IMG/VR virus record: IMGVR_UViG_3300025168_000033
Location: 62,001 to 126,000 of that record
Reading direction: 5' to 3' (one strand)
DNA from: a virus
DNA length: 64,000 nt
The notes below the pieces were generated by a model, which saw only the letters and a program-made list of their open reading frames with translations, was not told where the DNA came from and made no database searches. Of the stretch, positions 1 to 64,000 are shown one piece after another; positions within the stretch are counted from its first letter, which is position 1, and the number at the start of each line of letters is the position of its first letter. The translations under genes and the position numbers were made by a program.

Positions 1-14
1 CTAGCCATTTCCAT
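1..14 (-). CDS. Possible start of the next gene (cut by window edge)
   Basis: After the gp4-like gene, the minus strand has an ATG at 14-12 and a second in-frame ATG at 8-6, and the frame stays open to the window edge. In T4, gene 53 (baseplate wedge) follows gene 4, so a structural gene could start here. Only four codons are visible, so nothing in the sequence itself identifies the product. Confidence 0.2.
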
Positions 15-22
15 ATTATCAA

Positions 23-496
23 CTATTTGAATCCATTAAAAAATCCTTCAGTAACAATCTTAAAAATATATCCGCGACTATCACACCATTTTTTAGCTGC
101 GGCAAACTTTGCCATATTTAGAATATATTGTTCAGACAAATATTTAAAGTTTTTAATTGTTTTAGGAGTTTTTCTTTTAGGTTGTTTAGGTTTTTTAATT
201 TGAGCTTCCGGCTTTACTTCTATTACAAGTTTCTTACCATCATCCAATAACATAAAGAAATCTGGATGATATTTAGAATACTTTTCTCTTAGTGGATTCC
301 AATATTTTATTTCAAACGGTTCAGATGACCATTTAATTACTTTAGCATTTGATTCACAATAAATACAAAATTTTTGTTCCCAGCTACTTCTATAAATAAT
401 AGGACCGTTACCAATATATTTAGCACATTCATTCAACGGAAAATATCCTTGTTTGAATCTGGATTTTTTGGTTGGCTTATTATTCTTTATGCTCAT
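23..496 (-). CDS. 4: Head completion protein, T4 gp4-like
   Basis: This 157-residue protein looks like T4 gp4 (gp50/gp4), which finishes DNA-filled heads before tail attachment and has a TnsA/PD-(D/E)xK nuclease-like fold. Visible signatures are YRSSWEQKF near residue 35, WSSEPFEIKYW near 56, a HPDFF strand, an EVKP strand near 93, and a C-terminal stretch with AKFAAAKKW...IFKIVTE that resembles the C-terminus of T4 gp4. The length matches the T4 protein (about 150 residues). It overlaps the upstream tagged nuclease gene by four bases (ATGA), so the two are translationally coupled in a late head operon. The family match is confident; nuclease activity is inferred from the fold. Confidence 0.85.
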   Translation of the reverse strand: MSIKNNKPTKKSRFKQGYFPLNECAKYIGNGPIIYRSSWEQKFCIYCESNAKVIKWSSEPFEIKYWNPLREKYSKYHPDFFMLLDDGKKLVIEVKPEAQIKKPKQPKRKTPKTIKNFKYLSEQYILNMAKFAAAKKWCDSRGYIFKIVTEGFFNGFK

Positions 497-1578
497 ATTT
501 TAATATCACCTATTGACGCACCAACTCGAGTTTGAGCTGCATCTCCCCATTCAATTTGATTATTAAAATATGTGCTTGTAAATTTGTGTATTTGTTCAAA
601 ATTTGAATCTTTACAATTTAATGTACACAAATGTTTTCTGTCATTAGTAGTAGTAAATAGCCAATCAAATCTTTCTTCTCTATAATATCCGTCTAAATGA
701 ATAGCGGTTATAATTGCTTTAAGTTTATTACTTGCCTTTGATGAATTCGCTTCGTTTATGAATACAGTACTAATATAATTTACAGTTGTTTTTGATAATA
801 ATTCGTTACTAGCGGTATAATTAGATAATGCTACTATAAGTTTTTTAGTAAGGAGCTTTGTTTGATTTATATCTAATTTTTGAATTGTATCTGAAAAAGT
901 TTTGGCTAAATCAAGTAATGCACCTGGCCCAAATGATTTAGTTTTAGATTTCCAAGAAACACCATGAGGTTTAAATGCCTTCTGTATTTCTGATTCAGAT
1001 TTAGACCAGTTTTTAGTATTTTTTGTTCCGCCAAGACGACCTCTACGTTGCTTAACTTCGATCAATTCATTATTTGGACCTTTTATATCACCACCAGTTG
1101 TAGAATTACTAAAATGTGATAGCATACAATAATATAATTCTGTACGACCGACTACTGGTAATCCAAGCCCTGATAATTCTATTAATTTTTCAAAGAATTT
1201 TTTATCAAATAAATGAGCAAAATGATTTTCTATTTCTGCTAACGGTATATGACCGCCATTAGTTGGATTTAATTTAAATTCATTTTTTGATGGATTAGCT
1301 AACCAATTTAATAAGTCATTATCATTACCAATAAAATGTTTTTCCATAAGATTTAATATAACAGGTATATTAGATTTAGGAATTTTTTTATCATCCAAAA
1401 AATTACCTATTGGTCCTTTTAGATCTGGTATCAGTATATTTTTAATTTGAGTAATCTTATTAGAATCTTTAGTTGTATCTAATTGTCCTAATGTTATTTG
1501 ATCGTTTTTTATTGTATCTAAATTAACATAATTCAATGCCTCGGATAAAAACTCACTATAATTTTTGTATCTTCCCAT
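493..1578 (-). CDS. PD-(D/E)xK nuclease-like protein with capsid-targeting tag
   Basis: This is a 361-residue protein. Residues 1-13 (MGRYKNYSEFLSE, then A) match the shared N-terminal tag of this genome, with an L-S-E site predicted to be cut after E13. The central region has a plausible PD-(D/E)xK core: E147 in GRTELYY, D164 in GGDIKGP and E174-V-K176 in ELIEVKQ. The remainder is not recognised. The gene sits between the gp55-like sigma gene and gp4, directly behind a late-promoter-like element at 1593-1601. The inference is a nuclease packed into the head and injected, or acting on DNA during head maturation. The catalytic residues are seen; the substrate is unknown. Confidence 0.6.
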   Translation of the reverse strand: MGRYKNYSEFLSEALNYVNLDTIKNDQITLGQLDTTKDSNKITQIKNILIPDLKGPIGNFLDDKKIPKSNIPVILNLMEKHFIGNDNDLLNWLANPSKNEFKLNPTNGGHIPLAEIENHFAHLFDKKFFEKLIELSGLGLPVVGRTELYYCMLSHFSNSTTGGDIKGPNNELIEVKQRRGRLGGTKNTKNWSKSESEIQKAFKPHGVSWKSKTKSFGPGALLDLAKTFSDTIQKLDINQTKLLTKKLIVALSNYTASNELLSKTTVNYISTVFINEANSSKASNKLKAIITAIHLDGYYREERFDWLFTTTNDRKHLCTLNCKDSNFEQIHKFTSTYFNNQIEWGDAAQTRVGASIGDIKI

Positions 1579-1592
1579 ATTAAGGATTTATT

Positions 1593-1601
1593 TTATATAT
1601 C
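1593..1601 (-). promoter_or_regulatory. Late-promoter-like element GATATATAA
   Basis: GATATATAA on the minus strand, 14 bases before the ATG of the tagged nuclease gene. It overlaps the stop codon of the gp55-like gene. It matches the element seen before 13 late or tagged genes. Confidence 0.5.
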
Positions 1602-1968
1602 AAATTGAATAGATGCCATCACCATTAGAATTACTCAATGATATAGTTCCTTTATATTTCTTTGGATGTAATTTATGCCAGCCTTTTGCATATCCGTTCA
1701 TACACATTGATGTAAAATATGAGAATGCATTTGTAGTTTTTTCTGGCTTAAAACTTCTCCAATATTTCATTAAATCTAAAATAGCAAATGATAAGCAATC
1801 TTCTTGATCCTGTGGATTAGCATATTTTAATTTTCTTTGCGCTCGTTCGGCTAACATTGTTAACATTTTAACTGCTGTTCGAGTTAATTCATCCTGCTCT
1901 TTTGATAAAACAATTTGATCATATAAATCTCTATTGTTTAAATAATTCTTTGATTTTCTTCGTGCCAT
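1600..1968 (-). CDS. 55: Late-transcription sigma factor, T4 gp55-like (short)
   Basis: This 122-residue protein resembles T4 gp55, the sigma-family factor that directs RNA polymerase to late promoters. The N-terminal NYLNNRDLYDQI parallels YVNNKELLQAI in gp55. The region around residues 55-100 (EDCLSFAILDLMKYWRSF, then FSYFTSMCMNGYAKGW) parallels the gp55 sigma-2-like helices. T4 gp55 has about 185 residues and ends in an acidic-hydrophobic clamp-binding motif. This protein ends in LSNSNGDGIYSI, so that motif is absent. The upstream leader has TGGTATATAATG near 2000-2011, resembling an extended -10 box. Its presence fits the late-promoter-like elements seen across the window. Confidence 0.75.
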   Translation of the reverse strand: MARRKSKNYLNNRDLYDQIVLSKEQDELTRTAVKMLTMLAERAQRKLKYANPQDQEDCLSFAILDLMKYWRSFKPEKTTNAFSYFTSMCMNGYAKGWHKLHPKKYKGTISLSNSNGDGIYSI

Positions 1969-2041
1969 AATAATTGTTATCTTTGATTTGTTTATACTTC
2001 ATTATATACCAGTCACATGTTATTGTTTCAAAACCCCTAAA

Positions 2042-2063
2042 AAGCCTAGACGAATCTAGGCTT
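2042..2063 (-). terminator. Intrinsic terminator with UUCG loop
   Basis: A perfect 9-bp stem (AAGCCTAGA with TCTAGGCTT) closes a TTCG tetraloop on the minus strand and is followed by a T run. It lies just after the frameshift-extension reading frame ending at 2077, so it ends that late transcript before the gp55-like gene. Confidence 0.85.
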
Positions 2064-2076
2064 CTTGAGTATTTAA

Positions 2077-2373
2077 TTATTTTTTCCAAATATAATATTC
2101 AGCACCGTAATCTTCAAAGTAAATTATTTTGTTTTTAGCATCATAATCGGCTATACGTCCAGGAAAACCAAATGCTATATCATTTTCAGTTGCATTAAAC
2201 ATTTTTTTAACTTTGTTATATGTAGCTATTTCATCGTCATCTTCATCTTGCGAACTAGCAATAAATGCTTGATTAGCTGATTTGATATTCAATTTTTTTA
2301 GAACATACTTTATCTCACTGGGAAGAAAACTAGCATCATTTAATGTATAATTTCCTTTCAATGCTTCATTCAA
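2077..2373 (-). CDS. Probable -1 frameshift extension of the 420-residue protein
   Basis: This 98-codon frame has no ATG near its beginning; the first in-frame start-like codon is TTG at 2373-2371, overlapping the upstream TGA. The upstream gene ends with nine A residues followed by GCT TGA. A -1 slip on that run would read AGC TTG AAT GAA GCA, giving K-S-L-N-E-A and then this frame. The joined product would gain an L-N-E/A site like the prohead-protease sites elsewhere in the window. The tail is acidic in the middle (SSQDEDDDE) and ends in an aromatic-rich segment (YFEDYGAEYYIWKK). Function is unknown. Alternatives are a TTG start coupled to the upstream stop, or a homopolymer sequencing error. 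Confidence 0.6.
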   Translation of the reverse strand: MNEALKGNYTLNDASFLPSEIKYVLKKLNIKSANQAFIASSQDEDDDEIATYNKVKKMFNATENDIAFGFPGRIADYDAKNKIIYFEDYGAEYYIWKK

Positions 2374-3632
2374 GCTTTTTTTTTGAGTAAAGTAGATAAA
2401 GAAGCTTGTTCATTATCTAAAGATTCCTTAATAATTACTTTAGCTTGATTCAATTCATCCGATTGTCCTATTTCTGTTTCAGCAGCATAAATATTACCAA
2501 GTTGCTCATTTAAAAATGCAATTCTATCATTGATCAATTGTTTTGATTCGGAAATTTGTTCTTCAAATTTTTCTTCAGTTCCAAGTAATCCAACTACAAA
2601 GTTAGAAACATCATAACATACAAATTCCTTTACCATTGCAACTGCATCAGTAGCTGTAGCTGAATCTAATGTATTAGACATCATTGATCTGTTAATTTTA
2701 TTAACAAATATTGATTCATCCAATTTAACAACATTAGCTGTAACACCTTCATAATGATTAGATTTAATTGTAGTAATATTATCCATTTCTACAATTTTAT
2801 TTGCATGTTGAGATGCAAAATCTATCATTTCTAAAATATGCATTTCATTAAGATAGAATGCACCAGATGCAGTAAGTGTGGATCTAACAGATCCTTCATC
2901 AACTTTAGCACCATTAATAAAAGTTTCACAATTGTCTTCGTTTATAGCGATTTCTATTGCTTGATTTTTATGATTATATTTTAATCTATTGTCAACTATA
3001 TCAAATTTTTCACAGATCTGAACTAATTTATTGAATATTGGCGATGTAGCTTTATCACTTACAGTAATACCGTAATCATCCATTTCATATAAAGTTCCAT
3101 CCATTGCAAAAACAAAAGATTCGTCTTCATTAATTTCTACAGGACTATAAACCTTTCCAACTGTTACATCAGGATTTAATGAATCTACAGAATTTGTAGA
3201 AGATTCAACAACTGAAATTAGATTTTTAATTGCAGGAATCCATGTAGATTCTTGTAATGATATAATCAATTTGTCGGTATTTAATTCCTCAGCCATTAAT
3301 CCTTCTAGAATTGAAATAGCACCGTCGTAAGAATTGAATTTGTTATCCATTTTCATTCCTAATAATGTACTTTCTAATGTTAATTCAACATGATTAGAAT
3401 TAACATCGTTTCTTATTGAAGTACAGAATTCATTAATAGCATCGATCCAATCGTATACTTTAAATTCTCTTAACATGTTAGAGATTAATGAAGTTGTGTC
3501 TACATCATTTCTAAATTTAAATGCATTAGCATATTTCTTTATAATGTTATTTGAAGAATGATTCTCATCTAACATAGACTTTAAAACTTCTAGCTTGTTA
3601 ACTACATCTAGTTTTGTTCTGATATTTGTCAT
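2370..3632 (-). CDS. Late protein of unknown function with frameshift end
   Basis: This 420-residue protein is not recognised. It is largely helical-looking and acidic, with no membrane segment or signal peptide. It carries several (L/I)-N-E triplets (for example FYLNEM, EINEDE, AFLNEQ). These could be prohead-protease sites or chance. A late-promoter-like element lies 21 bases upstream (3654-3663) and a strong terminator follows the extension frame, so the two frames form one late unit. It stands between a gp67-like core protein and the gp55-like gene, which suggests a head or prohead role (inference). The zero-frame product ends in KKKA; a -1 slip would extend it to about 518 residues. Confidence 0.7.
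   Translation of the reverse strand: MTNIRTKLDVVNKLEVLKSMLDENHSSNNIIKKYANAFKFRNDVDTTSLISNMLREFKVYDWIDAINEFCTSIRNDVNSNHVELTLESTLLGMKMDNKFNSYDGAISILEGLMAEELNTDKLIISLQESTWIPAIKNLISVVESSTNSVDSLNPDVTVGKVYSPVEINEDESFVFAMDGTLYEMDDYGITVSDKATSPIFNKLVQICEKFDIVDNRLKYNHKNQAIEIAINEDNCETFINGAKVDEGSVRSTLTASGAFYLNEMHILEMIDFASQHANKIVEMDNITTIKSNHYEGVTANVVKLDESIFVNKINRSMMSNTLDSATATDAVAMVKEFVCYDVSNFVVGLLGTEEKFEEQISESKQLINDRIAFLNEQLGNIYAAETEIGQSDELNQAKVIIKESLDNEQASLSTLLKKKA
2376..2384 (-). other. A9 slippery run, candidate -1 frameshift site
   Basis: Nine consecutive A residues on the minus strand (T9 on plus), read in frame as AAA AAA AAA and followed by GCT TGA. The stop codon is two codons after the run. The -1 frame is open for 98 more codons and lacks its own ATG. 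Confidence 0.6.
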
Positions 3633-3653
3633 TTTATATTGTTTTTATTTTAA

Positions 3654-3663
3654 TTATTTATCT
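3654..3663 (-). promoter_or_regulatory. Late-promoter-like element AGATAAATAA
   Basis: AGATAAATAA on the minus strand, 21 bases before the ATG of the 420-residue protein; full match to the repeated element. Confidence 0.55.
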
Positions 3664-3680
3664 ATTGTTTGAGTGGTAAT

Positions 3681-4160
3681 TTATATGTCTAGTTCATCAG
3701 AATCCTCTTCCTCGTCTTCCTTTTCATCAGATTTTTTAGATTTTTCTGCATCTTCTTCATCATCTTTCTTTACGATACCTTTGATTTTTGCCATCTTTTC
3801 AATGTCATTGACTGCGTTTTGTAATGCAGTCTTTTTAGCTTCTGTGTCCGCTTCTGGAGCATCATCAGATTCTTTTTCATCTTCGGTTGGATCTTCCTTT
3901 TCCTTTTCATCTTCAGTATCATCATCAGCACCACTTAATAAATCATCTAATGATTCTTCATCCTCGTTTAATGATTCTTGGATACATCCACATGATGCTA
4001 ATGCTCCCATAATTTTAGCTTTAGGAATATTTAATATATCCAAATATGCATAAATTGCTTCATTAGTTTTACCTTCAGATTTTAGCTTGTTTACAATAGC
4101 AACTAGGTAATCTGCGGTAAAGCTTTCGTTTAAGAAATCCTTATAATTTTTAAGCTTCAT
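3681..4160 (-). CDS. Acidic prohead core protein, gp67-like, with capsid tag
   Basis: This 159-residue protein starts MKLKNYKDFLNES, a full version of the shared tag with the predicted cut after E12. A second site, SLNE/D, follows at E66. After a helical stretch the chain becomes extremely acidic from about residue 67 to the end, with long runs of D, E and K. T4 gp67 is a small prohead core protein with the same arrangement of a helical N-terminus and an acidic C-terminal half, processed by gp21. By analogy this is an internal prohead core protein cut to peptides during maturation. The gp67 assignment rests on composition and location, not on residue-level homology. Confidence 0.6.
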   Translation of the reverse strand: MKLKNYKDFLNESFTADYLVAIVNKLKSEGKTNEAIYAYLDILNIPKAKIMGALASCGCIQESLNEDEESLDDLLSGADDDTEDEKEKEDPTEDEKESDDAPEADTEAKKTALQNAVNDIEKMAKIKGIVKKDDEEDAEKSKKSDEKEDEEEDSDELDI

Positions 4161-4181
4161 CGTGTAATTGTTTTATTTAGT

Positions 4182-4190
4182 TTATATATT
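4182..4190 (-). promoter_or_regulatory. Weak late-promoter-like element AATATATAA
   Basis: AATATATAA on the minus strand, 21 bases before the ATG of the acidic core protein. It has the right spacing but lacks the G of the GATAWATAA consensus. Confidence 0.35.
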
Positions 4191-4207
4191 TAAGTTGTTC
4201 AGTCTTT

Positions 4208-5122
4208 TTATTGGGGTGCAGCACCACCTTTTGATTGTGAATTTGGCCAAGTCCCATTATCAATTTCTGGATCGTCAATTGAACTATTTGTAGATTTTTG
4301 ATTGCTTGTAACAGATTCAGATCCCATTTTAAATGTAGGATCTATATAAACTCCTGCGGCTGCTGTAGCTCCTAGTCCAGTAGCACCAATATTATCAAAG
4401 ACCGATATATGAACCATACGATTTCCATTAAACATTTCAGTATTCTCAGCACCAGTGAATCCATTTTTAGCATTTTTAAATACTGGATATGTTACATCGA
4501 CTTCAGTACTAAAGGTAATTTTAAATTCTTTTTTGTCTGATGCTCCTTCACTAAATTCAATATTTCTTTCTAACGCATTTGAATCAGACATACTAAACGA
4601 ACAAGGTAATCTAATACCCGCAACATTTATTTGAAAATTATTTGTTTTATATGTATTTCTTATTATTGATTCCAGCGCTTTAAATTGATCTAGAACAGTA
4701 TCAACAACAATAGTAACATCCATTGAAAGTTTAATTGGAATAGGAATAAATTCTGCATTATAGGTTTTAAGAACACCATTTTCAACCTGCTTATCATAGG
4801 TTCCGCGAACATATTGACTTGTATTTTTTGATGGATCAATATCAACACCACTCATATCTACGTGAGCTCGAGGAATTTGATTATAAACGGTTTCTGCTAC
4901 AGTACAATCTGGATCTGTCAAGATATCCTTTAAAAATATATCTTGCATAAATCTTTCATCTCCTGTAGTAGTAAAGAAAAAGGGAATATCAACTATTTCA
5001 GTTTCCGTATTTGATATTTTTTGTTCCCAACATATTCTATTTTGTAAATGTGCTAGAAATCCAACTATTATGTTTCTTAATAATACATCGTCTTTATTAA
5101 ATTCTAAATCGTATACTGACAT
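4208..5122 (-). CDS. 15: Tail completion and sheath stabiliser, T4 gp15-like
   Basis: This 304-residue protein parallels T4 gp15 (272 residues), the hexameric terminator that caps the tail and joins it to the neck. Matching blocks in order are an N-terminal helix ending near FLAHLQNRICW, a VDIPFFFTTTGDERFMQ strand, a PRAHVDMSGVDID segment, IPIPIKLSMDVTIVVDTVLDQF near residue 145, and a KEFKITFSTEVDVTYPVF strand near 205. The C-terminal part is low-complexity and Ser/Asn-rich, as in T4 gp15. It is the first late gene after the gp47-gp46 block and has its own late-promoter-like element at 5136-5145. Confidence 0.7.
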   Translation of the reverse strand: MSVYDLEFNKDDVLLRNIIVGFLAHLQNRICWEQKISNTETEIVDIPFFFTTTGDERFMQDIFLKDILTDPDCTVAETVYNQIPRAHVDMSGVDIDPSKNTSQYVRGTYDKQVENGVLKTYNAEFIPIPIKLSMDVTIVVDTVLDQFKALESIIRNTYKTNNFQINVAGIRLPCSFSMSDSNALERNIEFSEGASDKKEFKITFSTEVDVTYPVFKNAKNGFTGAENTEMFNGNRMVHISVFDNIGATGLGATAAAGVYIDPTFKMGSESVTSNQKSTNSSIDDPEIDNGTWPNSQSKGGAAPQ

Positions 5123-5135
5123 TAAATTGTTTATG

Positions 5136-5145
5136 TTATTTATCT
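5136..5145 (-). promoter_or_regulatory. Late-promoter-like element AGATAAATAA
   Basis: AGATAAATAA on the minus strand, 13 bases before the gp15-like ATG and touching the gp46 stop codon. It marks the switch from replication genes to late genes. Confidence 0.55.
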
Positions 5146-6812
5146 TAATTCAATAATTCAATATCTAATTGTGAGAATCCACTGTCAAAATATACTTCAC
5201 CTCTACGATCAAATAATTCTATAGGTAATTCTGAATGATTAATAACCCATGAAATTAAATTAGATTCTCGTACAGTTTCTCTTAGAATTTTTAATATTTC
5301 ATGTCTTCCACTAGCATCTACAGATGATAATAATTCATCTAAGAAAAGTAGATTTAATTCAGGGTATCTTAATTTCATCAGCCTAATTAGTGCAATAATA
5401 ATGATAAAGTCAGACTTTTTTCTTTGACCACTGCTTAAGGTTTTTGCAGAAATTCGTGTTCCTAAATGTGTAATTATACAATCAAATTTTTCATCAAAAT
5501 AAATAGAATAAGGAAGATGCATTTGAGCCGCCATTTTTGTTATATTGGCATTTAATGAAGGTAATATAGATTTAACTGCTAAATTTTTAACTCCGTCATC
5601 ACCAAGAATAGATTCCAGAATTACTAGGAATGAATCTTCATTTGCATCTTTACCTTTTAATATATTTTTAGATTCTTTACTTTTTTCATTTTCTAATAAC
5701 AATTCATTTAAATGCTTAAATTTTGTATCATCATTCTCAACAGAATATTTTTTAAGATCAGCTATAACGGATTGTAACTTACGATTTAATTCAGCTAATT
5801 GAATTCTAAACTTTGATTCGAACTGCCTAAATTTTTGAATTTGTGATGTTGAATCTGTAAGTTCTTTATTTAAATCATCTTTCTTGACCTTACATTTCGT
5901 TAATGATTTACTGGTTTCATCTTTATTTTTAAGGTCATGTGTATCCCATGCTCGTTCACATGTTGGACAACAGTCATTATCATATAAATCAATCATTCGT
6001 TGTTTTTGACTTATTTCAGTATTTAATTTACCTAACGATGAATTGACTTCTTTATATTTTTCCTGTATTAATGCTTCTTTAGTTTTTAGCTTTTCTAGAT
6101 TTTCATTTACTAGTTTCTTATCTTCTACAAGCTTGGTTGCATCAATTTTTAATTGCGATATTAAAGACTTTTTATCTTCTTTTTGTTCTTCATTTAATGA
6201 TAATAATTTAGCTGAAATAGAATCTATTGATTGATTTATTATATTTAATTCATCATCATAAGTCTTAATAGAAGCCTTTAATTCGCGCCTTTCTAGCTTC
6301 ACAGAGTCTTTCATTTGATTTATAATACTGAATCCAAATAATCTATCAATAATATTTCGCTTATCACCAGGTGTCATTGTAAGAAATGATTTGAAATCTT
6401 CTATTGATAAAACAATAATATTTTTAAATACTTGAAACGGAATATCGTAGAATTCTGTTTCCAGATATTCTTGAACATTGCTTTTACCAGCTTGATCGTA
6501 TGGCTCGCCATCAATAAAAACATCAAATATTCCAGGTGATATTCCTCGAATAATTGTAAGCTTTCTACCTTTACATATAATATTAATTTGAACCCATAAT
6601 TCTTTATTGATTCTATTTGGAAGATCACTCATCTTCTTTCCATCAACTTTACCATAAAGAGCAAATGTAATTGCTTCAGCAATAGTAGATTTTCCATGGC
6701 CGTTTTCACCTATCAACAAATTTAATTCACCACCGGCCTGATTAAATTTAAGTGTTTGTGTATTATTACCGTAGCTGTTAAAATTTCTCCAGCTAATATC
6801 AAGAATTTTCAT
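5145..6812 (-). CDS. 46: Recombination nuclease ATPase subunit, gp46 (SbcC/Rad50-like)
   Basis: This 555-residue protein is the ABC-type ATPase partner of gp47. Together they resect DNA ends for recombination-dependent replication and help degrade host DNA. Visible parts are a Walker A GENGHGKS at 35-42, long coiled-coil arms rich in K, E and L, a zinc-hook CPTC near the centre, an ABC signature LSSGQRKKSDF, and Walker B LNLLFLDELLSSVD near the end. The length matches T4 gp46 (560 residues). Its ATG overlaps the gp47 stop by four bases, as expected for a stoichiometric complex. No late-promoter-like element precedes it. Confidence 0.95.
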   Translation of the reverse strand: MKILDISWRNFNSYGNNTQTLKFNQAGGELNLLIGENGHGKSTIAEAITFALYGKVDGKKMSDLPNRINKELWVQINIICKGRKLTIIRGISPGIFDVFIDGEPYDQAGKSNVQEYLETEFYDIPFQVFKNIIVLSIEDFKSFLTMTPGDKRNIIDRLFGFSIINQMKDSVKLERRELKASIKTYDDELNIINQSIDSISAKLLSLNEEQKEDKKSLISQLKIDATKLVEDKKLVNENLEKLKTKEALIQEKYKEVNSSLGKLNTEISQKQRMIDLYDNDCCPTCERAWDTHDLKNKDETSKSLTKCKVKKDDLNKELTDSTSQIQKFRQFESKFRIQLAELNRKLQSVIADLKKYSVENDDTKFKHLNELLLENEKSKESKNILKGKDANEDSFLVILESILGDDGVKNLAVKSILPSLNANITKMAAQMHLPYSIYFDEKFDCIITHLGTRISAKTLSSGQRKKSDFIIIIALIRLMKLRYPELNLLFLDELLSSVDASGRHEILKILRETVRESNLISWVINHSELPIELFDRRGEVYFDSGFSQLDIELLN

Positions 6813-7879
6813 ATTCGATCAGTTATTGTTTTATTGTAAAGACTAAATAATTTACTATTCAGCTTTTTCTTGGTTTCATCATCAACAGATAATTGTTCTA
6901 CATATTTCTCACATAAAGAGTAAATATTTAATGATTTGTCATAATCAACATTTATGTCTAATTCTTCTTCTTCATAAGCAACTACTTCCAATTTACTTGC
7001 AATATCATTTAGCTCATTAATTAAGCCGTTGATAGGATACTTTACAAGATATTCAGATTTAACATAAACATCAACAAAATTATTTTTACATTTTTCTTTT
7101 AGTTGTCCTATTGTTAGTTCATGACATTTATCAAGATATAATCTAATAAATTTAGGTGAATAATTATTTTCATAAAATTCAGTTTCGCTGGTTTCAAGAT
7201 TTAAACAGTGAATTCCTTTTCTGTTACCCGCATCGGATCTTGTCATTTGATATGGATTTCCAACAAATGTTACATTACCATTAGTTTGTGCATAATGAAT
7301 ATGACCAGAAAATACCCTTCGCAATTTTGAATATGCATTAATATCTGATCCATGTTCTATTAACCTTCTAGCATCAAATCGCATTCCAGAAATATTAGCA
7401 TGACAAAAACAATAATGTGCTTCAGTATATTCAAGTATGCAATCAACTTCATCCTGATGACTTTTTCTCCATGGCATTAATAGGATATTATGTTCATCAA
7501 TTTCAAGAATTGTAGGCTCTTTATGAATTGTAATATTTGGAAGATATTTTAAAACATCGATCGATGTAATATCATTAGAATTTTTTCTTAAGATATCATG
7601 ATTTCCTGCAATAATATGAATACCATCTTCAAATATTGCAGAAAGCTCTTCAAAAACTCGTAAACCTTTATTCATTACCAGTAGATTTAATGATTGTCTA
7701 TTATCAAATACATCACCACTATGAATAAGTATATCTCCCTTTTTATAATGTTTCTTGACTAGAGGAATAAAGAAATTATCAAAATAATTTATCATTCGAT
7801 CTAGCCATTCAATAGAATTATTTCTAGCACCTAAATGCGTGTCAGAAATAATCCAGATTTTAGGTTTATGATTTGTCAT
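6809..7879 (-). CDS. 47: Recombination nuclease subunit, gp47 (SbcD/Mre11-like)
   Basis: This 356-residue metallophosphoesterase is the nuclease half of the gp46/gp47 complex. The five phosphoesterase motifs are visible in order: DTHLGARNN near residue 13, GDVFDNRQS, GNHDIL, CHANISG and GHIHYAQ. These supply the Asp, His and Asn ligands for two metal ions. The length is close to T4 gp47 (339). It overlaps gp46 by four bases and follows a 153-residue protein of unknown function. It acts on double-stranded ends to produce the 3' single strands used by UvsX. Confidence 0.95.
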   Translation of the reverse strand: MTNHKPKIWIISDTHLGARNNSIEWLDRMINYFDNFFIPLVKKHYKKGDILIHSGDVFDNRQSLNLLVMNKGLRVFEELSAIFEDGIHIIAGNHDILRKNSNDITSIDVLKYLPNITIHKEPTILEIDEHNILLMPWRKSHQDEVDCILEYTEAHYCFCHANISGMRFDARRLIEHGSDINAYSKLRRVFSGHIHYAQTNGNVTFVGNPYQMTRSDAGNRKGIHCLNLETSETEFYENNYSPKFIRLYLDKCHELTIGQLKEKCKNNFVDVYVKSEYLVKYPINGLINELNDIASKLEVVAYEEEELDINVDYDKSLNIYSLCEKYVEQLSVDDETKKKLNSKLFSLYNKTITDRI

Positions 7880-7893
7880 TATAATTTGTTATT

Positions 7894-8355
7894 TTAAAAT
7901 AATTTACCGCCTATTTTTTTAGTTACGGTATCATCACCATATTCCAATTCTTCAATTAATTTTTGTTTAAATGTATTGGAAAGTGAATCATAAAACTTAT
8001 GATAATTAATATCAAAATATTCAGATAACATTGAAAAAATTTGAATTTTGGATACTTTTGGAATTTTATTTACTACAAAAGAATATAGTTTATTGATTTC
8101 TGCTTTACTTAATTTTTTGTATTTTCCTTCATCATTAGGTTTATTTAAAGATTCAAAATCCGATCCAAGTATACAATTTTCAATTTTAGTATAAATTAAA
8201 TCATGATCAATTTGATCTTCCATTGACATTTCAGTATCTACACTTGAGTCAATAACAAAATCAATTTTTGTTGTGCTAATATCCGTAGATTCATATGAAT
8301 TATCGAATATTTTTTTAACATTTACTTCACTTGTACCCTTTTTCTTTTTTGCCAT
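7894..8355 (-). CDS. Unknown replication-block protein, possible gp33 analogue
   Basis: This 153-residue protein has a basic start (MAKKKKGTS), an acidic middle, and a helical second half ending KKIGGKLF. It lies two bases from the gp41 helicase gene and 14 from gp47, so it is part of that operon. The helical region around residues 95-140 and the hydrophobic C-terminus recall T4 gp33, the late co-activator that links gp55 to the sliding clamp. The likeness is weak and was judged by eye. If it is not gp33, it is a replication accessory protein without a known counterpart. Confidence 0.5.
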   Translation of the reverse strand: MAKKKKGTSEVNVKKIFDNSYESTDISTTKIDFVIDSSVDTEMSMEDQIDHDLIYTKIENCILGSDFESLNKPNDEGKYKKLSKAEINKLYSFVVNKIPKVSKIQIFSMLSEYFDINYHKFYDSLSNTFKQKLIEELEYGDDTVTKKIGGKLF

Positions 8356-8357
8356 TT

Positions 8358-9662
8358 TTATGCGTCGTTATCATCTGTTATTAATGAGTCGGTTTCAATT
8401 AATCGCATATATTCATATAGAATATTATACATTTTGCGATAACCTCGACCATGACCATCCCTGATTTTCAGGATTTTTAGCCAGTAAATTCGATCCCTAT
8501 GTTGATCCGATGTTTGAATAATTCCATAAATCATATCAGCCGTATGAGATAATCCAGCGGATTCAGCAATATGAGAAAGTGTAAGTTCAGAAGAATCATA
8601 ACCACCACGAGTAATTTGAGTTGCAGTAATTATTAACCAATCATTTCTTACAGCCATTGCACGTAAATCTTCCGCAATTTGTTTAATTTTCATGTAAGTA
8701 TTTTCCGTATTAGGGTTACGGTAATTAGCTAAAATATTGATGTAATCAATTACAATTGCTTTTAATTTTATTCCTTTAGTATCTTCAAGGTCTTTTAAAT
8801 AGGATTCAATATCAGGAACCGTAGCTTGTGATGTAGGATATTCTTTAACAAATAATTGACCTGGTGGAATTATTCCACCACCAACAGCTTGTAATCGTGA
8901 TTTCATATAAGCTGTATCAACAGATTTCTTATCATAATCATCCATTGAAATATTAAGAAGATTAGATCCGATTCTTTTCATTACTTTTCTATCAGCCATT
9001 TCAGCAGATATAAAAGCAACATTATGACCTGCTTTTACAAAGTTAGATGCATCATTAGCAAGCCAAATAGATTTTCCTATATTTTGTTCACCTGCATATA
9101 CAATTAATGTTTTTGCATCGTATCCACCACCAGTACAATTATTTATGAATTCATGGCCTGAATCTATTTTTGGATATTTTCTTTGAGTATGTGAATCTAT
9201 ATCAAAGAAAGATAAGCCAAGATTATTATCAAAATTGACATTGTTTCGTGTTAAAATAATATCTTTAACCTTAGCAATAATGCTATGAACATTATCTGGA
9301 TTTACTTTTGTTGTTTTAACAAATTCAATTGTATCAATTAATGATGCATCAAGATTTTTCCAAAGAATCCATGATTCAGCTGTTTCCTGTAACCAATTGT
9401 CATCATAATCAGATAATTTACTATCAAAGATTAAATCTACAATATTGTCTTTTATTTTGTCAGGATATTTACTTTTAACAATAGCTTTTACTTGTTCTCG
9501 TGTAGGAGTTTCTTTAAATCTTTCGTAAAATGCTTTTGTAATATATGATAGTGTTTCTAGATCAGGATTGTCGTAAAATGATTTCTTTACGGATTTAAGA
9601 TACTTTGGATTTTTAATAGTGTATATGTAAAATATTTTTTCAAAGTCGTTAGATTGTATCAT
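8358..9662 (-). CDS. 41: Replicative DNA helicase, gp41 (DnaB-like)
   Basis: This 434-residue protein is a RecA-fold hexameric helicase that unwinds DNA ahead of the fork and partners the gp61 primase. Walker A is GEQNIGKS at 191-198 and Walker B is in LKAIVIDYINIL. A conserved ATATQITRGG segment and a following SAGLSHTADM segment match DnaB-family motifs. The N-terminal 140 residues are helical, as in T4 gp41 (475 residues). It sits in the same operon as UvsX, the 107-residue protein and gp47/gp46, an arrangement close to T4 (uvsX-40-41). Confidence 0.93.
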   Translation of the reverse strand: MIQSNDFEKIFYIYTIKNPKYLKSVKKSFYDNPDLETLSYITKAFYERFKETPTREQVKAIVKSKYPDKIKDNIVDLIFDSKLSDYDDNWLQETAESWILWKNLDASLIDTIEFVKTTKVNPDNVHSIIAKVKDIILTRNNVNFDNNLGLSFFDIDSHTQRKYPKIDSGHEFINNCTGGGYDAKTLIVYAGEQNIGKSIWLANDASNFVKAGHNVAFISAEMADRKVMKRIGSNLLNISMDDYDKKSVDTAYMKSRLQAVGGGIIPPGQLFVKEYPTSQATVPDIESYLKDLEDTKGIKLKAIVIDYINILANYRNPNTENTYMKIKQIAEDLRAMAVRNDWLIITATQITRGGYDSSELTLSHIAESAGLSHTADMIYGIIQTSDQHRDRIYWLKILKIRDGHGRGYRKMYNILYEYMRLIETDSLITDDNDA

Positions 9663-9687
9663 ATAATTTGAATTTAATTATTTTATT

Positions 9688-10011
9688 TCATAAATAGTCA
9701 TTTGTTTCAAATCGAAGATATCTATTATGTTGTGTTTCCTTTGGAACTGTAAGTATGCCATCAATTAACATTTTTTCAATTATAGGTTCAAGCTTGCTAG
9801 CTTTTAATCCTGTTAAAGCTTCCGCATTTTGAATTGTAAAAACTGGATTTGAAATATCATCTATTGAAGTATGATTTTTTATATGAGCCCGACCACCATC
9901 TTGATAGTACCATTTTGAGACCTCATAGCAAAGATCTTCCGGTGTTGGATATTCCGGAAGATCTTTATACATTGAGATTAAATGTTTGACTTTAATCTTG
10001 TCTTTATTCAT
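9688..10011 (-). CDS. Small protein between uvsX and gp41, winged-helix-like
   Basis: This 107-residue protein is not recognised. It has the helical layout of a small DNA-binding domain: a Phe-Thr-Ile-Gln-Asn-Ala-Glu-Ala segment around residue 60, then helices around LKASKLEPIIEKMLIDGIL, and a strand ending in LRFETNDYL. This suggests a winged helix (inference). It overlaps uvsX by eight bases and precedes gp41. In T4 gene 40 occupies this place, but I see no similarity to it. A helicase-loading role is possible because no gp59 is visible in the window. Confidence 0.55.
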   Translation of the reverse strand: MNKDKIKVKHLISMYKDLPEYPTPEDLCYEVSKWYYQDGGRAHIKNHTSIDDISNPVFTIQNAEALTGLKASKLEPIIEKMLIDGILTVPKETQHNRYLRFETNDYL

Positions 10012-11227
10012 TATTATCGTCTATTTCTTCGTTTAGCATTGCATCTATTTCAGTACCAAGGTGATCGTCCAGATGACCAAATTCAAACATTGGCTTTATT
10101 ACTTTTTCATCTAGTTCATCAATTATAGGTTCCCATACTTCAGGCTTAAATAATTCTGATGCTTTACGAGCTTCACCTAAATGACGAATAACATATTTTT
10201 GTGCTGTTGCTTTTGGATAGAAATAAAAGATTTCACCTTTATGTTCAAATTTATAGTTGTTTTCTTCAGCTTGAATTTTTTCCGCATCAGTCCATTTAGC
10301 ATATTGTTTTTCTGTAAAGATATTTCCTCTACCTATTCCACAATTTTCCCATGACATAAATTCATGAAGACCGATATATGGATTCATACCTTTCTTAAAA
10401 TCAATATGAATCTTAACATTATGTGGTTGAGCAAATCGATTCTTCCAGCATTTAGATGTTAAAATCATACCAGTTTGTCTTTTTGCATCATCTTTATCTT
10501 CTTTTAATTTTGCTTTTGAATAGCAAGAAATAATAGAAGCAGAATATTTTAATCCTTCACCACCACCCATAACGACTGGATCACCATAGCCACCGATGTT
10601 TACACCAATGTGATTAGTTAACACAAATGGCACTTTACAACCAGTCAAATCATTTGTAATAATTCTAAATAAGGATCTAATTTTCTTAGCTCTTGTCATG
10701 TCGGATTTATCAGATCCACTCATGGCATCTTCTATTTCCTTTGTAGTTGCTAACATTCCAAGTGAATCTAATGCAATAAATATTTTAGGTAATTCACCAC
10801 CACTCATTTTTACATCAATCAATGTTTTAGTTACAGTAGTAATTGATGTTCTAAATTTATCAATATCAGAAATAGGTTCATGCTGGAATTTATTAGGGTC
10901 TATGCCAAATGTTTTTGCCATATCTCTATCCACTGCACCTTCCGTGTCATAATAAATTATTGTATATCCCATGTCCTGTGCCTGCTTACATAGATTTAAT
11001 AAAACAAAAGTTTTACCTGCACCGGATTCACCAGCAAGACATATTGATCGATTATTTGGTATTCCTTTTCTTAAGCTTCCAGTTAAAGTTGCATTAAGAA
11101 TATAATTACCGGTACTAATAAATTCAGAAGGTAATGCAAAATCCGATGTAGCAAGTGAATCACCAAATGGATTTATTTTTTTCATCTCTTTAAAAAGATC
11201 TGTTACTGTTATGTTTTTCTTTGCCAT
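10004..11227 (-). CDS. uvsX: UvsX recombinase (RecA-like)
   Basis: This 407-residue protein is the strand-exchange recombinase for recombination-dependent replication and repair. Walker A is GESGAGKT at 66-73, followed by IIYYDTEGAVD, then IFIALDSLGML as Walker B, and a FVLTNHIGVNIGGYG segment. The length is close to T4 UvsX (391). The C-terminus is very acidic (DEKVI... to NEEIDDNNE), as in RecA-type proteins. It lies just downstream of the polymerase C-terminal fragment and overlaps the next small gene. Its mediator UvsY is encoded at about 31 kb. Confidence 0.95.
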   Translation of the reverse strand: MAKKNITVTDLFKEMKKINPFGDSLATSDFALPSEFISTGNYILNATLTGSLRKGIPNNRSICLAGESGAGKTFVLLNLCKQAQDMGYTIIYYDTEGAVDRDMAKTFGIDPNKFQHEPISDIDKFRTSITTVTKTLIDVKMSGGELPKIFIALDSLGMLATTKEIEDAMSGSDKSDMTRAKKIRSLFRIITNDLTGCKVPFVLTNHIGVNIGGYGDPVVMGGGEGLKYSASIISCYSKAKLKEDKDDAKRQTGMILTSKCWKNRFAQPHNVKIHIDFKKGMNPYIGLHEFMSWENCGIGRGNIFTEKQYAKWTDAEKIQAEENNYKFEHKGEIFYFYPKATAQKYVIRHLGEARKASELFKPEVWEPIIDELDEKVIKPMFEFGHLDDHLGTEIDAMLNEEIDDNNE

Positions 11228-11246
11228 AATTTAATTTAATTTAGAT

Positions 11247-12419
11247 TTAAAAAAGTGCTGTTGTATAAACAAGATTTCTATTTAATTGTGGTAATCCAGA
11301 AGGGACTATTATTCGATTAAGAGGTTCAAGAATAAATTTTTCAAATTGCTTTTCATATGATATTTGTGCAGCAAATTCATAAGGATAATCCCCAGCTATA
11401 TAAGCAAAGACATTACAAAATGGATCATCTGTATGATAGAATCTAATCTTTTGGCCTGACGTAATTAACTGATATTTATTTTTGTATTTTGAATTATTTA
11501 ATAGATAATTGTAGTATCCACCAGCCCTAACATGAAAAGGACATTTTGATGCTATTTGAAATTCTGTTTTATCATCAATTATGTATTTCTTATAGTTTGA
11601 TATTGACCGATTTGCGCTTATATCTTCAATGTTAGCCATCTTAAATTCATCTTTAATATCCTTTAGAACTCCTATAAGCTTATCGGATCTTAATTCATCC
11701 TGAGCAAATATCCAGGAAACAAGATCTTTTAGTTTTTTACGAGCAAATGACGGTGTAGAAGATTGAATTAATTCCAGACCTTTTGCTTTTATTGAAGATA
11801 AATTATCATAATGCTTACCATCTTTCCAGATTATATTTTGAACATATTTCTTTTTAGCTACCCATATTCCGTTAGTTGCTATAGTTTCAAGTTCAAAATT
11901 TAAGAAGTTTTCTGAATTATGCTTGTTTGCATAAATTTCAAAACATTTATTTAAGTAAGGACCTAAACGATATTCATTAAGCTTTAGAATAAAATCGATA
12001 ATGCCACCAGACCAGTTAACCGCTTTCATTGCTTCATTAAAAACTAAATAACCTGAATCCGTATCTGTATAAATCCATACAGATTCTTTCATCGACGGTA
12101 ATGGCTTATCATTATCTAATCCTAATATTTTATGCAATTTATAATCAGTTGGCCAAAAGTCCTTGAAATATCGTTGAACACATTTTTCAGAATATTTAAT
12201 AGCATCTTGACCTTGTAATGTAATTGCTTCAGCAATATTTAAATTAAAGAAGTGAAAATATTCATTAGCAAAGGCTCCATAAATACTGTTAATTATAAGT
12301 TTTATGGCTTGTTCCTGTGTAGAGCAATCTAAAGATTCATTTTCTAGTTGAATAATATATTCCGATAATTCAGCTTTAGTCATTCCACTAACATCCAAGA
12401 TATTAGCAAATTCAGTCAT
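11247..12419 (-). CDS. 43B: DNA polymerase gp43, C-terminal fragment (fingers-palm-thumb)
   Basis: This 390-residue fragment supplies the second half of a family B polymerase. Motif B (KLIINSIYGAFAN) is at residues 40-52 and the catalytic motif C YTDTDS is at 117-122. A KKKYV segment and a thumb-like KGLELIQSSTP match T4 gp43. It lacks the exonuclease domain and motif A, which are encoded at 16936-18345. The N-terminal 38 residues form the second finger helix, so the split lies between motifs A and B. It follows the clamp gene by one base. The C-terminus (NRNLVYTTALF) is only a weak candidate for a clamp-binding peptide. Confidence 0.9.
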   Translation of the reverse strand: MTEFANILDVSGMTKAELSEYIIQLENESLDCSTQEQAIKLIINSIYGAFANEYFHFFNLNIAEAITLQGQDAIKYSEKCVQRYFKDFWPTDYKLHKILGLDNDKPLPSMKESVWIYTDTDSGYLVFNEAMKAVNWSGGIIDFILKLNEYRLGPYLNKCFEIYANKHNSENFLNFELETIATNGIWVAKKKYVQNIIWKDGKHYDNLSSIKAKGLELIQSSTPSFARKKLKDLVSWIFAQDELRSDKLIGVLKDIKDEFKMANIEDISANRSISNYKKYIIDDKTEFQIASKCPFHVRAGGYYNYLLNNSKYKNKYQLITSGQKIRFYHTDDPFCNVFAYIAGDYPYEFAAQISYEKQFEKFILEPLNRIIVPSGLPQLNRNLVYTTALF

Positions 12420-12420
12420 A

Positions 12421-13188
12421 TTAATCTGGGGTATTTGAATCTACACCTAATGCCAAGTTAATAGCAACTTTAGTATCCGTAGATATTGAATTACAAATTA
12501 TTTTATTTTGAGCACCTGAACATACAGTTACAACATAACTTTCAGCATCGATTCTTTCTAGCTGTTTATTATGAACATGAACTTTTTCATGTACTTCAGT
12601 TACAGAATCATCAATAATATAATCGTAAGTGGATCCTTTAATATGAATTCCTTGTTCATCACCATGAATAGAAAAGATATCTGAATTACCTATTGTATTT
12701 AACGATATGATTTTCTTTAAATCGGTTTCAGTCATTTGAAATTCAAATTTCTTAGCAGTATCACTAAATGCTATATCCTGTTGAGCACTTGTCATGGAAA
12801 TAAATCCTAAATCGTGATGTAAGCAATTTAATTTGATTTTTAATGTATTGTCTTGTAATTCAAGATATTGTACAAAATTTTCATCATTAAGTGTTTCATA
12901 AACAATATGGCCATGAATAGCCGACATGTCAAAATAATTTAATGCTTCAATAATCTTTTTGCCATTAAAGAATCCCATTTTTAAAGGAGATTCTAAATCT
13001 TGATCCAGATCAAATACATCCGCAATATTGACAGTTGTAGATTTTACAACATCTTTAGTTGGTAGATATACATTGGAAGTTACTACTTCATTAGATAAAG
13101 TTAAATAGACCTGTGGATCCATTCGTAACATTTTTGTTAAAAGGTTGCTTAATGCATTTCCTTTTATTCTGTTGATTTTTACTTTCAT
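12421..13188 (-). CDS. 45: Sliding clamp, gp45
   Basis: This 255-residue protein is assigned as the ring-shaped processivity clamp that tethers polymerase and, in T4, activates late transcription. The start (MKVKINRI...ALSNLLTKMLRM), the central DMSAIHGHIVYE segment and the alternating strand-helix layout fit PCNA-fold phage clamps. Its size is near T4 gp45 (228). The position between NrdA and the polymerase C-terminal fragment supports the call. Unlike its neighbours it has a 94-base leader containing a late-promoter-like element and a sequence block shared with the gp32 leader. Confidence 0.75.
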   Translation of the reverse strand: MKVKINRIKGNALSNLLTKMLRMDPQVYLTLSNEVVTSNVYLPTKDVVKSTTVNIADVFDLDQDLESPLKMGFFNGKKIIEALNYFDMSAIHGHIVYETLNDENFVQYLELQDNTLKIKLNCLHHDLGFISMTSAQQDIAFSDTAKKFEFQMTETDLKKIISLNTIGNSDIFSIHGDEQGIHIKGSTYDYIIDDSVTEVHEKVHVHNKQLERIDAESYVVTVCSGAQNKIICNSISTDTKVAINLALGVDSNTPD

Positions 13189-13192
13189 TTAT

Positions 13193-13209
13193 TACAATTT
13201 AGTTAATTT
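13193..13209 (-). promoter_or_regulatory. Leader block shared by gp45 and gp32 genes
   Basis: AAATTAACTAAATTGTA lies four bases before the clamp ATG. The gp32 leader has the same 17 bases with one change at 33607-33623. It may be a translation-control or ribosome-recruitment site common to the two genes. Confidence 0.4.
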
Positions 13210-13263
13210 ATTAGTTATATTACTTTTTATTATTATTGTTTCACTCTTTATAACACTTACGCA

Positions 13264-13273
13264 TTATATATCT
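13264..13273 (-). promoter_or_regulatory. Late-promoter-like element AGATATATAA upstream of gp45
   Basis: AGATATATAA on the minus strand, 75 bases before the clamp ATG and just after the nrdA stop codon. The distance is longer than the usual 13-23 bases, so a leader would be transcribed. Confidence 0.45.
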
Positions 13274-13282
13274 TAATCAATA

Positions 13283-15451
13283 TTATGCGTCGCATCCACC
13301 ACCCGCACAAGTAAACATTGAATTTTCTGGCCTTTTTGGTGTAGCCTTTGAAGTATTTTCCGATGCAGATAACTTTTTATTTTTATCGATTTTTGATTTT
13401 GTTCGAGTATAGTAAACACCGGTTTTTAGTCCTTTCTTCCAGGCATAAGTTAATGCACTTGATATTTTGCTATATTTAGCATCTTTATGATAAACATTCA
13501 TGCTTTGAGATTGATCAACATATTGGTTTCTAATAATTGCTAAATCTAAAAGAATTTTCTGTGGAATTTCCCAAACAGTTTTATATCTATATCTAATATC
13601 ATCAGGAATTTCCTGAATATTTTGAACACTACCACCATGAGCAATTACCTTATCCCTAATATCCTGATTCCATAATCCAAGTTCATCTAATTCATTTACT
13701 AGATATTTGTTTATAACTATAAATTCACCATCACCAACCATTCTTGTAAAAATATTAGAAGTTACAGGTTCAAAACATTCAAATGCTCCTAGTAAAATAG
13801 CACTTGATGCAGTTGGCATTAACGCAATTAATAATGAATTACGCATAGGAATAGGTTCTCCTGCGGGTGCCGGCGACCATCCTTCTATATATGTTTCTCC
13901 TTTGCTATATTTACTTCCTTCCCAAGCTGGGTAATTTTTATCTTCTTCTATTGCTAATATCATGCTTTCTTCGGCTGCAGCTTTATACATTGTTGAAAAT
14001 ATTTCATCGTTATATTTTTTAGCTTCTTCTGATTCAAACGATATTTTCCTTAACGCAAGAAAATCAGCCATACCAGCAACACCTATTGCAATTGCTCGTT
14101 GATCTTCTCCTGCATTTTTACTCCATTCATCAGACCATTTGTTTTTATCAATTACACGATTCAAAGCTCTTACTAAAACCTTTGTAGATTTTGCAATAGA
14201 TTTCATTGTTTTATGTTCCGCTAAATTTACAGATGCTAATGTACATTGTGGTGTATAGCCAGGTTTACTAGCTTGCATGATTTCAATGCATAAATTAGAT
14301 TGTCCAATAACGCCTATGTTATCTTGCATATTTACTTTATTGGCATTATCCTTGTAGAACACGTATGGCGTACCAGATTCAACACAGGATCTAATAATTG
14401 CATCCCATATTCTTTTAGCTGGTAATTCAGTTCCTAATCCTAGCTCAACCGCTTTATTATATTCATCTTTTAGTTCCGATCCATGTAAATCGTAGAATGG
14501 TTTTAATCCGGCTAATTTAATATCATTAGGACAAAACACATAATACGGCGTTTCATTTGTTAAAGATTCCATAAATATATCATCAACTGAAACCGCCGTA
14601 AATAAATCTCTAGCTCTATTTAATTCTTCACCTATTGGCAATCTTAATTCTAAGAATTCTAAAATATCCGCATGCCAAGTTGAAAGATAAAGAGCACAAC
14701 TACCAGATCTATTTCCTTGTTTATAGAATCTCATGTGCGATTGAACCATATCAGAAAATCTTACAACACCACCAGCAAATCCTTTGAAACTTGACACCAT
14801 ACTTTTTGAGCTTCGTAATCTATCGATACAAAGTCCTATCCCTGATCCTTCTTTAGATCCGTGTGAAATTTTATCTAGGGTTTCATTGATTCCTTCTATA
14901 CTATCATCTTTTAATGTAGTCAAGTTACAGCTAATCATTCCATTTCGTCCTTCAATACCAGAATTAGATAATGTAGGCGTAGCAAAATTTATTTGCTTTG
15001 CATACAATTGATCGAGTAATTTTCTTCTTTCTTTAAATGACTCAGGATAAAGATGATTAGCAACTCTATTATGCATCATAGATGGTATTTCAACTGGAAC
15101 ACCATCATCATTCTTTTTTGAATATTTTGTAAGAAACGTCGAAGCCGCAAATGAATCAAATTTTTCATCTACAGCTTTTGTTTCAACTTCCAGTATTTTT
15201 GCCTGCCTCGTAATTAAAATTCTACCACCAAGAGTTGAATAATCTTGATGTTCGATTTGTAAATCCGCTGCTTGAAAAGCAATAATCTCATCAATATCAG
15301 TTGCAGTCATTTCATCTTTAATGTGCGGTACAACTCTTTGAAAAAGCTTGTCCGGATTAACATTAAGACCTTTTGATTGTCTTTTTAATCTTGTGAGAAT
15401 TTTATTTGGCATGAACGATTGTCTCGTTCCATCACGTTTAATTATCTTCAT
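13283..15451 (-). CDS. nrdA: Ribonucleotide reductase large subunit, class Ia
   Basis: This 722-residue protein reduces ribonucleoside diphosphates to deoxy forms for phage DNA synthesis. An ATP-cone starts the chain (MKIIKRDGTRQSF). The catalytic barrel includes ATPTLSNSGI, NLCIEI, PQCTLASVNLAEH and PTASSAILLG. The C-terminus has the redox pair C715 and C720 in CAGGGC, the CX4C spacing of class Ia enzymes. It is ten bases downstream of nrdB. With nrdB, the gp56-like gene and the clamp it separates the two polymerase fragments. It looks intact and functional. Confidence 0.96.
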   Translation of the reverse strand: MKIIKRDGTRQSFMPNKILTRLKRQSKGLNVNPDKLFQRVVPHIKDEMTATDIDEIIAFQAADLQIEHQDYSTLGGRILITRQAKILEVETKAVDEKFDSFAASTFLTKYSKKNDDGVPVEIPSMMHNRVANHLYPESFKERRKLLDQLYAKQINFATPTLSNSGIEGRNGMISCNLTTLKDDSIEGINETLDKISHGSKEGSGIGLCIDRLRSSKSMVSSFKGFAGGVVRFSDMVQSHMRFYKQGNRSGSCALYLSTWHADILEFLELRLPIGEELNRARDLFTAVSVDDIFMESLTNETPYYVFCPNDIKLAGLKPFYDLHGSELKDEYNKAVELGLGTELPAKRIWDAIIRSCVESGTPYVFYKDNANKVNMQDNIGVIGQSNLCIEIMQASKPGYTPQCTLASVNLAEHKTMKSIAKSTKVLVRALNRVIDKNKWSDEWSKNAGEDQRAIAIGVAGMADFLALRKISFESEEAKKYNDEIFSTMYKAAAEESMILAIEEDKNYPAWEGSKYSKGETYIEGWSPAPAGEPIPMRNSLLIALMPTASSAILLGAFECFEPVTSNIFTRMVGDGEFIVINKYLVNELDELGLWNQDIRDKVIAHGGSVQNIQEIPDDIRYRYKTVWEIPQKILLDLAIIRNQYVDQSQSMNVYHKDAKYSKISSALTYAWKKGLKTGVYYTRTKSKIDKNKKLSASENTSKATPKRPENSMFTCAGGGCDA

Positions 15452-15461
15452 GTTTTATATT

Positions 15462-16421
15462 TTAAAATTCTTCGTCGTCAAATATTCCTTCGTTTGATAC
15501 TGGTACATCTACTCGTGTATATCCACCACCTGTTCTTCTTTCAAAGAAATTATTCTTTGAATCTAATCCTATCTTTTTCATAAAGTCTAAAGGATTTCTT
15601 GTATTAAAATGTGTTTCGCCAGTAAAGTCATTTAAAACTATGTCTGTTACAAATTCAACATATTCTATCATCATTTCTTTTGTCATTCCTTGTAATCCAC
15701 TAGGCAAACTTTCATTTACAAATGTCTTTTCAGTTTCTGAACAGGATAAAATAATTTCTGTAATTCTTTCTTTAGATGGCTTATATTCATCTTTAACATA
15801 ATCCTTAAATAGCTGTAATGCAAATTCATAATGAAATGATTCATCACTTAATATTAATTCATTCATTTCAGCAAGTCCAGGCATTTTTTGTCTGCTTCTA
15901 AACCAGAATACACCAGCAAAAACAGATGAAAATGCAATTCCTTCAACACAAGCAAAAGCAATTAATTTTTCTATAAATGTACCATTATCTAACCAATGTT
16001 CAGCCCATGATGCTTTTGCATTTACAGATTTATTGGTTGACATAGAATCAAATAATTCCTTCTTTTCATGCGGATCAGTAATATAGGTATCAATAAGCAA
16101 TGCATATCCATTAGCATGTACTTGTTCTATAAACATTTGATGATTATAATAGTATTTAGCCTCGGATATATCTATATTGTCTATTACATTTTTTGAAAGA
16201 TTATCAATAACCAATCCGTCAGATATAGTAAAAAATGCCAATATGTTTTTTAAATAAAACTTCTCGTCATCATTTAATTCATCATAATTATCTTGTGCTA
16301 AACTTACTTCTTCAGCCACCCAAGTTTGTTTTTCTGCAGATTTATAAGCATCCCATAAATCTTGATTCTTAATAGGAAATATTGAATATCGCTTTTCGAT
16401 ATCGGCGTTTTTTAGATACAT
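15462..16421 (-). CDS. nrdB: Ribonucleotide reductase small subunit, class Ia
   Basis: This 319-residue protein is the radical-generating partner of NrdA. Iron ligands are visible in WVAEEVSLAQD, IEQVHANGY (with the likely radical Tyr), and SDESFHYEF. The C-terminal tail (NEGIFDDEEF) is the acidic peptide by which NrdB docks on NrdA. The length is shorter than T4 NrdB (388) but typical for the family. The gene lies between the gp56-like gene and nrdA in the same operon. Confidence 0.95.
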   Translation of the reverse strand: MYLKNADIEKRYSIFPIKNQDLWDAYKSAEKQTWVAEEVSLAQDNYDELNDDEKFYLKNILAFFTISDGLVIDNLSKNVIDNIDISEAKYYYNHQMFIEQVHANGYALLIDTYITDPHEKKELFDSMSTNKSVNAKASWAEHWLDNGTFIEKLIAFACVEGIAFSSVFAGVFWFRSRQKMPGLAEMNELILSDESFHYEFALQLFKDYVKDEYKPSKERITEIILSCSETEKTFVNESLPSGLQGMTKEMMIEYVEFVTDIVLNDFTGETHFNTRNPLDFMKKIGLDSKNNFFERRTGGGYTRVDVPVSNEGIFDDEEF

Positions 16422-16452
16422 CTTGTTAATTTATTTTGTTAGTTTATGTTAA

Positions 16453-16932
16453 TTAATAATTACGTGCTTGGCGATCTTTATTTTCAGCCGCTTTAGCAAA
16501 ATAAAATGAAAAAATTTCTTCAGGCGTAAATCCAATTGATATAGGAAAGTTAAGCATGAAATGTAGAATATCTATCCATTCCATAAACAATTCCTTACGA
16601 TCTCCGTCACTTAAATCACTTATTTTTTTATCTTTATATGAATCATGTTTTGATTTCCAATATTTCCAAACTGCATTACCATCACCATCTTTAATTCCTC
16701 CTAAAGCATCCATCATTTCATGCATTTCATCCTGAACTGCAAATGTATTAGTCATCCAGAAATCTTTTATTTCTCGAATTGTCATGTTTTCAAAATCAAA
16801 TCCGTATGTATTTTCTTGCATTTCCTTTTGATGATTATAAATTGCAGCAAAAGTATCTACGCCATTTTTCATTGCCTCAGTATGTAATTCGTTTACTTTA
16901 AGGTCTTTGCATTCATTATCAATATTCGCCAT
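16453..16932 (-). CDS. 56: dCTPase/dUTPase, T4 gp56-like
   Basis: This 159-residue protein belongs to the all-alpha NTP pyrophosphatases. It closely parallels the C-terminal two-thirds of T4 gp56: VWKYWKSKHDSY near residue 88, SDGDRKELFMEWIDILHFMLNF near 105-127, then FTPEEIFSFYFAKAAENKDRQARNY at the end. The acidic metal-binding pairs are in DEMHEMMD and EWIDILHF. It removes dUTP, and in T4 also dCTP, and feeds dUMP to thymidylate synthesis. In T4 it protects modified-cytosine DNA. Whether this phage modifies cytosine cannot be judged from the window. Confidence 0.85.
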   Translation of the reverse strand: MANIDNECKDLKVNELHTEAMKNGVDTFAAIYNHQKEMQENTYGFDFENMTIREIKDFWMTNTFAVQDEMHEMMDALGGIKDGDGNAVWKYWKSKHDSYKDKKISDLSDGDRKELFMEWIDILHFMLNFPISIGFTPEEIFSFYFAKAAENKDRQARNY

Positions 16933-16935
16933 AAT

Positions 16936-18345
16936 TTACTTGTTTTTAAGTTGTTCTTTTAATTTTACTAATTCAATTTCTAAAAATAAATGTCGTTTCT
17001 TAAGTGTTTTTCTTTGACCATATAATTCACCTAGCACCTGTTTTAATATAGAATCTCCTTCATTTTTAAATACTGCACCAGTGGATGACACAATTAAAGA
17101 TTTATCTTTTCGTTTTTCTTCAATTTCATTTTGATCGCTTAATTTTTCAACAAATACTTCAGGAGATATATTTATTTGGCGCATTACGGAAGGATATAGT
17201 GAAGCAAAATCAAAGCATGCCACTGCATCATAAAGACCAGGTACTGGTTGCTTTACATAAGCACCTTCATAAGCACCTGTTACTTTAGATGTATATTCAT
17301 CCGCAATAACCATATTATTTTGATAAAACTTTTTAAACATTAATGCTTCAGTAAGATTTACTGCAGAACTCGCTTTATAGATAGTTAGATTATTTAATGC
17401 CGCTACAGAAAGAATTGTATTAACAGTCTTTAGTTTTCTATGAATCAATGTTACTAATCCTGCATCAGCAGCATTATAAGCAACATATTTTAAATAGTCA
17501 TTTTCATACATATCCTGTATCGATCCTTGATATTTTACTTTATTAATACCAAGAACCTGTCGGCCTGCAGTATCTAATGAATGATTTTCTTTTGGTGAAA
17601 CAGTCCTATCGTATGACTTATAAATTTCCATGTAATCTATCATTCCTAGATGAATAGGCAGATCTCCGCGATATGATAATTCATTTACTGGTGATGCAAT
17701 TGCTGGATCGATTCCAAGATTTCTAGCTCGTTTAGTTAAATAGGCCCAGTCAAATCTAAACCAGTTCCAACCTGTTACAAGTGCAAATTTAGGAAGCATC
17801 TTTGAAAAGAATGTATATAACATATCAAATTCAGTTTCAAAGCAAATATATTTAAATTTAAATGTAAGGCCTAATTTAGCAAAATGTTCATCAATCATAA
17901 CTTGAACTCGTGATTGATCCGCTTGACTCATTGGTTTCCAACCTAATACAATAGCTTGTAAATCATCAGTTGTTACAGCAATAGTAGTAACACGTTCTTT
18001 AGCTATTTCAGTATTCGGGAATCCATCAATTACTTCGGTTTCAATATCAATAGAACTCATCTTAGGAAAATTGACAGCCGTAATTACATCTTTATCTTCT
18101 TTAGGAAGGTTTTCAATAATTTCATAGATATCAAATTTAGATAATTTACCTTTGACTGGCCTTACTTTCTTAACTGATTTACCATCCCAGTTTTTAAATT
18201 CATCAGATTTATTTGGATCTGTATCTGCACATACTTTCCAGGATTTGAAATTAGAAATATCGAATTTTTTAATTTGCTTATTTCCTTTAGCATCAAAAAA
18301 TGAAATATTCAATGCGCCATATTGTTTTTGAATATCTAATATCAT
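16936..18345 (-). CDS. 43A: DNA polymerase gp43, N-terminal fragment (exonuclease and motif A)
   Basis: This 469-residue fragment carries the 3'-5' exonuclease and the first half of the palm. Exo I is DIE at 100-102, Exo II is GWNWFRFD at 192-199, and Exo III is YNAAD at 290-294. Motif A, DFASLYPSV, begins at 379. The chain stops after LYGQRKTLKKRH and a Lys-rich helix, which corresponds to the first finger helix in T4 gp43. Motifs B and C are missing here and are found at 11247-12419. Together the pieces total 859 residues against 898 in T4. Four intact genes lie between them, with no intron or intein features. Confidence 0.92.
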   Translation of the reverse strand: MILDIQKQYGALNISFFDAKGNKQIKKFDISNFKSWKVCADTDPNKSDEFKNWDGKSVKKVRPVKGKLSKFDIYEIIENLPKEDKDVITAVNFPKMSSIDIETEVIDGFPNTEIAKERVTTIAVTTDDLQAIVLGWKPMSQADQSRVQVMIDEHFAKLGLTFKFKYICFETEFDMLYTFFSKMLPKFALVTGWNWFRFDWAYLTKRARNLGIDPAIASPVNELSYRGDLPIHLGMIDYMEIYKSYDRTVSPKENHSLDTAGRQVLGINKVKYQGSIQDMYENDYLKYVAYNAADAGLVTLIHRKLKTVNTILSVAALNNLTIYKASSAVNLTEALMFKKFYQNNMVIADEYTSKVTGAYEGAYVKQPVPGLYDAVACFDFASLYPSVMRQINISPEVFVEKLSDQNEIEEKRKDKSLIVSSTGAVFKNEGDSILKQVLGELYGQRKTLKKRHLFLEIELVKLKEQLKNK

Positions 18346-18572
18346 ATATCTTCTAATTTATCGTTAGGAAATTTAGGAGTAAATTCATCATTTATGTGAC
18401 CACAGGATGCACATGCGAGTACAGGCATAGGAACAATTTGATCTTTATCGGATGCCATTATTATTTTTGAAATTCTTCGTAAAAACGTTTTATTCTCAAA
18501 TACATCATGGCTGCATTCATCACAAGTAACAGGTGTTGACATCATGATGTGTTGCATTGGATTGTCTATCAT
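18342..18572 (-). CDS. Small zinc-ribbon protein upstream of the polymerase
   Basis: This 76-residue protein has two cysteine pairs, CDEC near residue 17 and CASC near 54, giving a four-Cys zinc ribbon. It ends in an acidic tail (NDKLEDI). It overlaps the start of the polymerase N-terminal gene by four bases (ATGA), so it is translationally coupled to it. No function is recognised; an interaction with nucleic acid or polymerase is possible. A leader of about 147 bases with one hairpin lies upstream. Confidence 0.65.
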   Translation of the reverse strand: MIDNPMQHIMMSTPVTCDECSHDVFENKTFLRRISKIIMASDKDQIVPMPVLACASCGHINDEFTPKFPNDKLEDI

Positions 18573-18630
18573 ATAATTTTGATTTAATTATTATATTCCT
18601 AGCAAGCTTCTATGTTTCATCTAGACTATC

Positions 18631-18655
18631 AATCCTGAATAAAAAATTCAGGATT
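18631..18655 (-). terminator. Hairpin in the intergenic region, possible terminator
   Basis: A perfect 10-bp stem AATCCTGAAT/ATTCAGGATT with a 5-base loop. It sits 65 bases downstream of the tagged 212-residue gene. No T run follows the stem on either strand, so it is a weaker terminator candidate than the others; it could also be an mRNA-stabilising hairpin. Confidence 0.5.
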
Positions 18656-18719
18656 GTAGTTACTATATTAAGTTTATAAAAGTGTATTAGATTGTATCAG
18701 ATGTCTTCATGTTACTTCA

Positions 18720-19358
18720 TTAATCAATACCCATTACGTTATTAAAACCTTGCTGTTTCAAAGCTTTTATTCCGTTATCTTGATGTCTTTTATTTTCACC
18801 TTCAACTTCGTAATATCCGCCATTTGCATCAACATGAGCTTTAATTTTTTTAGATGCAAAGTATTTTTCAATATATAATAATTGTTGAGACCTATTAAAA
18901 TCTCTAAATTCATTATGATCGAATTCCATTGATTCATTTACGAATCTTGAGAATTTCATAAATGCTGATTCATCTACTTCATCCTCGTCTTCATCATCAA
19001 TATCGCCATTTAAGCTATGAATTTTATCACCACTTCCGTTAGGTAATCCACCGTCGGCTCCAGGCATTGAAGTAGGACCCATTCCATTTACATTTCCTGG
19101 AGTTACTTCTTCTATCAATTGATCATTATCAAATTTTATGGCTGAAGTTGTATTATAATCACTAATTCTTGATTTAATACCATAAAGATCCATCATCATT
19201 TTAACAACAGTAGAACCTTTCTTTTTATCTTTCAATTGAAAGTAAGTTACTTTATCATTTGATTGAGATATTATTTGACTCACATATTGACTCAACTCTT
19301 TAGAAATATCTAATGCTGAATCACCTGATAATTGTCCTTTAAAGTTTGATTCGTTCAT
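18720..19358 (-). CDS. Unknown protein with an internal capsid tag
   Basis: This 212-residue protein is not recognised. The first half is followed by a Gly/Pro-rich linker (about 88-112) and an acidic run (DDEDEDEVDE). At residue 134 an internal Met begins MKFSRFVNES, a full copy of the shared tag with a predicted cut after E142. The last 70 residues would be released as a separate domain containing GGYYEVEGENKR. The ATG of Met134 is at 18959-18957 and could also act as an independent start. The arrangement suggests fusion of two genes. It is the last member of the tagged cluster, before a hairpin. Confidence 0.65.
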   Translation of the reverse strand: MNESNFKGQLSGDSALDISKELSQYVSQIISQSNDKVTYFQLKDKKKGSTVVKMMMDLYGIKSRISDYNTTSAIKFDNDQLIEEVTPGNVNGMGPTSMPGADGGLPNGSGDKIHSLNGDIDDEDEDEVDESAFMKFSRFVNESMEFDHNEFRDFNRSQQLLYIEKYFASKKIKAHVDANGGYYEVEGENKRHQDNGIKALKQQGFNNVMGID

Positions 19359-19364
19359 ATTGAT

Positions 19365-20102
19365 TTATTTTTTATAAGGAGCTCTAACATCGATTTTACC
19401 GCCACTTAATTCTTTTGCAACTTTATCAACCTGTTCTGGTTCAATCTTTGGCATATCCGCTCTTGGTGGTGCACCTTCTGGTGGTCCAACTCTTTGAATA
19501 GCAGCTAAGGCTTTTGCAATTGTAGCTTCACCTCTTTTTTCAAACCAAGCAATAGCTTTTTCTTTATTATAGAATTTTTTATCCATTCCTTCACCGTCAT
19601 AGATTGCAGCTTTAACATTATCCATAGTTGATGTGAAAATATTAGCATCTCCAGCAACAGCTAGACCTCTTTTATTTCCTAATGCATCTCCGGCAGCTCT
19701 AAGAACTGGAACTAAATCACCAATATTTAATTCAGATTGTACTCCTGTTACTTTTGCAGAAGGATTGTTGAACATTGTAGCAGCCCATCTATGATGACCA
19801 TCTAGAATTCTGTTATCTTGTGAAATAACAGCACCAAGATCTCCACCTTCAACTCCTACAATAGCCATACTTAATGCCTTAGCTAAATAAACTGCATCCT
19901 GTGATGGCTTTAATGATTTAGCTGGAATAGAAGCTTTTTTAGTTACTACTACATCGTCTTGAGTATCTCCATCTTTTTTACCAGCTTTAAAAAATTCCTT
20001 GTCATTTTTATTTCCAGGATTTGGAAATTTTGATGGATCGATTTCTTTAGTTTTTAAGCTTTCATTAATAACGAATTGCTCAAATGATATTAATTTTTTC
20101 AT
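19365..20102 (-). CDS. ParB-like protein with capsid-targeting tag
   Basis: This 245-residue protein begins MKKLISFEQFVINES, with a predicted cut after E14. Residues 50-110 resemble the N-terminal ParB/Srx-like fold: SLKPSQDAVYLAKAL, then the hallmark RILDGHHRWAA at 98-108. The remainder is Ala-rich and then Pro-rich (GPPEGAPPRADMP). ParB-like domains bind or cleave nucleic acid or act as CTPases or nucleases in other phages. The role here is unknown. It has a late-promoter-like element 17 bases upstream, consistent with packaging late in infection and injection into the next host. Confidence 0.65.
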   Translation of the reverse strand: MKKLISFEQFVINESLKTKEIDPSKFPNPGNKNDKEFFKAGKKDGDTQDDVVVTKKASIPAKSLKPSQDAVYLAKALSMAIVGVEGGDLGAVISQDNRILDGHHRWAATMFNNPSAKVTGVQSELNIGDLVPVLRAAGDALGNKRGLAVAGDANIFTSTMDNVKAAIYDGEGMDKKFYNKEKAIAWFEKRGEATIAKALAAIQRVGPPEGAPPRADMPKIEPEQVDKVAKELSGGKIDVRAPYKK

Positions 20103-20119
20103 GTTTAAAAGTATTTATT

Positions 20120-20129
20120 TTATTTATCT
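20120..20129 (-). promoter_or_regulatory. Late-promoter-like element AGATAAATAA
   Basis: AGATAAATAA on the minus strand, 17 bases before the ATG of the ParB-like tagged gene. Confidence 0.55.
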
Positions 20130-20144
20130 TGTTCTATATGTAGT

Positions 20145-20459
20145 TTAGTCATAAACTACTGCACCATCATCACCATAAGTAAATACTGCGGTTTCACCTT
20201 CTAGATCTAAAGCAATTACATCTTCATCAGGCTCTAAAAAATCTCCGGCAGTTCCAGAATCGTCATATTTTTTAAGGTCTTTCATCTTGCCTTTAGCAAT
20301 AACATTATAGACATCTCCATGATAATCCTCAGCTTTATCACCAACCTTTACTTTATTAAAAGGCTTTATTTTTTTAGCTTCATTAACTTCATCGTTAGTT
20401 GATTCTTTTAAATTATAAGATTCATTTACAAAATCTTCAAATGATTCAATATTTCTCAT
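20145..20459 (-). CDS. Small tagged protein with two processing sites
   Basis: This 104-residue protein starts MRNIESFEDFVNES (cut after E13). It has a second site EVNE/A at E27, so maturation would leave about 77 residues. The mature part starts AKKIKPFNKVKVGDKAEDY and looks like a small SH3/KOW-type beta barrel with acidic ends. Its VGD...VYNVI pattern is similar to modules in the adjacent 741-residue polyprotein-like gene. It probably arose from the same module family. Function is unknown. Confidence 0.65.
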   Translation of the reverse strand: MRNIESFEDFVNESYNLKESTNDEVNEAKKIKPFNKVKVGDKAEDYHGDVYNVIAKGKMKDLKKYDDSGTAGDFLEPDEDVIALDLEGETAVFTYGDDGAVVYD

Positions 20460-20478
20460 ATTTATTTATTTATTTGTT

Positions 20479-20488
20479 TTATTTATCT
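20479..20488 (-). promoter_or_regulatory. Late-promoter-like element AGATAAATAA
   Basis: AGATAAATAA on the minus strand, 19 bases before the ATG of the 104-residue tagged gene and overlapping the stop codon of the gene upstream of it. Confidence 0.55.
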
Positions 20489-22713
20489 TAAAGTGATCTA
20501 TATTTCTTTTGAATAGCCTGCCAAACTTTTTCTGGTGTAGTATTTCTACCGGTAGCAAATTTATTAACGCTAGTAGAACCACGTTTATTAGGTGAAGTTA
20601 TTGATAATTGAATGAAAGGTTTGTCACCAATTTCGTTATATTGGAATGCCCATATTAATGCTAATTCATCAACTTTAACAGTGAATTCTACTGCACCATA
20701 AAAGTTTTCTTTTACATCTTCAACCTTCATATTTCCTAAATATTTGTCACCCTTTAATAAAAATTCCGTAAAAGATTTATACCAGTCGTTCGATCTTTTT
20801 TCAAATTCTGACAACGGCCATGCTTCATTAACAGATTCAAATTTCAGATTTTGAGTAACTTCTGGTGGAAGATCGTTATATTCAGAATCAATATATTTTT
20901 CTACATTATCTGGGTCTTTAACTGCTGTTAATAGTGCTGATTCTCTTTCGTCATCACTTAATTCATCCCATTTAATTGATTTTTGAGATTTCTCGTTTAA
21001 AAATTCGTCTAGTGATTCCGCAACTAATTTCATGTTTGGCTTTGATTTTGTCTGATTAATATTATCAAATATTCGTTGTCCAAATTTAGAAAGTTGATAT
21101 GTTTTTTCACCGCTTTCATTTTTTGATACTTTAAAGTAATTCATGTTTGATTTGAACCATCGAGTTTGATTAACTGATTTTCCTAAATCTTCTTCAACAC
21201 GAATTAACATATCCTTGATTTGTTCTTCGGTCATTATATTGTTACCAATATATTTGATAATTGAATTACGTAAGGGTGCTTTTTCATTTATACGTCTAGC
21301 ATCATAAATTCCATATTTACGTTTAATAGTATGTTTAGCTTCATTAACACTAACTATCTTAGCTTGTTTTATACGTGATTTATTTACTAATTCTTTTTCT
21401 TTCGTTTCAGCTTCTTCTTTAGTTTTAAATATTCCAGATTTAGCATTTTCCCCATCTTGGGTTTTATATTCAACTCTAAAACCTTCCCCTGATTGATTAA
21501 CTGATTCAGTTATAGAATTCAACATTTCCTGTTTACTAAATACTAAGCTTTTTGGATGACTTGAAAGTTCAAATGTAGTACTATACATAGCACTAAGTTT
21601 AGCACCAATTTCTTTACCATTTTTATCTGTTACGATATATTCATTGAAAGCGTTTGACTTTCTACCATAATCAGTAACAGTATAAACATTAGTATCTGTA
21701 TTAAATTTAGATCCGATTTCTATTTTATTGAAAATTTTAGTACCTAGCATACTGATTTTACTTCCAGAAATAGTTCCCTCATTTAAGTCATAAGATTCAC
21801 TAAATAATCTTCTACCTGTTTTATCTTCTAGATGTAATTTTGCTTTAGGATATTTCTCTTGCATTACATTAAATGTAGCAGGAGCAACATCTGGAGTAGA
21901 AACTGGTTCTTGATGAATTACTTTGCCATCTTGTATAACTACAATTACTGCTGGATAGCTTCCTTGAGTTGCAGCTTTATATACTTTACGTCTAGATGCT
22001 TCAGTAACTAATGATTCATCCATTACCATATATTTAGATGGAACTATAAATTCTCCTTGTCCACTTTTTACAATCATTCCTTTATTACCACGAGTCATCT
22101 TAATAACTTTATAAACATCGTCATAATCTAAAGAAACACCTTCCTTATCTAGAATTTCTTCAACAAAATGTGGAGCTCCCAGAACTACAAAATCACCTTT
22201 CTTGAATTTAGATTCGTTAATTTCTTTATTTTCCTCATTTGCTAAAGGATTAGGAATAGTAATTGATTTACCTTGATAAAATCTCTTTTTTAGTTTATCA
22301 ATAGTATCATTCTTCTTTAAATAGTAAGGATGCTCATATTGATCTGAATCATCTCCTACAATAAGAATAATATGTTCTCCTTCATCAGAACTATATATTT
22401 TAAAGTCTGAACCTAATACTTTACCTTTTATATTCTTTTTAGCCTCATTTACAGATTCGGTATATAATATTTCAGAATCAAAATTATATTTAGGACCATC
22501 TTGTTCAGCATCTTGTACATCTATAGTTCCGTTTTTATTAATATTGATAACTCTGAATTCAGTTCCAACTGAGGCACCTTTATGCATTTCTTCATCTCTA
22601 TCATCGTCACCAGTTTGATATATTACAACAATATCACCGACTTTTGATCGTTCGCCATTGTAATATTTTGCAGATGCCTCATTCAAGAAGTCTTCAAATT
22701 TTTCTATTGCCAT
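20488..22713 (-). CDS. Internal head polyprotein with repeated protease sites
   Basis: This 741-residue protein starts MAIEKFEDFLNEA (cut after E12). The same kind of site recurs at VNE90/A, INE167/S, VTE238/A, LNE312/G, ITE403/S, VNE458/A, LNE574/K and VNE630/A, with a possible INE477/K. The pieces would be about 78, 77, 71, 74, 91, 55, 116, 56 and 111 residues. Several begin with small beta-barrel patterns (SKVGDIVVIYQTG; KKGDFVVLG). The piece ending at E574 finishes with MKLVAESLDEFLNE, a complete internal tag. The protein reads as a chain of tagged modules to be cut by the prohead protease. No enzyme motif is seen. Processing is inferred from the T4 gp21 consensus (L/I)-x-E. Confidence 0.75.
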   Translation of the reverse strand: MAIEKFEDFLNEASAKYYNGERSKVGDIVVIYQTGDDDRDEEMHKGASVGTEFRVININKNGTIDVQDAEQDGPKYNFDSEILYTESVNEAKKNIKGKVLGSDFKIYSSDEGEHIILIVGDDSDQYEHPYYLKKNDTIDKLKKRFYQGKSITIPNPLANEENKEINESKFKKGDFVVLGAPHFVEEILDKEGVSLDYDDVYKVIKMTRGNKGMIVKSGQGEFIVPSKYMVMDESLVTEASRRKVYKAATQGSYPAVIVVIQDGKVIHQEPVSTPDVAPATFNVMQEKYPKAKLHLEDKTGRRLFSESYDLNEGTISGSKISMLGTKIFNKIEIGSKFNTDTNVYTVTDYGRKSNAFNEYIVTDKNGKEIGAKLSAMYSTTFELSSHPKSLVFSKQEMLNSITESVNQSGEGFRVEYKTQDGENAKSGIFKTKEEAETKEKELVNKSRIKQAKIVSVNEAKHTIKRKYGIYDARRINEKAPLRNSIIKYIGNNIMTEEQIKDMLIRVEEDLGKSVNQTRWFKSNMNYFKVSKNESGEKTYQLSKFGQRIFDNINQTKSKPNMKLVAESLDEFLNEKSQKSIKWDELSDDERESALLTAVKDPDNVEKYIDSEYNDLPPEVTQNLKFESVNEAWPLSEFEKRSNDWYKSFTEFLLKGDKYLGNMKVEDVKENFYGAVEFTVKVDELALIWAFQYNEIGDKPFIQLSITSPNKRGSTSVNKFATGRNTTPEKVWQAIQKKYRSL

Positions 22714-22730
22714 AATATAATTTTCTTTTA

Positions 22731-22740
22731 TTATTTATCT
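22731..22740 (-). promoter_or_regulatory. Late-promoter-like element AGATAAATAA
   Basis: AGATAAATAA on the minus strand, 17 bases before the polyprotein ATG; it contains the stop codon of the preceding gene. Confidence 0.55.
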
Positions 22741-23585
22741 TCAGATAGTTCGTCTTTTAATTGAGGATAATATTGATGTGTAGTTGTATCAGTCATGGAT
22801 TTGAATGATTTTATATCATCTTCTATTAAAGCTTTACGAACTTTAGATGCACTAATATTATCATCAGTACGTTTTATTTCATGAGCTTTAAATTCTGGAT
22901 CTACATTTAAATCCAATCTATAAGAATCTTTTTGAATTTGACCGCTATAGGCTTTTAATCTATCTGATCCAGTACCCCACAAAATAGGCTCATATTCAGG
23001 ACGTAATTCATTATAAATTGTATCTATACCCGCTCTTGAAATAGTTCTGAATCCTTCTATAAATTTATGTTTCTTTGCAAGATCGTTAAATATTTGCTCT
23101 ATTAAACCTTCACTAAACGGTGTTTTTTCCTTGTTAATTTTCTTTGCACGCACCATAAGTACTATTACAGGATATCCATTTTCTTCGGACAAAGATTTAA
23201 GAACTTTTATATGTCCTAGCGTCGGAGGTTGAAAACGTCCCGCAATAATATTAACTTTTTTATTGCCAGGTTCTGTTGAATCTACCTTTAAAGCTTCATT
23301 TAAAGATTCAGATATTTTTCCGGTTTTAGATACTTTATAATATGTAGGTATTTTATCCCAATCTTTACCGTTAGTTTTTATGCCTGAATACATTTGATTT
23401 TTATCACTTTTCCATGCACCACCAGTTCCATCTTTATATTTGATCATGGTTGGTGTTTCTTCATAAAACCACCAATCGCCATCAGAATGCTGTGCTAAAT
23501 ATCTTGCCCAATCTGGGATATTTTTAAATTTAGGAAATTGTTTTCCTTCATTTATGAAATCAAAAAATCTTTTGAATCTATTCAT
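22731..23585 (-). CDS. Tagged NMN-adenylyltransferase-like enzyme with extra N-terminal domain
   Basis: This 284-residue protein starts MNRFKRFFDFINEG (cut after E13). An 84-residue Trp/Tyr-rich module follows and ends in a second site SLNE/A at E97. From about 110 it is an HxGH-superfamily nucleotidyltransferase: GRFQPPTLGH at 116-125 and ISASKVR at 244-250 are the two ATP-binding motifs. Family members make NAD+ or activate small alcohol phosphates. Substrate cannot be assigned. Cutting at E97 would free the enzyme in the head. It is one base from the ligase-like gene upstream in the transcript, so the two may act together (inference). Confidence 0.7.
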   Translation of the reverse strand: MNRFKRFFDFINEGKQFPKFKNIPDWARYLAQHSDGDWWFYEETPTMIKYKDGTGGAWKSDKNQMYSGIKTNGKDWDKIPTYYKVSKTGKISESLNEALKVDSTEPGNKKVNIIAGRFQPPTLGHIKVLKSLSEENGYPVIVLMVRAKKINKEKTPFSEGLIEQIFNDLAKKHKFIEGFRTISRAGIDTIYNELRPEYEPILWGTGSDRLKAYSGQIQKDSYRLDLNVDPEFKAHEIKRTDDNISASKVRKALIEDDIKSFKSMTDTTTHQYYPQLKDELSEDK

Positions 23586-23586
23586 G

Positions 23587-24816
23587 TTAATTGTTTAATT
23601 TTAGAAATTCAGAAAATGATAAAGTAACATCAGATTCATTTGTATTTTTAGCTATTGTAACATTATCAATATTTGTAATGATTTGATTGATGTCATTAAT
23701 CATAGCCTTATCTATAACCTGTGTTGCTCGTTTACGTAATTTTTTAAATGTTCCAATAAGAACTTTAAAAGTATCATGATAAAGCGGCTTAGACTTTATT
23801 AATTTTAATGCTTCTTTATTATCTATAAATTTATAGTTAACTTTGAATTCAGGTATTTTTGCAAAATCTGGAGTATCAAATTCAAATCCATCTATGACAG
23901 ATTTCTTTTTAGATACAAAGTCTACAAATATCTGTGACATTAAATCGATATATCTATCGTCTTTTGTATTACCCGATATTGAATAAGAATCAACACCATT
24001 AATTCTCATAAATTCAACCATTTGCATAATAGCAATTGCCGTTGAATCCGGTGTTTGTCTTGGCTTTTGTCTGTCTTTTGATTTTAATCTAGCATTTGCA
24101 GTAAAAAGTGGATCGACCATTTTAGCACTAAATTCTTCTTTAGGACCGCTTATGAATTTAAAAACAATTCCTTCAATAGGCTTGTCTAGATCATTTTGTA
24201 ATGCAGTTTTTTTAAGCTTTGGATTAATTATAGATAGAATATATCTTACAAATGAAGTAGTTTCAAATTTCTTAACTAGATCTTCAAATGGTGTTTGAAT
24301 AAATTCCAATAGGTCTTCTCTTTGTTGTGGTTTTAATTTGCCACTAAAATATACAGGCGGTTCATCAACATTAATTATATTAGCCCATTTACTAAGAACC
24401 TTTGGATCGGTAATAACTTTCTTGGTTCTTCCACCTGAATCAACAATTTTTATATCTGTAAGAACTAAAGAATTTTTAGGCATTTTATCATATAACGTAT
24501 TGACTGGCTTCTTGTTTACAAAATATTCAAATCCAAATCTAAAATCTGTTGGCAATAATTTCTTTTTAGAATCTGCAATAGCCTCAATAAATTCAATAGG
24601 CCTTTCAAATACAGACATCATAGTTCTTTCAACCTTACTAATAGGATTTTTAGGATCTCTTTTATAGAATAAAATTGATTGATCCGATTGCTTTTGAAAT
24701 TCAAATCTAGTACCATCCAATTTCTCAGATACTAATACATAATTATTTAAAAGTGACTTAACAAATTCTTCTCCTTTTTTAGAAGATATATCAAATAAGT
24801 GTGGTAATCCGGCCAT
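23587..24816 (-). CDS. ATP-dependent DNA/RNA ligase-like protein
   Basis: This 409-residue protein has the covalent nucleotidyltransferase motifs: motif I EKLDGTRF with the predicted AMP-accepting K32, FRFGFEYF as motif III, IEGIVFKF as motif IV and FSAKMV as motif V. The spacing fits RNA ligase or small ATP ligases. The C-terminal 180 residues are helical and unrecognised. It lacks the N-terminal tag carried by nearly every neighbour. Its last residues, LSFSEFLKLNN, loosely resemble the tag without the E. It could seal RNA or DNA in the infected cell; polarity and substrate are unknown. Confidence 0.7.
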   Translation of the reverse strand: MAGLPHLFDISSKKGEEFVKSLLNNYVLVSEKLDGTRFEFQKQSDQSILFYKRDPKNPISKVERTMMSVFERPIEFIEAIADSKKKLLPTDFRFGFEYFVNKKPVNTLYDKMPKNSLVLTDIKIVDSGGRTKKVITDPKVLSKWANIINVDEPPVYFSGKLKPQQREDLLEFIQTPFEDLVKKFETTSFVRYILSIINPKLKKTALQNDLDKPIEGIVFKFISGPKEEFSAKMVDPLFTANARLKSKDRQKPRQTPDSTAIAIMQMVEFMRINGVDSYSISGNTKDDRYIDLMSQIFVDFVSKKKSVIDGFEFDTPDFAKIPEFKVNYKFIDNKEALKLIKSKPLYHDTFKVLIGTFKKLRKRATQVIDKAMINDINQIITNIDNVTIAKNTNESDVTLSFSEFLKLNN

Positions 24817-24835
24817 TGTTTTTGTTTATGTTGTA

Positions 24836-25990
24836 TTATTTTATTTTCATTCCAATCATCATATTCTTATCGGAAATACCAATAACAATACCATCTCTTT
24901 CATATTCAGTTCCGTCAGCATAAGCACCAATTGGCTTAACATATTTAAATCCAAGATTTTTAATAAGTTTTGAAGTAATATCAAATCCTAGACTGGATTC
25001 AAATCCAGTAACTTTACCAAATCCAGTAACAAATCCTGTTTTAGCTGCAATTATACCTTTAGGATTTTTTTGAAATGCTTCAGGAGCAACAGTCTTAAAT
25101 TCTTTTACAAATGCTTTCCATATTGGATCACTAGATAATGTTTTTCTGTCCCAAGTAAAATCACGAATCATTGAAAAACTATCCGATTCAAATACTTCTA
25201 TTCCATTATCACCATAGAATTTTTTAATTATATCGTAAAGATCGTCCTTTGCATCTTGATTATTTTTTATAAAAACTTTTAACGGTCTTATTAGATTTAA
25301 AAAGTTTTTTCTACTAAGCTTCATTTCTTCATCTATAAATTCAGACTCATTAATAGATTTAAGATTTAATTCAATTAAAGTATTAACACCATCTCTATGA
25401 ACCTCAGAAAATTTGACATCACCAAAATCAGATAAAATATCTTTTAAAATTGTTGTATCTAATTCTATTATCTCATCTTTTAAATGTTCATAAGCAGAAG
25501 TATAAAATTGTAATTTGCCACTTCTTAATCGTGCTATTAATATTCCAATATTTTCAACTGCTAGCCAGGCATGCCTATTTCTTTTGCCTCTTCGACTTAC
25601 TTTACGAGCCATTAATTCTTCTATTAAAAGCGCTTGAAATCTAGAACTAGCCTGATCAACACCACTATAAGTAATATTATCTGTTACAAAAAAATCATAT
25701 AGTGTATCAGCTTTAAAAGTTTCATTTAATGGAAATGACCATTGTCTTGATGACATTGGTGCATAAGGAGCTAATTTCTTCCATGCCTTTTCAGCATCTT
25801 TACGTTTACCAGCTTTATCCAGATCCTGTATCATTTGATTAGTTGTTTCCCAATCAGCAATACCAGCCTTATAAGCTCTCGGATCATCACTCATCATATA
25901 AGTCCAATCCATAGATTTTAATTGTGCCTCAAGATCCTTGATAGTAACTCTTTCATTTAAGAAATCGTCAAACTTTTTAAATTGTCCCAT
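24836..25990 (-). CDS. Tagged unknown protein with three processing sites
   Basis: This 384-residue protein begins MGQFKKFDDFLNER (cut after E13), with further sites PLNE/T at E90 and SINE/S at E215. The predicted parts are 77, 125 and 169 residues. The first contains helices rich in Trp and Lys. The second has a basic patch VSRRGKRNRH near 131-140. The third ends with a Gly/Phe-rich beta segment (GFVTGFGKVTGFESSLGFD). None matches a family I know. Adjacent genes carry the same tag, so it is likely an internal head protein. Confidence 0.65.
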   Translation of the reverse strand: MGQFKKFDDFLNERVTIKDLEAQLKSMDWTYMMSDDPRAYKAGIADWETTNQMIQDLDKAGKRKDAEKAWKKLAPYAPMSSRQWSFPLNETFKADTLYDFFVTDNITYSGVDQASSRFQALLIEELMARKVSRRGKRNRHAWLAVENIGILIARLRSGKLQFYTSAYEHLKDEIIELDTTILKDILSDFGDVKFSEVHRDGVNTLIELNLKSINESEFIDEEMKLSRKNFLNLIRPLKVFIKNNQDAKDDLYDIIKKFYGDNGIEVFESDSFSMIRDFTWDRKTLSSDPIWKAFVKEFKTVAPEAFQKNPKGIIAAKTGFVTGFGKVTGFESSLGFDITSKLIKNLGFKYVKPIGAYADGTEYERDGIVIGISDKNMMIGMKIK

Positions 25991-26004
25991 TGTAATTTAT
26001 AATT

Positions 26005-26943
26005 TTAATTCCATCCGCCAGAATAGTAATCACTACCACCTGAAACTTTTGGTATTTTGAATGTTTTTCCGTTTATTGTAAATGTAGCTGTGTAAAAATA
26101 TGTAGTAGAAAATGAAGAACTAACAACTGCGCTATGCTCACTTCCTAGCATCTTGATTTCTTTTACATCTATTTTATCCCACTTAACATCATCACCTTTT
26201 AGTATAATTTCTTTAATGTATGCAAATGGTTTAGCCATTGGAGGTTGAACCCATGCCAATTTACCAAGATTAGTTCCGTTTCCACCAGGTCTATCTGCAA
26301 CTTTATACATGTCTGTCTTATATTCTATTAGTTCTCTGATATTGAAATCCGTCCACCAACTTCTTGCAAATTGAGCCATCTTTGGAATTCCAAATTTTAA
26401 TATATGAGCCTTCTCAACATCAGTAAAAGTTTTAATTATATCATAAAGCTTGTATTTTTTGTTAAGTTCACGTCTATCTTTACTTGCAAGACCAGACCAT
26501 AATGCATATATAATCTCATCATCGTCATTATCTTCAATTAGCTTAGTATATGAAGCTGCTAATCTAACTGCTTCTTCCTTGCTTCTAGGATCTGCATTAT
26601 TACGATGTGCATCTTTATAATCATCACCAAAGTTTCTGAATACCTCTGTAAATTCCTTTATCATCTTTGAATTTGGTGTTCTACCTGTTCCAGCTGCAGC
26701 TAATATATCATTTTTATCGTTTTCACCGAGTTCAGCAAATTTAGGATCTTTAACAAGCTTTGCTAATGTTATATTTGTATCAATTCCAGCATTTTTTAAT
26801 GACCAAGCAAGATCTCCTTGTTTACTTTCAACATCACCTTTACTATAAGAATTCTTTATTGTATAAACTTTCTTTACAACTTTCATATAATCGCCGTAAT
26901 AAGCTTCGTTTAAAAATTGTTCATAGGATTGTATCTTCTTCAT
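26005..26943 (-). CDS. Tagged unknown protein (312 residues)
   Basis: The protein begins MKKIQSYEQFLNEA, predicted to be cut after E13. The tag is identical over 14 residues to that of the next upstream gene. The body is helical to about residue 200 and beta-rich at the end, finishing in a Gly/Ser/Tyr segment (VSGGSDYYSGGWN). No catalytic motif is recognised. A 45-base DNA repeat covers the tag codons, so the tag was copied or exchanged recently compared with the rest of the gene. It probably belongs to the injected set. Confidence 0.65.
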   Translation of the reverse strand: MKKIQSYEQFLNEAYYGDYMKVVKKVYTIKNSYSKGDVESKQGDLAWSLKNAGIDTNITLAKLVKDPKFAELGENDKNDILAAAGTGRTPNSKMIKEFTEVFRNFGDDYKDAHRNNADPRSKEEAVRLAASYTKLIEDNDDDEIIYALWSGLASKDRRELNKKYKLYDIIKTFTDVEKAHILKFGIPKMAQFARSWWTDFNIRELIEYKTDMYKVADRPGGNGTNLGKLAWVQPPMAKPFAYIKEIILKGDDVKWDKIDVKEIKMLGSEHSAVVSSSFSTTYFYTATFTINGKTFKIPKVSGGSDYYSGGWN

Positions 26944-26946
26944 AAT
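26902..26946 (-). repeat. Tag-encoding direct repeat, copy 1
   Basis: These 45 bases cover the tag codons of the 312-residue gene and match 27343-27387 with one mismatch. Downstream of the tag the two genes show no similarity. Confidence 0.85.
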
Positions 26947-26952
26947 ATGTAT

Positions 26953-27384
26953 TTATTTGTTTAGGTCTTTATTAAAATCAATGTAACTATCACGATCTGT
27001 AAGTTTTTTCATTCCTTGAACCATATCTCTAGTTAATGATTCTTTATTATCGTATGCAATAACTAAAAAGAAGTCTGCGTTGTTACCACTGTCATTTTGT
27101 CTATCTGAAGATTCCCATCCCGGACCCCATTTCACCCAAGATCCATTTACTGATTCAAGATTTTTCACATCCTTAGTATAAAGATCACCAGCAGCATTGG
27201 TTGTTAACAAATATGCAAAGTCTTCTTTATATTTGAAGTTTTTGTCTTTTGGTTCATAAACATCGAATCCGAGTTTCTTAAGACCTTTTTTGATATTAGG
27301 CATATCACGTATAATGTAATGTGGTTCATATCTAGAAGTATTAGCTTCGTTTAAAAATTGTTCATATGATTGTATCTTCTTCAT
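26953..27384 (-). CDS. Tagged unknown protein (143 residues)
   Basis: The protein starts MKKIQSYEQFLNEA (cut after E13). The mature 130 residues contain aromatic-rich strands (WVKWGPGWESSD near 82-93) and DFFLVIAYDNKES. No family is recognised. It has a late-promoter-like element 18 bases before its ATG and a terminator beyond that, so it begins a new transcription unit. It shares its tag DNA with the adjacent 312-residue gene but not its body. Confidence 0.65.
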   Translation of the reverse strand: MKKIQSYEQFLNEANTSRYEPHYIIRDMPNIKKGLKKLGFDVYEPKDKNFKYKEDFAYLLTTNAAGDLYTKDVKNLESVNGSWVKWGPGWESSDRQNDSGNNADFFLVIAYDNKESLTRDMVQGMKKLTDRDSYIDFNKDLNK

Positions 27385-27387
27385 AAT
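27343..27387 (-). repeat. Tag-encoding direct repeat, copy 2
   Basis: Second copy of the 45-base tag repeat, with one mismatch to 26902-26946. It covers the first 14 codons of the 143-residue gene and a few bases upstream. Confidence 0.85.
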
Positions 27388-27402
27388 CGTACTTTTGTTT
27401 TT

Positions 27403-27412
27403 TTATATATCT
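27403..27412 (-). promoter_or_regulatory. Late-promoter-like element AGATATATAA
   Basis: AGATATATAA on the minus strand, 18 bases before the ATG of the 143-residue tagged gene and downstream of a terminator. Confidence 0.6.
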
Positions 27413-27457
27413 TTGCACTATCTATAGTTAAATATAAACAATTTTTTTGACATAAAA

Positions 27458-27486
27458 AAATCTGGAAGTAACGAATTTCCAGATTT
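27458..27486 (-). terminator. Intrinsic terminator
   Basis: A perfect 10-bp stem AAATCTGGAA/TTCCAGATTT with a 9-base loop. A run of seven T follows on the minus strand. It ends the transcript of the 309-residue nucleotidyltransferase and separates it from the next late unit. Confidence 0.85.
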
Positions 27487-27525
27487 AAATGGTCGTAACC
27501 ATCCCGGTCCTAAAATCGGTTTATT

Positions 27526-28455
27526 TTATGCCATTTCACTTGGATAAGGAAATCCAGCCTTGACAATTCCTTCTTTATATACTTTTATTATTTCACTTAA
27601 TTTGTGTTTGTGAATAAATTTAGATGAATTCATCCAGTTCCAAATAGATTCGAATGAATTTAAATCATTCACCTTTCCTTCGGGTCCTAAAACAAATTTA
27701 GCAATATCATCAATATTTTTTGTAATAGCTTTGTCTGCACCTTTAATTGTAGATGCATTTTTCTTTCTTCCCCTTTTACCGTCAAATGATTTAGTTTGTA
27801 TTTTTAAACCGTCATGTGCAGTAAGAGTATATTTTTGAAAGTCTTTTACTAATCCTTCATATTCACCGCCAAATTCTTTCTTATAGATATTTGGTTCACC
27901 ATCAAAATCGATATTTTGAATAATATCATAAATAAGTTTAGTTCTATAAACTCCTTTATATTTTGATTCTTCTTTTGTAAAGTCTGGTGAATGATAAATG
28001 AATGTTGCTAATTTAATATCATCAACAACCATAAAATCTATTTGAACAAATTTATCTGTAATCTTGCCTTTTTCATCATACTGTGGAAATTTAATGTTTG
28101 TAACACCTAATCCTTTAGTAAGATTTGTTTCATATTTAGGAAATGTTTTTGTTAGTTGATTATAAACTTCCGTAACAACATCGCCAAATGATAATTTATT
28201 TGCAGCACCATAAACTAATCCGTTTATTGAAATATCAATATCACCAGATGTAGATCCAGCTTTCTTTTTAAATGTACTTCCTAATACACCATATTCATCT
28301 TTATTTAAACCAAGAACTGGCTTGATAAATGTCTTTAATAAAACGTCAAATGTCGGTTTTTGATATTCCGCTGGAATAGGATGAGTGCCATTAAATGCAT
28401 TACCTGATTCCAGTAATCTTTCTTCAACAAAAGCTTCAAATAATTTAAATTCCAT
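27526..28455 (-). CDS. Nucleotidyltransferase-fold protein, probably tagged
   Basis: This 309-residue protein has the pol-beta nucleotidyltransferase signature: GS at 59-60, D72-I-D74 in SGDIDISI, and the third Asp, D140, in FVQIDFMVV. Family members add nucleotides to RNA, proteins or small molecules. The N-terminus MEFKLFEAFVEER is a divergent tag, and an L-L-E/S site follows at E16. A Lys/Arg patch (DGKRGRKKNAS) near 225 could bind nucleic acid. A similar enzyme is encoded at 33765-34829. The substrate is unknown; a toxin-like or tRNA-directed role is possible but unproven. Confidence 0.65.
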   Translation of the reverse strand: MEFKLFEAFVEERLLESGNAFNGTHPIPAEYQKPTFDVLLKTFIKPVLGLNKDEYGVLGSTFKKKAGSTSGDIDISINGLVYGAANKLSFGDVVTEVYNQLTKTFPKYETNLTKGLGVTNIKFPQYDEKGKITDKFVQIDFMVVDDIKLATFIYHSPDFTKEESKYKGVYRTKLIYDIIQNIDFDGEPNIYKKEFGGEYEGLVKDFQKYTLTAHDGLKIQTKSFDGKRGRKKNASTIKGADKAITKNIDDIAKFVLGPEGKVNDLNSFESIWNWMNSSKFIHKHKLSEIIKVYKEGIVKAGFPYPSEMA

Positions 28456-28470
28456 TTATTGATTATATTT

Positions 28471-28896
28471 TTAAGCTATTTTATACAATGCCTTATATAC
28501 TGTATTAATTTGCTTTTCTAATGTATTTAACTTTTTAGGATCCATTTTTTTAATAGATTCAGCAACCCAATACTGTGTACCTTCATGACCTAAAAGAGCA
28601 ACTAAGTCACCGAATGCTTTCATAGTCGAACCTGCATTAGCTTCATTTACTACATCATTAACCGATTCATAAACATCGATTTCTGGATTTTTTGATTTAA
28701 TTAATTTCTTTTCCGCCGAGTCAATAGCATCACTTAAATTATCCTGATATTCAGGATTAATAAATCCTTCCCAATCACCAGAATTTTGTAATTCAGTTAA
28801 TCCAACTATACAGGCTTCTATTTCCATCTCTTCTAATTTAATATTAGATGCTTTACCCTCAGTTAAAAAGTCTTTATATGCTTTTATATTTTTCAT
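28471..28896 (-). CDS. Tagged small protein with two processing sites
   Basis: This 141-residue protein starts MKNIKAYKDFLTEG (cut after E13), with a second site VVNE/A at E85. The two predicted products are about 72 and 56 residues. The first is acidic and helical; the second contains FGDLVALLGHEGTQYWVAE and a Lys-rich C-terminal helix. No family is recognised. It follows the 147-residue acidic-repeat gene in the same transcript and precedes the nucleotidyltransferase. Confidence 0.6.
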   Translation of the reverse strand: MKNIKAYKDFLTEGKASNIKLEEMEIEACIVGLTELQNSGDWEGFINPEYQDNLSDAIDSAEKKLIKSKNPEIDVYESVNDVVNEANAGSTMKAFGDLVALLGHEGTQYWVAESIKKMDPKKLNTLEKQINTVYKALYKIA

Positions 28897-28913
28897 ATTT
28901 AAAAAAATGATTT

Positions 28914-29357
28914 TTATTTAGTTGTAGAATCCATACTTGGTGTATCTTTATCACCAGTAACTTTAAATGTTTCTCCTTCAAATTCAAATTCATCTTTACC
29001 ATCATCGATAGCTTTTTGTCTAGCTGCAGAAAATGCATTACCTTCTTTTATTTTAGCTTCATTAGCTGCTTCTTCTTCTTCACTTTCACCATCACCGTAT
29101 TCATTAGCTGCTTCTTCTTCTTCTTCACTTTCACCATCACCATATTCATTAGTTTTAGCTTCCATCATAGGTTTTAAAGAATCATAAAATTTAATTTGAT
29201 CCTCTTCGCTTAGTTCGCTTGGACTAGATACTTTAAACTCTTTTAATTTTTCGTTAAAAAGTTGAATATGCTTTTTATATGCATTCTTTTTTGAAGCTTC
29301 AGCTATTGCTGCAGTTCTTTGTTTCTTGAATTTTGAAAATTTTAAAATATTTCCCAT
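28914..29357 (-). CDS. Acidic-repeat protein with a gp21-type site
   Basis: This 147-residue protein has a variant N-terminus (MGNILKFSKF) followed by a basic stretch and IAE/A at E20. The same I-A-E-A sequence ends the tag of T4 internal proteins. Two near-identical copies of ANEYGDGESEEEE sit at about residues 70-100, encoded by a DNA tandem repeat. The end (FEFEGETFKVTGDKD) is a small beta segment. Strong acidity and late-promoter-like control suggest a core or internal head protein. Confidence 0.6.
   Translation of the reverse strand: MGNILKFSKFKKQRTAAIAEASKKNAYKKHIQLFNEKLKEFKVSSPSELSEEDQIKFYDSLKPMMEAKTNEYGDGESEEEEEAANEYGDGESEEEEAANEAKIKEGNAFSAARQKAIDDGKDEFEFEGETFKVTGDKDTPSMDSTTK
29058..29152 (-). 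repeat. Tandem repeat encoding acidic ANEYGDGESEEEE units
   Basis: Two units of 42 and 45 bases in tandem (29058-29099 and 29100-29144), plus an 8-base partial third. They differ by one extra codon in the Glu run and one base. The repeat stays in frame, so copy number could vary between isolates. Confidence 0.85.
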
Positions 29358-29380
29358 TATAGTTCTTTGTTTTAATTTAT

Positions 29381-29390
29381 TTATATATCC
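29381..29390 (-). promoter_or_regulatory. Late-promoter-like element GGATATATAA
   Basis: GGATATATAA on the minus strand, 23 bases before the ATG of the acidic-repeat gene. It starts the tagged cluster directly after uvsW. Confidence 0.55.
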
Positions 29391-29397
29391 TTTTGTA

Positions 29398-30906
29398 TTA
29401 ATAACTTTTTGTCAAATCCACTTTAGAAATAGTAAATGGAAAGTTCTGATCATTATAAATTTCCTGTCTTGAAATAGCATGTCGAAATAAATAATTTGTA
29501 AATCCTGCAATACAGAAATTATCTACAAAATCTATAATTAATAGTTCGTCTTTATCTTCATGTTTTCTTAATCCTCTACCTATTGATTGTCGTATTATTA
29601 CATCAGATTTAAATGATTCAGCAAATCCAACATTATGTAGATTTTTTACATTTATACCTGTTGAAAATGTTCCGTAAGATGCAACTAATATTTTATCATT
29701 TCCACTTTCCATTTCTGCTTTATATTGTTCACGTATATCTTTATCGGTTTCACCTGCAATATAAAAGATTTCTCTATCGGATTTTTGCCGTAGCATATTA
29801 TAAATTGCATCACCGTAATCTAATCGATAAAACAAAATCAAAGTATTATTTTTTAATGATAGAAGAACATCAGTTATAAATTCCAATCTCATACGATTTT
29901 GAATAACAAAAGCCTGTTCTAGATTAAGCAATCTTTTCCTATCTTCTTCAGTCTTTGTTAAATCTTTAAATGCCGCCTTTACGTCCTGATTAGCATAATC
30001 CATTTCTATTATCTTAACTCTACATGGAGTTATGTGTCCTTTCTTAATAAGATAATCCGCAGATATTTGAGTAATTACTGGACCCGTATATGCCATTAAG
30101 GTTAAATAATCTAAAGTATCTGATTTTGGAATAGTTCCAGATACACCAAATTTTCTATTAGAATTACATTTTTCTAGAATATTTTTTATTGATGCAGATT
30201 TTGCTTTATGAGTTTCATCAACACAAATCATTCCAAATTTATCAAAATATTCTTTAGGTCGCTTTACCAGTGATTGATAAGTTCCAATAACAATATTACA
30301 ATTTGTACGTTCTTTTTGACCAGCAAATATCTGTTGAATATTAAGCTTAAGATCTGGATTTCCTGAATTATATTCATAGAAATCTTCAGTTGCCTGAACA
30401 ACTAAAGAAACATTAGGTACTATCATTAAAATCTTTTCAGTCAATTCATGTTCTAGCATATACGCAAACACAATATAAACAATTAAAGATTTACCTGCGG
30501 ATGTTGCTAATTCTCCTAGACAAGATTTATATCTTAAAATTTTATATGCAGTATCTATTTGATAATCTCGAGGAGTTAAATCATGACCTTCAAATCTTTT
30601 AGCAACCCAAGCTTTAAATTCAACTTCATCTATAGTATTATCAAATTTATCATCCAATCCATCAATTTCAACAGGCATATTAAATCGCTTGCCAATATCT
30701 AGAATTTCATTCCAAAGGCCGGCTGGAGCAAATTTGTTATTTTTAAAATATGAAATCTTACCATCCCAGTATCCTTTCTTAACTCTTGGATCCCACTTCC
30801 AGCTAGCTATACGACGAGTTAAAGATAGATTTAATTGATCGATTTCTATCTCAGTTGCATCTACTAGAGTAAGTAATTGTTCGTTATGTGTTAATTGAAA
30901 TTTCAT
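29398..30906 (-). CDS. uvsW: UvsW helicase (recombination and fork repair)
   Basis: This 502-residue superfamily 2 helicase resembles T4 UvsW (503 residues), which remodels forks, migrates branches and unwinds R-loops to end origin-dependent replication. Motifs in order are TPRDYQIDTAYKIL (Q-like motif), ATSAGKS (Walker A), MIVPNVSLVVQ (Ia), CVDETHKAKS (DEAH-type motif II), GVSGTIPK (III) and RQSIGRGLRKH (VI). It lies next to uvsY, as in T4. No late-promoter-like element precedes it, so it is probably transcribed with the gp32-primase group. Confidence 0.93.
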   Translation of the reverse strand: MKFQLTHNEQLLTLVDATEIEIDQLNLSLTRRIASWKWDPRVKKGYWDGKISYFKNNKFAPAGLWNEILDIGKRFNMPVEIDGLDDKFDNTIDEVEFKAWVAKRFEGHDLTPRDYQIDTAYKILRYKSCLGELATSAGKSLIVYIVFAYMLEHELTEKILMIVPNVSLVVQATEDFYEYNSGNPDLKLNIQQIFAGQKERTNCNIVIGTYQSLVKRPKEYFDKFGMICVDETHKAKSASIKNILEKCNSNRKFGVSGTIPKSDTLDYLTLMAYTGPVITQISADYLIKKGHITPCRVKIIEMDYANQDVKAAFKDLTKTEEDRKRLLNLEQAFVIQNRMRLEFITDVLLSLKNNTLILFYRLDYGDAIYNMLRQKSDREIFYIAGETDKDIREQYKAEMESGNDKILVASYGTFSTGINVKNLHNVGFAESFKSDVIIRQSIGRGLRKHEDKDELLIIDFVDNFCIAGFTNYLFRHAISRQEIYNDQNFPFTISKVDLTKSY

Positions 30907-30907
30907 C

Positions 30908-31333
30908 TTAAAATTTTATTGCCAACGATACTTTATTTGATATTGCAAATCCCATTTTATCTAGAGTATCTATTGTCATTTGATAATAAATTAATTGAGT
31001 TTCTAATAATGATATAGTGAGAATTGTATCTTTTACATCAGCATCAATAAATTCATTGATTTCTGATTGATTTAATTTAATATTGTAATTTGTCTTGTAA
31101 TGAATATATCTTGTTCTTCGAGTTTCCCAGCTTTGAGCCTGTTGGCTTTTAACTATATTTTTCATTTCAACTAATTTATCCACTAATTGATGTCTATAAG
31201 AAAGCATTAAAACCTGTGCTTCAGATATATTATCTACATGGCGTATCATTGCAACAAGATCTTTTACTGTATCATTCCACTTTTTCTTTTCCGCTTCAAG
31301 CTTTACTTCAAGCATTTCTTTTTTATTTTCCAT
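30908..31333 (-). CDS. uvsY: Recombination mediator UvsY-like
   Basis: This 141-residue protein has the size and helical layout of T4 UvsY (137 residues), which loads UvsX on gp32-coated single strands. Comparable features are a basic helical first half, and a C-terminal block with DADVKDTILTISLLETQLIYYQMTIDTL followed by MGFAISNKVSLAI. This parallels the end of T4 UvsY (DKDVLKVDTSLQYWGILL, then RGFAIKHI). The match is moderate by eye, but the position one base from uvsW, the T4 neighbour, supports it. Confidence 0.75.
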   Translation of the reverse strand: MENKKEMLEVKLEAEKKKWNDTVKDLVAMIRHVDNISEAQVLMLSYRHQLVDKLVEMKNIVKSQQAQSWETRRTRYIHYKTNYNIKLNQSEINEFIDADVKDTILTISLLETQLIYYQMTIDTLDKMGFAISNKVSLAIKF

Positions 31334-31518
31334 TAGAATAATGAGTTTTTAGATTTCTTAATACCAATCGACTTGGTCTTTTTAATAATTACTTTCTTAA
31401 CAGGTTTTGACACTTCAAATTCACCACCATCATATTCTAATTTATCATCAAAATCAATAGGCATTTTGATTTTACGTTTTTTCTTTGGTGCATCTTCACC
31501 TTCTAGTATATTTATCAT
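31333..31518 (-). CDS. Small basic protein between primase and uvsY
   Basis: This 61-residue protein is Lys-rich, with an acidic centre (DFDDKLEYDGGEFE) and a hydrophobic C-terminal end KNSLF. It overlaps the primase gene by four bases and touches uvsY by one, so it is translated in the same chain. No family is recognised. It may bind nucleic acid or a replication partner; the C-terminal SLF could be a clamp-binding end, but this is speculation. Confidence 0.55.
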   Translation of the reverse strand: MINILEGEDAPKKKRKIKMPIDFDDKLEYDGGEFEVSKPVKKVIIKKTKSIGIKKSKNSLF

Positions 31519-32609
31519 ATATAGTATGAGTCGAATTTGTTATCACTAAAACAACCTTCTATGAGTTTAAATCCAGTGTCTTTTTTACGATAGCAATATA
31601 ATAATAGATCGTTATAGTCTTTTATTTTTCTATCTGGGATTCCAGTAGTTTCAAAGAATTTCTTCCATAAAAATACTTTCTTTTTTATTTTTAATTTGTC
31701 ATTCATGATTCCTTTACCAACCTTATCATTATCAAAGAAATATCGAGTATTAGGATTGTCATCAAACATTACAGTATTTTTACCAGCTCCTGATATTGCT
31801 ATTGAATTTCTTGGAAATAAAAAATGATCCATAGGACCTTCAAATATAGTAAATTCTTTAGTAAAATCACAATAAAACAATCCAAAATATAATGATAATG
31901 TGTTTATTTTTTCGATATCTTCAATACCAATAAGGGCATCAGAATCCTTTAAAACATCTTTATATATTTTTTCTATTGTATAGCTTACATATTTAGCACC
32001 ATAATATTTATCATTCATATTACGGACTTGATATCCAATCACGCGATCTTCAACCATGTTTAAAATATACAATTTATTTTTTCTTTGATCAAATAAGAAA
32101 TTATCTACCTGTTTATGTAATAATCGACATTTTAAATAATTATATGCGCTATCCGTTTTCCAAAGTGGCCTTGCTCCTAGTGCCTTTCCTAATGTTACTT
32201 TATCTATGCTTAATTTATTTAATGATTCAAATACGCTAAATTTTAAAAAGTCCGCAGTAACTACTTCAACTTTATTTTCTTTAATATATTCTAAAACATT
32301 ACTTAAATCACTTAAATTATTAAATCCCTGATCAAAATCTTTTAAAAGAGTTACTATGCTTGCATGTGGTTTTGAACAACCTGCATTATAACAATGAAAC
32401 ATTAATGTATTCCAATATAAATTACCACGTTTTTTATGCGATGAATCTGAATCACCACAATAAGGACAAGCAAAATTTAATCTTCCATGCTTTTTATCGC
32501 ATTGAGATTTAGATCCTGTAAATTCTTTAGATAACACAGTTTCAAGGGATCTTGTAATTTTATCCTGTATTTCTGTCGTTAATTTCATGTTTTTTGTAGA
32601 TATTTCCAT
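31515..32609 (-). CDS. 61: DNA primase, gp61 (DnaG-like)
   Basis: This 364-residue protein makes RNA primers for lagging-strand synthesis with the gp41 helicase. The N-terminal zinc ribbon has C48 and C51 (CPYC) and C73 and C78 (HCYNAGC). The Toprim-like core shows IFEGPMDHFLF with the catalytic Glu and YFFDNDKVGK with the DxD-type acidic pair. The length fits T4 gp61 (342). It follows gp32 with a terminator hairpin between them, so gp32 may be transcribed alone or with read-through. Confidence 0.88.
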   Translation of the reverse strand: MEISTKNMKLTTEIQDKITRSLETVLSKEFTGSKSQCDKKHGRLNFACPYCGDSDSSHKKRGNLYWNTLMFHCYNAGCSKPHASIVTLLKDFDQGFNNLSDLSNVLEYIKENKVEVVTADFLKFSVFESLNKLSIDKVTLGKALGARPLWKTDSAYNYLKCRLLHKQVDNFLFDQRKNKLYILNMVEDRVIGYQVRNMNDKYYGAKYVSYTIEKIYKDVLKDSDALIGIEDIEKINTLSLYFGLFYCDFTKEFTIFEGPMDHFLFPRNSIAISGAGKNTVMFDDNPNTRYFFDNDKVGKGIMNDKLKIKKKVFLWKKFFETTGIPDRKIKDYNDLLLYCYRKKDTGFKLIEGCFSDNKFDSYYI

Positions 32610-32618
32610 AATGAAAAA

Positions 32619-32646
32619 ATGCCTAGGATTTTTAAGTCCTAGGCAT
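32619..32646 (-). terminator. Intrinsic terminator after gp32
   Basis: A perfect 10-bp stem ATGCCTAGGA/TCCTAGGCAT with an 8-base loop and a run of six T on the minus strand. It ends or attenuates the gp32 transcript before the primase gene. Confidence 0.85.
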
Positions 32647-32662
32647 ATAGTTTAGATTAATA

Positions 32663-33604
32663 CTATGCATTAAGTCCATTAAGGAAATCATCTAGATCAT
32701 CCACTGGTTTAGCAGCATCATTAACTGCATCCAATGAAGCAACAGGATCCGGTGTCGGAGTTGATACCGGTGTTGATACCGCAACAGGTTTAACAGCTTG
32801 ATTTGATGATGCTATTGCATTATAAGAAGCACCTGGATTTGATGTATCAATATCACTTAAAACGCCTGTTAATTGAACATCTTTTTCAGCATCAATTGCC
32901 TTATATTCATACATTTTAATATTTGGCGTATCACTTAAATATGCTAATGCAACTTTTTGTGATTCTGGTGTTCTTTCAATTACCGTACCATCAATTGATA
33001 ATGCTGTTTTACTATCACCGAATTTACATTCATCATAATTCCAGTAACCACCTTTGACAGTAACTTTAATATTGAAGTTTTTACCTTCATATAAATCAAA
33101 TACGTTACAAGGTTCTTGGCCCATTGCCATATCTTCTTTAGAAGGAGTAGTTTGTGCATCAACAATTTTCTTGATTGTTTTTGGATAACGATAAACCTGA
33201 ATTGTTCCTTCCATTTCTGGATTTTGAGGATCTTTTATGATTTGAACCAATGAGAAATAATATTCCTTTCTTTGTAATCTTTCAGCAGCTTTTTGATCCG
33301 CAGCAGATTTTGATTTTGAAAGTTTATAATATAAATCAGCAATTCTACATTTTTCATCCCATGAAATAGATTTAGGTGAATCATAATATGATCCGTTTCC
33401 TGAACTATCTTCTAGCCAATAGGTAAATTTCTTGATTGCAGATTGTTTTGGATTTTCGACTCTAGGTAAGAATCTTACGACAGCTCGATAAATGTTGTCT
33501 TTTCCGTTTTTAGGATCAGGCTTATATAGCTGATTTCCTTTTGATTGAATTTCTTCCGTTTGAAAGTCTTCCAGTTTTAAATTGAAAATGTCTTGATTTT
33601 CCAT
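32663..33604 (-). CDS. 32: Single-stranded DNA-binding protein, gp32
   Basis: This 313-residue protein coats single-stranded DNA during replication and recombination. The OB-fold core includes YRAVVRFLPRVENPKQSAIKK, FTYWLEDSSGNGSYYDSPKS and EYYFSLVQIIKDPQNPEMEG, as in T4 gp32. The C-terminus is acidic after a Pro/Thr/Val linker (AAKPVDDLDDFLNGLNA), the region that binds partner proteins. The His/Cys zinc site of T4 gp32 is missing: the core has single scattered Cys only. It has a separate 160-base upstream region with a late-promoter-like element and a C-poor leader, which suggests translational self-control as in T4. Confidence 0.9.
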   Translation of the reverse strand: MENQDIFNLKLEDFQTEEIQSKGNQLYKPDPKNGKDNIYRAVVRFLPRVENPKQSAIKKFTYWLEDSSGNGSYYDSPKSISWDEKCRIADLYYKLSKSKSAADQKAAERLQRKEYYFSLVQIIKDPQNPEMEGTIQVYRYPKTIKKIVDAQTTPSKEDMAMGQEPCNVFDLYEGKNFNIKVTVKGGYWNYDECKFGDSKTALSIDGTVIERTPESQKVALAYLSDTPNIKMYEYKAIDAEKDVQLTGVLSDIDTSNPGASYNAIASSNQAVKPVAVSTPVSTPTPDPVASLDAVNDAAKPVDDLDDFLNGLNA

Positions 33605-33730
33605 AATACACTTTAGTTAATTTGATTATTTAATTTGTTTTATTACTCTTGATTTACTTTGTTTCACTTTCCTTTAATTCATTCTATCTCCTTATTACAT
33701 TAAAATTACACTTTATTACTCTTTACATTA
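33605..33730 (-). promoter_or_regulatory. C-poor, unstructured gp32 leader
   Basis: These 126 bases on the mRNA strand are made almost only of A, G and T, with about five C. They contain repeated GAGTAATAAA-type words and no hairpin. A clear AAGGAG (33693-33688) stands before a two-codon open frame ATG AAT TAA at 33682-33674. An unstructured leader is what T4 gp32 binds when it represses its own mRNA. Confidence 0.45.
33607..33623 (-). promoter_or_regulatory. Leader block shared by gp32 and gp45 genes
   Basis: AAATTAACTAAAGTGTA two bases before the gp32 ATG; it matches 13193-13209 before the clamp gene with one change. Candidate translational operator or initiation enhancer. Confidence 0.4.
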
Positions 33731-33740
33731 TTATATATCT
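33731..33740 (-). promoter_or_regulatory. Late-promoter-like element AGATATATAA upstream of gp32
   Basis: AGATATATAA on the minus strand, 126 bases before the gp32 ATG. With the clamp gene this is one of only two such elements placed far from the start codon. Confidence 0.45.
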
Positions 33741-33764
33741 ATCCCCTTATTGATTGTACTGGAA

Positions 33765-34829
33765 TTATTTCAATAATTTTTTAACTAATTTATCACCACG
33801 TCTTGAATGTTCAAAGGCTTTATCTCTTGCCTGCTTTGCAGTTTTTGTAACCGCTTTATCAAATTTCACTTTATTGCGAACCTTTTCATTACGATCAAGA
33901 AAGTCTTCCTTAATTGAATCTAATAATTCACGACCAGTATCAACTTTTAATTTACCACCTAAAGCATTATTCAAATCCATAGTTGCAGCAAATCCTTTGA
34001 TTCCATTAGCTATATTTTCAAGTGTCATATCTTTGGCATTCAATCCAGGAGTCTTCTTTAAAATTGAATCTATCTTAAAGTTTTTAATATCTATATCATT
34101 ATAAACAGCTAAAAATTTAGCAACATCAAGAAAAAGAGTTTTTGGATTAGATGTAATCTGTATAATTTTAACATCCTTTCTATTTGAAAATGGAATCAAT
34201 AATTCATCACGGGTCTTAGCAATAACGCCAAATTTAGCAAGATTTATGTCAAGTATTTTTGCGAATGATGAAAATAAATTTCCAGTTACAAATCCTTTAA
34301 GATTGTATTCTGGTGTATATCTCATTTGCATCCATTCTTTATATGAAGGAAATCCAAATACAAAATCTATTTGAACATGAACATCAGGCTCTATTTCAAA
34401 TATCAATCCACTTGAACCTTTAACAAAATCCATGTATTCATCTTCTGGAATATTTTTAGGTTTTTTAGCTTCTACATAATCACCAATCAGTCTTCTATAT
34501 TTTCTTTCTATTTTACCTGAATCTGCTCTAAATTCTTCAAATGATGGATATTCATTTCCAGGTAAAATTACCAGATAATCAACATCGCCATAAATTCTAT
34601 CAGGGGTTTCTTCTAGATCTCTATCAACATATCCACTTGAACCATTAGCTTCTACAAATTCTATAGGAGCTTCACCTTTTGATTCCAGCCATTTATTAAG
34701 ATTCTTTCCAAATGCCTCAAATTGCTTTATTGATTTTTTAACTAGAATTGGATTTAAAACTGTATTCTGTGTCTTAGTAGTTTGCCATCCTCCTTCATTC
34801 AAGAATTCATTGAATCTTTTAAATTTCAT
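33765..34829 (-). CDS. Nucleotidyltransferase-fold enzyme with capsid tag
   Basis: This 354-residue protein starts MKFKRFNEFLNEGG (cut after E12). It has the pol-beta nucleotidyltransferase site: GSS at 63-65, D82-V-D84 in YGDVDYLVILP, and D155 in VHVQIDFVF. The C-terminal half is helical and basic, ending in RRGDKLVKKLLK. It belongs to the same broad superfamily as 27526-28455 but is clearly divergent. A late-promoter-like element lies 21 bases upstream. The inference is an injected enzyme that adds a nucleotide to a host molecule; the target is unknown. Confidence 0.7.
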   Translation of the reverse strand: MKFKRFNEFLNEGGWQTTKTQNTVLNPILVKKSIKQFEAFGKNLNKWLESKGEAPIEFVEANGSSGYVDRDLEETPDRIYGDVDYLVILPGNEYPSFEEFRADSGKIERKYRRLIGDYVEAKKPKNIPEDEYMDFVKGSSGLIFEIEPDVHVQIDFVFGFPSYKEWMQMRYTPEYNLKGFVTGNLFSSFAKILDINLAKFGVIAKTRDELLIPFSNRKDVKIIQITSNPKTLFLDVAKFLAVYNDIDIKNFKIDSILKKTPGLNAKDMTLENIANGIKGFAATMDLNNALGGKLKVDTGRELLDSIKEDFLDRNEKVRNKVKFDKAVTKTAKQARDKAFEHSRRGDKLVKKLLK

Positions 34830-34850
34830 AATAAATATATTTTTTCTAAA

Positions 34851-34860
34851 TTATATATCT
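34851..34860 (-). promoter_or_regulatory. Late-promoter-like element AGATATATAA
   Basis: AGATATATAA on the minus strand, 21 bases before the ATG of the tagged nucleotidyltransferase. Confidence 0.6.
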
Positions 34861-34954
34861 ATGAAAAATTAAGTTAAAATAATTCTTATAATTGAAACAT
34901 ATCTGCCTCGATTGAATATAATAATTATCAGTTGTGTTAAGGAATTTAGTATAT

Positions 34955-35599
34955 TTAAGAGTGACTATAATCTGTCACTAGTTTTCTAAGAATTGCGAAT
35001 GAATCGACTAGATCGTCGAAGGGTTTTGCTGGATCGGCACCATCTAATATTTCCAGTGAAGAACAATGTTTCCAGATCGCATCTTTACATAATCTTTTAT
35101 CATCAACATTTAAGAATGATTCAAACATCTTGTTTTTACCACAGTTACCCTTGCCAGTAAAATCCTTTTTTATTTCAGACGGTGAATAAACCTTTATTTC
35201 TGTAATTCCTGCAGTAACCAGTAAAGATTTTAAAGTAGAATTATATGCAATTAAATCTATGAATGATCGTCCTTTAGATCCATAAGAGAATCCTTCAAAT
35301 GCGACAATAATTCTATCGTCCTTGCCTGCAATATCCTTGATTTTTTCTATGATTTTTTGTGCTATTCCGTAAGCATTATTAATCTTGTATTCCTGTTCAT
35401 CTGAATATGACGTCTTAGGAACCTTACGTTCATAGCTTTCTATATGAACATTTTTAAAATCTTTAATTATATTATGCTGTATGAAAGGCTTGTTGCCATA
35501 TTTGACATTAGCGGCAAAATTCAACCAAATGAATTTGTCGTTTTTTAAAATAGTAACGCCAGTTGAATTAATAGAAAAATCTATTCCTACATATATCAT
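34955..35599 (-). CDS. RuvC-like Holliday junction resolvase
   Basis: This 214-residue protein has the RNase H-fold active site of RuvC: D7 in VGIDFSINSTG, E102 in VAFEGFSYGSKG, and a C-terminal Asp cluster (D195, D196, D199 in PFDDLVDSFAI). In phages such enzymes cut branched DNA before packaging. T4 uses an unrelated enzyme, endonuclease VII (gp49), which is not seen in this window. It lies ten bases after the small glycine-zipper gene, in a late-gene context. Confidence 0.75.
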   Translation of the reverse strand: MIYVGIDFSINSTGVTILKNDKFIWLNFAANVKYGNKPFIQHNIIKDFKNVHIESYERKVPKTSYSDEQEYKINNAYGIAQKIIEKIKDIAGKDDRIIVAFEGFSYGSKGRSFIDLIAYNSTLKSLLVTAGITEIKVYSPSEIKKDFTGKGNCGKNKMFESFLNVDDKRLCKDAIWKHCSSLEILDGADPAKPFDDLVDSFAILRKLVTDYSHS

Positions 35600-35609
35600 T
35601 TAAATAATT

Positions 35610-35960
35610 TTAAAAGAATTTCTTACCCATAGAAGAACCTAATGCAGCTCCAACTAATCGTGAAGTTAATAGATCGTAAAATACACCAGATTTAATTCCT
35701 AATGCTTTAGCAATCATTTTACCTACAGATTTTCCTAATGCAAATCCAGTAAGTCCACCTAGTAACGATCCAAAGATACCTTCATTGGTAAGCTCATGTT
35801 CCAATTGTTCCAGAGTCATTTCACTTTCAATAAATCTTTGATATGCCTGTTCAACCAGTAACTCTTCTTCGGCTGTAATTCCCTCAGTAAGATTTTCCTT
35901 GAACGATGGAATTAAATCTAATTCTTTATCTTCATTAATTAATTCTTGAAATGTTTTCAT
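35610..35960 (-). CDS. Small tagged protein with glycine-zipper end
   Basis: This 116-residue protein starts MKTFQELINED, with an I-N-E site at E10 and an L-T-E/G site at E26. A looser TNE/G site lies at E60. The first 60 residues are acidic and helical. The last 56 are Gly/Ala/Leu-rich with GxxxG spacings (GSLLGGLTGFALGKSVGKM) and a basic end, a pattern of membrane-inserting or oligomerising peptides. It could be a core protein or a pore-like peptide released on maturation. No homologue is known to me. A late-promoter-like element lies 16 bases upstream. Confidence 0.6.
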   Translation of the reverse strand: MKTFQELINEDKELDLIPSFKENLTEGITAEEELLVEQAYQRFIESEMTLEQLEHELTNEGIFGSLLGGLTGFALGKSVGKMIAKALGIKSGVFYDLLTSRLVGAALGSSMGKKFF

Positions 35961-35976
35961 GGTCTGTATAATTTAT

Positions 35977-35986
35977 TTATATATCT
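35977..35986 (-). promoter_or_regulatory. Late-promoter-like element AGATATATAA
   Basis: AGATATATAA on the minus strand, 16 bases before the ATG of the glycine-zipper gene, overlapping the end of the tube-like protein gene. Confidence 0.6.
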
Positions 35987-35987
35987 T

Positions 35988-36554
35988 TTAGTCTACGTCT
36001 AGCGAAGATTCAAATGTGTTATATGTGAATGTGCATTCAAAAGTACTAAATTCACGAATATTATTTGCATAGGATAATTCAAATTCACTCATACCAGTAA
36101 ATAATACATTAGTAAATTTTGCAGTATACATGATTATTCCATTATCATCCAGTATTCTAACAGGTATGTCACACGTATATGTCTGTCCAGCCTTATAGTA
36201 ATATTCATAGATTTCATCCATTATCCAATAATTAAAATATCCGTTAAGCATTTTAAATGTTATTGTGAATGTTTTTTCTCTTAAATTCTGTCTATGGATC
36301 GATGACCTAAATGATCGAGTTCTTCCACGAGATTCAGGATCTCTATCGTTTTTGGCATGTGTTTGTTCAACCGGATCATAAGATTTTGGCGGAATAGTAA
36401 TACTTTGAATAGTCAGATTTATTAGTTCTGGAATACTCTTTACTATATTTGGCAATCTTTCATGATAAGGCTTGTACTTATCAGAAATATGCTTTGGAAT
36501 AAATGCCTTAGGTATCTCAACTCTAAACGCATCCTGTTGACTATCTAAATACAT
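35988..36554 (-). CDS. Tail tube-like or baseplate tube protein
   Basis: This 188-residue protein looks like the tail tube fold. It has an early strand block (NLTIQSITIPPKSYD), FTITFKMLNGYFNYWIMDEIYEYYY near residues 100-124, and a paired-strand end (AKFTNVLFTGMSEFEL, then STFECTFTYNTFE). T4 gp19 has about 163 residues, and baseplate tube proteins gp48 and gp54 share its fold. Its position after a long series of baseplate genes favours a tube-initiator or related role. The call is from pattern and place, so exact identity is uncertain. Confidence 0.5.
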   Translation of the reverse strand: MYLDSQQDAFRVEIPKAFIPKHISDKYKPYHERLPNIVKSIPELINLTIQSITIPPKSYDPVEQTHAKNDRDPESRGRTRSFRSSIHRQNLREKTFTITFKMLNGYFNYWIMDEIYEYYYKAGQTYTCDIPVRILDDNGIIMYTAKFTNVLFTGMSEFELSYANNIREFSTFECTFTYNTFESSLDVD

Positions 36555-36557
36555 AAT

Positions 36558-38756
36558 TTATTTCCATTTGTTTCCACCTTTCTTAACTGTCTGTGCATTA
36601 ATAGCTACATCCGCTTCTATTTGCGTAGTCGATTCAGGTCGTTTCTTTTTATTACCAGCACTAGTAATTCCTCTAGATTGTTTGAATTCTGAAATTACCT
36701 TGTCTAGTTCTGTTTGATTATCCGCATCAGTTTTATAATTATCTGTATATTGCGGATCATTTACATTAGGAGCTTTTGGCTCAATAATTTCATTATCACT
36801 AGTTCCAATATTATTTTCTAGATTGAATATTCTTCTCTTATATTGCGATAAAACTACAGATACTTTATTTATGTAATTCTTTAATTCTTCTTCAGCTAAT
36901 CTTTTTTCAATAATAGTATCTTCAGCAGATTTTAATTTTTTACTGGTTTCTAGATTATCATTTCTTAATGATCGAATTGCGTTATTTAAATTTTTATCTA
37001 TTTGATCTGTGCCAGGTCCTGTATATTTAGCTTTGTAAACTACAGTCTCAGGTCCACCTCCTTCAGGTTTTGCAGATACATAAAGCATTTCATTTGAAGA
37101 TCCGACAAGTTCTTTAGCTTTGTCCGCAGCAATCTTAAATATGACTTCACCTTTTGATTTATTAGCTCCTGAATTATCCAGTTCAGCTATATCAAATTTC
37201 TTATCATTATTTGAGAAAAATTGAAGTGTTAATTTTCCAATTCCATTTAAATTCATTTGAGTTTTTTGACCTAGTTTATCATCAGTATAAATTATGAATC
37301 TATAATAAGAATCAGTTCTATTTATGTCTAGGAATAATTCTCCTTGACCATGAATTTCCGTGTCATTAATTGATGCATTTTCTTTTGCAACAAATATAGT
37401 TTCACCATTTACAACTCGTTGAAATACTGTATCACTAGATAATCCAACATTAGCTGTATTTATAAATGATGTCACATATTTAGTATATCCAGAAGCCTTA
37501 ACTAGAGATTCATCTGCAGTTAATTCACTTCCAACCTGTAATGTTTTTTGAATTATATTATTATAAACATTTGCAATAATAGGATTAGTTCCAATATTTA
37601 ATTTATTTAAATTTTTTGCATATTTCATTACATCAGTATTAATCTTAGTTGCTTTCTTCCAGATCTGAGTATTATCATTTCTATTATATAGTCTAGCAAC
37701 ATAATCAATCCGGTAGCTTACTGCAACAGAGCCATTTTTTATAATAGGTCTAAATGTTATTGCTTCATCAAAACTATCTATTTGAGCAATCTGTAAATCT
37801 TGAGTCTTGGTAAAACCTGTACTTGGAATCTGTTCAAATACTGCAATATCATGCAAAATAATATAGTCACCGCCGTCGTTATTTAATCCAATTATATAGT
37901 TTTCAATATTTAATAAATTATAAAGAGGTTGTAATTGATAGTAATCTCCGTCTGCTGCTTCCTCAACAGATGCAGTAACACCGCTAAATTGATCGGTTTT
38001 ATTTAATGAGATAGTATCCTGATAATATGAATATAAAAATGTATTTCCATTTATTACTTCAACCTTTTCAATAAATCCAAATTTAAATGTAATAGGTTTT
38101 GTTAATGAATATCCAATTGGTGATATTTTATAGGCTGCAAAATCATTAGAACCACCAGCAACATAATCTGCCTGATAGTCAGAAATTAAATTAACTAATG
38201 CTGGAATTTCTATATGAATAAATGATGTATATTGTCTTCCTGCAAATAAAAATGGTGATGCATTTAATTGTGCATAATTATCTTCTTCAAGATATGCAAT
38301 AGATCCAAGAATCTGTCTATTATTTTGTGCATCATCAATACTGGCTTCAAGAATTAATCCTTCATTCTGCTCAAAATTAAATCCTTGAGTAAAATGTAAA
38401 ATAATTTTATCATATACAATAAAGTCTGCTGTCGTAGGACTATTAGGTAAACTTGCAGTAGATGTTAAATTAGTATCTATATCATTATAAGCACTAATCC
38501 CATCTATATTTAAATATGCATATTTTCCGGTAGTTTGATCTATAAGAGTAGCAGCTCTATCTCTAACATTATTAGTAGTAGCTTCGGCTCCATCAGTATT
38601 AAAAAAATGATCAACTCCAGTATAAGCATTAGCCATTTTTAAAATACCTAAAGTACTGGTATTTCGACGATGTGATGCTAGATCTGCTTGATCTGCATAT
38701 TGGTATTCCATCAATACTGATGAAGATAATTGTATAAATTTAGAGCTAGCTGCCAT
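36558..38756 (-). CDS. Large tail or baseplate structural protein (732 residues)
   Basis: The protein is not recognised at family level. Residues 1-500 are beta-rich, with Asn, Asp, Tyr and Ile as usual in virion proteins. Residues 590-660 form a charged coiled coil (NLETSKKLKSAEDTIIEKRLAEEE). The end is Lys/Gly-rich (NAQTVKKGGNKWK). The stop overlaps the next ORF closely, and the start overlaps the 256-residue gene by one base, so this is a structural operon. A trimeric or elongated adapter is plausible. Confidence 0.6.
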   Translation of the reverse strand: MAASSKFIQLSSSVLMEYQYADQADLASHRRNTSTLGILKMANAYTGVDHFFNTDGAEATTNNVRDRAATLIDQTTGKYAYLNIDGISAYNDIDTNLTSTASLPNSPTTADFIVYDKIILHFTQGFNFEQNEGLILEASIDDAQNNRQILGSIAYLEEDNYAQLNASPFLFAGRQYTSFIHIEIPALVNLISDYQADYVAGGSNDFAAYKISPIGYSLTKPITFKFGFIEKVEVINGNTFLYSYYQDTISLNKTDQFSGVTASVEEAADGDYYQLQPLYNLLNIENYIIGLNNDGGDYIILHDIAVFEQIPSTGFTKTQDLQIAQIDSFDEAITFRPIIKNGSVAVSYRIDYVARLYNRNDNTQIWKKATKINTDVMKYAKNLNKLNIGTNPIIANVYNNIIQKTLQVGSELTADESLVKASGYTKYVTSFINTANVGLSSDTVFQRVVNGETIFVAKENASINDTEIHGQGELFLDINRTDSYYRFIIYTDDKLGQKTQMNLNGIGKLTLQFFSNNDKKFDIAELDNSGANKSKGEVIFKIAADKAKELVGSSNEMLYVSAKPEGGGPETVVYKAKYTGPGTDQIDKNLNNAIRSLRNDNLETSKKLKSAEDTIIEKRLAEEELKNYINKVSVVLSQYKRRIFNLENNIGTSDNEIIEPKAPNVNDPQYTDNYKTDADNQTELDKVISEFKQSRGITSAGNKKKRPESTTQIEADVAINAQTVKKGGNKWK

Positions 38757-39526
38757 TATCGTTTAAATAATTTTTTTATTGACTTATTAAAATTGTAACT
38801 TATGGCTACTCCTATTTGAGGACCGTAAGTAACATTGTTATTTACAAATTGAAGTCCGTATCCAATAAAAGGACCCGCAACCCATGAACTTTCATTGGAT
38901 TGAATCATGCTCTTATCTATAATAGCTCCTTCAATTTTACCGACCTTAAAATTAGGATAATCTGATGTAACAAATATTTCATAATTTCCATTCTTCTCGA
39001 TTATTCCAGTTTTAAATGTCATACCAAAACTATTAGTATTTAATGAAGCACTGGCATCATAGGATCCTGTTGAATCTATTTTAAATCGAGTAATTCCTTC
39101 AAGTTTTTGAAAATTACCTTCAGAATATATCGAATCATACTCCCATTTAATTCCATTGCTTCCGTCAGAATATTTTATAATTTCGGTTTCTAATAAGGTA
39201 GTATCATGAATTATTATTGTCTCGGTCTTTATAATAACTTTAGGGTTATTCTTAAGATCTTTTATATCATTATATAAAGCCTTATTTAAGTCTTTTAATT
39301 CTTTCTTAGAAGCAATGAGAATACCCTTCTCATATACTAGATCACCATTTCTAGACCTATAGGTTTTAATGCTATCGCTTAAAGCTGTTGAATTATTTAT
39401 AGTAATTGCAAGCTCATCATTAATATTAGAAGATATATTGCACTGTCTGAATAGCAAGATTGCCAATATGACAATTGCTATCCAGGTAATTATATTTAAG
39501 CTCGTTTTTTTCATAAAATTATTCAA
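38756..39526 (-). CDS. Membrane-anchored coiled-coil protein, spanin-like
   Basis: This 256-residue protein has one membrane segment at about residues 10-26 (IITWIAIVILAILLF), followed by an Asn/Ser-rich coiled coil to about residue 100. The second half is beta-rich and ends with alternating strands (GYGLQFVNNNVTYGPQIGVAISYNF), as in small outer-membrane barrels. An inner-membrane anchor joined to an outer-membrane-like domain suggests a single-protein spanin for a Gram-negative host. This is an inference from architecture; no lysis gene is seen nearby. It overlaps the fibre gene by eight bases. Confidence 0.5.
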   Translation of the reverse strand: MNNFMKKTSLNIITWIAIVILAILLFRQCNISSNINDELAITINNSTALSDSIKTYRSRNGDLVYEKGILIASKKELKDLNKALYNDIKDLKNNPKVIIKTETIIIHDTTLLETEIIKYSDGSNGIKWEYDSIYSEGNFQKLEGITRFKIDSTGSYDASASLNTNSFGMTFKTGIIEKNGNYEIFVTSDYPNFKVGKIEGAIIDKSMIQSNESSWVAGPFIGYGLQFVNNNVTYGPQIGVAISYNFNKSIKKLFKR

Positions 39527-42500
39527 AACGTTGTTCTTTAAAATTCACAGTACATTGCGCACTACCAGTACTTCTTCTACCTACTACAAAACAACGCCAT
39601 TTACATCCAGCAGGCACATACATTGACATTGTGCCAAGGTTACCCTCAATTTCAGCCATTTGTTCAAAACCATAAGGCACCGCACCACTGCTAATATAAT
39701 ATTTTCCAAAATTTCCGCCTGGTCCATTTTCAAGATAAAAGGCAGCACGAAACATTCGAGCCGCACTATTACCACCGGTAGGGTGATTCTGACTAGACAT
39801 AGTTATTATTCTATCATAAGTTCTAGAAGGCATATCATTAACAGTTGCATTATTAAAAACTGAACTTCCACCGTAAAAGTTATAACTAGAACTAAGGTAA
39901 TTATATGTTGTTGGTTGAGGACTAGTTACCGACGTACTTGTTGTTGTACCAACCGTTACCCATGCTACTGTTGTAGTAGTTGTAGTAGTTGTAGTTGCTT
40001 TAGTATAATTAAGAATAGCGTCATTACTAGTAAATGTAGATTTCATTGTTGACGAAGTATTAGTTGCTACTTGGGTTTGCCACTTAGCAGTTCCGTCAGA
40101 AGCAGTACACGTCAATATTTTATTGGCTCCAGGATTAGTAGTTCCTCCAGAAATTTTAATAGTATCTGTGGTAGTTAAATTTATAGCTGATGATGCACCG
40201 CTAGTTTGAATAGTAATATCTCCTTGATTTCCACCCGTCGCAGTACCGTTACCATAACTTTTTATTACAATATCTCTATCAGCTAATATTTCAATATCAT
40301 TACTAGATCCACCTGTAGCATTCAATTTTATGTCATCTTTCGAATCTATAAGTATATCTTTTGCAGCATAAAGATAAATTTCATCAGCAGAATCTAAATA
40401 AATAGAACTTGAAGTATTAGTAGTACGAATTACCATATCTATTAATGCACCACCTGCAATTCCAGTAACGGCTCCTGAAGAAAGGAAATTTCCGGAAGAT
40501 TCTATGACAAATCGTCCGTGATAACCAAAATCAGTACTACTAGCACTTCTACCACTTTGACCGCTACCTTGTTCTATAAATATCTTCCCATACATATTTA
40601 TAGGATTTAATGTATGTCCACTAACAGTCATCGAATCTCGTTTATCCCATAATGTAATAGCTGAGCCTCCGTTTTTGATTCCAGTAGAAGGAGAATAAAT
40701 ATTTAATTTTCCATAAGGATTTGGCGCATAAGCATAAGTACTACCGGATCCTAAAGATGTATGTAGATTCATATCATCTTTAGGATCTTCAGTTTTACTT
40801 CCTAAATATAATGTAGATCTATCATTACCATCGCCATTAAACATTATATCACTATAATGCTTTCCAATATTAGTATATTGATTTGTACCAGTATCAAATC
40901 CAGGAGAATTTGCAGTCAATTTAATACCACCTGCAATATTTACTTTATCTGTTGTATATTTGGTTCTAGTATATGTAATACCAGATCCAAAATTAAATAC
41001 TACTGGTTTAGTAGCAGGTGAGCCTGAATAACCTGGAACACCGTTAGGCAAACCAGATACCGTACCCCAAGTAAAATTATTTGCTGTAGTAGGAACGGTA
41101 CTGTCATAACTACCATATATTGCCCCAGCAGCATCACTCGTAGTACCATTCCGTTTAACCTGCTGTATTGCAGTATAATTATTAATATCATATCCTAGAG
41201 CCATTCTTGGTCTTATAGAATCATTTCCACTTCCAATAAGAAGAGTTTTATATTGTTGTCCACCAGCAGCAATATCACCGGTTAAAAAATTACTCGGCAT
41301 ACTATGTTTTCCAATAGTAACTCCTTCAAGAATATTATTATCATCCTGTAATTTTATTCTACCATCGTAACTTCTTATTGCAATAGGTTCTAATAATTTA
41401 GTCGAACTAGAACCTAAATCCGTTCCAGCTGCAGTTGGTGTAAAACCAGTACTTGTTCTACTATCACCAGCAACATAAATTTTAAATTCACTTTCATACA
41501 ATTCACCTTGCCCTGGTCGATTCATATGAATTCTCCAGCCAGCACCAGATTCTTCATTCTTCCAATAACTATCCCAAAGAATATTGCTACTTACTGCTTC
41601 ACCACGACCCATAGATAAAGCACCATTTAAAATTTTGACAGAATATTGCCAGTGTATACCTGGAGAAGTTGTTAAAGGATCCCCAATTTTTAATGTATTT
41701 CTTATTGCAGCTTCACCGCCACGAGTAATACGAAATTGTTCTACTAACGAAGAACCATTCAAAGTTGTATAATTTATTTTCGCTTCATCAAGAGTAAAAT
41801 TCTCATCTCGAGTTCCAGTTAATAGCCTTAAATTAATATCTCCGTTCGATTTTTCTGTTTGTATTCTTATAGTACCGGTTCCAGATGTGTCACCTACACT
41901 TATATTTGCATTTTGATTTTTTGCATTCAAAAATACTTTTCCTGATGGTCCCTTTGCATTTAATGTAATATCTCCTTCAGATCCACTTATACTATCAGTT
42001 CTAGTACTATCAATAGTAAATCCTGATGCTCCTTTAAAAATATTTGCATACTTATTAAAATCTGGACTTCCGATAACTGCATCACCAGAAGTATATTCAC
42101 CACCTAGTCCTAAATAAATACCGGCATTTAAATTAGATTGCATTATTAATGCAGTTGGTTGCTCACTTGGACCAGGGGCATTACTAGCAGTTACAGCATC
42201 TTCTAAATGTCCAAAAACATGTACATTAACTCCGGCTTTATTTCCATCGTTAAACCCAAAGAAATCCGGCGTATTACGATCATTAAGAGGGGTGGCAATA
42301 TCCGTTGCAACATATTCACCACCATTAAGAACACCTTGATATCTTTTTATATCTGCTGAAACTCCGTCAGCACCAGTATCTCCTTTGACACCTTTTATAT
42401 TTATAGTAGATACCCAAGTTGAACCAGTATAATTCCAAACAGTCCCACCAATATCTAATACTTTATCATTAGCTAATGAAGTACTTAAAAAAGTAGCACC

Positions 42501-42701
42501 ACTTGTTCCACTAACATTGCTAGTATTCCATTGAGATCCTCGAACCCCGTTAGCACCATTAGGTCCTACGGGTCCTGCAATTCCAATAGGTCCTGGGGGT
42601 CCGCCTCCGCTCAATATTAATTGATCAAAGTTAAAATTAAGTTTTTCTATTGCCTGTGATAACGAATCCGATGAGATAAGTTCTTTAATTTGTATTGGCA
42701 T
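39519..42701 (-). CDS. Tail fibre with collagen-like segment
   Basis: This 1060-residue protein is a likely receptor-binding or long-fibre protein. After an N-terminal helix (SLSQAIEKLNFNFDQL) comes a collagen-like stretch of G-x-y triplets (GGPPGPIGIAGPVGPNGANG) at about 32-54, and a short second one (GVKGDTGADG). The main shaft has repeated glycine-rich beta motifs, for example NDIEILADRDIVIKS and GDITIQTSG. A poly-Thr linker precedes a C-terminal globular domain with paired Cys and Trp residues (GCKWRCFVVGRR). The host-binding tip is probably this last 130 residues. Confidence 0.75.
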   Translation of the reverse strand: MPIQIKELISSDSLSQAIEKLNFNFDQLILSGGGPPGPIGIAGPVGPNGANGVRGSQWNTSNVSGTSGATFLSTSLANDKVLDIGGTVWNYTGSTWVSTINIKGVKGDTGADGVSADIKRYQGVLNGGEYVATDIATPLNDRNTPDFFGFNDGNKAGVNVHVFGHLEDAVTASNAPGPSEQPTALIMQSNLNAGIYLGLGGEYTSGDAVIGSPDFNKYANIFKGASGFTIDSTRTDSISGSEGDITLNAKGPSGKVFLNAKNQNANISVGDTSGTGTIRIQTEKSNGDINLRLLTGTRDENFTLDEAKINYTTLNGSSLVEQFRITRGGEAAIRNTLKIGDPLTTSPGIHWQYSVKILNGALSMGRGEAVSSNILWDSYWKNEESGAGWRIHMNRPGQGELYESEFKIYVAGDSRTSTGFTPTAAGTDLGSSSTKLLEPIAIRSYDGRIKLQDDNNILEGVTIGKHSMPSNFLTGDIAAGGQQYKTLLIGSGNDSIRPRMALGYDINNYTAIQQVKRNGTTSDAAGAIYGSYDSTVPTTANNFTWGTVSGLPNGVPGYSGSPATKPVVFNFGSGITYTRTKYTTDKVNIAGGIKLTANSPGFDTGTNQYTNIGKHYSDIMFNGDGNDRSTLYLGSKTEDPKDDMNLHTSLGSGSTYAYAPNPYGKLNIYSPSTGIKNGGSAITLWDKRDSMTVSGHTLNPINMYGKIFIEQGSGQSGRSASSTDFGYHGRFVIESSGNFLSSGAVTGIAGGALIDMVIRTTNTSSSIYLDSADEIYLYAAKDILIDSKDDIKLNATGGSSNDIEILADRDIVIKSYGNGTATGGNQGDITIQTSGASSAINLTTTDTIKISGGTTNPGANKILTCTASDGTAKWQTQVATNTSSTMKSTFTSNDAILNYTKATTTTTTTTTVAWVTVGTTTSTSVTSPQPTTYNYLSSSYNFYGGSSVFNNATVNDMPSRTYDRIITMSSQNHPTGGNSAARMFRAAFYLENGPGGNFGKYYISSGAVPYGFEQMAEIEGNLGTMSMYVPAGCKWRCFVVGRRSTGSAQCTVNFKEQRFE
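39969..39998 (-). repeat. GTA/TTG-type trinucleotide repeat encoding poly-Thr
   Basis: Low-complexity run of Thr codons (ACA/ACT) in the fibre gene, between the shaft and the C-terminal head domain. It is prone to length changes and may act as a flexible hinge. Confidence 0.6.
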
Positions 42702-42709
42702 CTATTAAT

Positions 42710-45700
42710 TTATTTTTTTCTTAATAATACCTTAAGGGAAATTGAAGTTAATTTCCTTTCTTCTGGTATGTTATATATCAATTTAAAATTCAAATTAGAA
42801 TTAACTAGATTCTGAGTTCTAAAGTTTCTTGTATTTTGAAAACTATATATTCTTCTATCAGTATCATTAAGGCCTAATTCTAATAATTCAAAGCTATTGA
42901 TATTATTTCTATATCGTAATTCACTTAATTCTATTGTGTCTATAGAATATACTTTTAAAATATTTTGTTTAATATATGATTTGACATCATCATTTATAGT
43001 ATCTTTTAATCCTGTTGATAATGCTGGATTAACAAATGTAGTAAATACTGATGAAATATTATCACCTATTAAATATTTTTCTAAAGCCTTTTCAATATAT
43101 ACCCATAATTCAACTATTGGCGGATTATTAAATGCCAAAGTAGTAGAATCATTATTTGTTCTTCCTGTATTTCCAGAAACTGTTGTATTTTCACCAGTAT
43201 TTTGAATTCTACTTACAATATCAAAATCAAGATCAGACGGTAAAAATAATTCTCTACCTCCTATTTTTGAATCATTAATATCTATATCATTGAATGATTC
43301 TAGCTCTATAGTTTCTGGAAGATTCATTATTTTAGATCCGTAAAAAGATCTTTTTTCAAGCATACTATGAGTACCTTTAATTTTTTTGAATGATGCCTTA
43401 TCATCATATCTTAAGAAATAATCGTTGCTCCAATTAGATAAAGTTGTATCAAAATCAAGATAATTAATAGCAATCTCATTAATCTTTGGATATACTGGAT
43501 TGAATCCATCTATACGAGTAAGTTCAAGTAATCCTTTAGGATTGTTTTCATTTACCTTATTATGATACATGTTTTTTATTTTTGCAAATCCTTCAGCGGC
43601 AGTATCAAATGTTACATTATCTATAATACCGTCGACCTTATCAGCAGCTATTCCTTGATTTGTTAATGCAGGTTTTAATGTAGTAACATCATTCTTATAG
43701 AATAAAACATCTTTAAATCTTGGCGTATAATTACCATTATATCTTGTAATAGGAGCAACATAAGTTCTATTAAGAAATTCTAATGTAGATCCAATAGAAT
43801 CCGATGTAGTAGAAAATGTTGTAGGTCTATTAAAATCTTCAATCGATCCAAATGTAGTTACTTTATTTTCCTGCTCAGGTTTTAATAGCTCAATTAAATA
43901 TGAATTAGATTTAGCAGCTACGCCAGTAGAACCAACGTCCCAGTATTCTATAACTGGATCTCCACTATTAATCTTATCAGCTATTGTTGCAAATGAGATA
44001 TTATTCATCATTCGTTTATGTGCATTAAATCCACCAGGATAAATTGGCGCAGTTGCAACTCTATTATTTAATGAAAGTGGTGATCCACTTGCCCAAATAT
44101 CATTTGTAATATCAGTAGTAACACCACTAGTTTCAAGTTCAATAGTTTTACAAATAATAGAATTAGTATAAACTTTTTTAATTCCTTTATATGTAAGCTT
44201 ATCACCTGAAAAATATGTAATAATAATATCACCATATTCACCACCAGCACTTGCATTTATGTCATTTGAAAAATTTGGAATAGATTTATCGAGTCCATCA
44301 ACTCTACTTAAACCTGGTATTTTAAGTAATCCAAAAAACGGATCTAATACATCTGTTATTCCATAACAATCTCGTGGTGATCTTGGATCTATTACTGTAA
44401 GGCTACCATAAATTTCTAATGTTCCTGATACTTCAATTGTTTTATATACTGTTGGATCATTTATATCCCCAGTAGCATATAATGCAGCTTTATCATATTT
44501 GTGATCTGCAGTATACAGTATTGTCCGATCAAAATATCTTGACGGTGTACTGGTTGCACTAGCACCTACTGTCGGTTCAAATAATTCATCCTCAAATCCA
44601 ATACCAATTACAAAAGTTATATGCTTAAATGTATCATTCTTAATAAATCTATATCTTAAATTCGAATCATCGTCAAATACAAGAACTGCACTAAATTTAT
44701 AATCATTAAATTTGTCAGTTGCTTCAGTAATTATATCATTAATATTAAATTTAATCTCTTGATCTGTATTACTTTTTTCAGATATTTTAACTTTAATTCC
44801 TCTAAAAAATGTTTCTGCAAAATTAGCAGTATCACCACCACTAAATATCGAATATTTAAATTTAGTTGGAAATTCTACAGATCCAGCCTTATCTTGTGTG
44901 AAATATTCAAGAAATTTATCAACAGTTACATTATATAAATCTACAAGATCTAATTCGCTATCAAAATAGCTATATGATTTTTTCTTTTCATCATCAGTCA
45001 TATATGCAGGATAGCTCTGAAGATAGTACCATTCATGTGTATAGAATTTTGGATCCTGATTAAATGCATTAAATGAAGGAGAAAAATTAGAATATCTAAA
45101 TGCTTCAGATACATCAAATCTATAGTCGTTTTCTCTAACATCTTTACCTTGATCGTCATAAACCCATTTATTAATAAATGGAATTATTCGTGATTGAGTC
45201 GATAAATTAAGATTAATATTTTCATTTAATCTGTCATATTCATTAACATTATTTAATGTCATTTCACCGCTAAGTTCGTCAATATCACCAGCTAATTTAA
45301 TAAATCCACCAGAAGTTATAAACTGTGAAGTAGGTCCTATTAATTTATTTATCGCTGTAACACCAGTACTTCCTATAGCAGCAGCTTCTTGATAAGCTAA
45401 TAAACTTGTAGGATTTGAATCAACATCGTTAGTATAATCAGTATTATGGAAATCAAAATCGAAATCTTTTACTGGATACATACTTAAAAATCCAGTTCCA
45501 TTTTCAACCGTATCATATAATGTAATTTTACGTCCGCTATTAATTGAAATTACTTGATCCGCATCTTCAATTTGAACAACTCGATATTTATCAAAGTCAT
45601 TTAATTTTATTATATCAGATCCAAGAGGACCGAATGAAGGATTATCTAAATAATGATTTACACTTTTTATTTTACTCCATCCAGTCTGAGTTTTTAAATA

Positions 45701-47491
45701 TTTATCAGTTGTAAGTACAACAATATCTTCACTATTTACTACAACATAATTTTCTTTGGAATCTGTTCCGCCAGTAAAAGTCGTTTTTGCAACAAATCCT
45801 GTAGTTTCAAGAGCTGTTGATGGTATTACAGTTGAATAACTTGCGCCTATCGCTGGTACATAATCAACACCAAAAATATTTATTGTATCTGATGAATTTA
45901 ATTTATATGATTGAATTTCTATTTTATTCCAAATGGTATTAACAAATCTTGAATAAACAATAACTTTAGTTCCTACTTCAACTGCTCTAAAAATTTCACG
46001 ATCACCATCTAATTTAATTATATTATTCAGTGCCTTTCTTAAAGCAATTGCCACCTGTTCTTTAGTTCCATTTAAACTATATGTTCTTCCAGCAATAGTA
46101 CCAGCAGGTAATCCTGAAGTTGCTGTAACCGTATGTGATAATACTGAATCTTTATGCGTACCATAATCAGAAGGATTATCATAAATTTCTTTTACTCTAA
46201 TTTGATCACCGCTAAAAGGATTATTTGTTATATCAATTATTGCATAAGGGCGACCATAATCTTTTGGTCTAAAAGCATCTATAGAATCAATAGGCTTGGA
46301 GAATCCTGTAAATGATTCCCAATTTACAGTTTTATCATCTATTCTTAATTGAGTGTTATCATCCCATAGACCACCGTTCTTTAAAGAATATAATTTTCCT
46401 GTTTTATCTTTTACAAATCCAAATCGTGGAATATTATCAAAATATTCATCTTTTGGAATAACTCCAGACTGTTTATCCAGATAGATTTTTATTCCATTTT
46501 CATTTGTTTGTATTTGGGATTCTATATTATCAGCATATCCAACAGTATCAGATTCCGGCTTTGGTAATTGAATAACTTCATTAGTCCTATCTGCAAATAA
46601 TGCAGCCCCATTTAATTTAAATTTCCCAATTTCTTCTGCATTACAGTAGAATCCAAAATATCTATTTATTTCATATTTTTTTGCATCAACATCATCAAAT
46701 AGAAATTCCATATTTAAGATATTTGCACATACTATTCCGTTAGTTTGAAAACCATTTGTAATTAAATTTTCTATTTCCATGATTGTCTTATCACGAATTA
46801 AAAGATCCTCATACATGAATGCCTTTTTCTCTGTCATTTCACCTCTATCAAATGATATTCCGTTCCATGTGGTAAATTCATTTTTTACAAAATTTATATT
46901 TATAGGAGCTTCAGGAAACAATTCATCTTTTACATGCCTTCTAATATATCTTCCAATATTTGTATTTTCTGTAAGGTCTATAATAGCATGAATTTTACTA
47001 GATTCTATAATATTTTTATAAAAATCATTATCAATACTAGTAGCAGTTGCTGTATATCCGACAGGATCTGGATTCTTAAATACTACGAAATAATCAGGGA
47101 TATTAAGCGGTTCTAACCATAACGGCGCAAATACTGCAAATTCTTCATTATATAATTTTGAAATTTTTGGATATGCACCGGCGGAATAAGTCATATCATA
47201 TTGTTCCTTAAAATTAGATTTAACAGATAAACTATCATCTTTAATTACGGGTGAATATGCTATAGCTTTAGGGAATTTTCCTTTATCGTAAAAGTTAAAA
47301 AGATCTTGTGAATAACTTCCACCACTTACTTTAAAACCTTTGAATCTTGCATCCGATAATTCTTCAGCTTCATCAAATGATTCCAGAAAGATTTTATCTT
47401 TTGAATCTACTACAACTTTAATATTGGTAGTAAGCTTTGAATTAGTTCTAGTCATCCCAAAGCTTACTTTTTGTAAAATACGTTTAGCCAT
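42710..47491 (-). CDS. Very large virion protein (1593 residues), baseplate or tail
   Basis: This is the longest gene in the window. It starts MAKRILQKVSFGMTRTNSKL and has no signal peptide or membrane segment. The chain is beta-rich with many Asp, Asn, Ile and Tyr, and conserved-looking aromatic blocks such as PLWLEPLNIPDYFVVFKNPDP near residue 120. No enzymatic motif is seen. It follows the 1210-residue gene by two bases. Its size and place suggest a baseplate periphery or fibre-attachment protein. I cannot name a T4 equivalent. Confidence 0.6.
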   Translation of the reverse strand: MAKRILQKVSFGMTRTNSKLTTNIKVVVDSKDKIFLESFDEAEELSDARFKGFKVSGGSYSQDLFNFYDKGKFPKAIAYSPVIKDDSLSVKSNFKEQYDMTYSAGAYPKISKLYNEEFAVFAPLWLEPLNIPDYFVVFKNPDPVGYTATATSIDNDFYKNIIESSKIHAIIDLTENTNIGRYIRRHVKDELFPEAPININFVKNEFTTWNGISFDRGEMTEKKAFMYEDLLIRDKTIMEIENLITNGFQTNGIVCANILNMEFLFDDVDAKKYEINRYFGFYCNAEEIGKFKLNGAALFADRTNEVIQLPKPESDTVGYADNIESQIQTNENGIKIYLDKQSGVIPKDEYFDNIPRFGFVKDKTGKLYSLKNGGLWDDNTQLRIDDKTVNWESFTGFSKPIDSIDAFRPKDYGRPYAIIDITNNPFSGDQIRVKEIYDNPSDYGTHKDSVLSHTVTATSGLPAGTIAGRTYSLNGTKEQVAIALRKALNNIIKLDGDREIFRAVEVGTKVIVYSRFVNTIWNKIEIQSYKLNSSDTINIFGVDYVPAIGASYSTVIPSTALETTGFVAKTTFTGGTDSKENYVVVNSEDIVVLTTDKYLKTQTGWSKIKSVNHYLDNPSFGPLGSDIIKLNDFDKYRVVQIEDADQVISINSGRKITLYDTVENGTGFLSMYPVKDFDFDFHNTDYTNDVDSNPTSLLAYQEAAAIGSTGVTAINKLIGPTSQFITSGGFIKLAGDIDELSGEMTLNNVNEYDRLNENINLNLSTQSRIIPFINKWVYDDQGKDVRENDYRFDVSEAFRYSNFSPSFNAFNQDPKFYTHEWYYLQSYPAYMTDDEKKKSYSYFDSELDLVDLYNVTVDKFLEYFTQDKAGSVEFPTKFKYSIFSGGDTANFAETFFRGIKVKISEKSNTDQEIKFNINDIITEATDKFNDYKFSAVLVFDDDSNLRYRFIKNDTFKHITFVIGIGFEDELFEPTVGASATSTPSRYFDRTILYTADHKYDKAALYATGDINDPTVYKTIEVSGTLEIYGSLTVIDPRSPRDCYGITDVLDPFFGLLKIPGLSRVDGLDKSIPNFSNDINASAGGEYGDIIITYFSGDKLTYKGIKKVYTNSIICKTIELETSGVTTDITNDIWASGSPLSLNNRVATAPIYPGGFNAHKRMMNNISFATIADKINSGDPVIEYWDVGSTGVAAKSNSYLIELLKPEQENKVTTFGSIEDFNRPTTFSTTSDSIGSTLEFLNRTYVAPITRYNGNYTPRFKDVLFYKNDVTTLKPALTNQGIAADKVDGIIDNVTFDTAAEGFAKIKNMYHNKVNENNPKGLLELTRIDGFNPVYPKINEIAINYLDFDTTLSNWSNDYFLRYDDKASFKKIKGTHSMLEKRSFYGSKIMNLPETIELESFNDIDINDSKIGGRELFLPSDLDFDIVSRIQNTGENTTVSGNTGRTNNDSTTLAFNNPPIVELWVYIEKALEKYLIGDNISSVFTTFVNPALSTGLKDTINDDVKSYIKQNILKVYSIDTIELSELRYRNNINSFELLELGLNDTDRRIYSFQNTRNFRTQNLVNSNLNFKLIYNIPEERKLTSISLKVLLRKK

Positions 47492-47493
47492 TA

Positions 47494-50400
47494 CTATTTA
47501 GATATGTTTGGTTGACTGCTTAATGTAGTAGTCAAAGAATCATTCAAATCATTTATAGTATTTTGGAAAGATTTTACTGGTGTATCAGTTACATCTAAAT
47601 TATTCGATTTATACTTAGCAGTAACAGTGACATCAAAAGAAAACCGTTCATCTAATCCATAAAAGACATCGATTCCAAGTGTTTTATTATATATCAATTG
47701 ATCCAGTTTCGCATTAAGTTTACCACCAACTAACCCAAGTTCATCAGTACCATCACCAAAGAAATCAGTCATTCTATATTGAAATACTAGTGGAATACTT
47801 AAGCTTTTAGTATTTCCAAAGCTTATTTTCTTTGTTGATTTTGAACTGCTACCAGCAACACGACCAAATTCATGATCTTGCATCTTAGGAAAGAAGTAAG
47901 CACCACAGCTACGACCACCTAATAAATATTGATCATTGCTATCAAATCCAGATTTAACACCTCGATTTAATGTGGTATCATAAAATAATGCTGCCTGTTT
48001 ATTACCATTTGTTTCGGCATTATCTAATCGAGATAATATAGTATTTCTGAATTTTATAGGGAATGCTGCTTGCATCAAAAGTGTAGAATATCCAGTAGCA
48101 AGGCCAGAATCATATCCTATCTCTTTTGCATCTATAGCAAAAAACGGATGTAATTTATGAACACCTAAAAGTATATCATAATTTAATATACCAGTTGTAG
48201 AATGTTCACTAAGTGCTTCATCTATAGTAGCTAATGTTGTAGAAGTACCAACCAATGGAGAAATCCAAAAGTTCGAACTACTTCTATCAAATGGCGTAGT
48301 TCCAACAGGATAATCAAATTTATCTTCTAAATCATCTACGCTTGAAGCTGGTAATGTAGTAAAATTACCATTGGCGTCATTCGCTTTAGGCACACCTGTA
48401 TCATCAATATCACTATATAGCGACGAAGTTCCGTCTATATTTGAATATCTAAAATTTATGAATTGTCCTAATGATTGAGAAGACTGAAATGGTAATTCAG
48501 ACCTAACTGTAGCAAATGGATTAGGTGCTCCAGTAGTATTAGTAAGTTTCTCAGAAATATTTAATTTATCAATAAGCATAGGAACAACATCATATCTATC
48601 CTCAACATTATATGCCGAGTCATTACCGTTATATTTGTAATTTCCTTGTAGTGGATCAATAGTATTCCAAGATGCAATAGGTTTTCTATTAACAGGACCG
48701 AAGATTCTAGAATAAAGTTCCATTTCTGAAGCTCTTTCATTTTCAATAGTTAAGAAATATGTCTTGGTAATAATTACGCCTTTACTTATGCTTAATGCGG
48801 CTACTTCATCTTTATAGTTAGGCGCATTAATATATAGTTTTCCATTATTTTCTGCACGATATTCATTACCACTTTCATCGATTATTCTAATATTAAGCTG
48901 GCCTTTAGTTCTTTCAATTAAATCTCTAACTACTTGCAATTCGTCCTGAATTGACTTGATTTTTTCAAACATTGAAATAGGTGTTTGCTGTTCATCAACA
49001 AAACCAGAAGCTAATTCCAATCCGCTATGAGCAAAATACCGTCCGTTAGATTCAGTACTTTCTGATACGTGCCTATAAACACCTTTGGTTTCTAGATCCT
49101 CTTGTAATTCAATTCGTACACTTTCTTTAGTAGCTTCTTCTGTAATATCATCAACACTTATTTGTGATTCTAATTCATCAGGGAAATCTACACGAATAAT
49201 TTCAGTATATGCAGATTTTGTAGGATTTGCAGGATATCCTGCTTCAGAAACAGATTTAATTCTAAATTCTATTCCTTCACCTCCTTTAATAGCAAGGTCT
49301 AATTGATTAATATTTACCGAATCTGAATTTTCATTTTCTTCTACAACCCAACTTACCAATCCGGTATTAGGATCTGTAACTCTTTTTCTAACTGGAGTTT
49401 TAATTTCATTCCAAGTAGAAAATGAACCACGTCTTGTAGAGCCATCAGCCTCAGTAAATTCAATTTGATCAGCTGAATTAGCACCACCATCTTTTGTTAC
49501 ATATCTATATTGAATTTCAAATTGTACTACTTCCTGTGGTGTAGTTTGATTTGAAAATTTAGCATCAGGCAATGGCCAGAATCCACGTAATCTATATTTT
49601 GGTGTTGTACCCGTAATATTAGATTCAATTGTTTTTGTATTTATATCTCTTACTGAAGATGCATACAATTTTGAACGTGAACTTCTTTGACCTATAAGAG
49701 CATTTAATTCATTTCTATCCGCATCTCTTTCAACTTTAGATTTATATTTTTTATTTCCTAGCTGAGATTGCTTTTTATTAATTGCAATATCAAATTGTGA
49801 AATTTCATTTTTAAGTTTTACCTTTTCAGAATGTAATTTCTTGATTTCATCAATTATTGGCGTATCTGTAATGTGTCTATTAATTTGTGTTACTTTAAAA
49901 TCTGTAGCTGTAATTAATGGTGAACTAGGTATTTCTGCTAAAATAGAAGGCACTGTTCCTTCTTTAGCCATTGAAAAAAGAAATGCACCAAAATCTACAA
50001 CATCATCTTTATAATACTGATCTAGTGTTCTTGTAGTATTTCCATCATCAATAGTTAAATCATTTGAAAAATATCCAACACCAGGCGACCAGTTAGTTGC
50101 TTTAATTTCTGAATCTGGATCGATTGGCTTTATAAACATTACTGTTCTTTCATTAAAACCTACATTAACTTCTACAAGACTTGCAGCATTATTATCACCA
50201 AAGAAAATAAGATTATCATTTCCAATAGATATTTTTTCAAATCCTTCAAGTAATTCAACAGAAACTGTAGAAGTTCCTTCGTCTATTGAAGTAATTTTAT
50301 ATCGTGTATTTCTTGATTCAGAATTAATTACAATAGAATCATTGATTTTCAATTGTTGTGTATTAATATATCTTGAATCTCTATCTGAATATGTTAATTT

Positions 50401-51126
50401 ATCTAGCTTAAATTTTAAATCACGTTTAGTAATTTCCTCACCATTTTCCGTAACTGTTATAGGATTATCTAGAATTCTAATTACACTAAAAGTACCGTAA
50501 AATTTAAGGTCTCTTGGCGGAAGATTAATTACATCTTGATCTAAAAAGAATAATATTCCTTCCTGAAGTAATGAACTTAAAAATGTATCGTAATCCAGGT
50601 TTGATTTTCCTTGAAAATTCTTTTCAAAAAAATCTAATTTTTTATCTGTATCTAATGTTAAAATATATCTTGCGGTTTCTACTCTTTCAGTATTTGATTT
50701 AATTTGAACACCAAAATCGAATGAAACAAAAAGTAAAGGATTTAAAAATGATTCAAAAAACCAATTTGCTCTTGATCCAAAAGATGTCGGCGTAGAAATA
50801 GTTTTAATATCATTAGCTTCCTTTTTTAATGAATCCTGTAGAACTTTTCTAAAAGATCCGTCAGCTAATTGTAATACTGAATTTGAACTACCTAACCCTG
50901 AAAGAGACTCAACATTTTGATCAAGTCTTTCAATTTGTGATTGTAATTTTCCAAATGATGGAATTACAACTTTTTTAATTACATTATTTTCATCAAGTAT
51001 ATCAATTTCTACAGTATCAGATTTAGATGAAACTACATCAGATAACTTGTTAACTATTTCTAACCCGTTTTTCTGAACTTTAATAAGATCAGAAAGTAAA
51101 GTAGATAATGAATTTTTAGTAGGCAT
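47494..51126 (-). CDS. Large virion protein with FN3-like domain (1210 residues)
   Basis: The protein has a short N-terminal coiled coil, then a beta-rich part. A charged coiled coil lies at about residues 415-490 (IIDEIKKLHSEKVKLKNEI). It is followed by a fibronectin type III-like domain (FEIQYRYV to GIEFRIKSVSEAGYP near 540-650). FN3-like domains are common on phage tails, where they bind cell surfaces weakly. The C-terminal half is unassigned. It is part of the structural operon and is probably a baseplate or fibre-network protein. Confidence 0.6.
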   Translation of the reverse strand: MPTKNSLSTLLSDLIKVQKNGLEIVNKLSDVVSSKSDTVEIDILDENNVIKKVVIPSFGKLQSQIERLDQNVESLSGLGSSNSVLQLADGSFRKVLQDSLKKEANDIKTISTPTSFGSRANWFFESFLNPLLFVSFDFGVQIKSNTERVETARYILTLDTDKKLDFFEKNFQGKSNLDYDTFLSSLLQEGILFFLDQDVINLPPRDLKFYGTFSVIRILDNPITVTENGEEITKRDLKFKLDKLTYSDRDSRYINTQQLKINDSIVINSESRNTRYKITSIDEGTSTVSVELLEGFEKISIGNDNLIFFGDNNAASLVEVNVGFNERTVMFIKPIDPDSEIKATNWSPGVGYFSNDLTIDDGNTTRTLDQYYKDDVVDFGAFLFSMAKEGTVPSILAEIPSSPLITATDFKVTQINRHITDTPIIDEIKKLHSEKVKLKNEISQFDIAINKKQSQLGNKKYKSKVERDADRNELNALIGQRSSRSKLYASSVRDINTKTIESNITGTTPKYRLRGFWPLPDAKFSNQTTPQEVVQFEIQYRYVTKDGGANSADQIEFTEADGSTRRGSFSTWNEIKTPVRKRVTDPNTGLVSWVVEENENSDSVNINQLDLAIKGGEGIEFRIKSVSEAGYPANPTKSAYTEIIRVDFPDELESQISVDDITEEATKESVRIELQEDLETKGVYRHVSESTESNGRYFAHSGLELASGFVDEQQTPISMFEKIKSIQDELQVVRDLIERTKGQLNIRIIDESGNEYRAENNGKLYINAPNYKDEVAALSISKGVIITKTYFLTIENERASEMELYSRIFGPVNRKPIASWNTIDPLQGNYKYNGNDSAYNVEDRYDVVPMLIDKLNISEKLTNTTGAPNPFATVRSELPFQSSQSLGQFINFRYSNIDGTSSLYSDIDDTGVPKANDANGNFTTLPASSVDDLEDKFDYPVGTTPFDRSSSNFWISPLVGTSTTLATIDEALSEHSTTGILNYDILLGVHKLHPFFAIDAKEIGYDSGLATGYSTLLMQAAFPIKFRNTILSRLDNAETNGNKQAALFYDTTLNRGVKSGFDSNDQYLLGGRSCGAYFFPKMQDHEFGRVAGSSSKSTKKISFGNTKSLSIPLVFQYRMTDFFGDGTDELGLVGGKLNAKLDQLIYNKTLGIDVFYGLDERFSFDVTVTAKYKSNNLDVTDTPVKSFQNTINDLNDSLTTTLSSQPNISK

Positions 51127-51143
51127 GTAAGGTTGTTTTTATT

Positions 51144-53165
51144 TTATTTTATTACATCAATATGAAATAAATATTTAATATCGTTTGCGCAAATTACATC
51201 AAAAACTGGTTTAGTTGAGATGATATTTATATTATCTATCACACCAATTGTCTTGCCGTATTTACCTAGATTAAATTTATTTGCAGCATCCGTAAATAAT
51301 ACAATTCGCTTTCCATTTAAATTTATATCATTTTCAAAAGATATTCTTAAAGTTTGACCTTGAGACCAGCTAGTACTTAAGTCAGAAATATTAATTATTA
51401 GATCTGTAGTTAACGTTCCTGTAGCACTTGTATTTTTAAAATAATTAGAAAACTTACCAAGTGTTATAATATTGTTTCTTTCAGCATAATTACTGTCGTT
51501 GATATCAAAAACACCATTATCAAGTCCGTAACTTAAAAATCCTGTAGATGTTGAAATTTCAGGAAATGAAGAATACGTTTGATTTTTATTAATAATTTTT
51601 GCTTTATTTGGAACCGATCTATCGATTGAAATACCATCACCAAAATCAAGTACATTAGAATCAATTGTTAATGTTAAAGGAAGTTGACCGCCAATAATTT
51701 GATTTATTTTATCTGAATTATTTCCAATTAAATCTAGTATTGAAGTATTATCTTCTAGCGCAATACTGGCATTATTAATTTTACTTTCTAATGCAGCAAT
51801 TTCACTTGTTAAGGTTTTTATATTGTCTTGAGTATAAATTAATTTTTCTAGATTATCTAATCTAGACATTAAACTAATAGTATCTAGCTTTTGAGTTAGA
51901 AACATATCAGTTGTTTCCTGTAATCTTGTCGATGCATCAACAAAAATATCCATTGAGAATGTATTGTAATCATTGATAACAGTAGTAATTCCTACATTAT
52001 CCGTTGATGTATCAAATTTAACATTCAATTTTAATCCATATGAATTACCATTTAATTTAGTAACTGGATTAGGTTTAAATTTAGCAAAGCTTTTTAATGC
52101 ACCAATACCTCCAGCAGAATTCTTATAATCGTCAAGAACCAATATCCCGTAAACATTGGTTGCACTTTTAGATGGATTTGATGCACTATATACATCATAA
52201 TATAAAAGAACTGCATTGAATTCAAAATCACTTGCAGCATCGGAAGAATTTAATTCTGAAATAGAATTTAAATTTGGATTAGATGCAATGGGGGTATAAT
52301 TCTGTGGATCAAAATCTAATACAACACCAGCCATATCAGATTTAAGTACTGGTTTACTATTTGCTGTTACTCCTGTATTTGTAACTAATCCAAATGTTGT
52401 ACCAGTAGAATAACTATTGTCTCCATCATCATCATAATATGCGGTAAGTGATAATCCAGCAGGATGAGTTCCACTTCTATCGTTTATATCTTCCTGTGAT
52501 GTATTAATAAATTTTATATTTGCCTTATAATTATCGTCGGCAAATTCCTTGAATAGTACTAATGGTGTATTACCATGACCTGTTGGAATATTTATATATA
52601 GTTCTGTATATGTATGTCCTCCTCTAGAAACAGTATTTATAATATCTAAATCACCGATATATTTGACAACACTATCATAGCGTTGAGTTCCTATATTGGT
52701 TTGTGTTTCTTCTTTAAATCGATTATTAACTGTAGCTTCTGTAGGAAATGCAGAAGTTTGAAATCTCATAGCACCTAATTCAATAAGCCACTTCCAAAAA
52801 ATTCTTTCAGATGCTGTGGCAAATTCACTATCATCATATTCAATACCTGTACTGTTCTTGCTATTTAAAACAAGATCTTCAATATTAAGTGCATAGTTCT
52901 GTAAAGATTTAGCAAAATTTACATTATGATCTATAGATAATTCAGAAATAGCACCTGAAGCTGCCATACCAGCGGCTTCCCAAACAACATTATTTTGTTT
53001 ATTTGTAGGAGTTTCTACATCTGGAATATCCAGACATACAAATTTAGAAAACACAAATCTTGCATCATCATCAGTAAAAGTTTTAGAAATATCCGATGCC
53101 GCAGAGCTAAACGTATAGAACGTTCCACCTTGAACTTGCAACGGCTTTATGAGTGGAGTAGCCAT
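51144..53165 (-). CDS. Virion protein, tail or baseplate (673 residues)
   Basis: The N-terminus (MATPLIKPLQVQGGTFYTFSS) leads to a folded region with a Trp/Phe-rich helix (ERIFWKWLIELGAMRFQ) near 125. A central beta-rich region follows, then a coiled coil around residues 430-470 (LEKLIYTQDNIKTLTSEIAALESKI), and a last beta domain of about 200 residues. This head-shaft-head plan fits a trimeric tail spike or baseplate connector. No family is recognised. Confidence 0.6.
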   Translation of the reverse strand: MATPLIKPLQVQGGTFYTFSSAASDISKTFTDDDARFVFSKFVCLDIPDVETPTNKQNNVVWEAAGMAASGAISELSIDHNVNFAKSLQNYALNIEDLVLNSKNSTGIEYDDSEFATASERIFWKWLIELGAMRFQTSAFPTEATVNNRFKEETQTNIGTQRYDSVVKYIGDLDIINTVSRGGHTYTELYINIPTGHGNTPLVLFKEFADDNYKANIKFINTSQEDINDRSGTHPAGLSLTAYYDDDGDNSYSTGTTFGLVTNTGVTANSKPVLKSDMAGVVLDFDPQNYTPIASNPNLNSISELNSSDAASDFEFNAVLLYYDVYSASNPSKSATNVYGILVLDDYKNSAGGIGALKSFAKFKPNPVTKLNGNSYGLKLNVKFDTSTDNVGITTVINDYNTFSMDIFVDASTRLQETTDMFLTQKLDTISLMSRLDNLEKLIYTQDNIKTLTSEIAALESKINNASIALEDNTSILDLIGNNSDKINQIIGGQLPLTLTIDSNVLDFGDGISIDRSVPNKAKIINKNQTYSSFPEISTSTGFLSYGLDNGVFDINDSNYAERNNIITLGKFSNYFKNTSATGTLTTDLIINISDLSTSWSQGQTLRISFENDINLNGKRIVLFTDAANKFNLGKYGKTIGVIDNINIISTKPVFDVICANDIKYLFHIDVIK

Positions 53166-53183
53166 TTAGTAAGTTTTTAATTT

Positions 53184-53699
53184 TTATGCACTTGTAACTT
53201 GTTCCCAAGCTGAACCATTCCAAAATTGTAGTTTTCCGCCAGTAATCATAAGTGGATTAGATCCTGCTACCGGAGCAGTAAGCGTAGCAGTTGCCCCAAT
53301 TGGAATTCCAATTGCTGATGCACCAACAGTTAAAATCGGTGTAGTTTGAACTAAAGAATATATTAAATCTGCATCCTGAATACTTATTTTACCAGCACTT
53401 ATATCTACATCACCTGAAGTTACAGTTAAATTACCTGAGTCTAATTCAAAATTGCCAGAATTAATTTTTATAGTACCATTTTGAACTGTAATTCCTGAAG
53501 TAGTAACAATAATACCGTTAGTCTTAACAATATTACCAGATGTTCCATAAATTGAATTATCAAATTCTCCGGTACTTGTATCAAATGCATCCAACACATC
53601 ATTGACAGATTCTTTAATAGTATTAATATTGTCATTGATAGTTATTCTTGATGCTGAAACTGAATCAGTTCCCAAGATGTCTTTTGTTGTAATAGCCAT
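53184..53699 (-). CDS. Small repetitive beta-structured fibre protein
   Basis: This 171-residue protein has a helical N-terminus (ITINDNINTIKESVNDVLDAF). It is followed by short repeats of the type GxIxVxSGN/GD (GIIVTTSGITVQNGTIKINSGN...), typical of a beta-helix or triple-beta spiral. The end FWNGSAWEQVTSA is a common closing motif in phage fibre proteins. It may be a short fibre or a tip attached to the 673-residue protein, from which it is separated by 18 bases. Confidence 0.6.
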   Translation of the reverse strand: MAITTKDILGTDSVSASRITINDNINTIKESVNDVLDAFDTSTGEFDNSIYGTSGNIVKTNGIIVTTSGITVQNGTIKINSGNFELDSGNLTVTSGDVDISAGKISIQDADLIYSLVQTTPILTVGASAIGIPIGATATLTAPVAGSNPLMITGGKLQFWNGSAWEQVTSA

Positions 53700-53702
53700 T
53701 TT

Positions 53703-56700
53703 TTAAATTATTTTTATGAATTCATTCTTAATTATGTTACTTTTGTTACCATTAGTATCTTCTAGTTCCAATGAAAAGGTATAACTTCCTTTTTGATTGA
53801 ATAAATAAGATAGGTATTCATTTCTGTAATATATATCTACCCATTGATTATCGTTTTCCTTTGTGATTTTCCATACTGGTTTGACTCCTCCTGGCACAGA
53901 AGAATTATCATAAGTAAAATTACCTCGTACAAGATTCTTTAATGTATCAGAATATTTTATACTTCTTAATGTGTCGTAAGTAGGATTTGTGGTAATATTT
54001 CTACCATAAGACGTTCCTATCATTGTCGATCCATATTGAATATTGACAGTATCATATGAATTAAATCCTTTATCTGTAGCTATTATTTTATTAAACGCAT
54101 TACCAGCTAATGTCATACCAGTAGCACCAGTACCTAAATGTGTACCACCAGTATATCCAGTAATAACAGTATAATCAAACTTAGATATTTCAGGACCAGT
54201 AGATAAATTTAGTTCATCGGCTAATATTGAAAGATCAGTTACCGTAGAACCTACAGTAAAAACCGTACCGTTATTAATACTAAATGTGGATCCGACTGGA
54301 GCTGTATAAATTTCAAATCCTGTCGGAATGTCTCCGAGTGTTTGTACATTTGCGTGATACGGACTTGAATCACCTGTTATATCAGTATATGTTATTTCTA
54401 TTCTATTTGGAACTTCAATATTTTTTGAAATGGCCTTTATAGACGGAACAAAATTATGTGAATGTACTCCAGTTCCAAATGCATTATCATATTTAAAATC
54501 ATAATGAAATATAAATATATCAAATAAATTTACGGTATCATCTCCAACAGGACCAATTAAATTTGTATTGATTGCAGATGCACCTACATTTTCATTTAAT
54601 TGTTTTACTGCATTTTTAAATTTATCGTATGGATCTGTTCCAAGATTATCAAATGTGAATGCGCTTTTCTTTCCAAGAACTGGATGAGTTAATGTAATAG
54701 TAGGCGTTGTCGAAGTTATAGTATCAATTGAAAATTGAACTAAAGTTGGATCGCAATAATCCCAGTATAATGCTGATGTATCATCCCAAGTTGATTGTTC
54801 TCCTAGATTATTCCAGAAATAAGGTGTAATATCAATTCTAGGATCTGTAGGAATCTCATTAAATTGTCTTTGAGCAAATTCTATTTTATCAAGAAATTCA
54901 TAAGTCATTTCCGCCATATCAAGCTCCTCATTAGGATGAACAGGAATATTCCAGCTAGAATTGTAATCGTTCCAACTAAGCATATTAGATAGCTTGTTAT
55001 CGTTAATGGCTTTTGTTTTTCTTGGTTCTCTCGTATCATCCCATGTATATTTAGGTTTTATAGATTCATGCCAAGCAATAAAGTTTGGCTTTTTAGCTTC
55101 AACTTCAACAAAATTATCTGTTTTAAGATATGTTATTCCATTAAATAAATCTCTCATTCGCATTTCTAATCTATACTTTCCAGTATATGGAAGTACAAGT
55201 GGATATTTATCTAGCAGATCTATTGATTGATATCCAGTATCATGAACCCATCCGCTTGCACCAACTGTATTGGATTCTGTACAGGTAACAACCCATTGCA
55301 TTTCATAGAAATTCATTCTTTCTACATTATACCATTGATATTGAGCAGATGAAGGGGTGGTAGCATAAATACCGGTTGGAAATCCTGCTGCGGGTACCGG
55401 TGTATAAGTTGATCCAGCACTCACAGTAAGACTTGAAAACGAAGTTGTAAAAGGTCCATATAAAGGCAATCCAAAATTATCGGAGCCTGATGTTATTTCA
55501 GTTTCATCTAAAGAATTCCAAGTAAGAGTCATTTCATCCCAAGGGATAGTTAATGAATTATTGTCTAGTACTATTGGATATCCTACAGGAATTCCTTCAG
55601 CATCACTTAATTCATTTACTGGAATTTGAGCTCCAGTAAAATATCCAATAAAGCAATCAGCATAATCACTTATTGCCGATGCACCCATAAATAATTCAGT
55701 TTCAACTATAGTAGATGGCGTTCCTGAACTAGTGCCCTGAGTAATATCAAAAACATAATTAAATGTAGTCGGATATTGTTCAACTACTCGCATTACACCA
55801 TTAGCAGTAGCACCAAAAGGATAAACTTTAAAATTAATAAATGGATAATTTGGTGATGCATTCCAAGCATCAACTAATCCTAATAATGTTTCTGCATCAT
55901 TTTCAGAAAACTGAGTAGTATATTCTATTGAGTTATTTGTTGTTGTATCTCTAATTACAAATTTGTCACCTTCATCCGCATTAGCAATAGTAAAATTATA
56001 AATATGTAAAGAATGAGTTCCACCAATACTAAGATCTGGTGCTATAGGGCAACCTAAATGATTAAGCGGTCTTAAATCTTCAATATATCCAAAATCTGAA
56101 GGAAGTACCTTAACATCAGGCCTAATATTTAAATCGATTTTATCTATTCTTGTTTGATCGACCCAGCTATTAATATCATATTTAGTAAAGTAAATTGCTT
56201 CACCAATAATATCAACAATACGGGCATTCATTGGAAGAAAATGAGTCTTCAATTTTTGCTTTAATGCAAATAACTTGATTAATACTTCTTCTAGGCTAAA
56301 TTCATTTGATTCTATTACTGTTGGTAATCCATCGTCATCATATTTACCATCCCATTCTGTAATATTATAGAACAATCCAAATTTAGAAGTCTTCTTATAA
56401 AATTTATTTGGTATGAATTTTTCACTGACATTTGGATCGCCATCATTAGAAAAAATATCTACAATATCTGTATGTCTATATTTTCCAAAATTTACAGATT
56501 CAATTTCAATATTCTTCCAGTATTCTTTTAGCTTAACATTGTCATATCCAAAATATTTTACAATATTAATTAATGCCTTGTAGCTACCTAAATACGGAAA
56601 TATATTTTCAAATTCTAATAAAAGTTCTTTTCTTTTTGTATTTAATTTTTGATTGTCTGGAATATCTTCATTAATGTCAGTAGATTGAAATATTTTGAAA

Positions 56701-57308
56701 TCTCTAGCATTAATGTTCCAGCCAAAATTATCAAGCATTACTGCTAATCTTTTATCTTCTTCAATACCTTCACCATAGAATGTTATTTTTGCAAATACTT
56801 CATTAGTATGTGAATCCTTAAGCTGAAGTACATTTTCATATGCAATATCCTGTTTAGGACAAAATCCAATATTTAATGCTATCACATTATCTGTAATATT
56901 AGATGTAATTTTCATTCCAGTTGCACCAGTAGTTTCTATAGTTTCGGTAGAATCTATATCAAATGTAACTTCCTGTGAAGTTGATTTTGTTAGTAAAATA
57001 TTTTCGGCAGTTGCATCAAAAGAATATAAAAATAATTCTGGAGTTTTATCATCGACCCAAGATACATTTACTGCAGATGTAGCACCAGCACCATTAAAAA
57101 TATGTGGTAATCCAAATGTCGTAGTTGCTGCTCCAGCAGAAGCTTTAAATTCTTCAGAAATAAATATTTGATAACTTTCAATTAAGTCTGTAGATACTTT
57201 TGGAATATGAACTCTACCTGTTAGTAGCCCTAAATCTGAATCATAATCTAGATTCAGATTGTCTCCACTTTTATTGTAGAAATTAAGAAATTTATATTTA
57301 GTAGCCAT
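53703..57308 (-). CDS. Baseplate wedge protein, possible gp7 equivalent
   Basis: This 1201-residue protein lies downstream of the gp25, gp6 and 80-residue genes, the place of T4 gene 7 (1032 residues). The region around residues 240-275 (LLLEFENIFPYLGSYKALINIVKYFGYDNVKLKEYWKN) resembles the P2 I-like helical segment found in wedge proteins. The C-terminal 60 residues (YLFNQKGSYTFSLELEDTNGNKSN) look like a PKD/Ig-like domain. The middle is beta-rich. The gp7 assignment rests on order and partial pattern. Confidence 0.5.
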   Translation of the reverse strand: MATKYKFLNFYNKSGDNLNLDYDSDLGLLTGRVHIPKVSTDLIESYQIFISEEFKASAGAATTTFGLPHIFNGAGATSAVNVSWVDDKTPELFLYSFDATAENILLTKSTSQEVTFDIDSTETIETTGATGMKITSNITDNVIALNIGFCPKQDIAYENVLQLKDSHTNEVFAKITFYGEGIEEDKRLAVMLDNFGWNINARDFKIFQSTDINEDIPDNQKLNTKRKELLLEFENIFPYLGSYKALINIVKYFGYDNVKLKEYWKNIEIESVNFGKYRHTDIVDIFSNDGDPNVSEKFIPNKFYKKTSKFGLFYNITEWDGKYDDDGLPTVIESNEFSLEEVLIKLFALKQKLKTHFLPMNARIVDIIGEAIYFTKYDINSWVDQTRIDKIDLNIRPDVKVLPSDFGYIEDLRPLNHLGCPIAPDLSIGGTHSLHIYNFTIANADEGDKFVIRDTTTNNSIEYTTQFSENDAETLLGLVDAWNASPNYPFINFKVYPFGATANGVMRVVEQYPTTFNYVFDITQGTSSGTPSTIVETELFMGASAISDYADCFIGYFTGAQIPVNELSDAEGIPVGYPIVLDNNSLTIPWDEMTLTWNSLDETEITSGSDNFGLPLYGPFTTSFSSLTVSAGSTYTPVPAAGFPTGIYATTPSSAQYQWYNVERMNFYEMQWVVTCTESNTVGASGWVHDTGYQSIDLLDKYPLVLPYTGKYRLEMRMRDLFNGITYLKTDNFVEVEAKKPNFIAWHESIKPKYTWDDTREPRKTKAINDNKLSNMLSWNDYNSSWNIPVHPNEELDMAEMTYEFLDKIEFAQRQFNEIPTDPRIDITPYFWNNLGEQSTWDDTSALYWDYCDPTLVQFSIDTITSTTPTITLTHPVLGKKSAFTFDNLGTDPYDKFKNAVKQLNENVGASAINTNLIGPVGDDTVNLFDIFIFHYDFKYDNAFGTGVHSHNFVPSIKAISKNIEVPNRIEITYTDITGDSSPYHANVQTLGDIPTGFEIYTAPVGSTFSINNGTVFTVGSTVTDLSILADELNLSTGPEISKFDYTVITGYTGGTHLGTGATGMTLAGNAFNKIIATDKGFNSYDTVNIQYGSTMIGTSYGRNITTNPTYDTLRSIKYSDTLKNLVRGNFTYDNSSVPGGVKPVWKITKENDNQWVDIYYRNEYLSYLFNQKGSYTFSLELEDTNGNKSNIIKNEFIKII

Positions 57309-57317
57309 CTAATGTAT

Positions 57318-57560
57318 TTATTTAACGTCTTTTTGATCCTGTTTTATAGTATAATTTACGAATGTTTTTATTCTTTTAACTGATTCAATAGCTTCAAATA
57401 GAATATCATTAATATATCCTAAAAATCCTTCCGCAATTGGATTTCCTGCAAAAAATCTAGGAGATAAAGAATTCTTCATTAAAGATTTACTATAATCATA
57501 TCCAGTTTTATTCTTATCAGATCCAAATGACCAGGTCTCATCGTATAATTTCTTTGCCAT
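57318..57560 (-). CDS. Small baseplate-region protein (80 residues)
   Basis: The protein contains WSFGSDKNKTGYDYSKSLMKN, then SPRFFAGNPIAEGFLGYINDILFEAIESVKRI. It is three bases downstream of the gp6-like gene and ten bases before the gp7-like gene. No family is recognised. It is likely a small wedge or assembly component. T4 also keeps small open frames in this region. Confidence 0.5.
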   Translation of the reverse strand: MAKKLYDETWSFGSDKNKTGYDYSKSLMKNSLSPRFFAGNPIAEGFLGYINDILFEAIESVKRIKTFVNYTIKQDQKDVK

Positions 57561-57562
57561 AA

Positions 57563-59341
57563 TTAAAATGATTTTTTTACATCAGCTTTACGCTGTCTTG
57601 TAATTTGTGAATTGATATCTTCAATAATCACATCCTTGATTATTACATTCAATGAGCTAAATTCTGCATCACTAGCAGTATCTTCAAAATAAACACTATT
57701 TCTATCTGACCAACCACCACGTATAATTGGAAATTCATTTTCACCAATGATTATATCATTAAATTCATCAAGTCCTAAAGACGGATCTTCACCTTTAGCT
57801 ACCGGTATTTTTTCAACTATTTCCTCTTTAATTGAAGTCAATCTATTTACTTTAAATGATTTCTTCCAGTAGTATCCATTTGCAATTGCCTCTTCATTTT
57901 CTTGGGATACAAATTTAACATTAACAGAATCAACACCAGAAACTCCTTCAAGTATTTCAATAATATCTGACTTTGGAATTTTATCTCGCCTTTTAACATT
58001 AACAAAATATTCACCGAGCCTTGCAACAATATCCGCCTTTAATACCGATTCATCCGCAGTATCAAATATTCTTAAATAAATATTAAGCAAATATCTTTTA
58101 ACTATTGGATCCTGTATTTTAACTTCTGTAGTTACAATTTGTCTTCCACTTTTTTGAAGAACTTTTTTAAGCGCAGATTTTTCATCAGCATCAATATAAA
58201 AGTTATCTACGTTTGTAGAAAAATATTCTGAACTTGCATCAAGTTTCTTTTTAATATTAGGAATCAAGAACAAATAAATAATATTGTCATCATCAAGATA
58301 TTCATCATCAAATGTAGTATAAGCATCTATAAATGAAAAGGAATCATACCGTGATAAAAAGTGAATATAATTACGCGGGTGTGCGAGAACTAATGACCTA
58401 GAATTTGATCCAGCTATAAGCCTTGTTAAATCTAAATCTTCACCGTCAGATCCGAGCAAGAATTTTTCTTCAACCGACACAAACATTACTTCATTTAAAT
58501 CGATTTCTTCACCTAAAATTCCAGTTGCATCATCCAAAAATTCCCATTCAATTGTAGTTGCCTTTGAACTTATAATTCCAATAGCACCAGCTGAAATAAT
58601 ATATTCAATTTTTATAGTAGCACCAGAAGGAGGAATAGTCCCGTAATCTTCATTGCCAAAATAAACATCAATTCCAGCAGTAATAGAAGTTTTTACAATT
58701 ACCGCTTTATCACCTTTATTCATATCATATAATGATTCTACAATATCATATTTTTCACCATTAACATAAACAAAAACATGTTCATTTTCAATTTCACCAT
58801 TCCCACGAATAAAAACATTAAATGATTGTAATTCATCACCAGTACTAATTCTATTTTGACTTTCTAATTTTCCTTGAATAGCCTTTAAAGATAATTTTTG
58901 TGATGAATTTTTATCCCATCTAATTCTCTCAGAATCTAACATAATCAAATATTCCTGACCATTTGTTTTGTTATTTATTGATGTGAAATTATTAATAAAG
59001 AAAAAGTTTGATTCTATATCCGAACTTGCCCCTGGTTTTAATTTAAGTCCTAGCATTCCTTGAGCAGAAATAGCTCTTGTCGGATTATGACCACTTAATC
59101 TAGCCATCCCATAAATAGAATCAGCTTTACTAGCTTTAAAAATATTTAATTCTGTTATAGAATCTTCAATATATAAAAGAATTAAATCTACATATTCACT
59201 TAATACTTGAAGTATTTGTCCATATGCAGACGAAGGCGAAAATACTTCACCTGTTTGTCTATATTTATTTACTAAATATTGTAAAGATTGATTTTTTAAT
59301 TCACTAACCTTTACTTTTGCTTTATCTAAAAATCCAGCCAT
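57563..59341 (-). CDS. 6: Baseplate wedge protein, gp6-like
   Basis: This 592-residue protein resembles T4 gp6 (660 residues), the dimeric wedge that forms the inner baseplate ring. The N-terminus (FLDKAKVKVSELKNQSLQYLV...FSPSSAYGQILQVLSEYVDLILLYIEDS) has the baseplate J/gp6 opening pattern. A SVNVKFVSQE/VSGVDSVNV segment near residue 470 fits the J-like end domain. It directly follows the gp25-like gene, the usual order in contractile tails. It joins wedges around the hub and carries the sheath-triggering signal. Confidence 0.75.
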   Translation of the reverse strand: MAGFLDKAKVKVSELKNQSLQYLVNKYRQTGEVFSPSSAYGQILQVLSEYVDLILLYIEDSITELNIFKASKADSIYGMARLSGHNPTRAISAQGMLGLKLKPGASSDIESNFFFINNFTSINNKTNGQEYLIMLDSERIRWDKNSSQKLSLKAIQGKLESQNRISTGDELQSFNVFIRGNGEIENEHVFVYVNGEKYDIVESLYDMNKGDKAVIVKTSITAGIDVYFGNEDYGTIPPSGATIKIEYIISAGAIGIISSKATTIEWEFLDDATGILGEEIDLNEVMFVSVEEKFLLGSDGEDLDLTRLIAGSNSRSLVLAHPRNYIHFLSRYDSFSFIDAYTTFDDEYLDDDNIIYLFLIPNIKKKLDASSEYFSTNVDNFYIDADEKSALKKVLQKSGRQIVTTEVKIQDPIVKRYLLNIYLRIFDTADESVLKADIVARLGEYFVNVKRRDKIPKSDIIEILEGVSGVDSVNVKFVSQENEEAIANGYYWKKSFKVNRLTSIKEEIVEKIPVAKGEDPSLGLDEFNDIIIGENEFPIIRGGWSDRNSVYFEDTASDAEFSSLNVIIKDVIIEDINSQITRQRKADVKKSF

Positions 59342-59349
59342 CTCTTTAA

Positions 59350-59712
59350 TTATTTTATTGCTAGTCCAAGTAGTTTAGCACCGTTTATTGCTATATCTAT
59401 TACAGCAATATCTTGAAAATTTATTTCTTCTACTGTTGCATATATTTCAACATCATAGTTAACTCTATATGAACAATATTTATTTATTTGTCGCATTGCC
59501 TCGGCTTCTAATTCAGGGCCAGTCTTACCAAAACTCCATAAATAAGTATCTAAAGAAGCTCCATAATCCGGATCACCCATAACCGATCCTTTTGGTGTAA
59601 GAAGAACCATTTCAATTTGTTGTAGAAATAAATCTAGCTCTTCTGAAATTTCTGCTCGACCTTCTTCATAAGTAGGATCCGTTGAATTACGTAAGTAAAT
59701 ATCTACAGCCAT
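59350..59712 (-). CDS. 25: Baseplate wedge protein, gp25-like
   Basis: This 120-residue protein has the conserved gp25/lysozyme-like baseplate pattern: EISEELDLFLQQIEMVLLTPKGSVMGDPDYGASLDTYLW near residues 20-55, then a helix with EAMRQINKY and a strand end (INFQDIAVIDIAINGA). The length fits T4 gp25 (132). It sits just before gp6 in the transcript, and the two bind each other in the wedge. The leader contains TATAAATA about eight bases before the ATG, the T4-like late box. Confidence 0.88.
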   Translation of the reverse strand: MAVDIYLRNSTDPTYEEGRAEISEELDLFLQQIEMVLLTPKGSVMGDPDYGASLDTYLWSFGKTGPELEAEAMRQINKYCSYRVNYDVEIYATVEEINFQDIAVIDIAINGAKLLGLAIK

Positions 59713-59725
59713 TTTTATTTATATT

Positions 59726-60475
59726 TTATTTACCGCCAGTCATTACAAACCAGTCCATTCCTTCATCATTTTTCAATTCTTCTTCAAGCTTTTCCAGTTC
59801 TTCAGAACCTTCTTCTTTATATGAATCAAAATTAATTGTAATTCCACCAGGCAATTTGAAATCAAATGCACCTAACATTCTAGCTAATTGAGTTTTACTC
59901 TTAGCTACACAATATCTATAGAATATTTCATCATCCATCAAAAATTCTAAAGGAACTTTATTATAAACCTGAAGTACCATGTCTGTCTGTGGTGTTTCAC
60001 CTAAAATTACAAGGTCTCTAGTAAGTCTGCTAAAATTATAAGAAATTGGATGATACAAAATATGTCTGCTCAAATCTATAAATGATTCTTGCATTACATA
60101 TTCCATTAATGCTTCAGTTGAATTTGAAATATCACTTACATCTTTAAATAATGCCTTTTCTAATGAAAAATCTGCCATATTACTAAATGGTGATGCAGAT
60201 CCTCCGCCTTGGCCATTAGTTTGTGAAATTGAATTTACTGAATAAATACAACTCGGTAATGTAATAGTCCTGTATTTTGTAAAATTGGAATCGCTAAGCT
60301 GTGATTTTTTTATAATATAATATCGTTCTTCAACGGCTTCTTCATATTTCTTGTAGATCCATTTTTCCGCATATTTTAATATTCTTTCAATCTCGGTTTT
60401 TGGCACATTAAATGGAAGAGAACATCCAACTGTAATCTCATCCTGTATTTCTTTTATAAATTCATCTTTAAGCAT
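59726..60475 (-). CDS. Conserved structural protein, neck or baseplate adaptor-like
   Basis: This 249-residue protein is helical and starts with MLKDEFIKEIQDEITVGCSLPFNVPKTEIERILKYAEKWIYKKYEEAVEE. Later blocks include PLEFLMDDEIFYRYCVAKSKTQLARMLGAFDFKLPGGITI and a very acidic tail. I recall similar proteins in other large T4-like phages but cannot assign a gp number. It stands between the beta-solenoid gene and gp25. A connector or baseplate role is possible; direct evidence is lacking. Confidence 0.55.
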   Translation of the reverse strand: MLKDEFIKEIQDEITVGCSLPFNVPKTEIERILKYAEKWIYKKYEEAVEERYYIIKKSQLSDSNFTKYRTITLPSCIYSVNSISQTNGQGGGSASPFSNMADFSLEKALFKDVSDISNSTEALMEYVMQESFIDLSRHILYHPISYNFSRLTRDLVILGETPQTDMVLQVYNKVPLEFLMDDEIFYRYCVAKSKTQLARMLGAFDFKLPGGITINFDSYKEEGSEELEKLEEELKNDEGMDWFVMTGGK

Positions 60476-60476
60476 A

Positions 60477-61790
60477 TTAGTATACTTTTAATTTTGTTGG
60501 TTTTATCTTTGTATATTCAACAACTTTTACATTGCTTTTAAGTGAAGCACTATCGCTAATATTTCCTTCTCTAAAAATACCGCCATTCATAGTTCCATTG
60601 AATATTGTTTCCTTACCGTTAACATAACAATCAAAAATATCTACAGTGGAATTGCAATATGAATTTTTAAGTTTTGAATTTTTAATTTCTGTATTTGCAT
60701 AAATATTGTTTACTTCTATATTAGAATTAATTACAGTACATTTATATAAATTACATTTATTTAATACTGAATCATAAATTTCTGAATCAACAACTTCAAT
60801 ATCTCTTAGATTTAATGATTTAAATTTTGCATCCTTGATTTGCATCCTAGATAAAAATGTATCATAATTAATAGAGCCTGTTTTTAAATTGCTATTAACT
60901 AATATACAAAAAATTTTATCTTTAATTTTTGGCCAATGAGTTTTTAATACCTGCTCATTATCATTAAGATCGACTGTTAATTTTAATTCTGGAAATTCCT
61001 TTTTGAATTTCATCGGTGATTCATAACCTATTAAAACATCACGTAAATCATCAAGAATTAATTCTAATTTAATTCTATTTTTTTCAGTATATTCATTAGA
61101 ATTTAAAGTTGATGCTAAACTTATCATATAATAGTCTACACAATCTAATGCCTCATTTATTTTCTTTTCATATTTTTCACCACCAATATAGTTAAATCCT
61201 ATTTGATTAGTCAATATGCCAGTATAATCAATTCCGTACAAATTACTATTAGGAAGTTTATATCTAGTAGAATCTATAGTTTTTATATTATCAACAATTT
61301 TATTTACAGGTACAATATGATACATCGAACGCACAAATGGAGAGTCCTTCTGTAGTTCAAATTTTGACCATATAAGACTCTCATCAAAATTCAATATGTA
61401 CCTTAATCTATCTATATTTGATACATCAGGGATCAACTGTGAACCTTCTGCAACACTTAATTTGACTCTAAGAAATGTTTTAGGATCTGTATAACCAAAT
61501 TCACGTATTTTTTCAAATACTTTAATAATTGTTAATCTAGCAGTTTGATAATCTAGATTGCCTGTTATTAATTGTACGTATGGATTTAAAAATGCATTAT
61601 TGAATTTCAATTTATATGTGTAATCATCACATATTATATTGTCTTCGTTATCTTTAATTATTTCTTTGTTAAGATGATCCTTTAGAATTTGTACTGTTTT
61701 ATCAACGCCATAATAAGAAAAGAATTCAAATTTTAATTGAATTTCAAACTGATTATAAACTTTGCTATATTTTACAGGATCAAATGACAT
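60477..61790 (-). CDS. Amidoligase-like protein with C-terminal beta-solenoid
   Basis: This 437-residue protein has an N-terminal part reminiscent of GS-like amidoligases: FEIQLKFEFFSYYG near residue 15, ARLTIIKVFEKIREFGYTD near 84, FLRVKLSV, and RLRYILNFDESLIW near 127. From about 310 it has short repeats such as AKFKSLNLRDIEVVDSEIYDSVLNKCNLYKCTVINS, a pentapeptide-like or beta-solenoid pattern. It is next to a RimK-like ATP-grasp gene; amidoligases and ATP-grasp enzymes are known to co-occur. It could instead be purely structural. It has its own late-promoter-like element. Confidence 0.5.
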   Translation of the reverse strand: MSFDPVKYSKVYNQFEIQLKFEFFSYYGVDKTVQILKDHLNKEIIKDNEDNIICDDYTYKLKFNNAFLNPYVQLITGNLDYQTARLTIIKVFEKIREFGYTDPKTFLRVKLSVAEGSQLIPDVSNIDRLRYILNFDESLIWSKFELQKDSPFVRSMYHIVPVNKIVDNIKTIDSTRYKLPNSNLYGIDYTGILTNQIGFNYIGGEKYEKKINEALDCVDYYMISLASTLNSNEYTEKNRIKLELILDDLRDVLIGYESPMKFKKEFPELKLTVDLNDNEQVLKTHWPKIKDKIFCILVNSNLKTGSINYDTFLSRMQIKDAKFKSLNLRDIEVVDSEIYDSVLNKCNLYKCTVINSNIEVNNIYANTEIKNSKLKNSYCNSTVDIFDCYVNGKETIFNGTMNGGIFREGNISDSASLKSNVKVVEYTKIKPTKLKVY

Positions 61791-61808
61791 GGATATATTA
61801 CGTTTAAG

Positions 61809-61818
61809 TTATATATCT
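61809..61818 (-). promoter_or_regulatory. Late-promoter-like element AGATATATAA
   Basis: AGATATATAA on the minus strand, 18 bases before the ATG of the amidoligase-like gene; it opens the large structural block. Confidence 0.6.
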
Positions 61819-61838
61819 ACTTTGCTAATTGATGAATT

Positions 61839-63317
61839 TTACTTTACCTTGATTCCGTATGTTTTATCAGACTTAGCTAAGGCTGTATCGTATTTTCCAT
61901 CAAACCCGCTTACAACAAAAGTTTTTTGTGGATTGACAACGACTCCTATTTTTTCCATCAATTCCCTATTAATAAGCATAGGAGTAGATTTAGATGAACG
62001 ATCAACAACGCTAAAATGCATTTTACTATATGATATTCCTCTAAATTTAATATCAAGTTCTATTATAGGACGTTTTGTAACCGTATCACCTACTTCGGCA
62101 TTAGCGTAACCAACAATTTTTGATTTCATTTTTTTATTTCCAGCAGACCAATTTAAATAGCCATTTTTTTCTGACATTTTATCCGCATGAACTGATGACG
62201 ATTTAGTACCGTTTCCACTATCAAATTTAGCAACATATTCACCAAATCCAGTAAGATTAACAACTTCCATATATCCTATTTCAGTAACATTGACAGACCA
62301 ATTAGATTTATCTTTTATGAAATCTATAATATCTTGTAATATAGATTTTCCAATAACTTTTTTAATTCCTTTAGTCCCAGGAGAAGCATTTACTTCAAGT
62401 ATATAATTCTTTTTAGTTTTATCATCAACAATAATATCAACACCACACCAATGACATCCCATAGCATCTGCAGCCTTAACTGCTAAATTAATTTGTTCTT
62501 CAGTTAATTTTACATTTTCAACAGATCCACCAAGTGAATGATTAGTTCTAAAATCTTTTTTGTCTCCTCTATTACGTCGCATATATCCAATGATTTTAAC
62601 ATTGTCTTTATTGTTTCCGTGATAGTCAAATCTTTTAGTTAAGACCTGAATTCTAATATCGTAATCCGAATCAATTTTTTCTTGAATTAAAGTTTCAGTA
62701 TCAGAAAGTTTCCACATTGTCTGTAAAACAGATTTAAGCGATCCTTGTGAATCAATAATAGAAACACCTATTCCTTGAGATCCTGAAAGAGTCTTTAAAA
62801 TTATAGGAAATTTTCCACCTATTTTTTTAATTGCATCATCTAATGAATCTATACTAGGAACTAATGCCGTTCTAGGCGTCGGTAATAAATGCTGCTCTAG
62901 TTTTTGTGCAGTTAAATATTTATTTTCACAATCCAGGATTGAAGATAATGAATTAATGCAGAAGAATCCATTACTTTCAAATAATGATAGAATTCCACGA
63001 GTATATGTGTTTTTTACAACACCACGTCTAGCTATTATAACAGTATTTTCTTTATTAATAACAAATCCTTTTGATTCACCTTTATTTGTTAGCGTAATAT
63101 TTCCATCATCATCTGGATCACTAATAGTACAGTCTTTTAAGCAAAATAAAAATCCGTTCATTCCAGAATTTACAGCCTTTTCAATTAAAAACTGTGGTGT
63201 ATCTTGTGAATCTGGATCTACTGGCGTATTTGTCATTACAACAAGATTTAATTTATTACCTAGCTGAACTGCTTCAGTTAGCATATCATCAAATCTCTTG
63301 AACCTTATATTTTGCAT
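61839..63317 (-). CDS. RimK-like ATP-grasp fused to retropepsin-like domain, capsid-tagged
   Basis: This 492-residue protein starts MQNIRFKRFDDMLTEA (cut after E15). Residues about 100-330 form an ATP-grasp ligase like RimK: FPIILKTLSGSQGIGV binds ATP, ETLIQEKI and DIRIQVL follow, and the metal-binding end is YILEVNASPGTKGI. RimK adds glutamates to ribosomal protein S6; other members make peptide-like bonds. Residues about 345-490 resemble the RimK-associated peptidase (COG4067-like), with AKFDSGNGTKSSS as the D-S-G loop and TPMLINRELM. A tagged ligase-peptidase suggests protein modification upon injection (inference). Confidence 0.75.
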   Translation of the reverse strand: MQNIRFKRFDDMLTEAVQLGNKLNLVVMTNTPVDPDSQDTPQFLIEKAVNSGMNGFLFCLKDCTISDPDDDGNITLTNKGESKGFVINKENTVIIARRGVVKNTYTRGILSLFESNGFFCINSLSSILDCENKYLTAQKLEQHLLPTPRTALVPSIDSLDDAIKKIGGKFPIILKTLSGSQGIGVSIIDSQGSLKSVLQTMWKLSDTETLIQEKIDSDYDIRIQVLTKRFDYHGNNKDNVKIIGYMRRNRGDKKDFRTNHSLGGSVENVKLTEEQINLAVKAADAMGCHWCGVDIIVDDKTKKNYILEVNASPGTKGIKKVIGKSILQDIIDFIKDKSNWSVNVTEIGYMEVVNLTGFGEYVAKFDSGNGTKSSSVHADKMSEKNGYLNWSAGNKKMKSKIVGYANAEVGDTVTKRPIIELDIKFRGISYSKMHFSVVDRSSKSTPMLINRELMEKIGVVVNPQKTFVVSGFDGKYDTALAKSDKTYGIKVK

Positions 63318-63334
63318 GTGAATACTTATTTTAG

Positions 63335-63344
63335 TTATTTATCT
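63335..63344 (-). promoter_or_regulatory. Late-promoter-like element AGATAAATAA
   Basis: AGATAAATAA on the minus strand, 17 bases before the ATP-grasp ATG and just after a terminator. Confidence 0.6.
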
Positions 63345-63352
63345 AAATTAAA

Positions 63353-63378
63353 AATGGAGGAAACTTAATTCCTCCATT
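63353..63378 (-). terminator. Intrinsic terminator
   Basis: A perfect 10-bp stem AATGGAGGAA/TTCCTCCATT with a 6-base loop and a T5 run on the minus strand. It ends the S1-domain gene transcript. Confidence 0.85.
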
Positions 63379-63382
63379 GATT

Positions 63383-64000
63383 CTATAATTTAAAAAATAG
63401 CTTTTTTGATTCTTTATCTATTCGATACAGATCGACTGTTATATCATCACCCTGTTCGAGTTCAATATTAAGACCTTCATATTCAGATTTATGAAGCAGT
63501 CCTGTTATTTTAGGTTCTAGTTCAACAAATAATCCGAATCGAGTTATATTTCTAATTTTACCAGTAACGCTACTAGGAACTTTATATCGTTTTTCAATAT
63601 CATCCCAAGGATCAAGTTCTTCAATTATTTCTTTTTGAGTAAGAACAATTCTAAATGCATCTACAACCTCTTTAATTTTAAATTCTATTGAATCTCCTGG
63701 CTTGATACTTCTACTATTAAATTCTTCAAATGATTTCGAATCTAATTCAGATTTATGAATTAATCCAGTAAGACAACTATCAAATTCTACAAAAATACCT
63801 ATCTTTGATGCGCCTGTTACAAATCCAGTTTTAGTCTCACCTTGAACGAGATTTGCTGCAGCTTCAGGAACCTGAGTTTTTAGAAATGCTCTATGTGAAA
63901 CTACAATATAATTTTTACCTGAATCATAATTGATAGGACATACATAAATATCTTGTCCTAATAAAGATTCAAAGTTTGTTAATTTATTCATACCACCTTG
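63383..64000 (-). CDS. S1-domain RNA-binding protein (partial, cut by window edge)
   Basis: At least 202 residues are visible. Two S1 OB-fold domains are clear: GETKTGFVTGASKIGIFVEFDSCLTGLIHKSEL near residue 50 and SSVTGKIRNITRFGLFVELEPKITGLLHKSEY near 140. The frame is open to the window edge: reading past the ATG at 63991 gives QGG before MNKLTNFESLLG, which fits the middle of another S1 domain (GGM...G...FL). The gene therefore probably begins outside the window and has at least three domains, like a short ribosomal protein S1. It could guide ribosomes to the A-rich, Shine-Dalgarno-less phage leaders (inference). Confidence 0.75.
   Translation of the reverse strand, partial: QGGMNKLTNFESLLGQDIYVCPINYDSGKNYIVVSHRAFLKTQVPEAAANLVQGETKTGFVTGASKIGIFVEFDSCLTGLIHKSELDSKSFEEFNSRSIKPGDSIEFKIKEVVDAFRIVLTQKEIIEELDPWDDIEKRYKVPSSVTGKIRNITRFGLFVELEPKITGLLHKSEYEGLNIELEQGDDITVDLYRIDKESKKLFFKL

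Follow-up and report, generated by a model that had tools for sequence, protein, structure and literature searches.

A putative head-cargo polyprotein of an uncultured T4-like phage, with modules shared among phage contigs

The stretch of DNA analyzed here (64,000 nucleotides, hereafter the window) comprises bases 62001-126000 of a 166,532-base virus record, IMGVR_UViG_3300025168_000033 (hereafter G000). A 741-amino-acid ORF, 22713..20488 in window numbering, occupies exactly the interval 20488-22713 given by the first-pass annotation and runs on the minus strand, embedded in a run of genes that start with a short tag. The tags end in a motif resembling prohead protease sites, (L/I/V)-(N/T)-E/(A/S/G/K), and the same motif recurs along the 741-residue chain. 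The features of the locus, with the evidence for each, are as follows.

20488..22713, minus strand: putative head-cargo polyprotein gene, 741 aa (ORF, sites, tag)
22678..22713, minus strand: start tag MAIEKFEDFLNE/A, residues 1-12 (form as in 32 other start tags)
22444..22677, minus strand: module 1, residues 13-90, end TESVNE/A (sites only)
22213..22443, minus strand: module 2, residues 91-167, end KEINE/S (sites only)
22000..22212, minus strand: module 3, residues 168-238, end ESLVTE/A (sites only)
21778..21999, minus strand: module 4, residues 239-312, end YDLNE/G (found in other contigs in varied contexts, with a border at the site; AF2)
21505..21777, minus strand: module 5, residues 313-403, end NSITE/S (sites only)
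21340..21504, minus strand: module 6, residues 404-458, end VSVNE/A (78% identical stretch in L010; AF2)
20992..21339, minus strand: module 7, residues 459-574, with a winged-helix-like part, an internal tag and a doubtful motif at 477 (relatives in many contigs; AF2; VIA-align)
20992..21033, minus strand: internal start-tag-like sequence MKLVAESLDEFLNE/K, residues 561-574 (sequence)
20824..20991, minus strand: module 8, residues 575-630, end ESVNE/A (relatives in L167, L237 and L239)
20491..20823, minus strand: module 9, residues 631-741, C-terminal (sites only)
22731..23585, minus strand: tagged nucleotidyltransferase (CTP_transf_like), tag FDFINE/G, second site SESLNE/A (cyanophage relatives)
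20145..20459, minus strand: tagged gene downstream of the polyprotein gene, second site DEVNE/A (sequence)
19365..20102, minus strand: tagged gene, FEQFVINE/S (sequence)
18720..19358, minus strand: gene with an N-terminal part related to a module of the L005 polyprotein (45% identity over 83 aa, E 2e-23 in a single comparison)
24836..28896, minus strand: four more tagged genes, 24836-25990, 26005-26943, 26953-27384 and 28471-28896 (tag search)

All nine sites reported by the first-pass annotation, after residues 12, 90, 167, 238, 312, 403, 458, 574 and 630, are present in the product. The site at residue 12 belongs to the start tag, and the other eight are internal and delimit nine segments. 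A strict search for [LIV][NT]E[ASGK] returned 10 matches, these nine and RINE/K at 477, whereas 10,000 shuffles of the protein averaged 0.5 and never exceeded 5. Most sites had been described as following an S-rich or E-S approach; a literal E-S stands before roughly half of those inside the chain (90, 238, 312 and 630). The full internal tag MKLVAESLDEFLNE does occur at residues 561-574 and is shaped like the start tags, possibly as a trace of gene fusion; tag-like ends are found in related polyproteins as well.

The N-terminus of the chain resembles a capsid-targeting sequence that ends in a prohead-protease-like site, and it shares its form with 32 other tags in G000: a regular expression identified such a tag (for example, MKKIQSYEQFLNE/A) at the start of 33 of the 200 ORFs in the record, the polyprotein included. 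In 32 tags, P3 is occupied by L, I or V; N is found at P2 in 25 and S, A or G at P1' in 26. At their internal sites, the window protein and the family (203 sites) match the tags from P3 to P1', a likeness for which the motif search itself partly selects. A RimK-like ATP-grasp protein encoded at 61839-63317 of the window also has a start-tag-like N-terminus, MQNIRFKRFDDMLTE/A, and RimK-like genes are annotated in Melnitz too. Shine-Dalgarno-like cores are scarce in G000 (within 20 bases upstream of 5 of the 158 minus-strand ORFs longer than 100 aa), which would fit a Bacteroidota host.

Searches of Pfam, PHROGs and PADLOC assigned the 741-residue protein to no known family at usable significance, and neither Pfam nor PHROGs gave a significant match to known scaffold families; tblastn against 50,697 phage records produced no match. 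Over the Pfam cut-off, the window protein has no domain, and DUF3008 and DUF5824 are found in relatives only, with the proviso that many described polyvalent domains may lack a Pfam model.

The machinery that might process such a chain is encoded in the same phage. An S77 prohead protease (Pfam PF03420, E 7e-13) lies at G000:57898-59736, outside the window, fused in one gene to a scaffold-like, site-rich part; in T4, gp21 and gp22 are separate genes. The portal gene adjoins the protease gene and was identified as T4-type through relatives, and the Gp23-type major capsid protein (E 6e-36) begins MYGHKMINE/A, that is, with the same motif. Long ORFs of the protease-scaffold type are also found in huge-phage records (L057:19968-21866, L058:20001-22100 and L059:19998-22421). 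The 27 relative records (in one of which, G001, the gene is the same as in the window) include 12 with Portal_T4 and 10 with S77, all 10 being among the 12; many of the 27 are fragments, and in G004 and G007, which have Portal_T4 without S77, the contig ends near the portal gene. Polyprotein ORFs lie between the portal and protease genes in L031 and directly after the portal gene in L005, and in L010 the same place between portal and protease is taken by a gene that contains module 6 and falls below our multi-site cut. In whole or nearly whole records, multi-site ORFs number 2 in G000, 7 in G005, 6 in G014 (the protease gene being counted in these three), 2 in G007 and 1 in G017.

These gene neighborhoods bear on the place of cleavage, which is not readable from sequence, so that another Glu-specific protease could conceivably cut the chain in the cytoplasm, and the modules would then function inside the producing cell rather than the head. 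We regard this scenario as very improbable, given the capsid-targeting form of the start tag and the adjacency of the chains to head genes in L005, L031 and L010.

In relatives, modules are gained, lost, reordered or found alone, with their borders at sites, in line with the modular architecture proposed in the first-pass annotation. Queried with the whole protein, the IMG/VR contigs yielded nine loci, one of which carries the same gene at 100% identity; seven of the remaining loci match within residues 198-331 only, and one within residues 410-454 only. A profile of module 4 retrieved 11 loci, including, once more, one with the same gene; across these loci, this module follows various neighbors or, in L009, comes straight after the start tag; the genome_contigs collection yielded no relative of module 4. 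Modules 4, 6 and 7 have relatives, as does module 8 in L167, L237 and L239, loci that were fetched later; for modules 1, 2, 3, 5 and 9, none was detected among the 7,276 ORFs compared. In other phage contigs, the pieces between sites occur singly, in a different order or as stand-alone tagged genes. The stand-alone tagged gene G000:5386-5655 (89 aa) corresponds to an internal module in L005, L028, L029, L031 and L033, with its tag site aligned on an internal site of those chains. The polyprotein design is not unique to this phage and recurs in many uncultured phage contigs, the longest chain in the set having 1315 aa and 14 strict sites and running off the end of its contig. The chain encoded at L033:3811-5784 contains three near-identical acidic repeats (DLNLPAEELESDLEDTTPEV...) that resemble none of the other modules seen.

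The coincidence of module borders with sites was assessed in two ways. Partial blastp matches in 32 proteins provided 323 ends, of which 26% lie within 5 residues of the motif as given in the first-pass annotation, against 9% for circularly shifted sites (15% in the most extreme of 1000 shifts); with a wider motif, the values are 39% and 16% (at most 24%). The set behind this test consisted of 36 multi-site ORFs, among which were the protease-scaffold gene and some other ORFs. For the second test, 74 modules taken from 11 polyproteins served as queries against the compared ORFs, and 53 of them had a non-self relative, giving 316 distinct instances. A site lay no more than 3 residues from the left border in 246 of 311 cases and from the right border in 199 of 289, whereas random positions in these ORFs gave 14%; the left border is the cleaner test because the query includes its own right-hand site, and the instances are not independent because many contigs are related and some loci were fetched by their linker DNA.

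A translocation can be followed directly in L009 and L047, which are syntenic, mostly at 80-90% DNA identity (73-94% in matched blocks), and encode orthologous polyproteins of 1008 and 925 aa, respectively. The first, middle and last parts of the two chains are common, and two adjacent modules have been relocated: residues 611-697 of the L009 protein correspond to 148-234 in L047 (94% DNA identity over 266 bases), and residues 529-617 correspond to 228-316 (90% over 262 bases). The matches between the relocated modules end in linkers, within 6 residues of a site.

An AF2 model of the 741-residue protein, built from eight sequences, has a mean pLDDT of only 52.7, with three confidently predicted parts: residues 241-310 (module 4; block-mean pLDDT 76-96), 411-460 (module 6; 74-93) and 481-550 (module 7; 81-93). 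These are the parts that have homologs in the alignment, and they are modeled as three separate domains. Confidence falls at sites 238, 312, 403 and 458 and, around site 574, over residues 556-580; the rest of the model, including the five modules without relatives, is mostly below pLDDT 60. For modules 4, 6 and 7, accordingly, the confident domains end at or near sites, as the first-pass division of the chain implied. The alignment used was A4, in which three of the seven fragments have stray ends; alignments A2, A6 and A7 were set aside, as shuffled module fragments had been placed on wrong columns. A second AF2 model, of the L009 polyprotein from 3 sequences, was uninformative (mean pLDDT 35.5). 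In a VIA-align comparison, residues ~470-560 matched mostly winged-helix proteins, the best Z score, 9.4 to a winged-helix regulator, being close to the background described for the tool, so that it provides a fold hint for module 7 and no function. The predicted structure of module 7 looks like a winged helix, though not beyond doubt. Foldseek with the window model found nothing at E 0.001 or better, and the module-4 profile had no meaningful match among PDB sequences (best E 0.4).

The tenth strict match, RINE/K at 477, deserves separate consideration. Module-7 relatives start at the equivalent of site 458, where they have a site followed by a conserved KRRYT-type stretch, and continue across position 477; one of the nine relatives listed (L055) keeps RINE at this position, and the other eight have no such motif. 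The model places the motif in a helix (469-489), at the margin of its confident region. Residues 459-476 are below pLDDT 50, and the confident part of module 7 therefore begins beside the motif, at about residue 477, some 19 residues after site 458 (block 471-480 averages pLDDT 49). With the motif missing from most of the relatives listed and the module spanning position 477, we think it unlikely that 477 is a real border.

A motif of four residues can arise by chance, and the match at 477 looks like a chance or unused site, so clustering by chance alone might be invoked for the whole series. We reject this explanation, to which we assign a negligible probability: the shuffled proteins never reached the observed number of sites, both the blastp ends and the module borders gather at sites, and the L009/L047 translocation points the same way.

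At the DNA level, the linkers around the sites of relatives are unusually constant (GAATCAGTAGTTACTGAAGC). Among 41 ESxVxE linkers, found in seven of the nine relative polyprotein genes examined, codon pairs for the same residue are identical within a gene in 648 of 744 cases (87%), compared with 56% expected from codon usage. In four relative records, VV is encoded by GTAGTT in all 15 linker occurrences, compared with 154 of 657 elsewhere, and ES by GAATCA in 22 of 26, compared with 238 of 898 elsewhere. The 20-mer GAATCAGTAGTTAMTGAAGC matched at least 120 IMG/VR stretches; in the 80 of these loci that are listed, the ESVV(T/N)E frame is the longest open frame for 104 of 104 20-mer matches, and 68 of 79 ORFs contain three or more sites (wide motif). 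The linkers of the window gene itself are less alike, with two matches to a degenerate ESVNEA sequence that differ at 2 of 17 bases. The constancy of the linker DNA suggests that, in the relatives, the linker may double as a recombination seam; common descent of linkers copied along with their modules would look the same.

Linkers conserved as DNA would also suit a multi-domain effector that is packaged intact, after the manner of polyvalent proteins, the linkers being uncut, flexible joints or recombination seams; phage and plasmid proteins of 2-15 domains are described in PMC5512222. We consider this distinctly improbable, since the linkers keep the P3-P1' pattern of the tags, the capsid protein and the scaffold sites (a pattern for which the motif partly selects), and since Pfam detects no peptidase family in the window protein or ten related chains. 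The chain shares features with polyvalent proteins such as P1 DdrB and N4 virion RNAP: according to PMC5512222, these combine many domains in one polypeptide and are in part predicted to be packaged, and its authors themselves draw an analogy with polyproteins. The three confident domains predicted for the window protein agree with the presence of several distinct domains per chain. Processing of polyvalent proteins, however, is predicted in that source to involve embedded zincin-like peptidases, whereas the sites observed here fit a separate prohead protease.

A more serious competitor, still unlikely in our assessment, is a disposable core or scaffold protein that, like T4 gp22, gp67 and gp68, shapes the prohead and is then cut to fragments that leave the head. 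In T4, gp21 cuts after L/I-X-E, and the core proteins are reduced to multiple fragments, which are mostly removed (as described in PMC9026906); long SPN3US propeptides are cut several times (as reported in PMC10052503), and the protease-scaffold fusion of the present phage is itself rich in sites. A disposable core would account for the many sites but not for modules that are conserved, shuffle between genes and exist as stand-alone tagged genes; some of these modules are confidently modeled, and one resembles a winged-helix domain. Furthermore, the scaffold role looks filled by the protease-scaffold fusion gene.

We conclude that the gene most likely encodes a head-cargo polyprotein that is cut by the prohead protease and whose modules are exchanged between genes and phages. 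This agrees with the internal-head polyprotein proposed in the first-pass annotation, to which, at the sequence level, the encoded S77 protease, the motif shared by the scaffold part and Gp23, and the module borders at sites lend support. The scheme that we infer extends to cleavage, packaging, delivery, recombination at linkers and the role of the modules in the host. The N-terminal tag would carry the chain into the prohead core, as T4 capsid-targeting sequences do, and the S77 protease would cut on the C-terminal side of the Glu in the (L/I/V)-(N/T)-E sites to release about nine small proteins of 55-116 residues. These would remain with the DNA and pass into the next host during infection. 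The modules would be interchangeable cassettes, which recombination at the linkers would allow to spread, be swapped and become fused to stand-alone tagged genes. With less assurance, we lean toward the broader proposal that a large uncultured T4-like group employs this strategy, in which a single tag serves up to about 14 mini-proteins released in equal amounts, and a linker of ~20 bp acts as both protease site and recombination seam, so that cassettes are reassorted.

Phage-injected proteins act in early host takeover and in countering defence, and many of them are unknown; a polyprotein cut by the prohead protease would explain how many small proteins are delivered under a single tag. If this is the case, phages reassort injected host-takeover or counter-defence proteins as cassettes, the site-to-site interval would provide a sequence rule for excising unknown mini-proteins, and the linkers conserved as DNA make cargo-gene exchange directly testable.

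In the open-access literature searched, we found no description of a phage head-cargo polyprotein, and several known systems share parts of the design. The T4 internal proteins IPI, IPII, IPIII and Alt have an N-terminal tag of ~10 residues and small, diverse cargo and are cleaved after L/I-X-E by an S77-type protease, gp21, as described in PMC9026906 and PMC3012670. The present phage likewise combines an N-terminal tag with an S77 protease, a T4-type portal and Gp23. T4, however, has one gene per cargo protein, whereas here a single tag heads a chain that has up to 14 strict sites, and the window protein comprises nine segments, with three confident domains. In SPN3US and phiKZ (gp245/gp175), the prohead protease also cuts after Glu, and there are ejected proteins and multi-site propeptides (PMC10052503, PMC9026906). 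Of the 14 SPN3US sites reported in PMC10052503, however, 13 remove N-terminal propeptides, and the pertinent sections of PMC10052503 and PMC9026906 describe no chain of retained modules.

Cultured Kyanoviridae (HTVC008M, Melnitz, S-SSM7 and S-CREM2) have similar tags, such as MQGFKTFLSE/A and MKNFSSFLTE/A. A terminal module of the L033 chain also occurs in a 462-aa Melnitz protein (E 1e-10), and Melnitz carries in fused form a stretch that HTVC008M has as a separate gene. Unlike the chains described here, none of 299 ORFs of at least 100 aa in five stretches from these four Kyanoviridae reaches the site density of the polyproteins.

The tagged gene 22731..23585, which encodes a cytidylyltransferase/NMNAT-like nucleotidyltransferase, has cyanophage cytidylyltransferase genes as distant relatives (24-28% identity among the matches listed), and its product is a candidate injected enzyme. 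NMNAT-like nucleotidyltransferases have been detected in the virions of S-CREM2 and S-SCSM1, in reports whose authors warn of possible carry-over (PMC10665884, PMC9602691). The S-CREM2 enzyme, which begins with the second of the tags quoted above, is 25% identical to the product of 22731..23585 over 179 aa (E 4e-7, single comparison). Across S-CREM2 proteins, exclusive of gp130, which is cut by the end of the stretch, detection in the virion does not go with a loose site among the first 22 residues, which is present in 4 of 19 detected and 6 of 28 undetected proteins.

Six stretches from huge phages, Lak phage and pT24 contain 7 multi-site ORFs among 226, four of them at the protease-scaffold locus and the other three at L057:13129-14982, L059:14021-15310 and L060:11312-12619. 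Finally, residues ~177-290 of the protein encoded at L004:8375-12118 have relatives in 35 phage and archaeal-virus records, and among the 20 of these matches that are listed, some coincide with features whose annotation is prohead protease, portal or major capsid protein.
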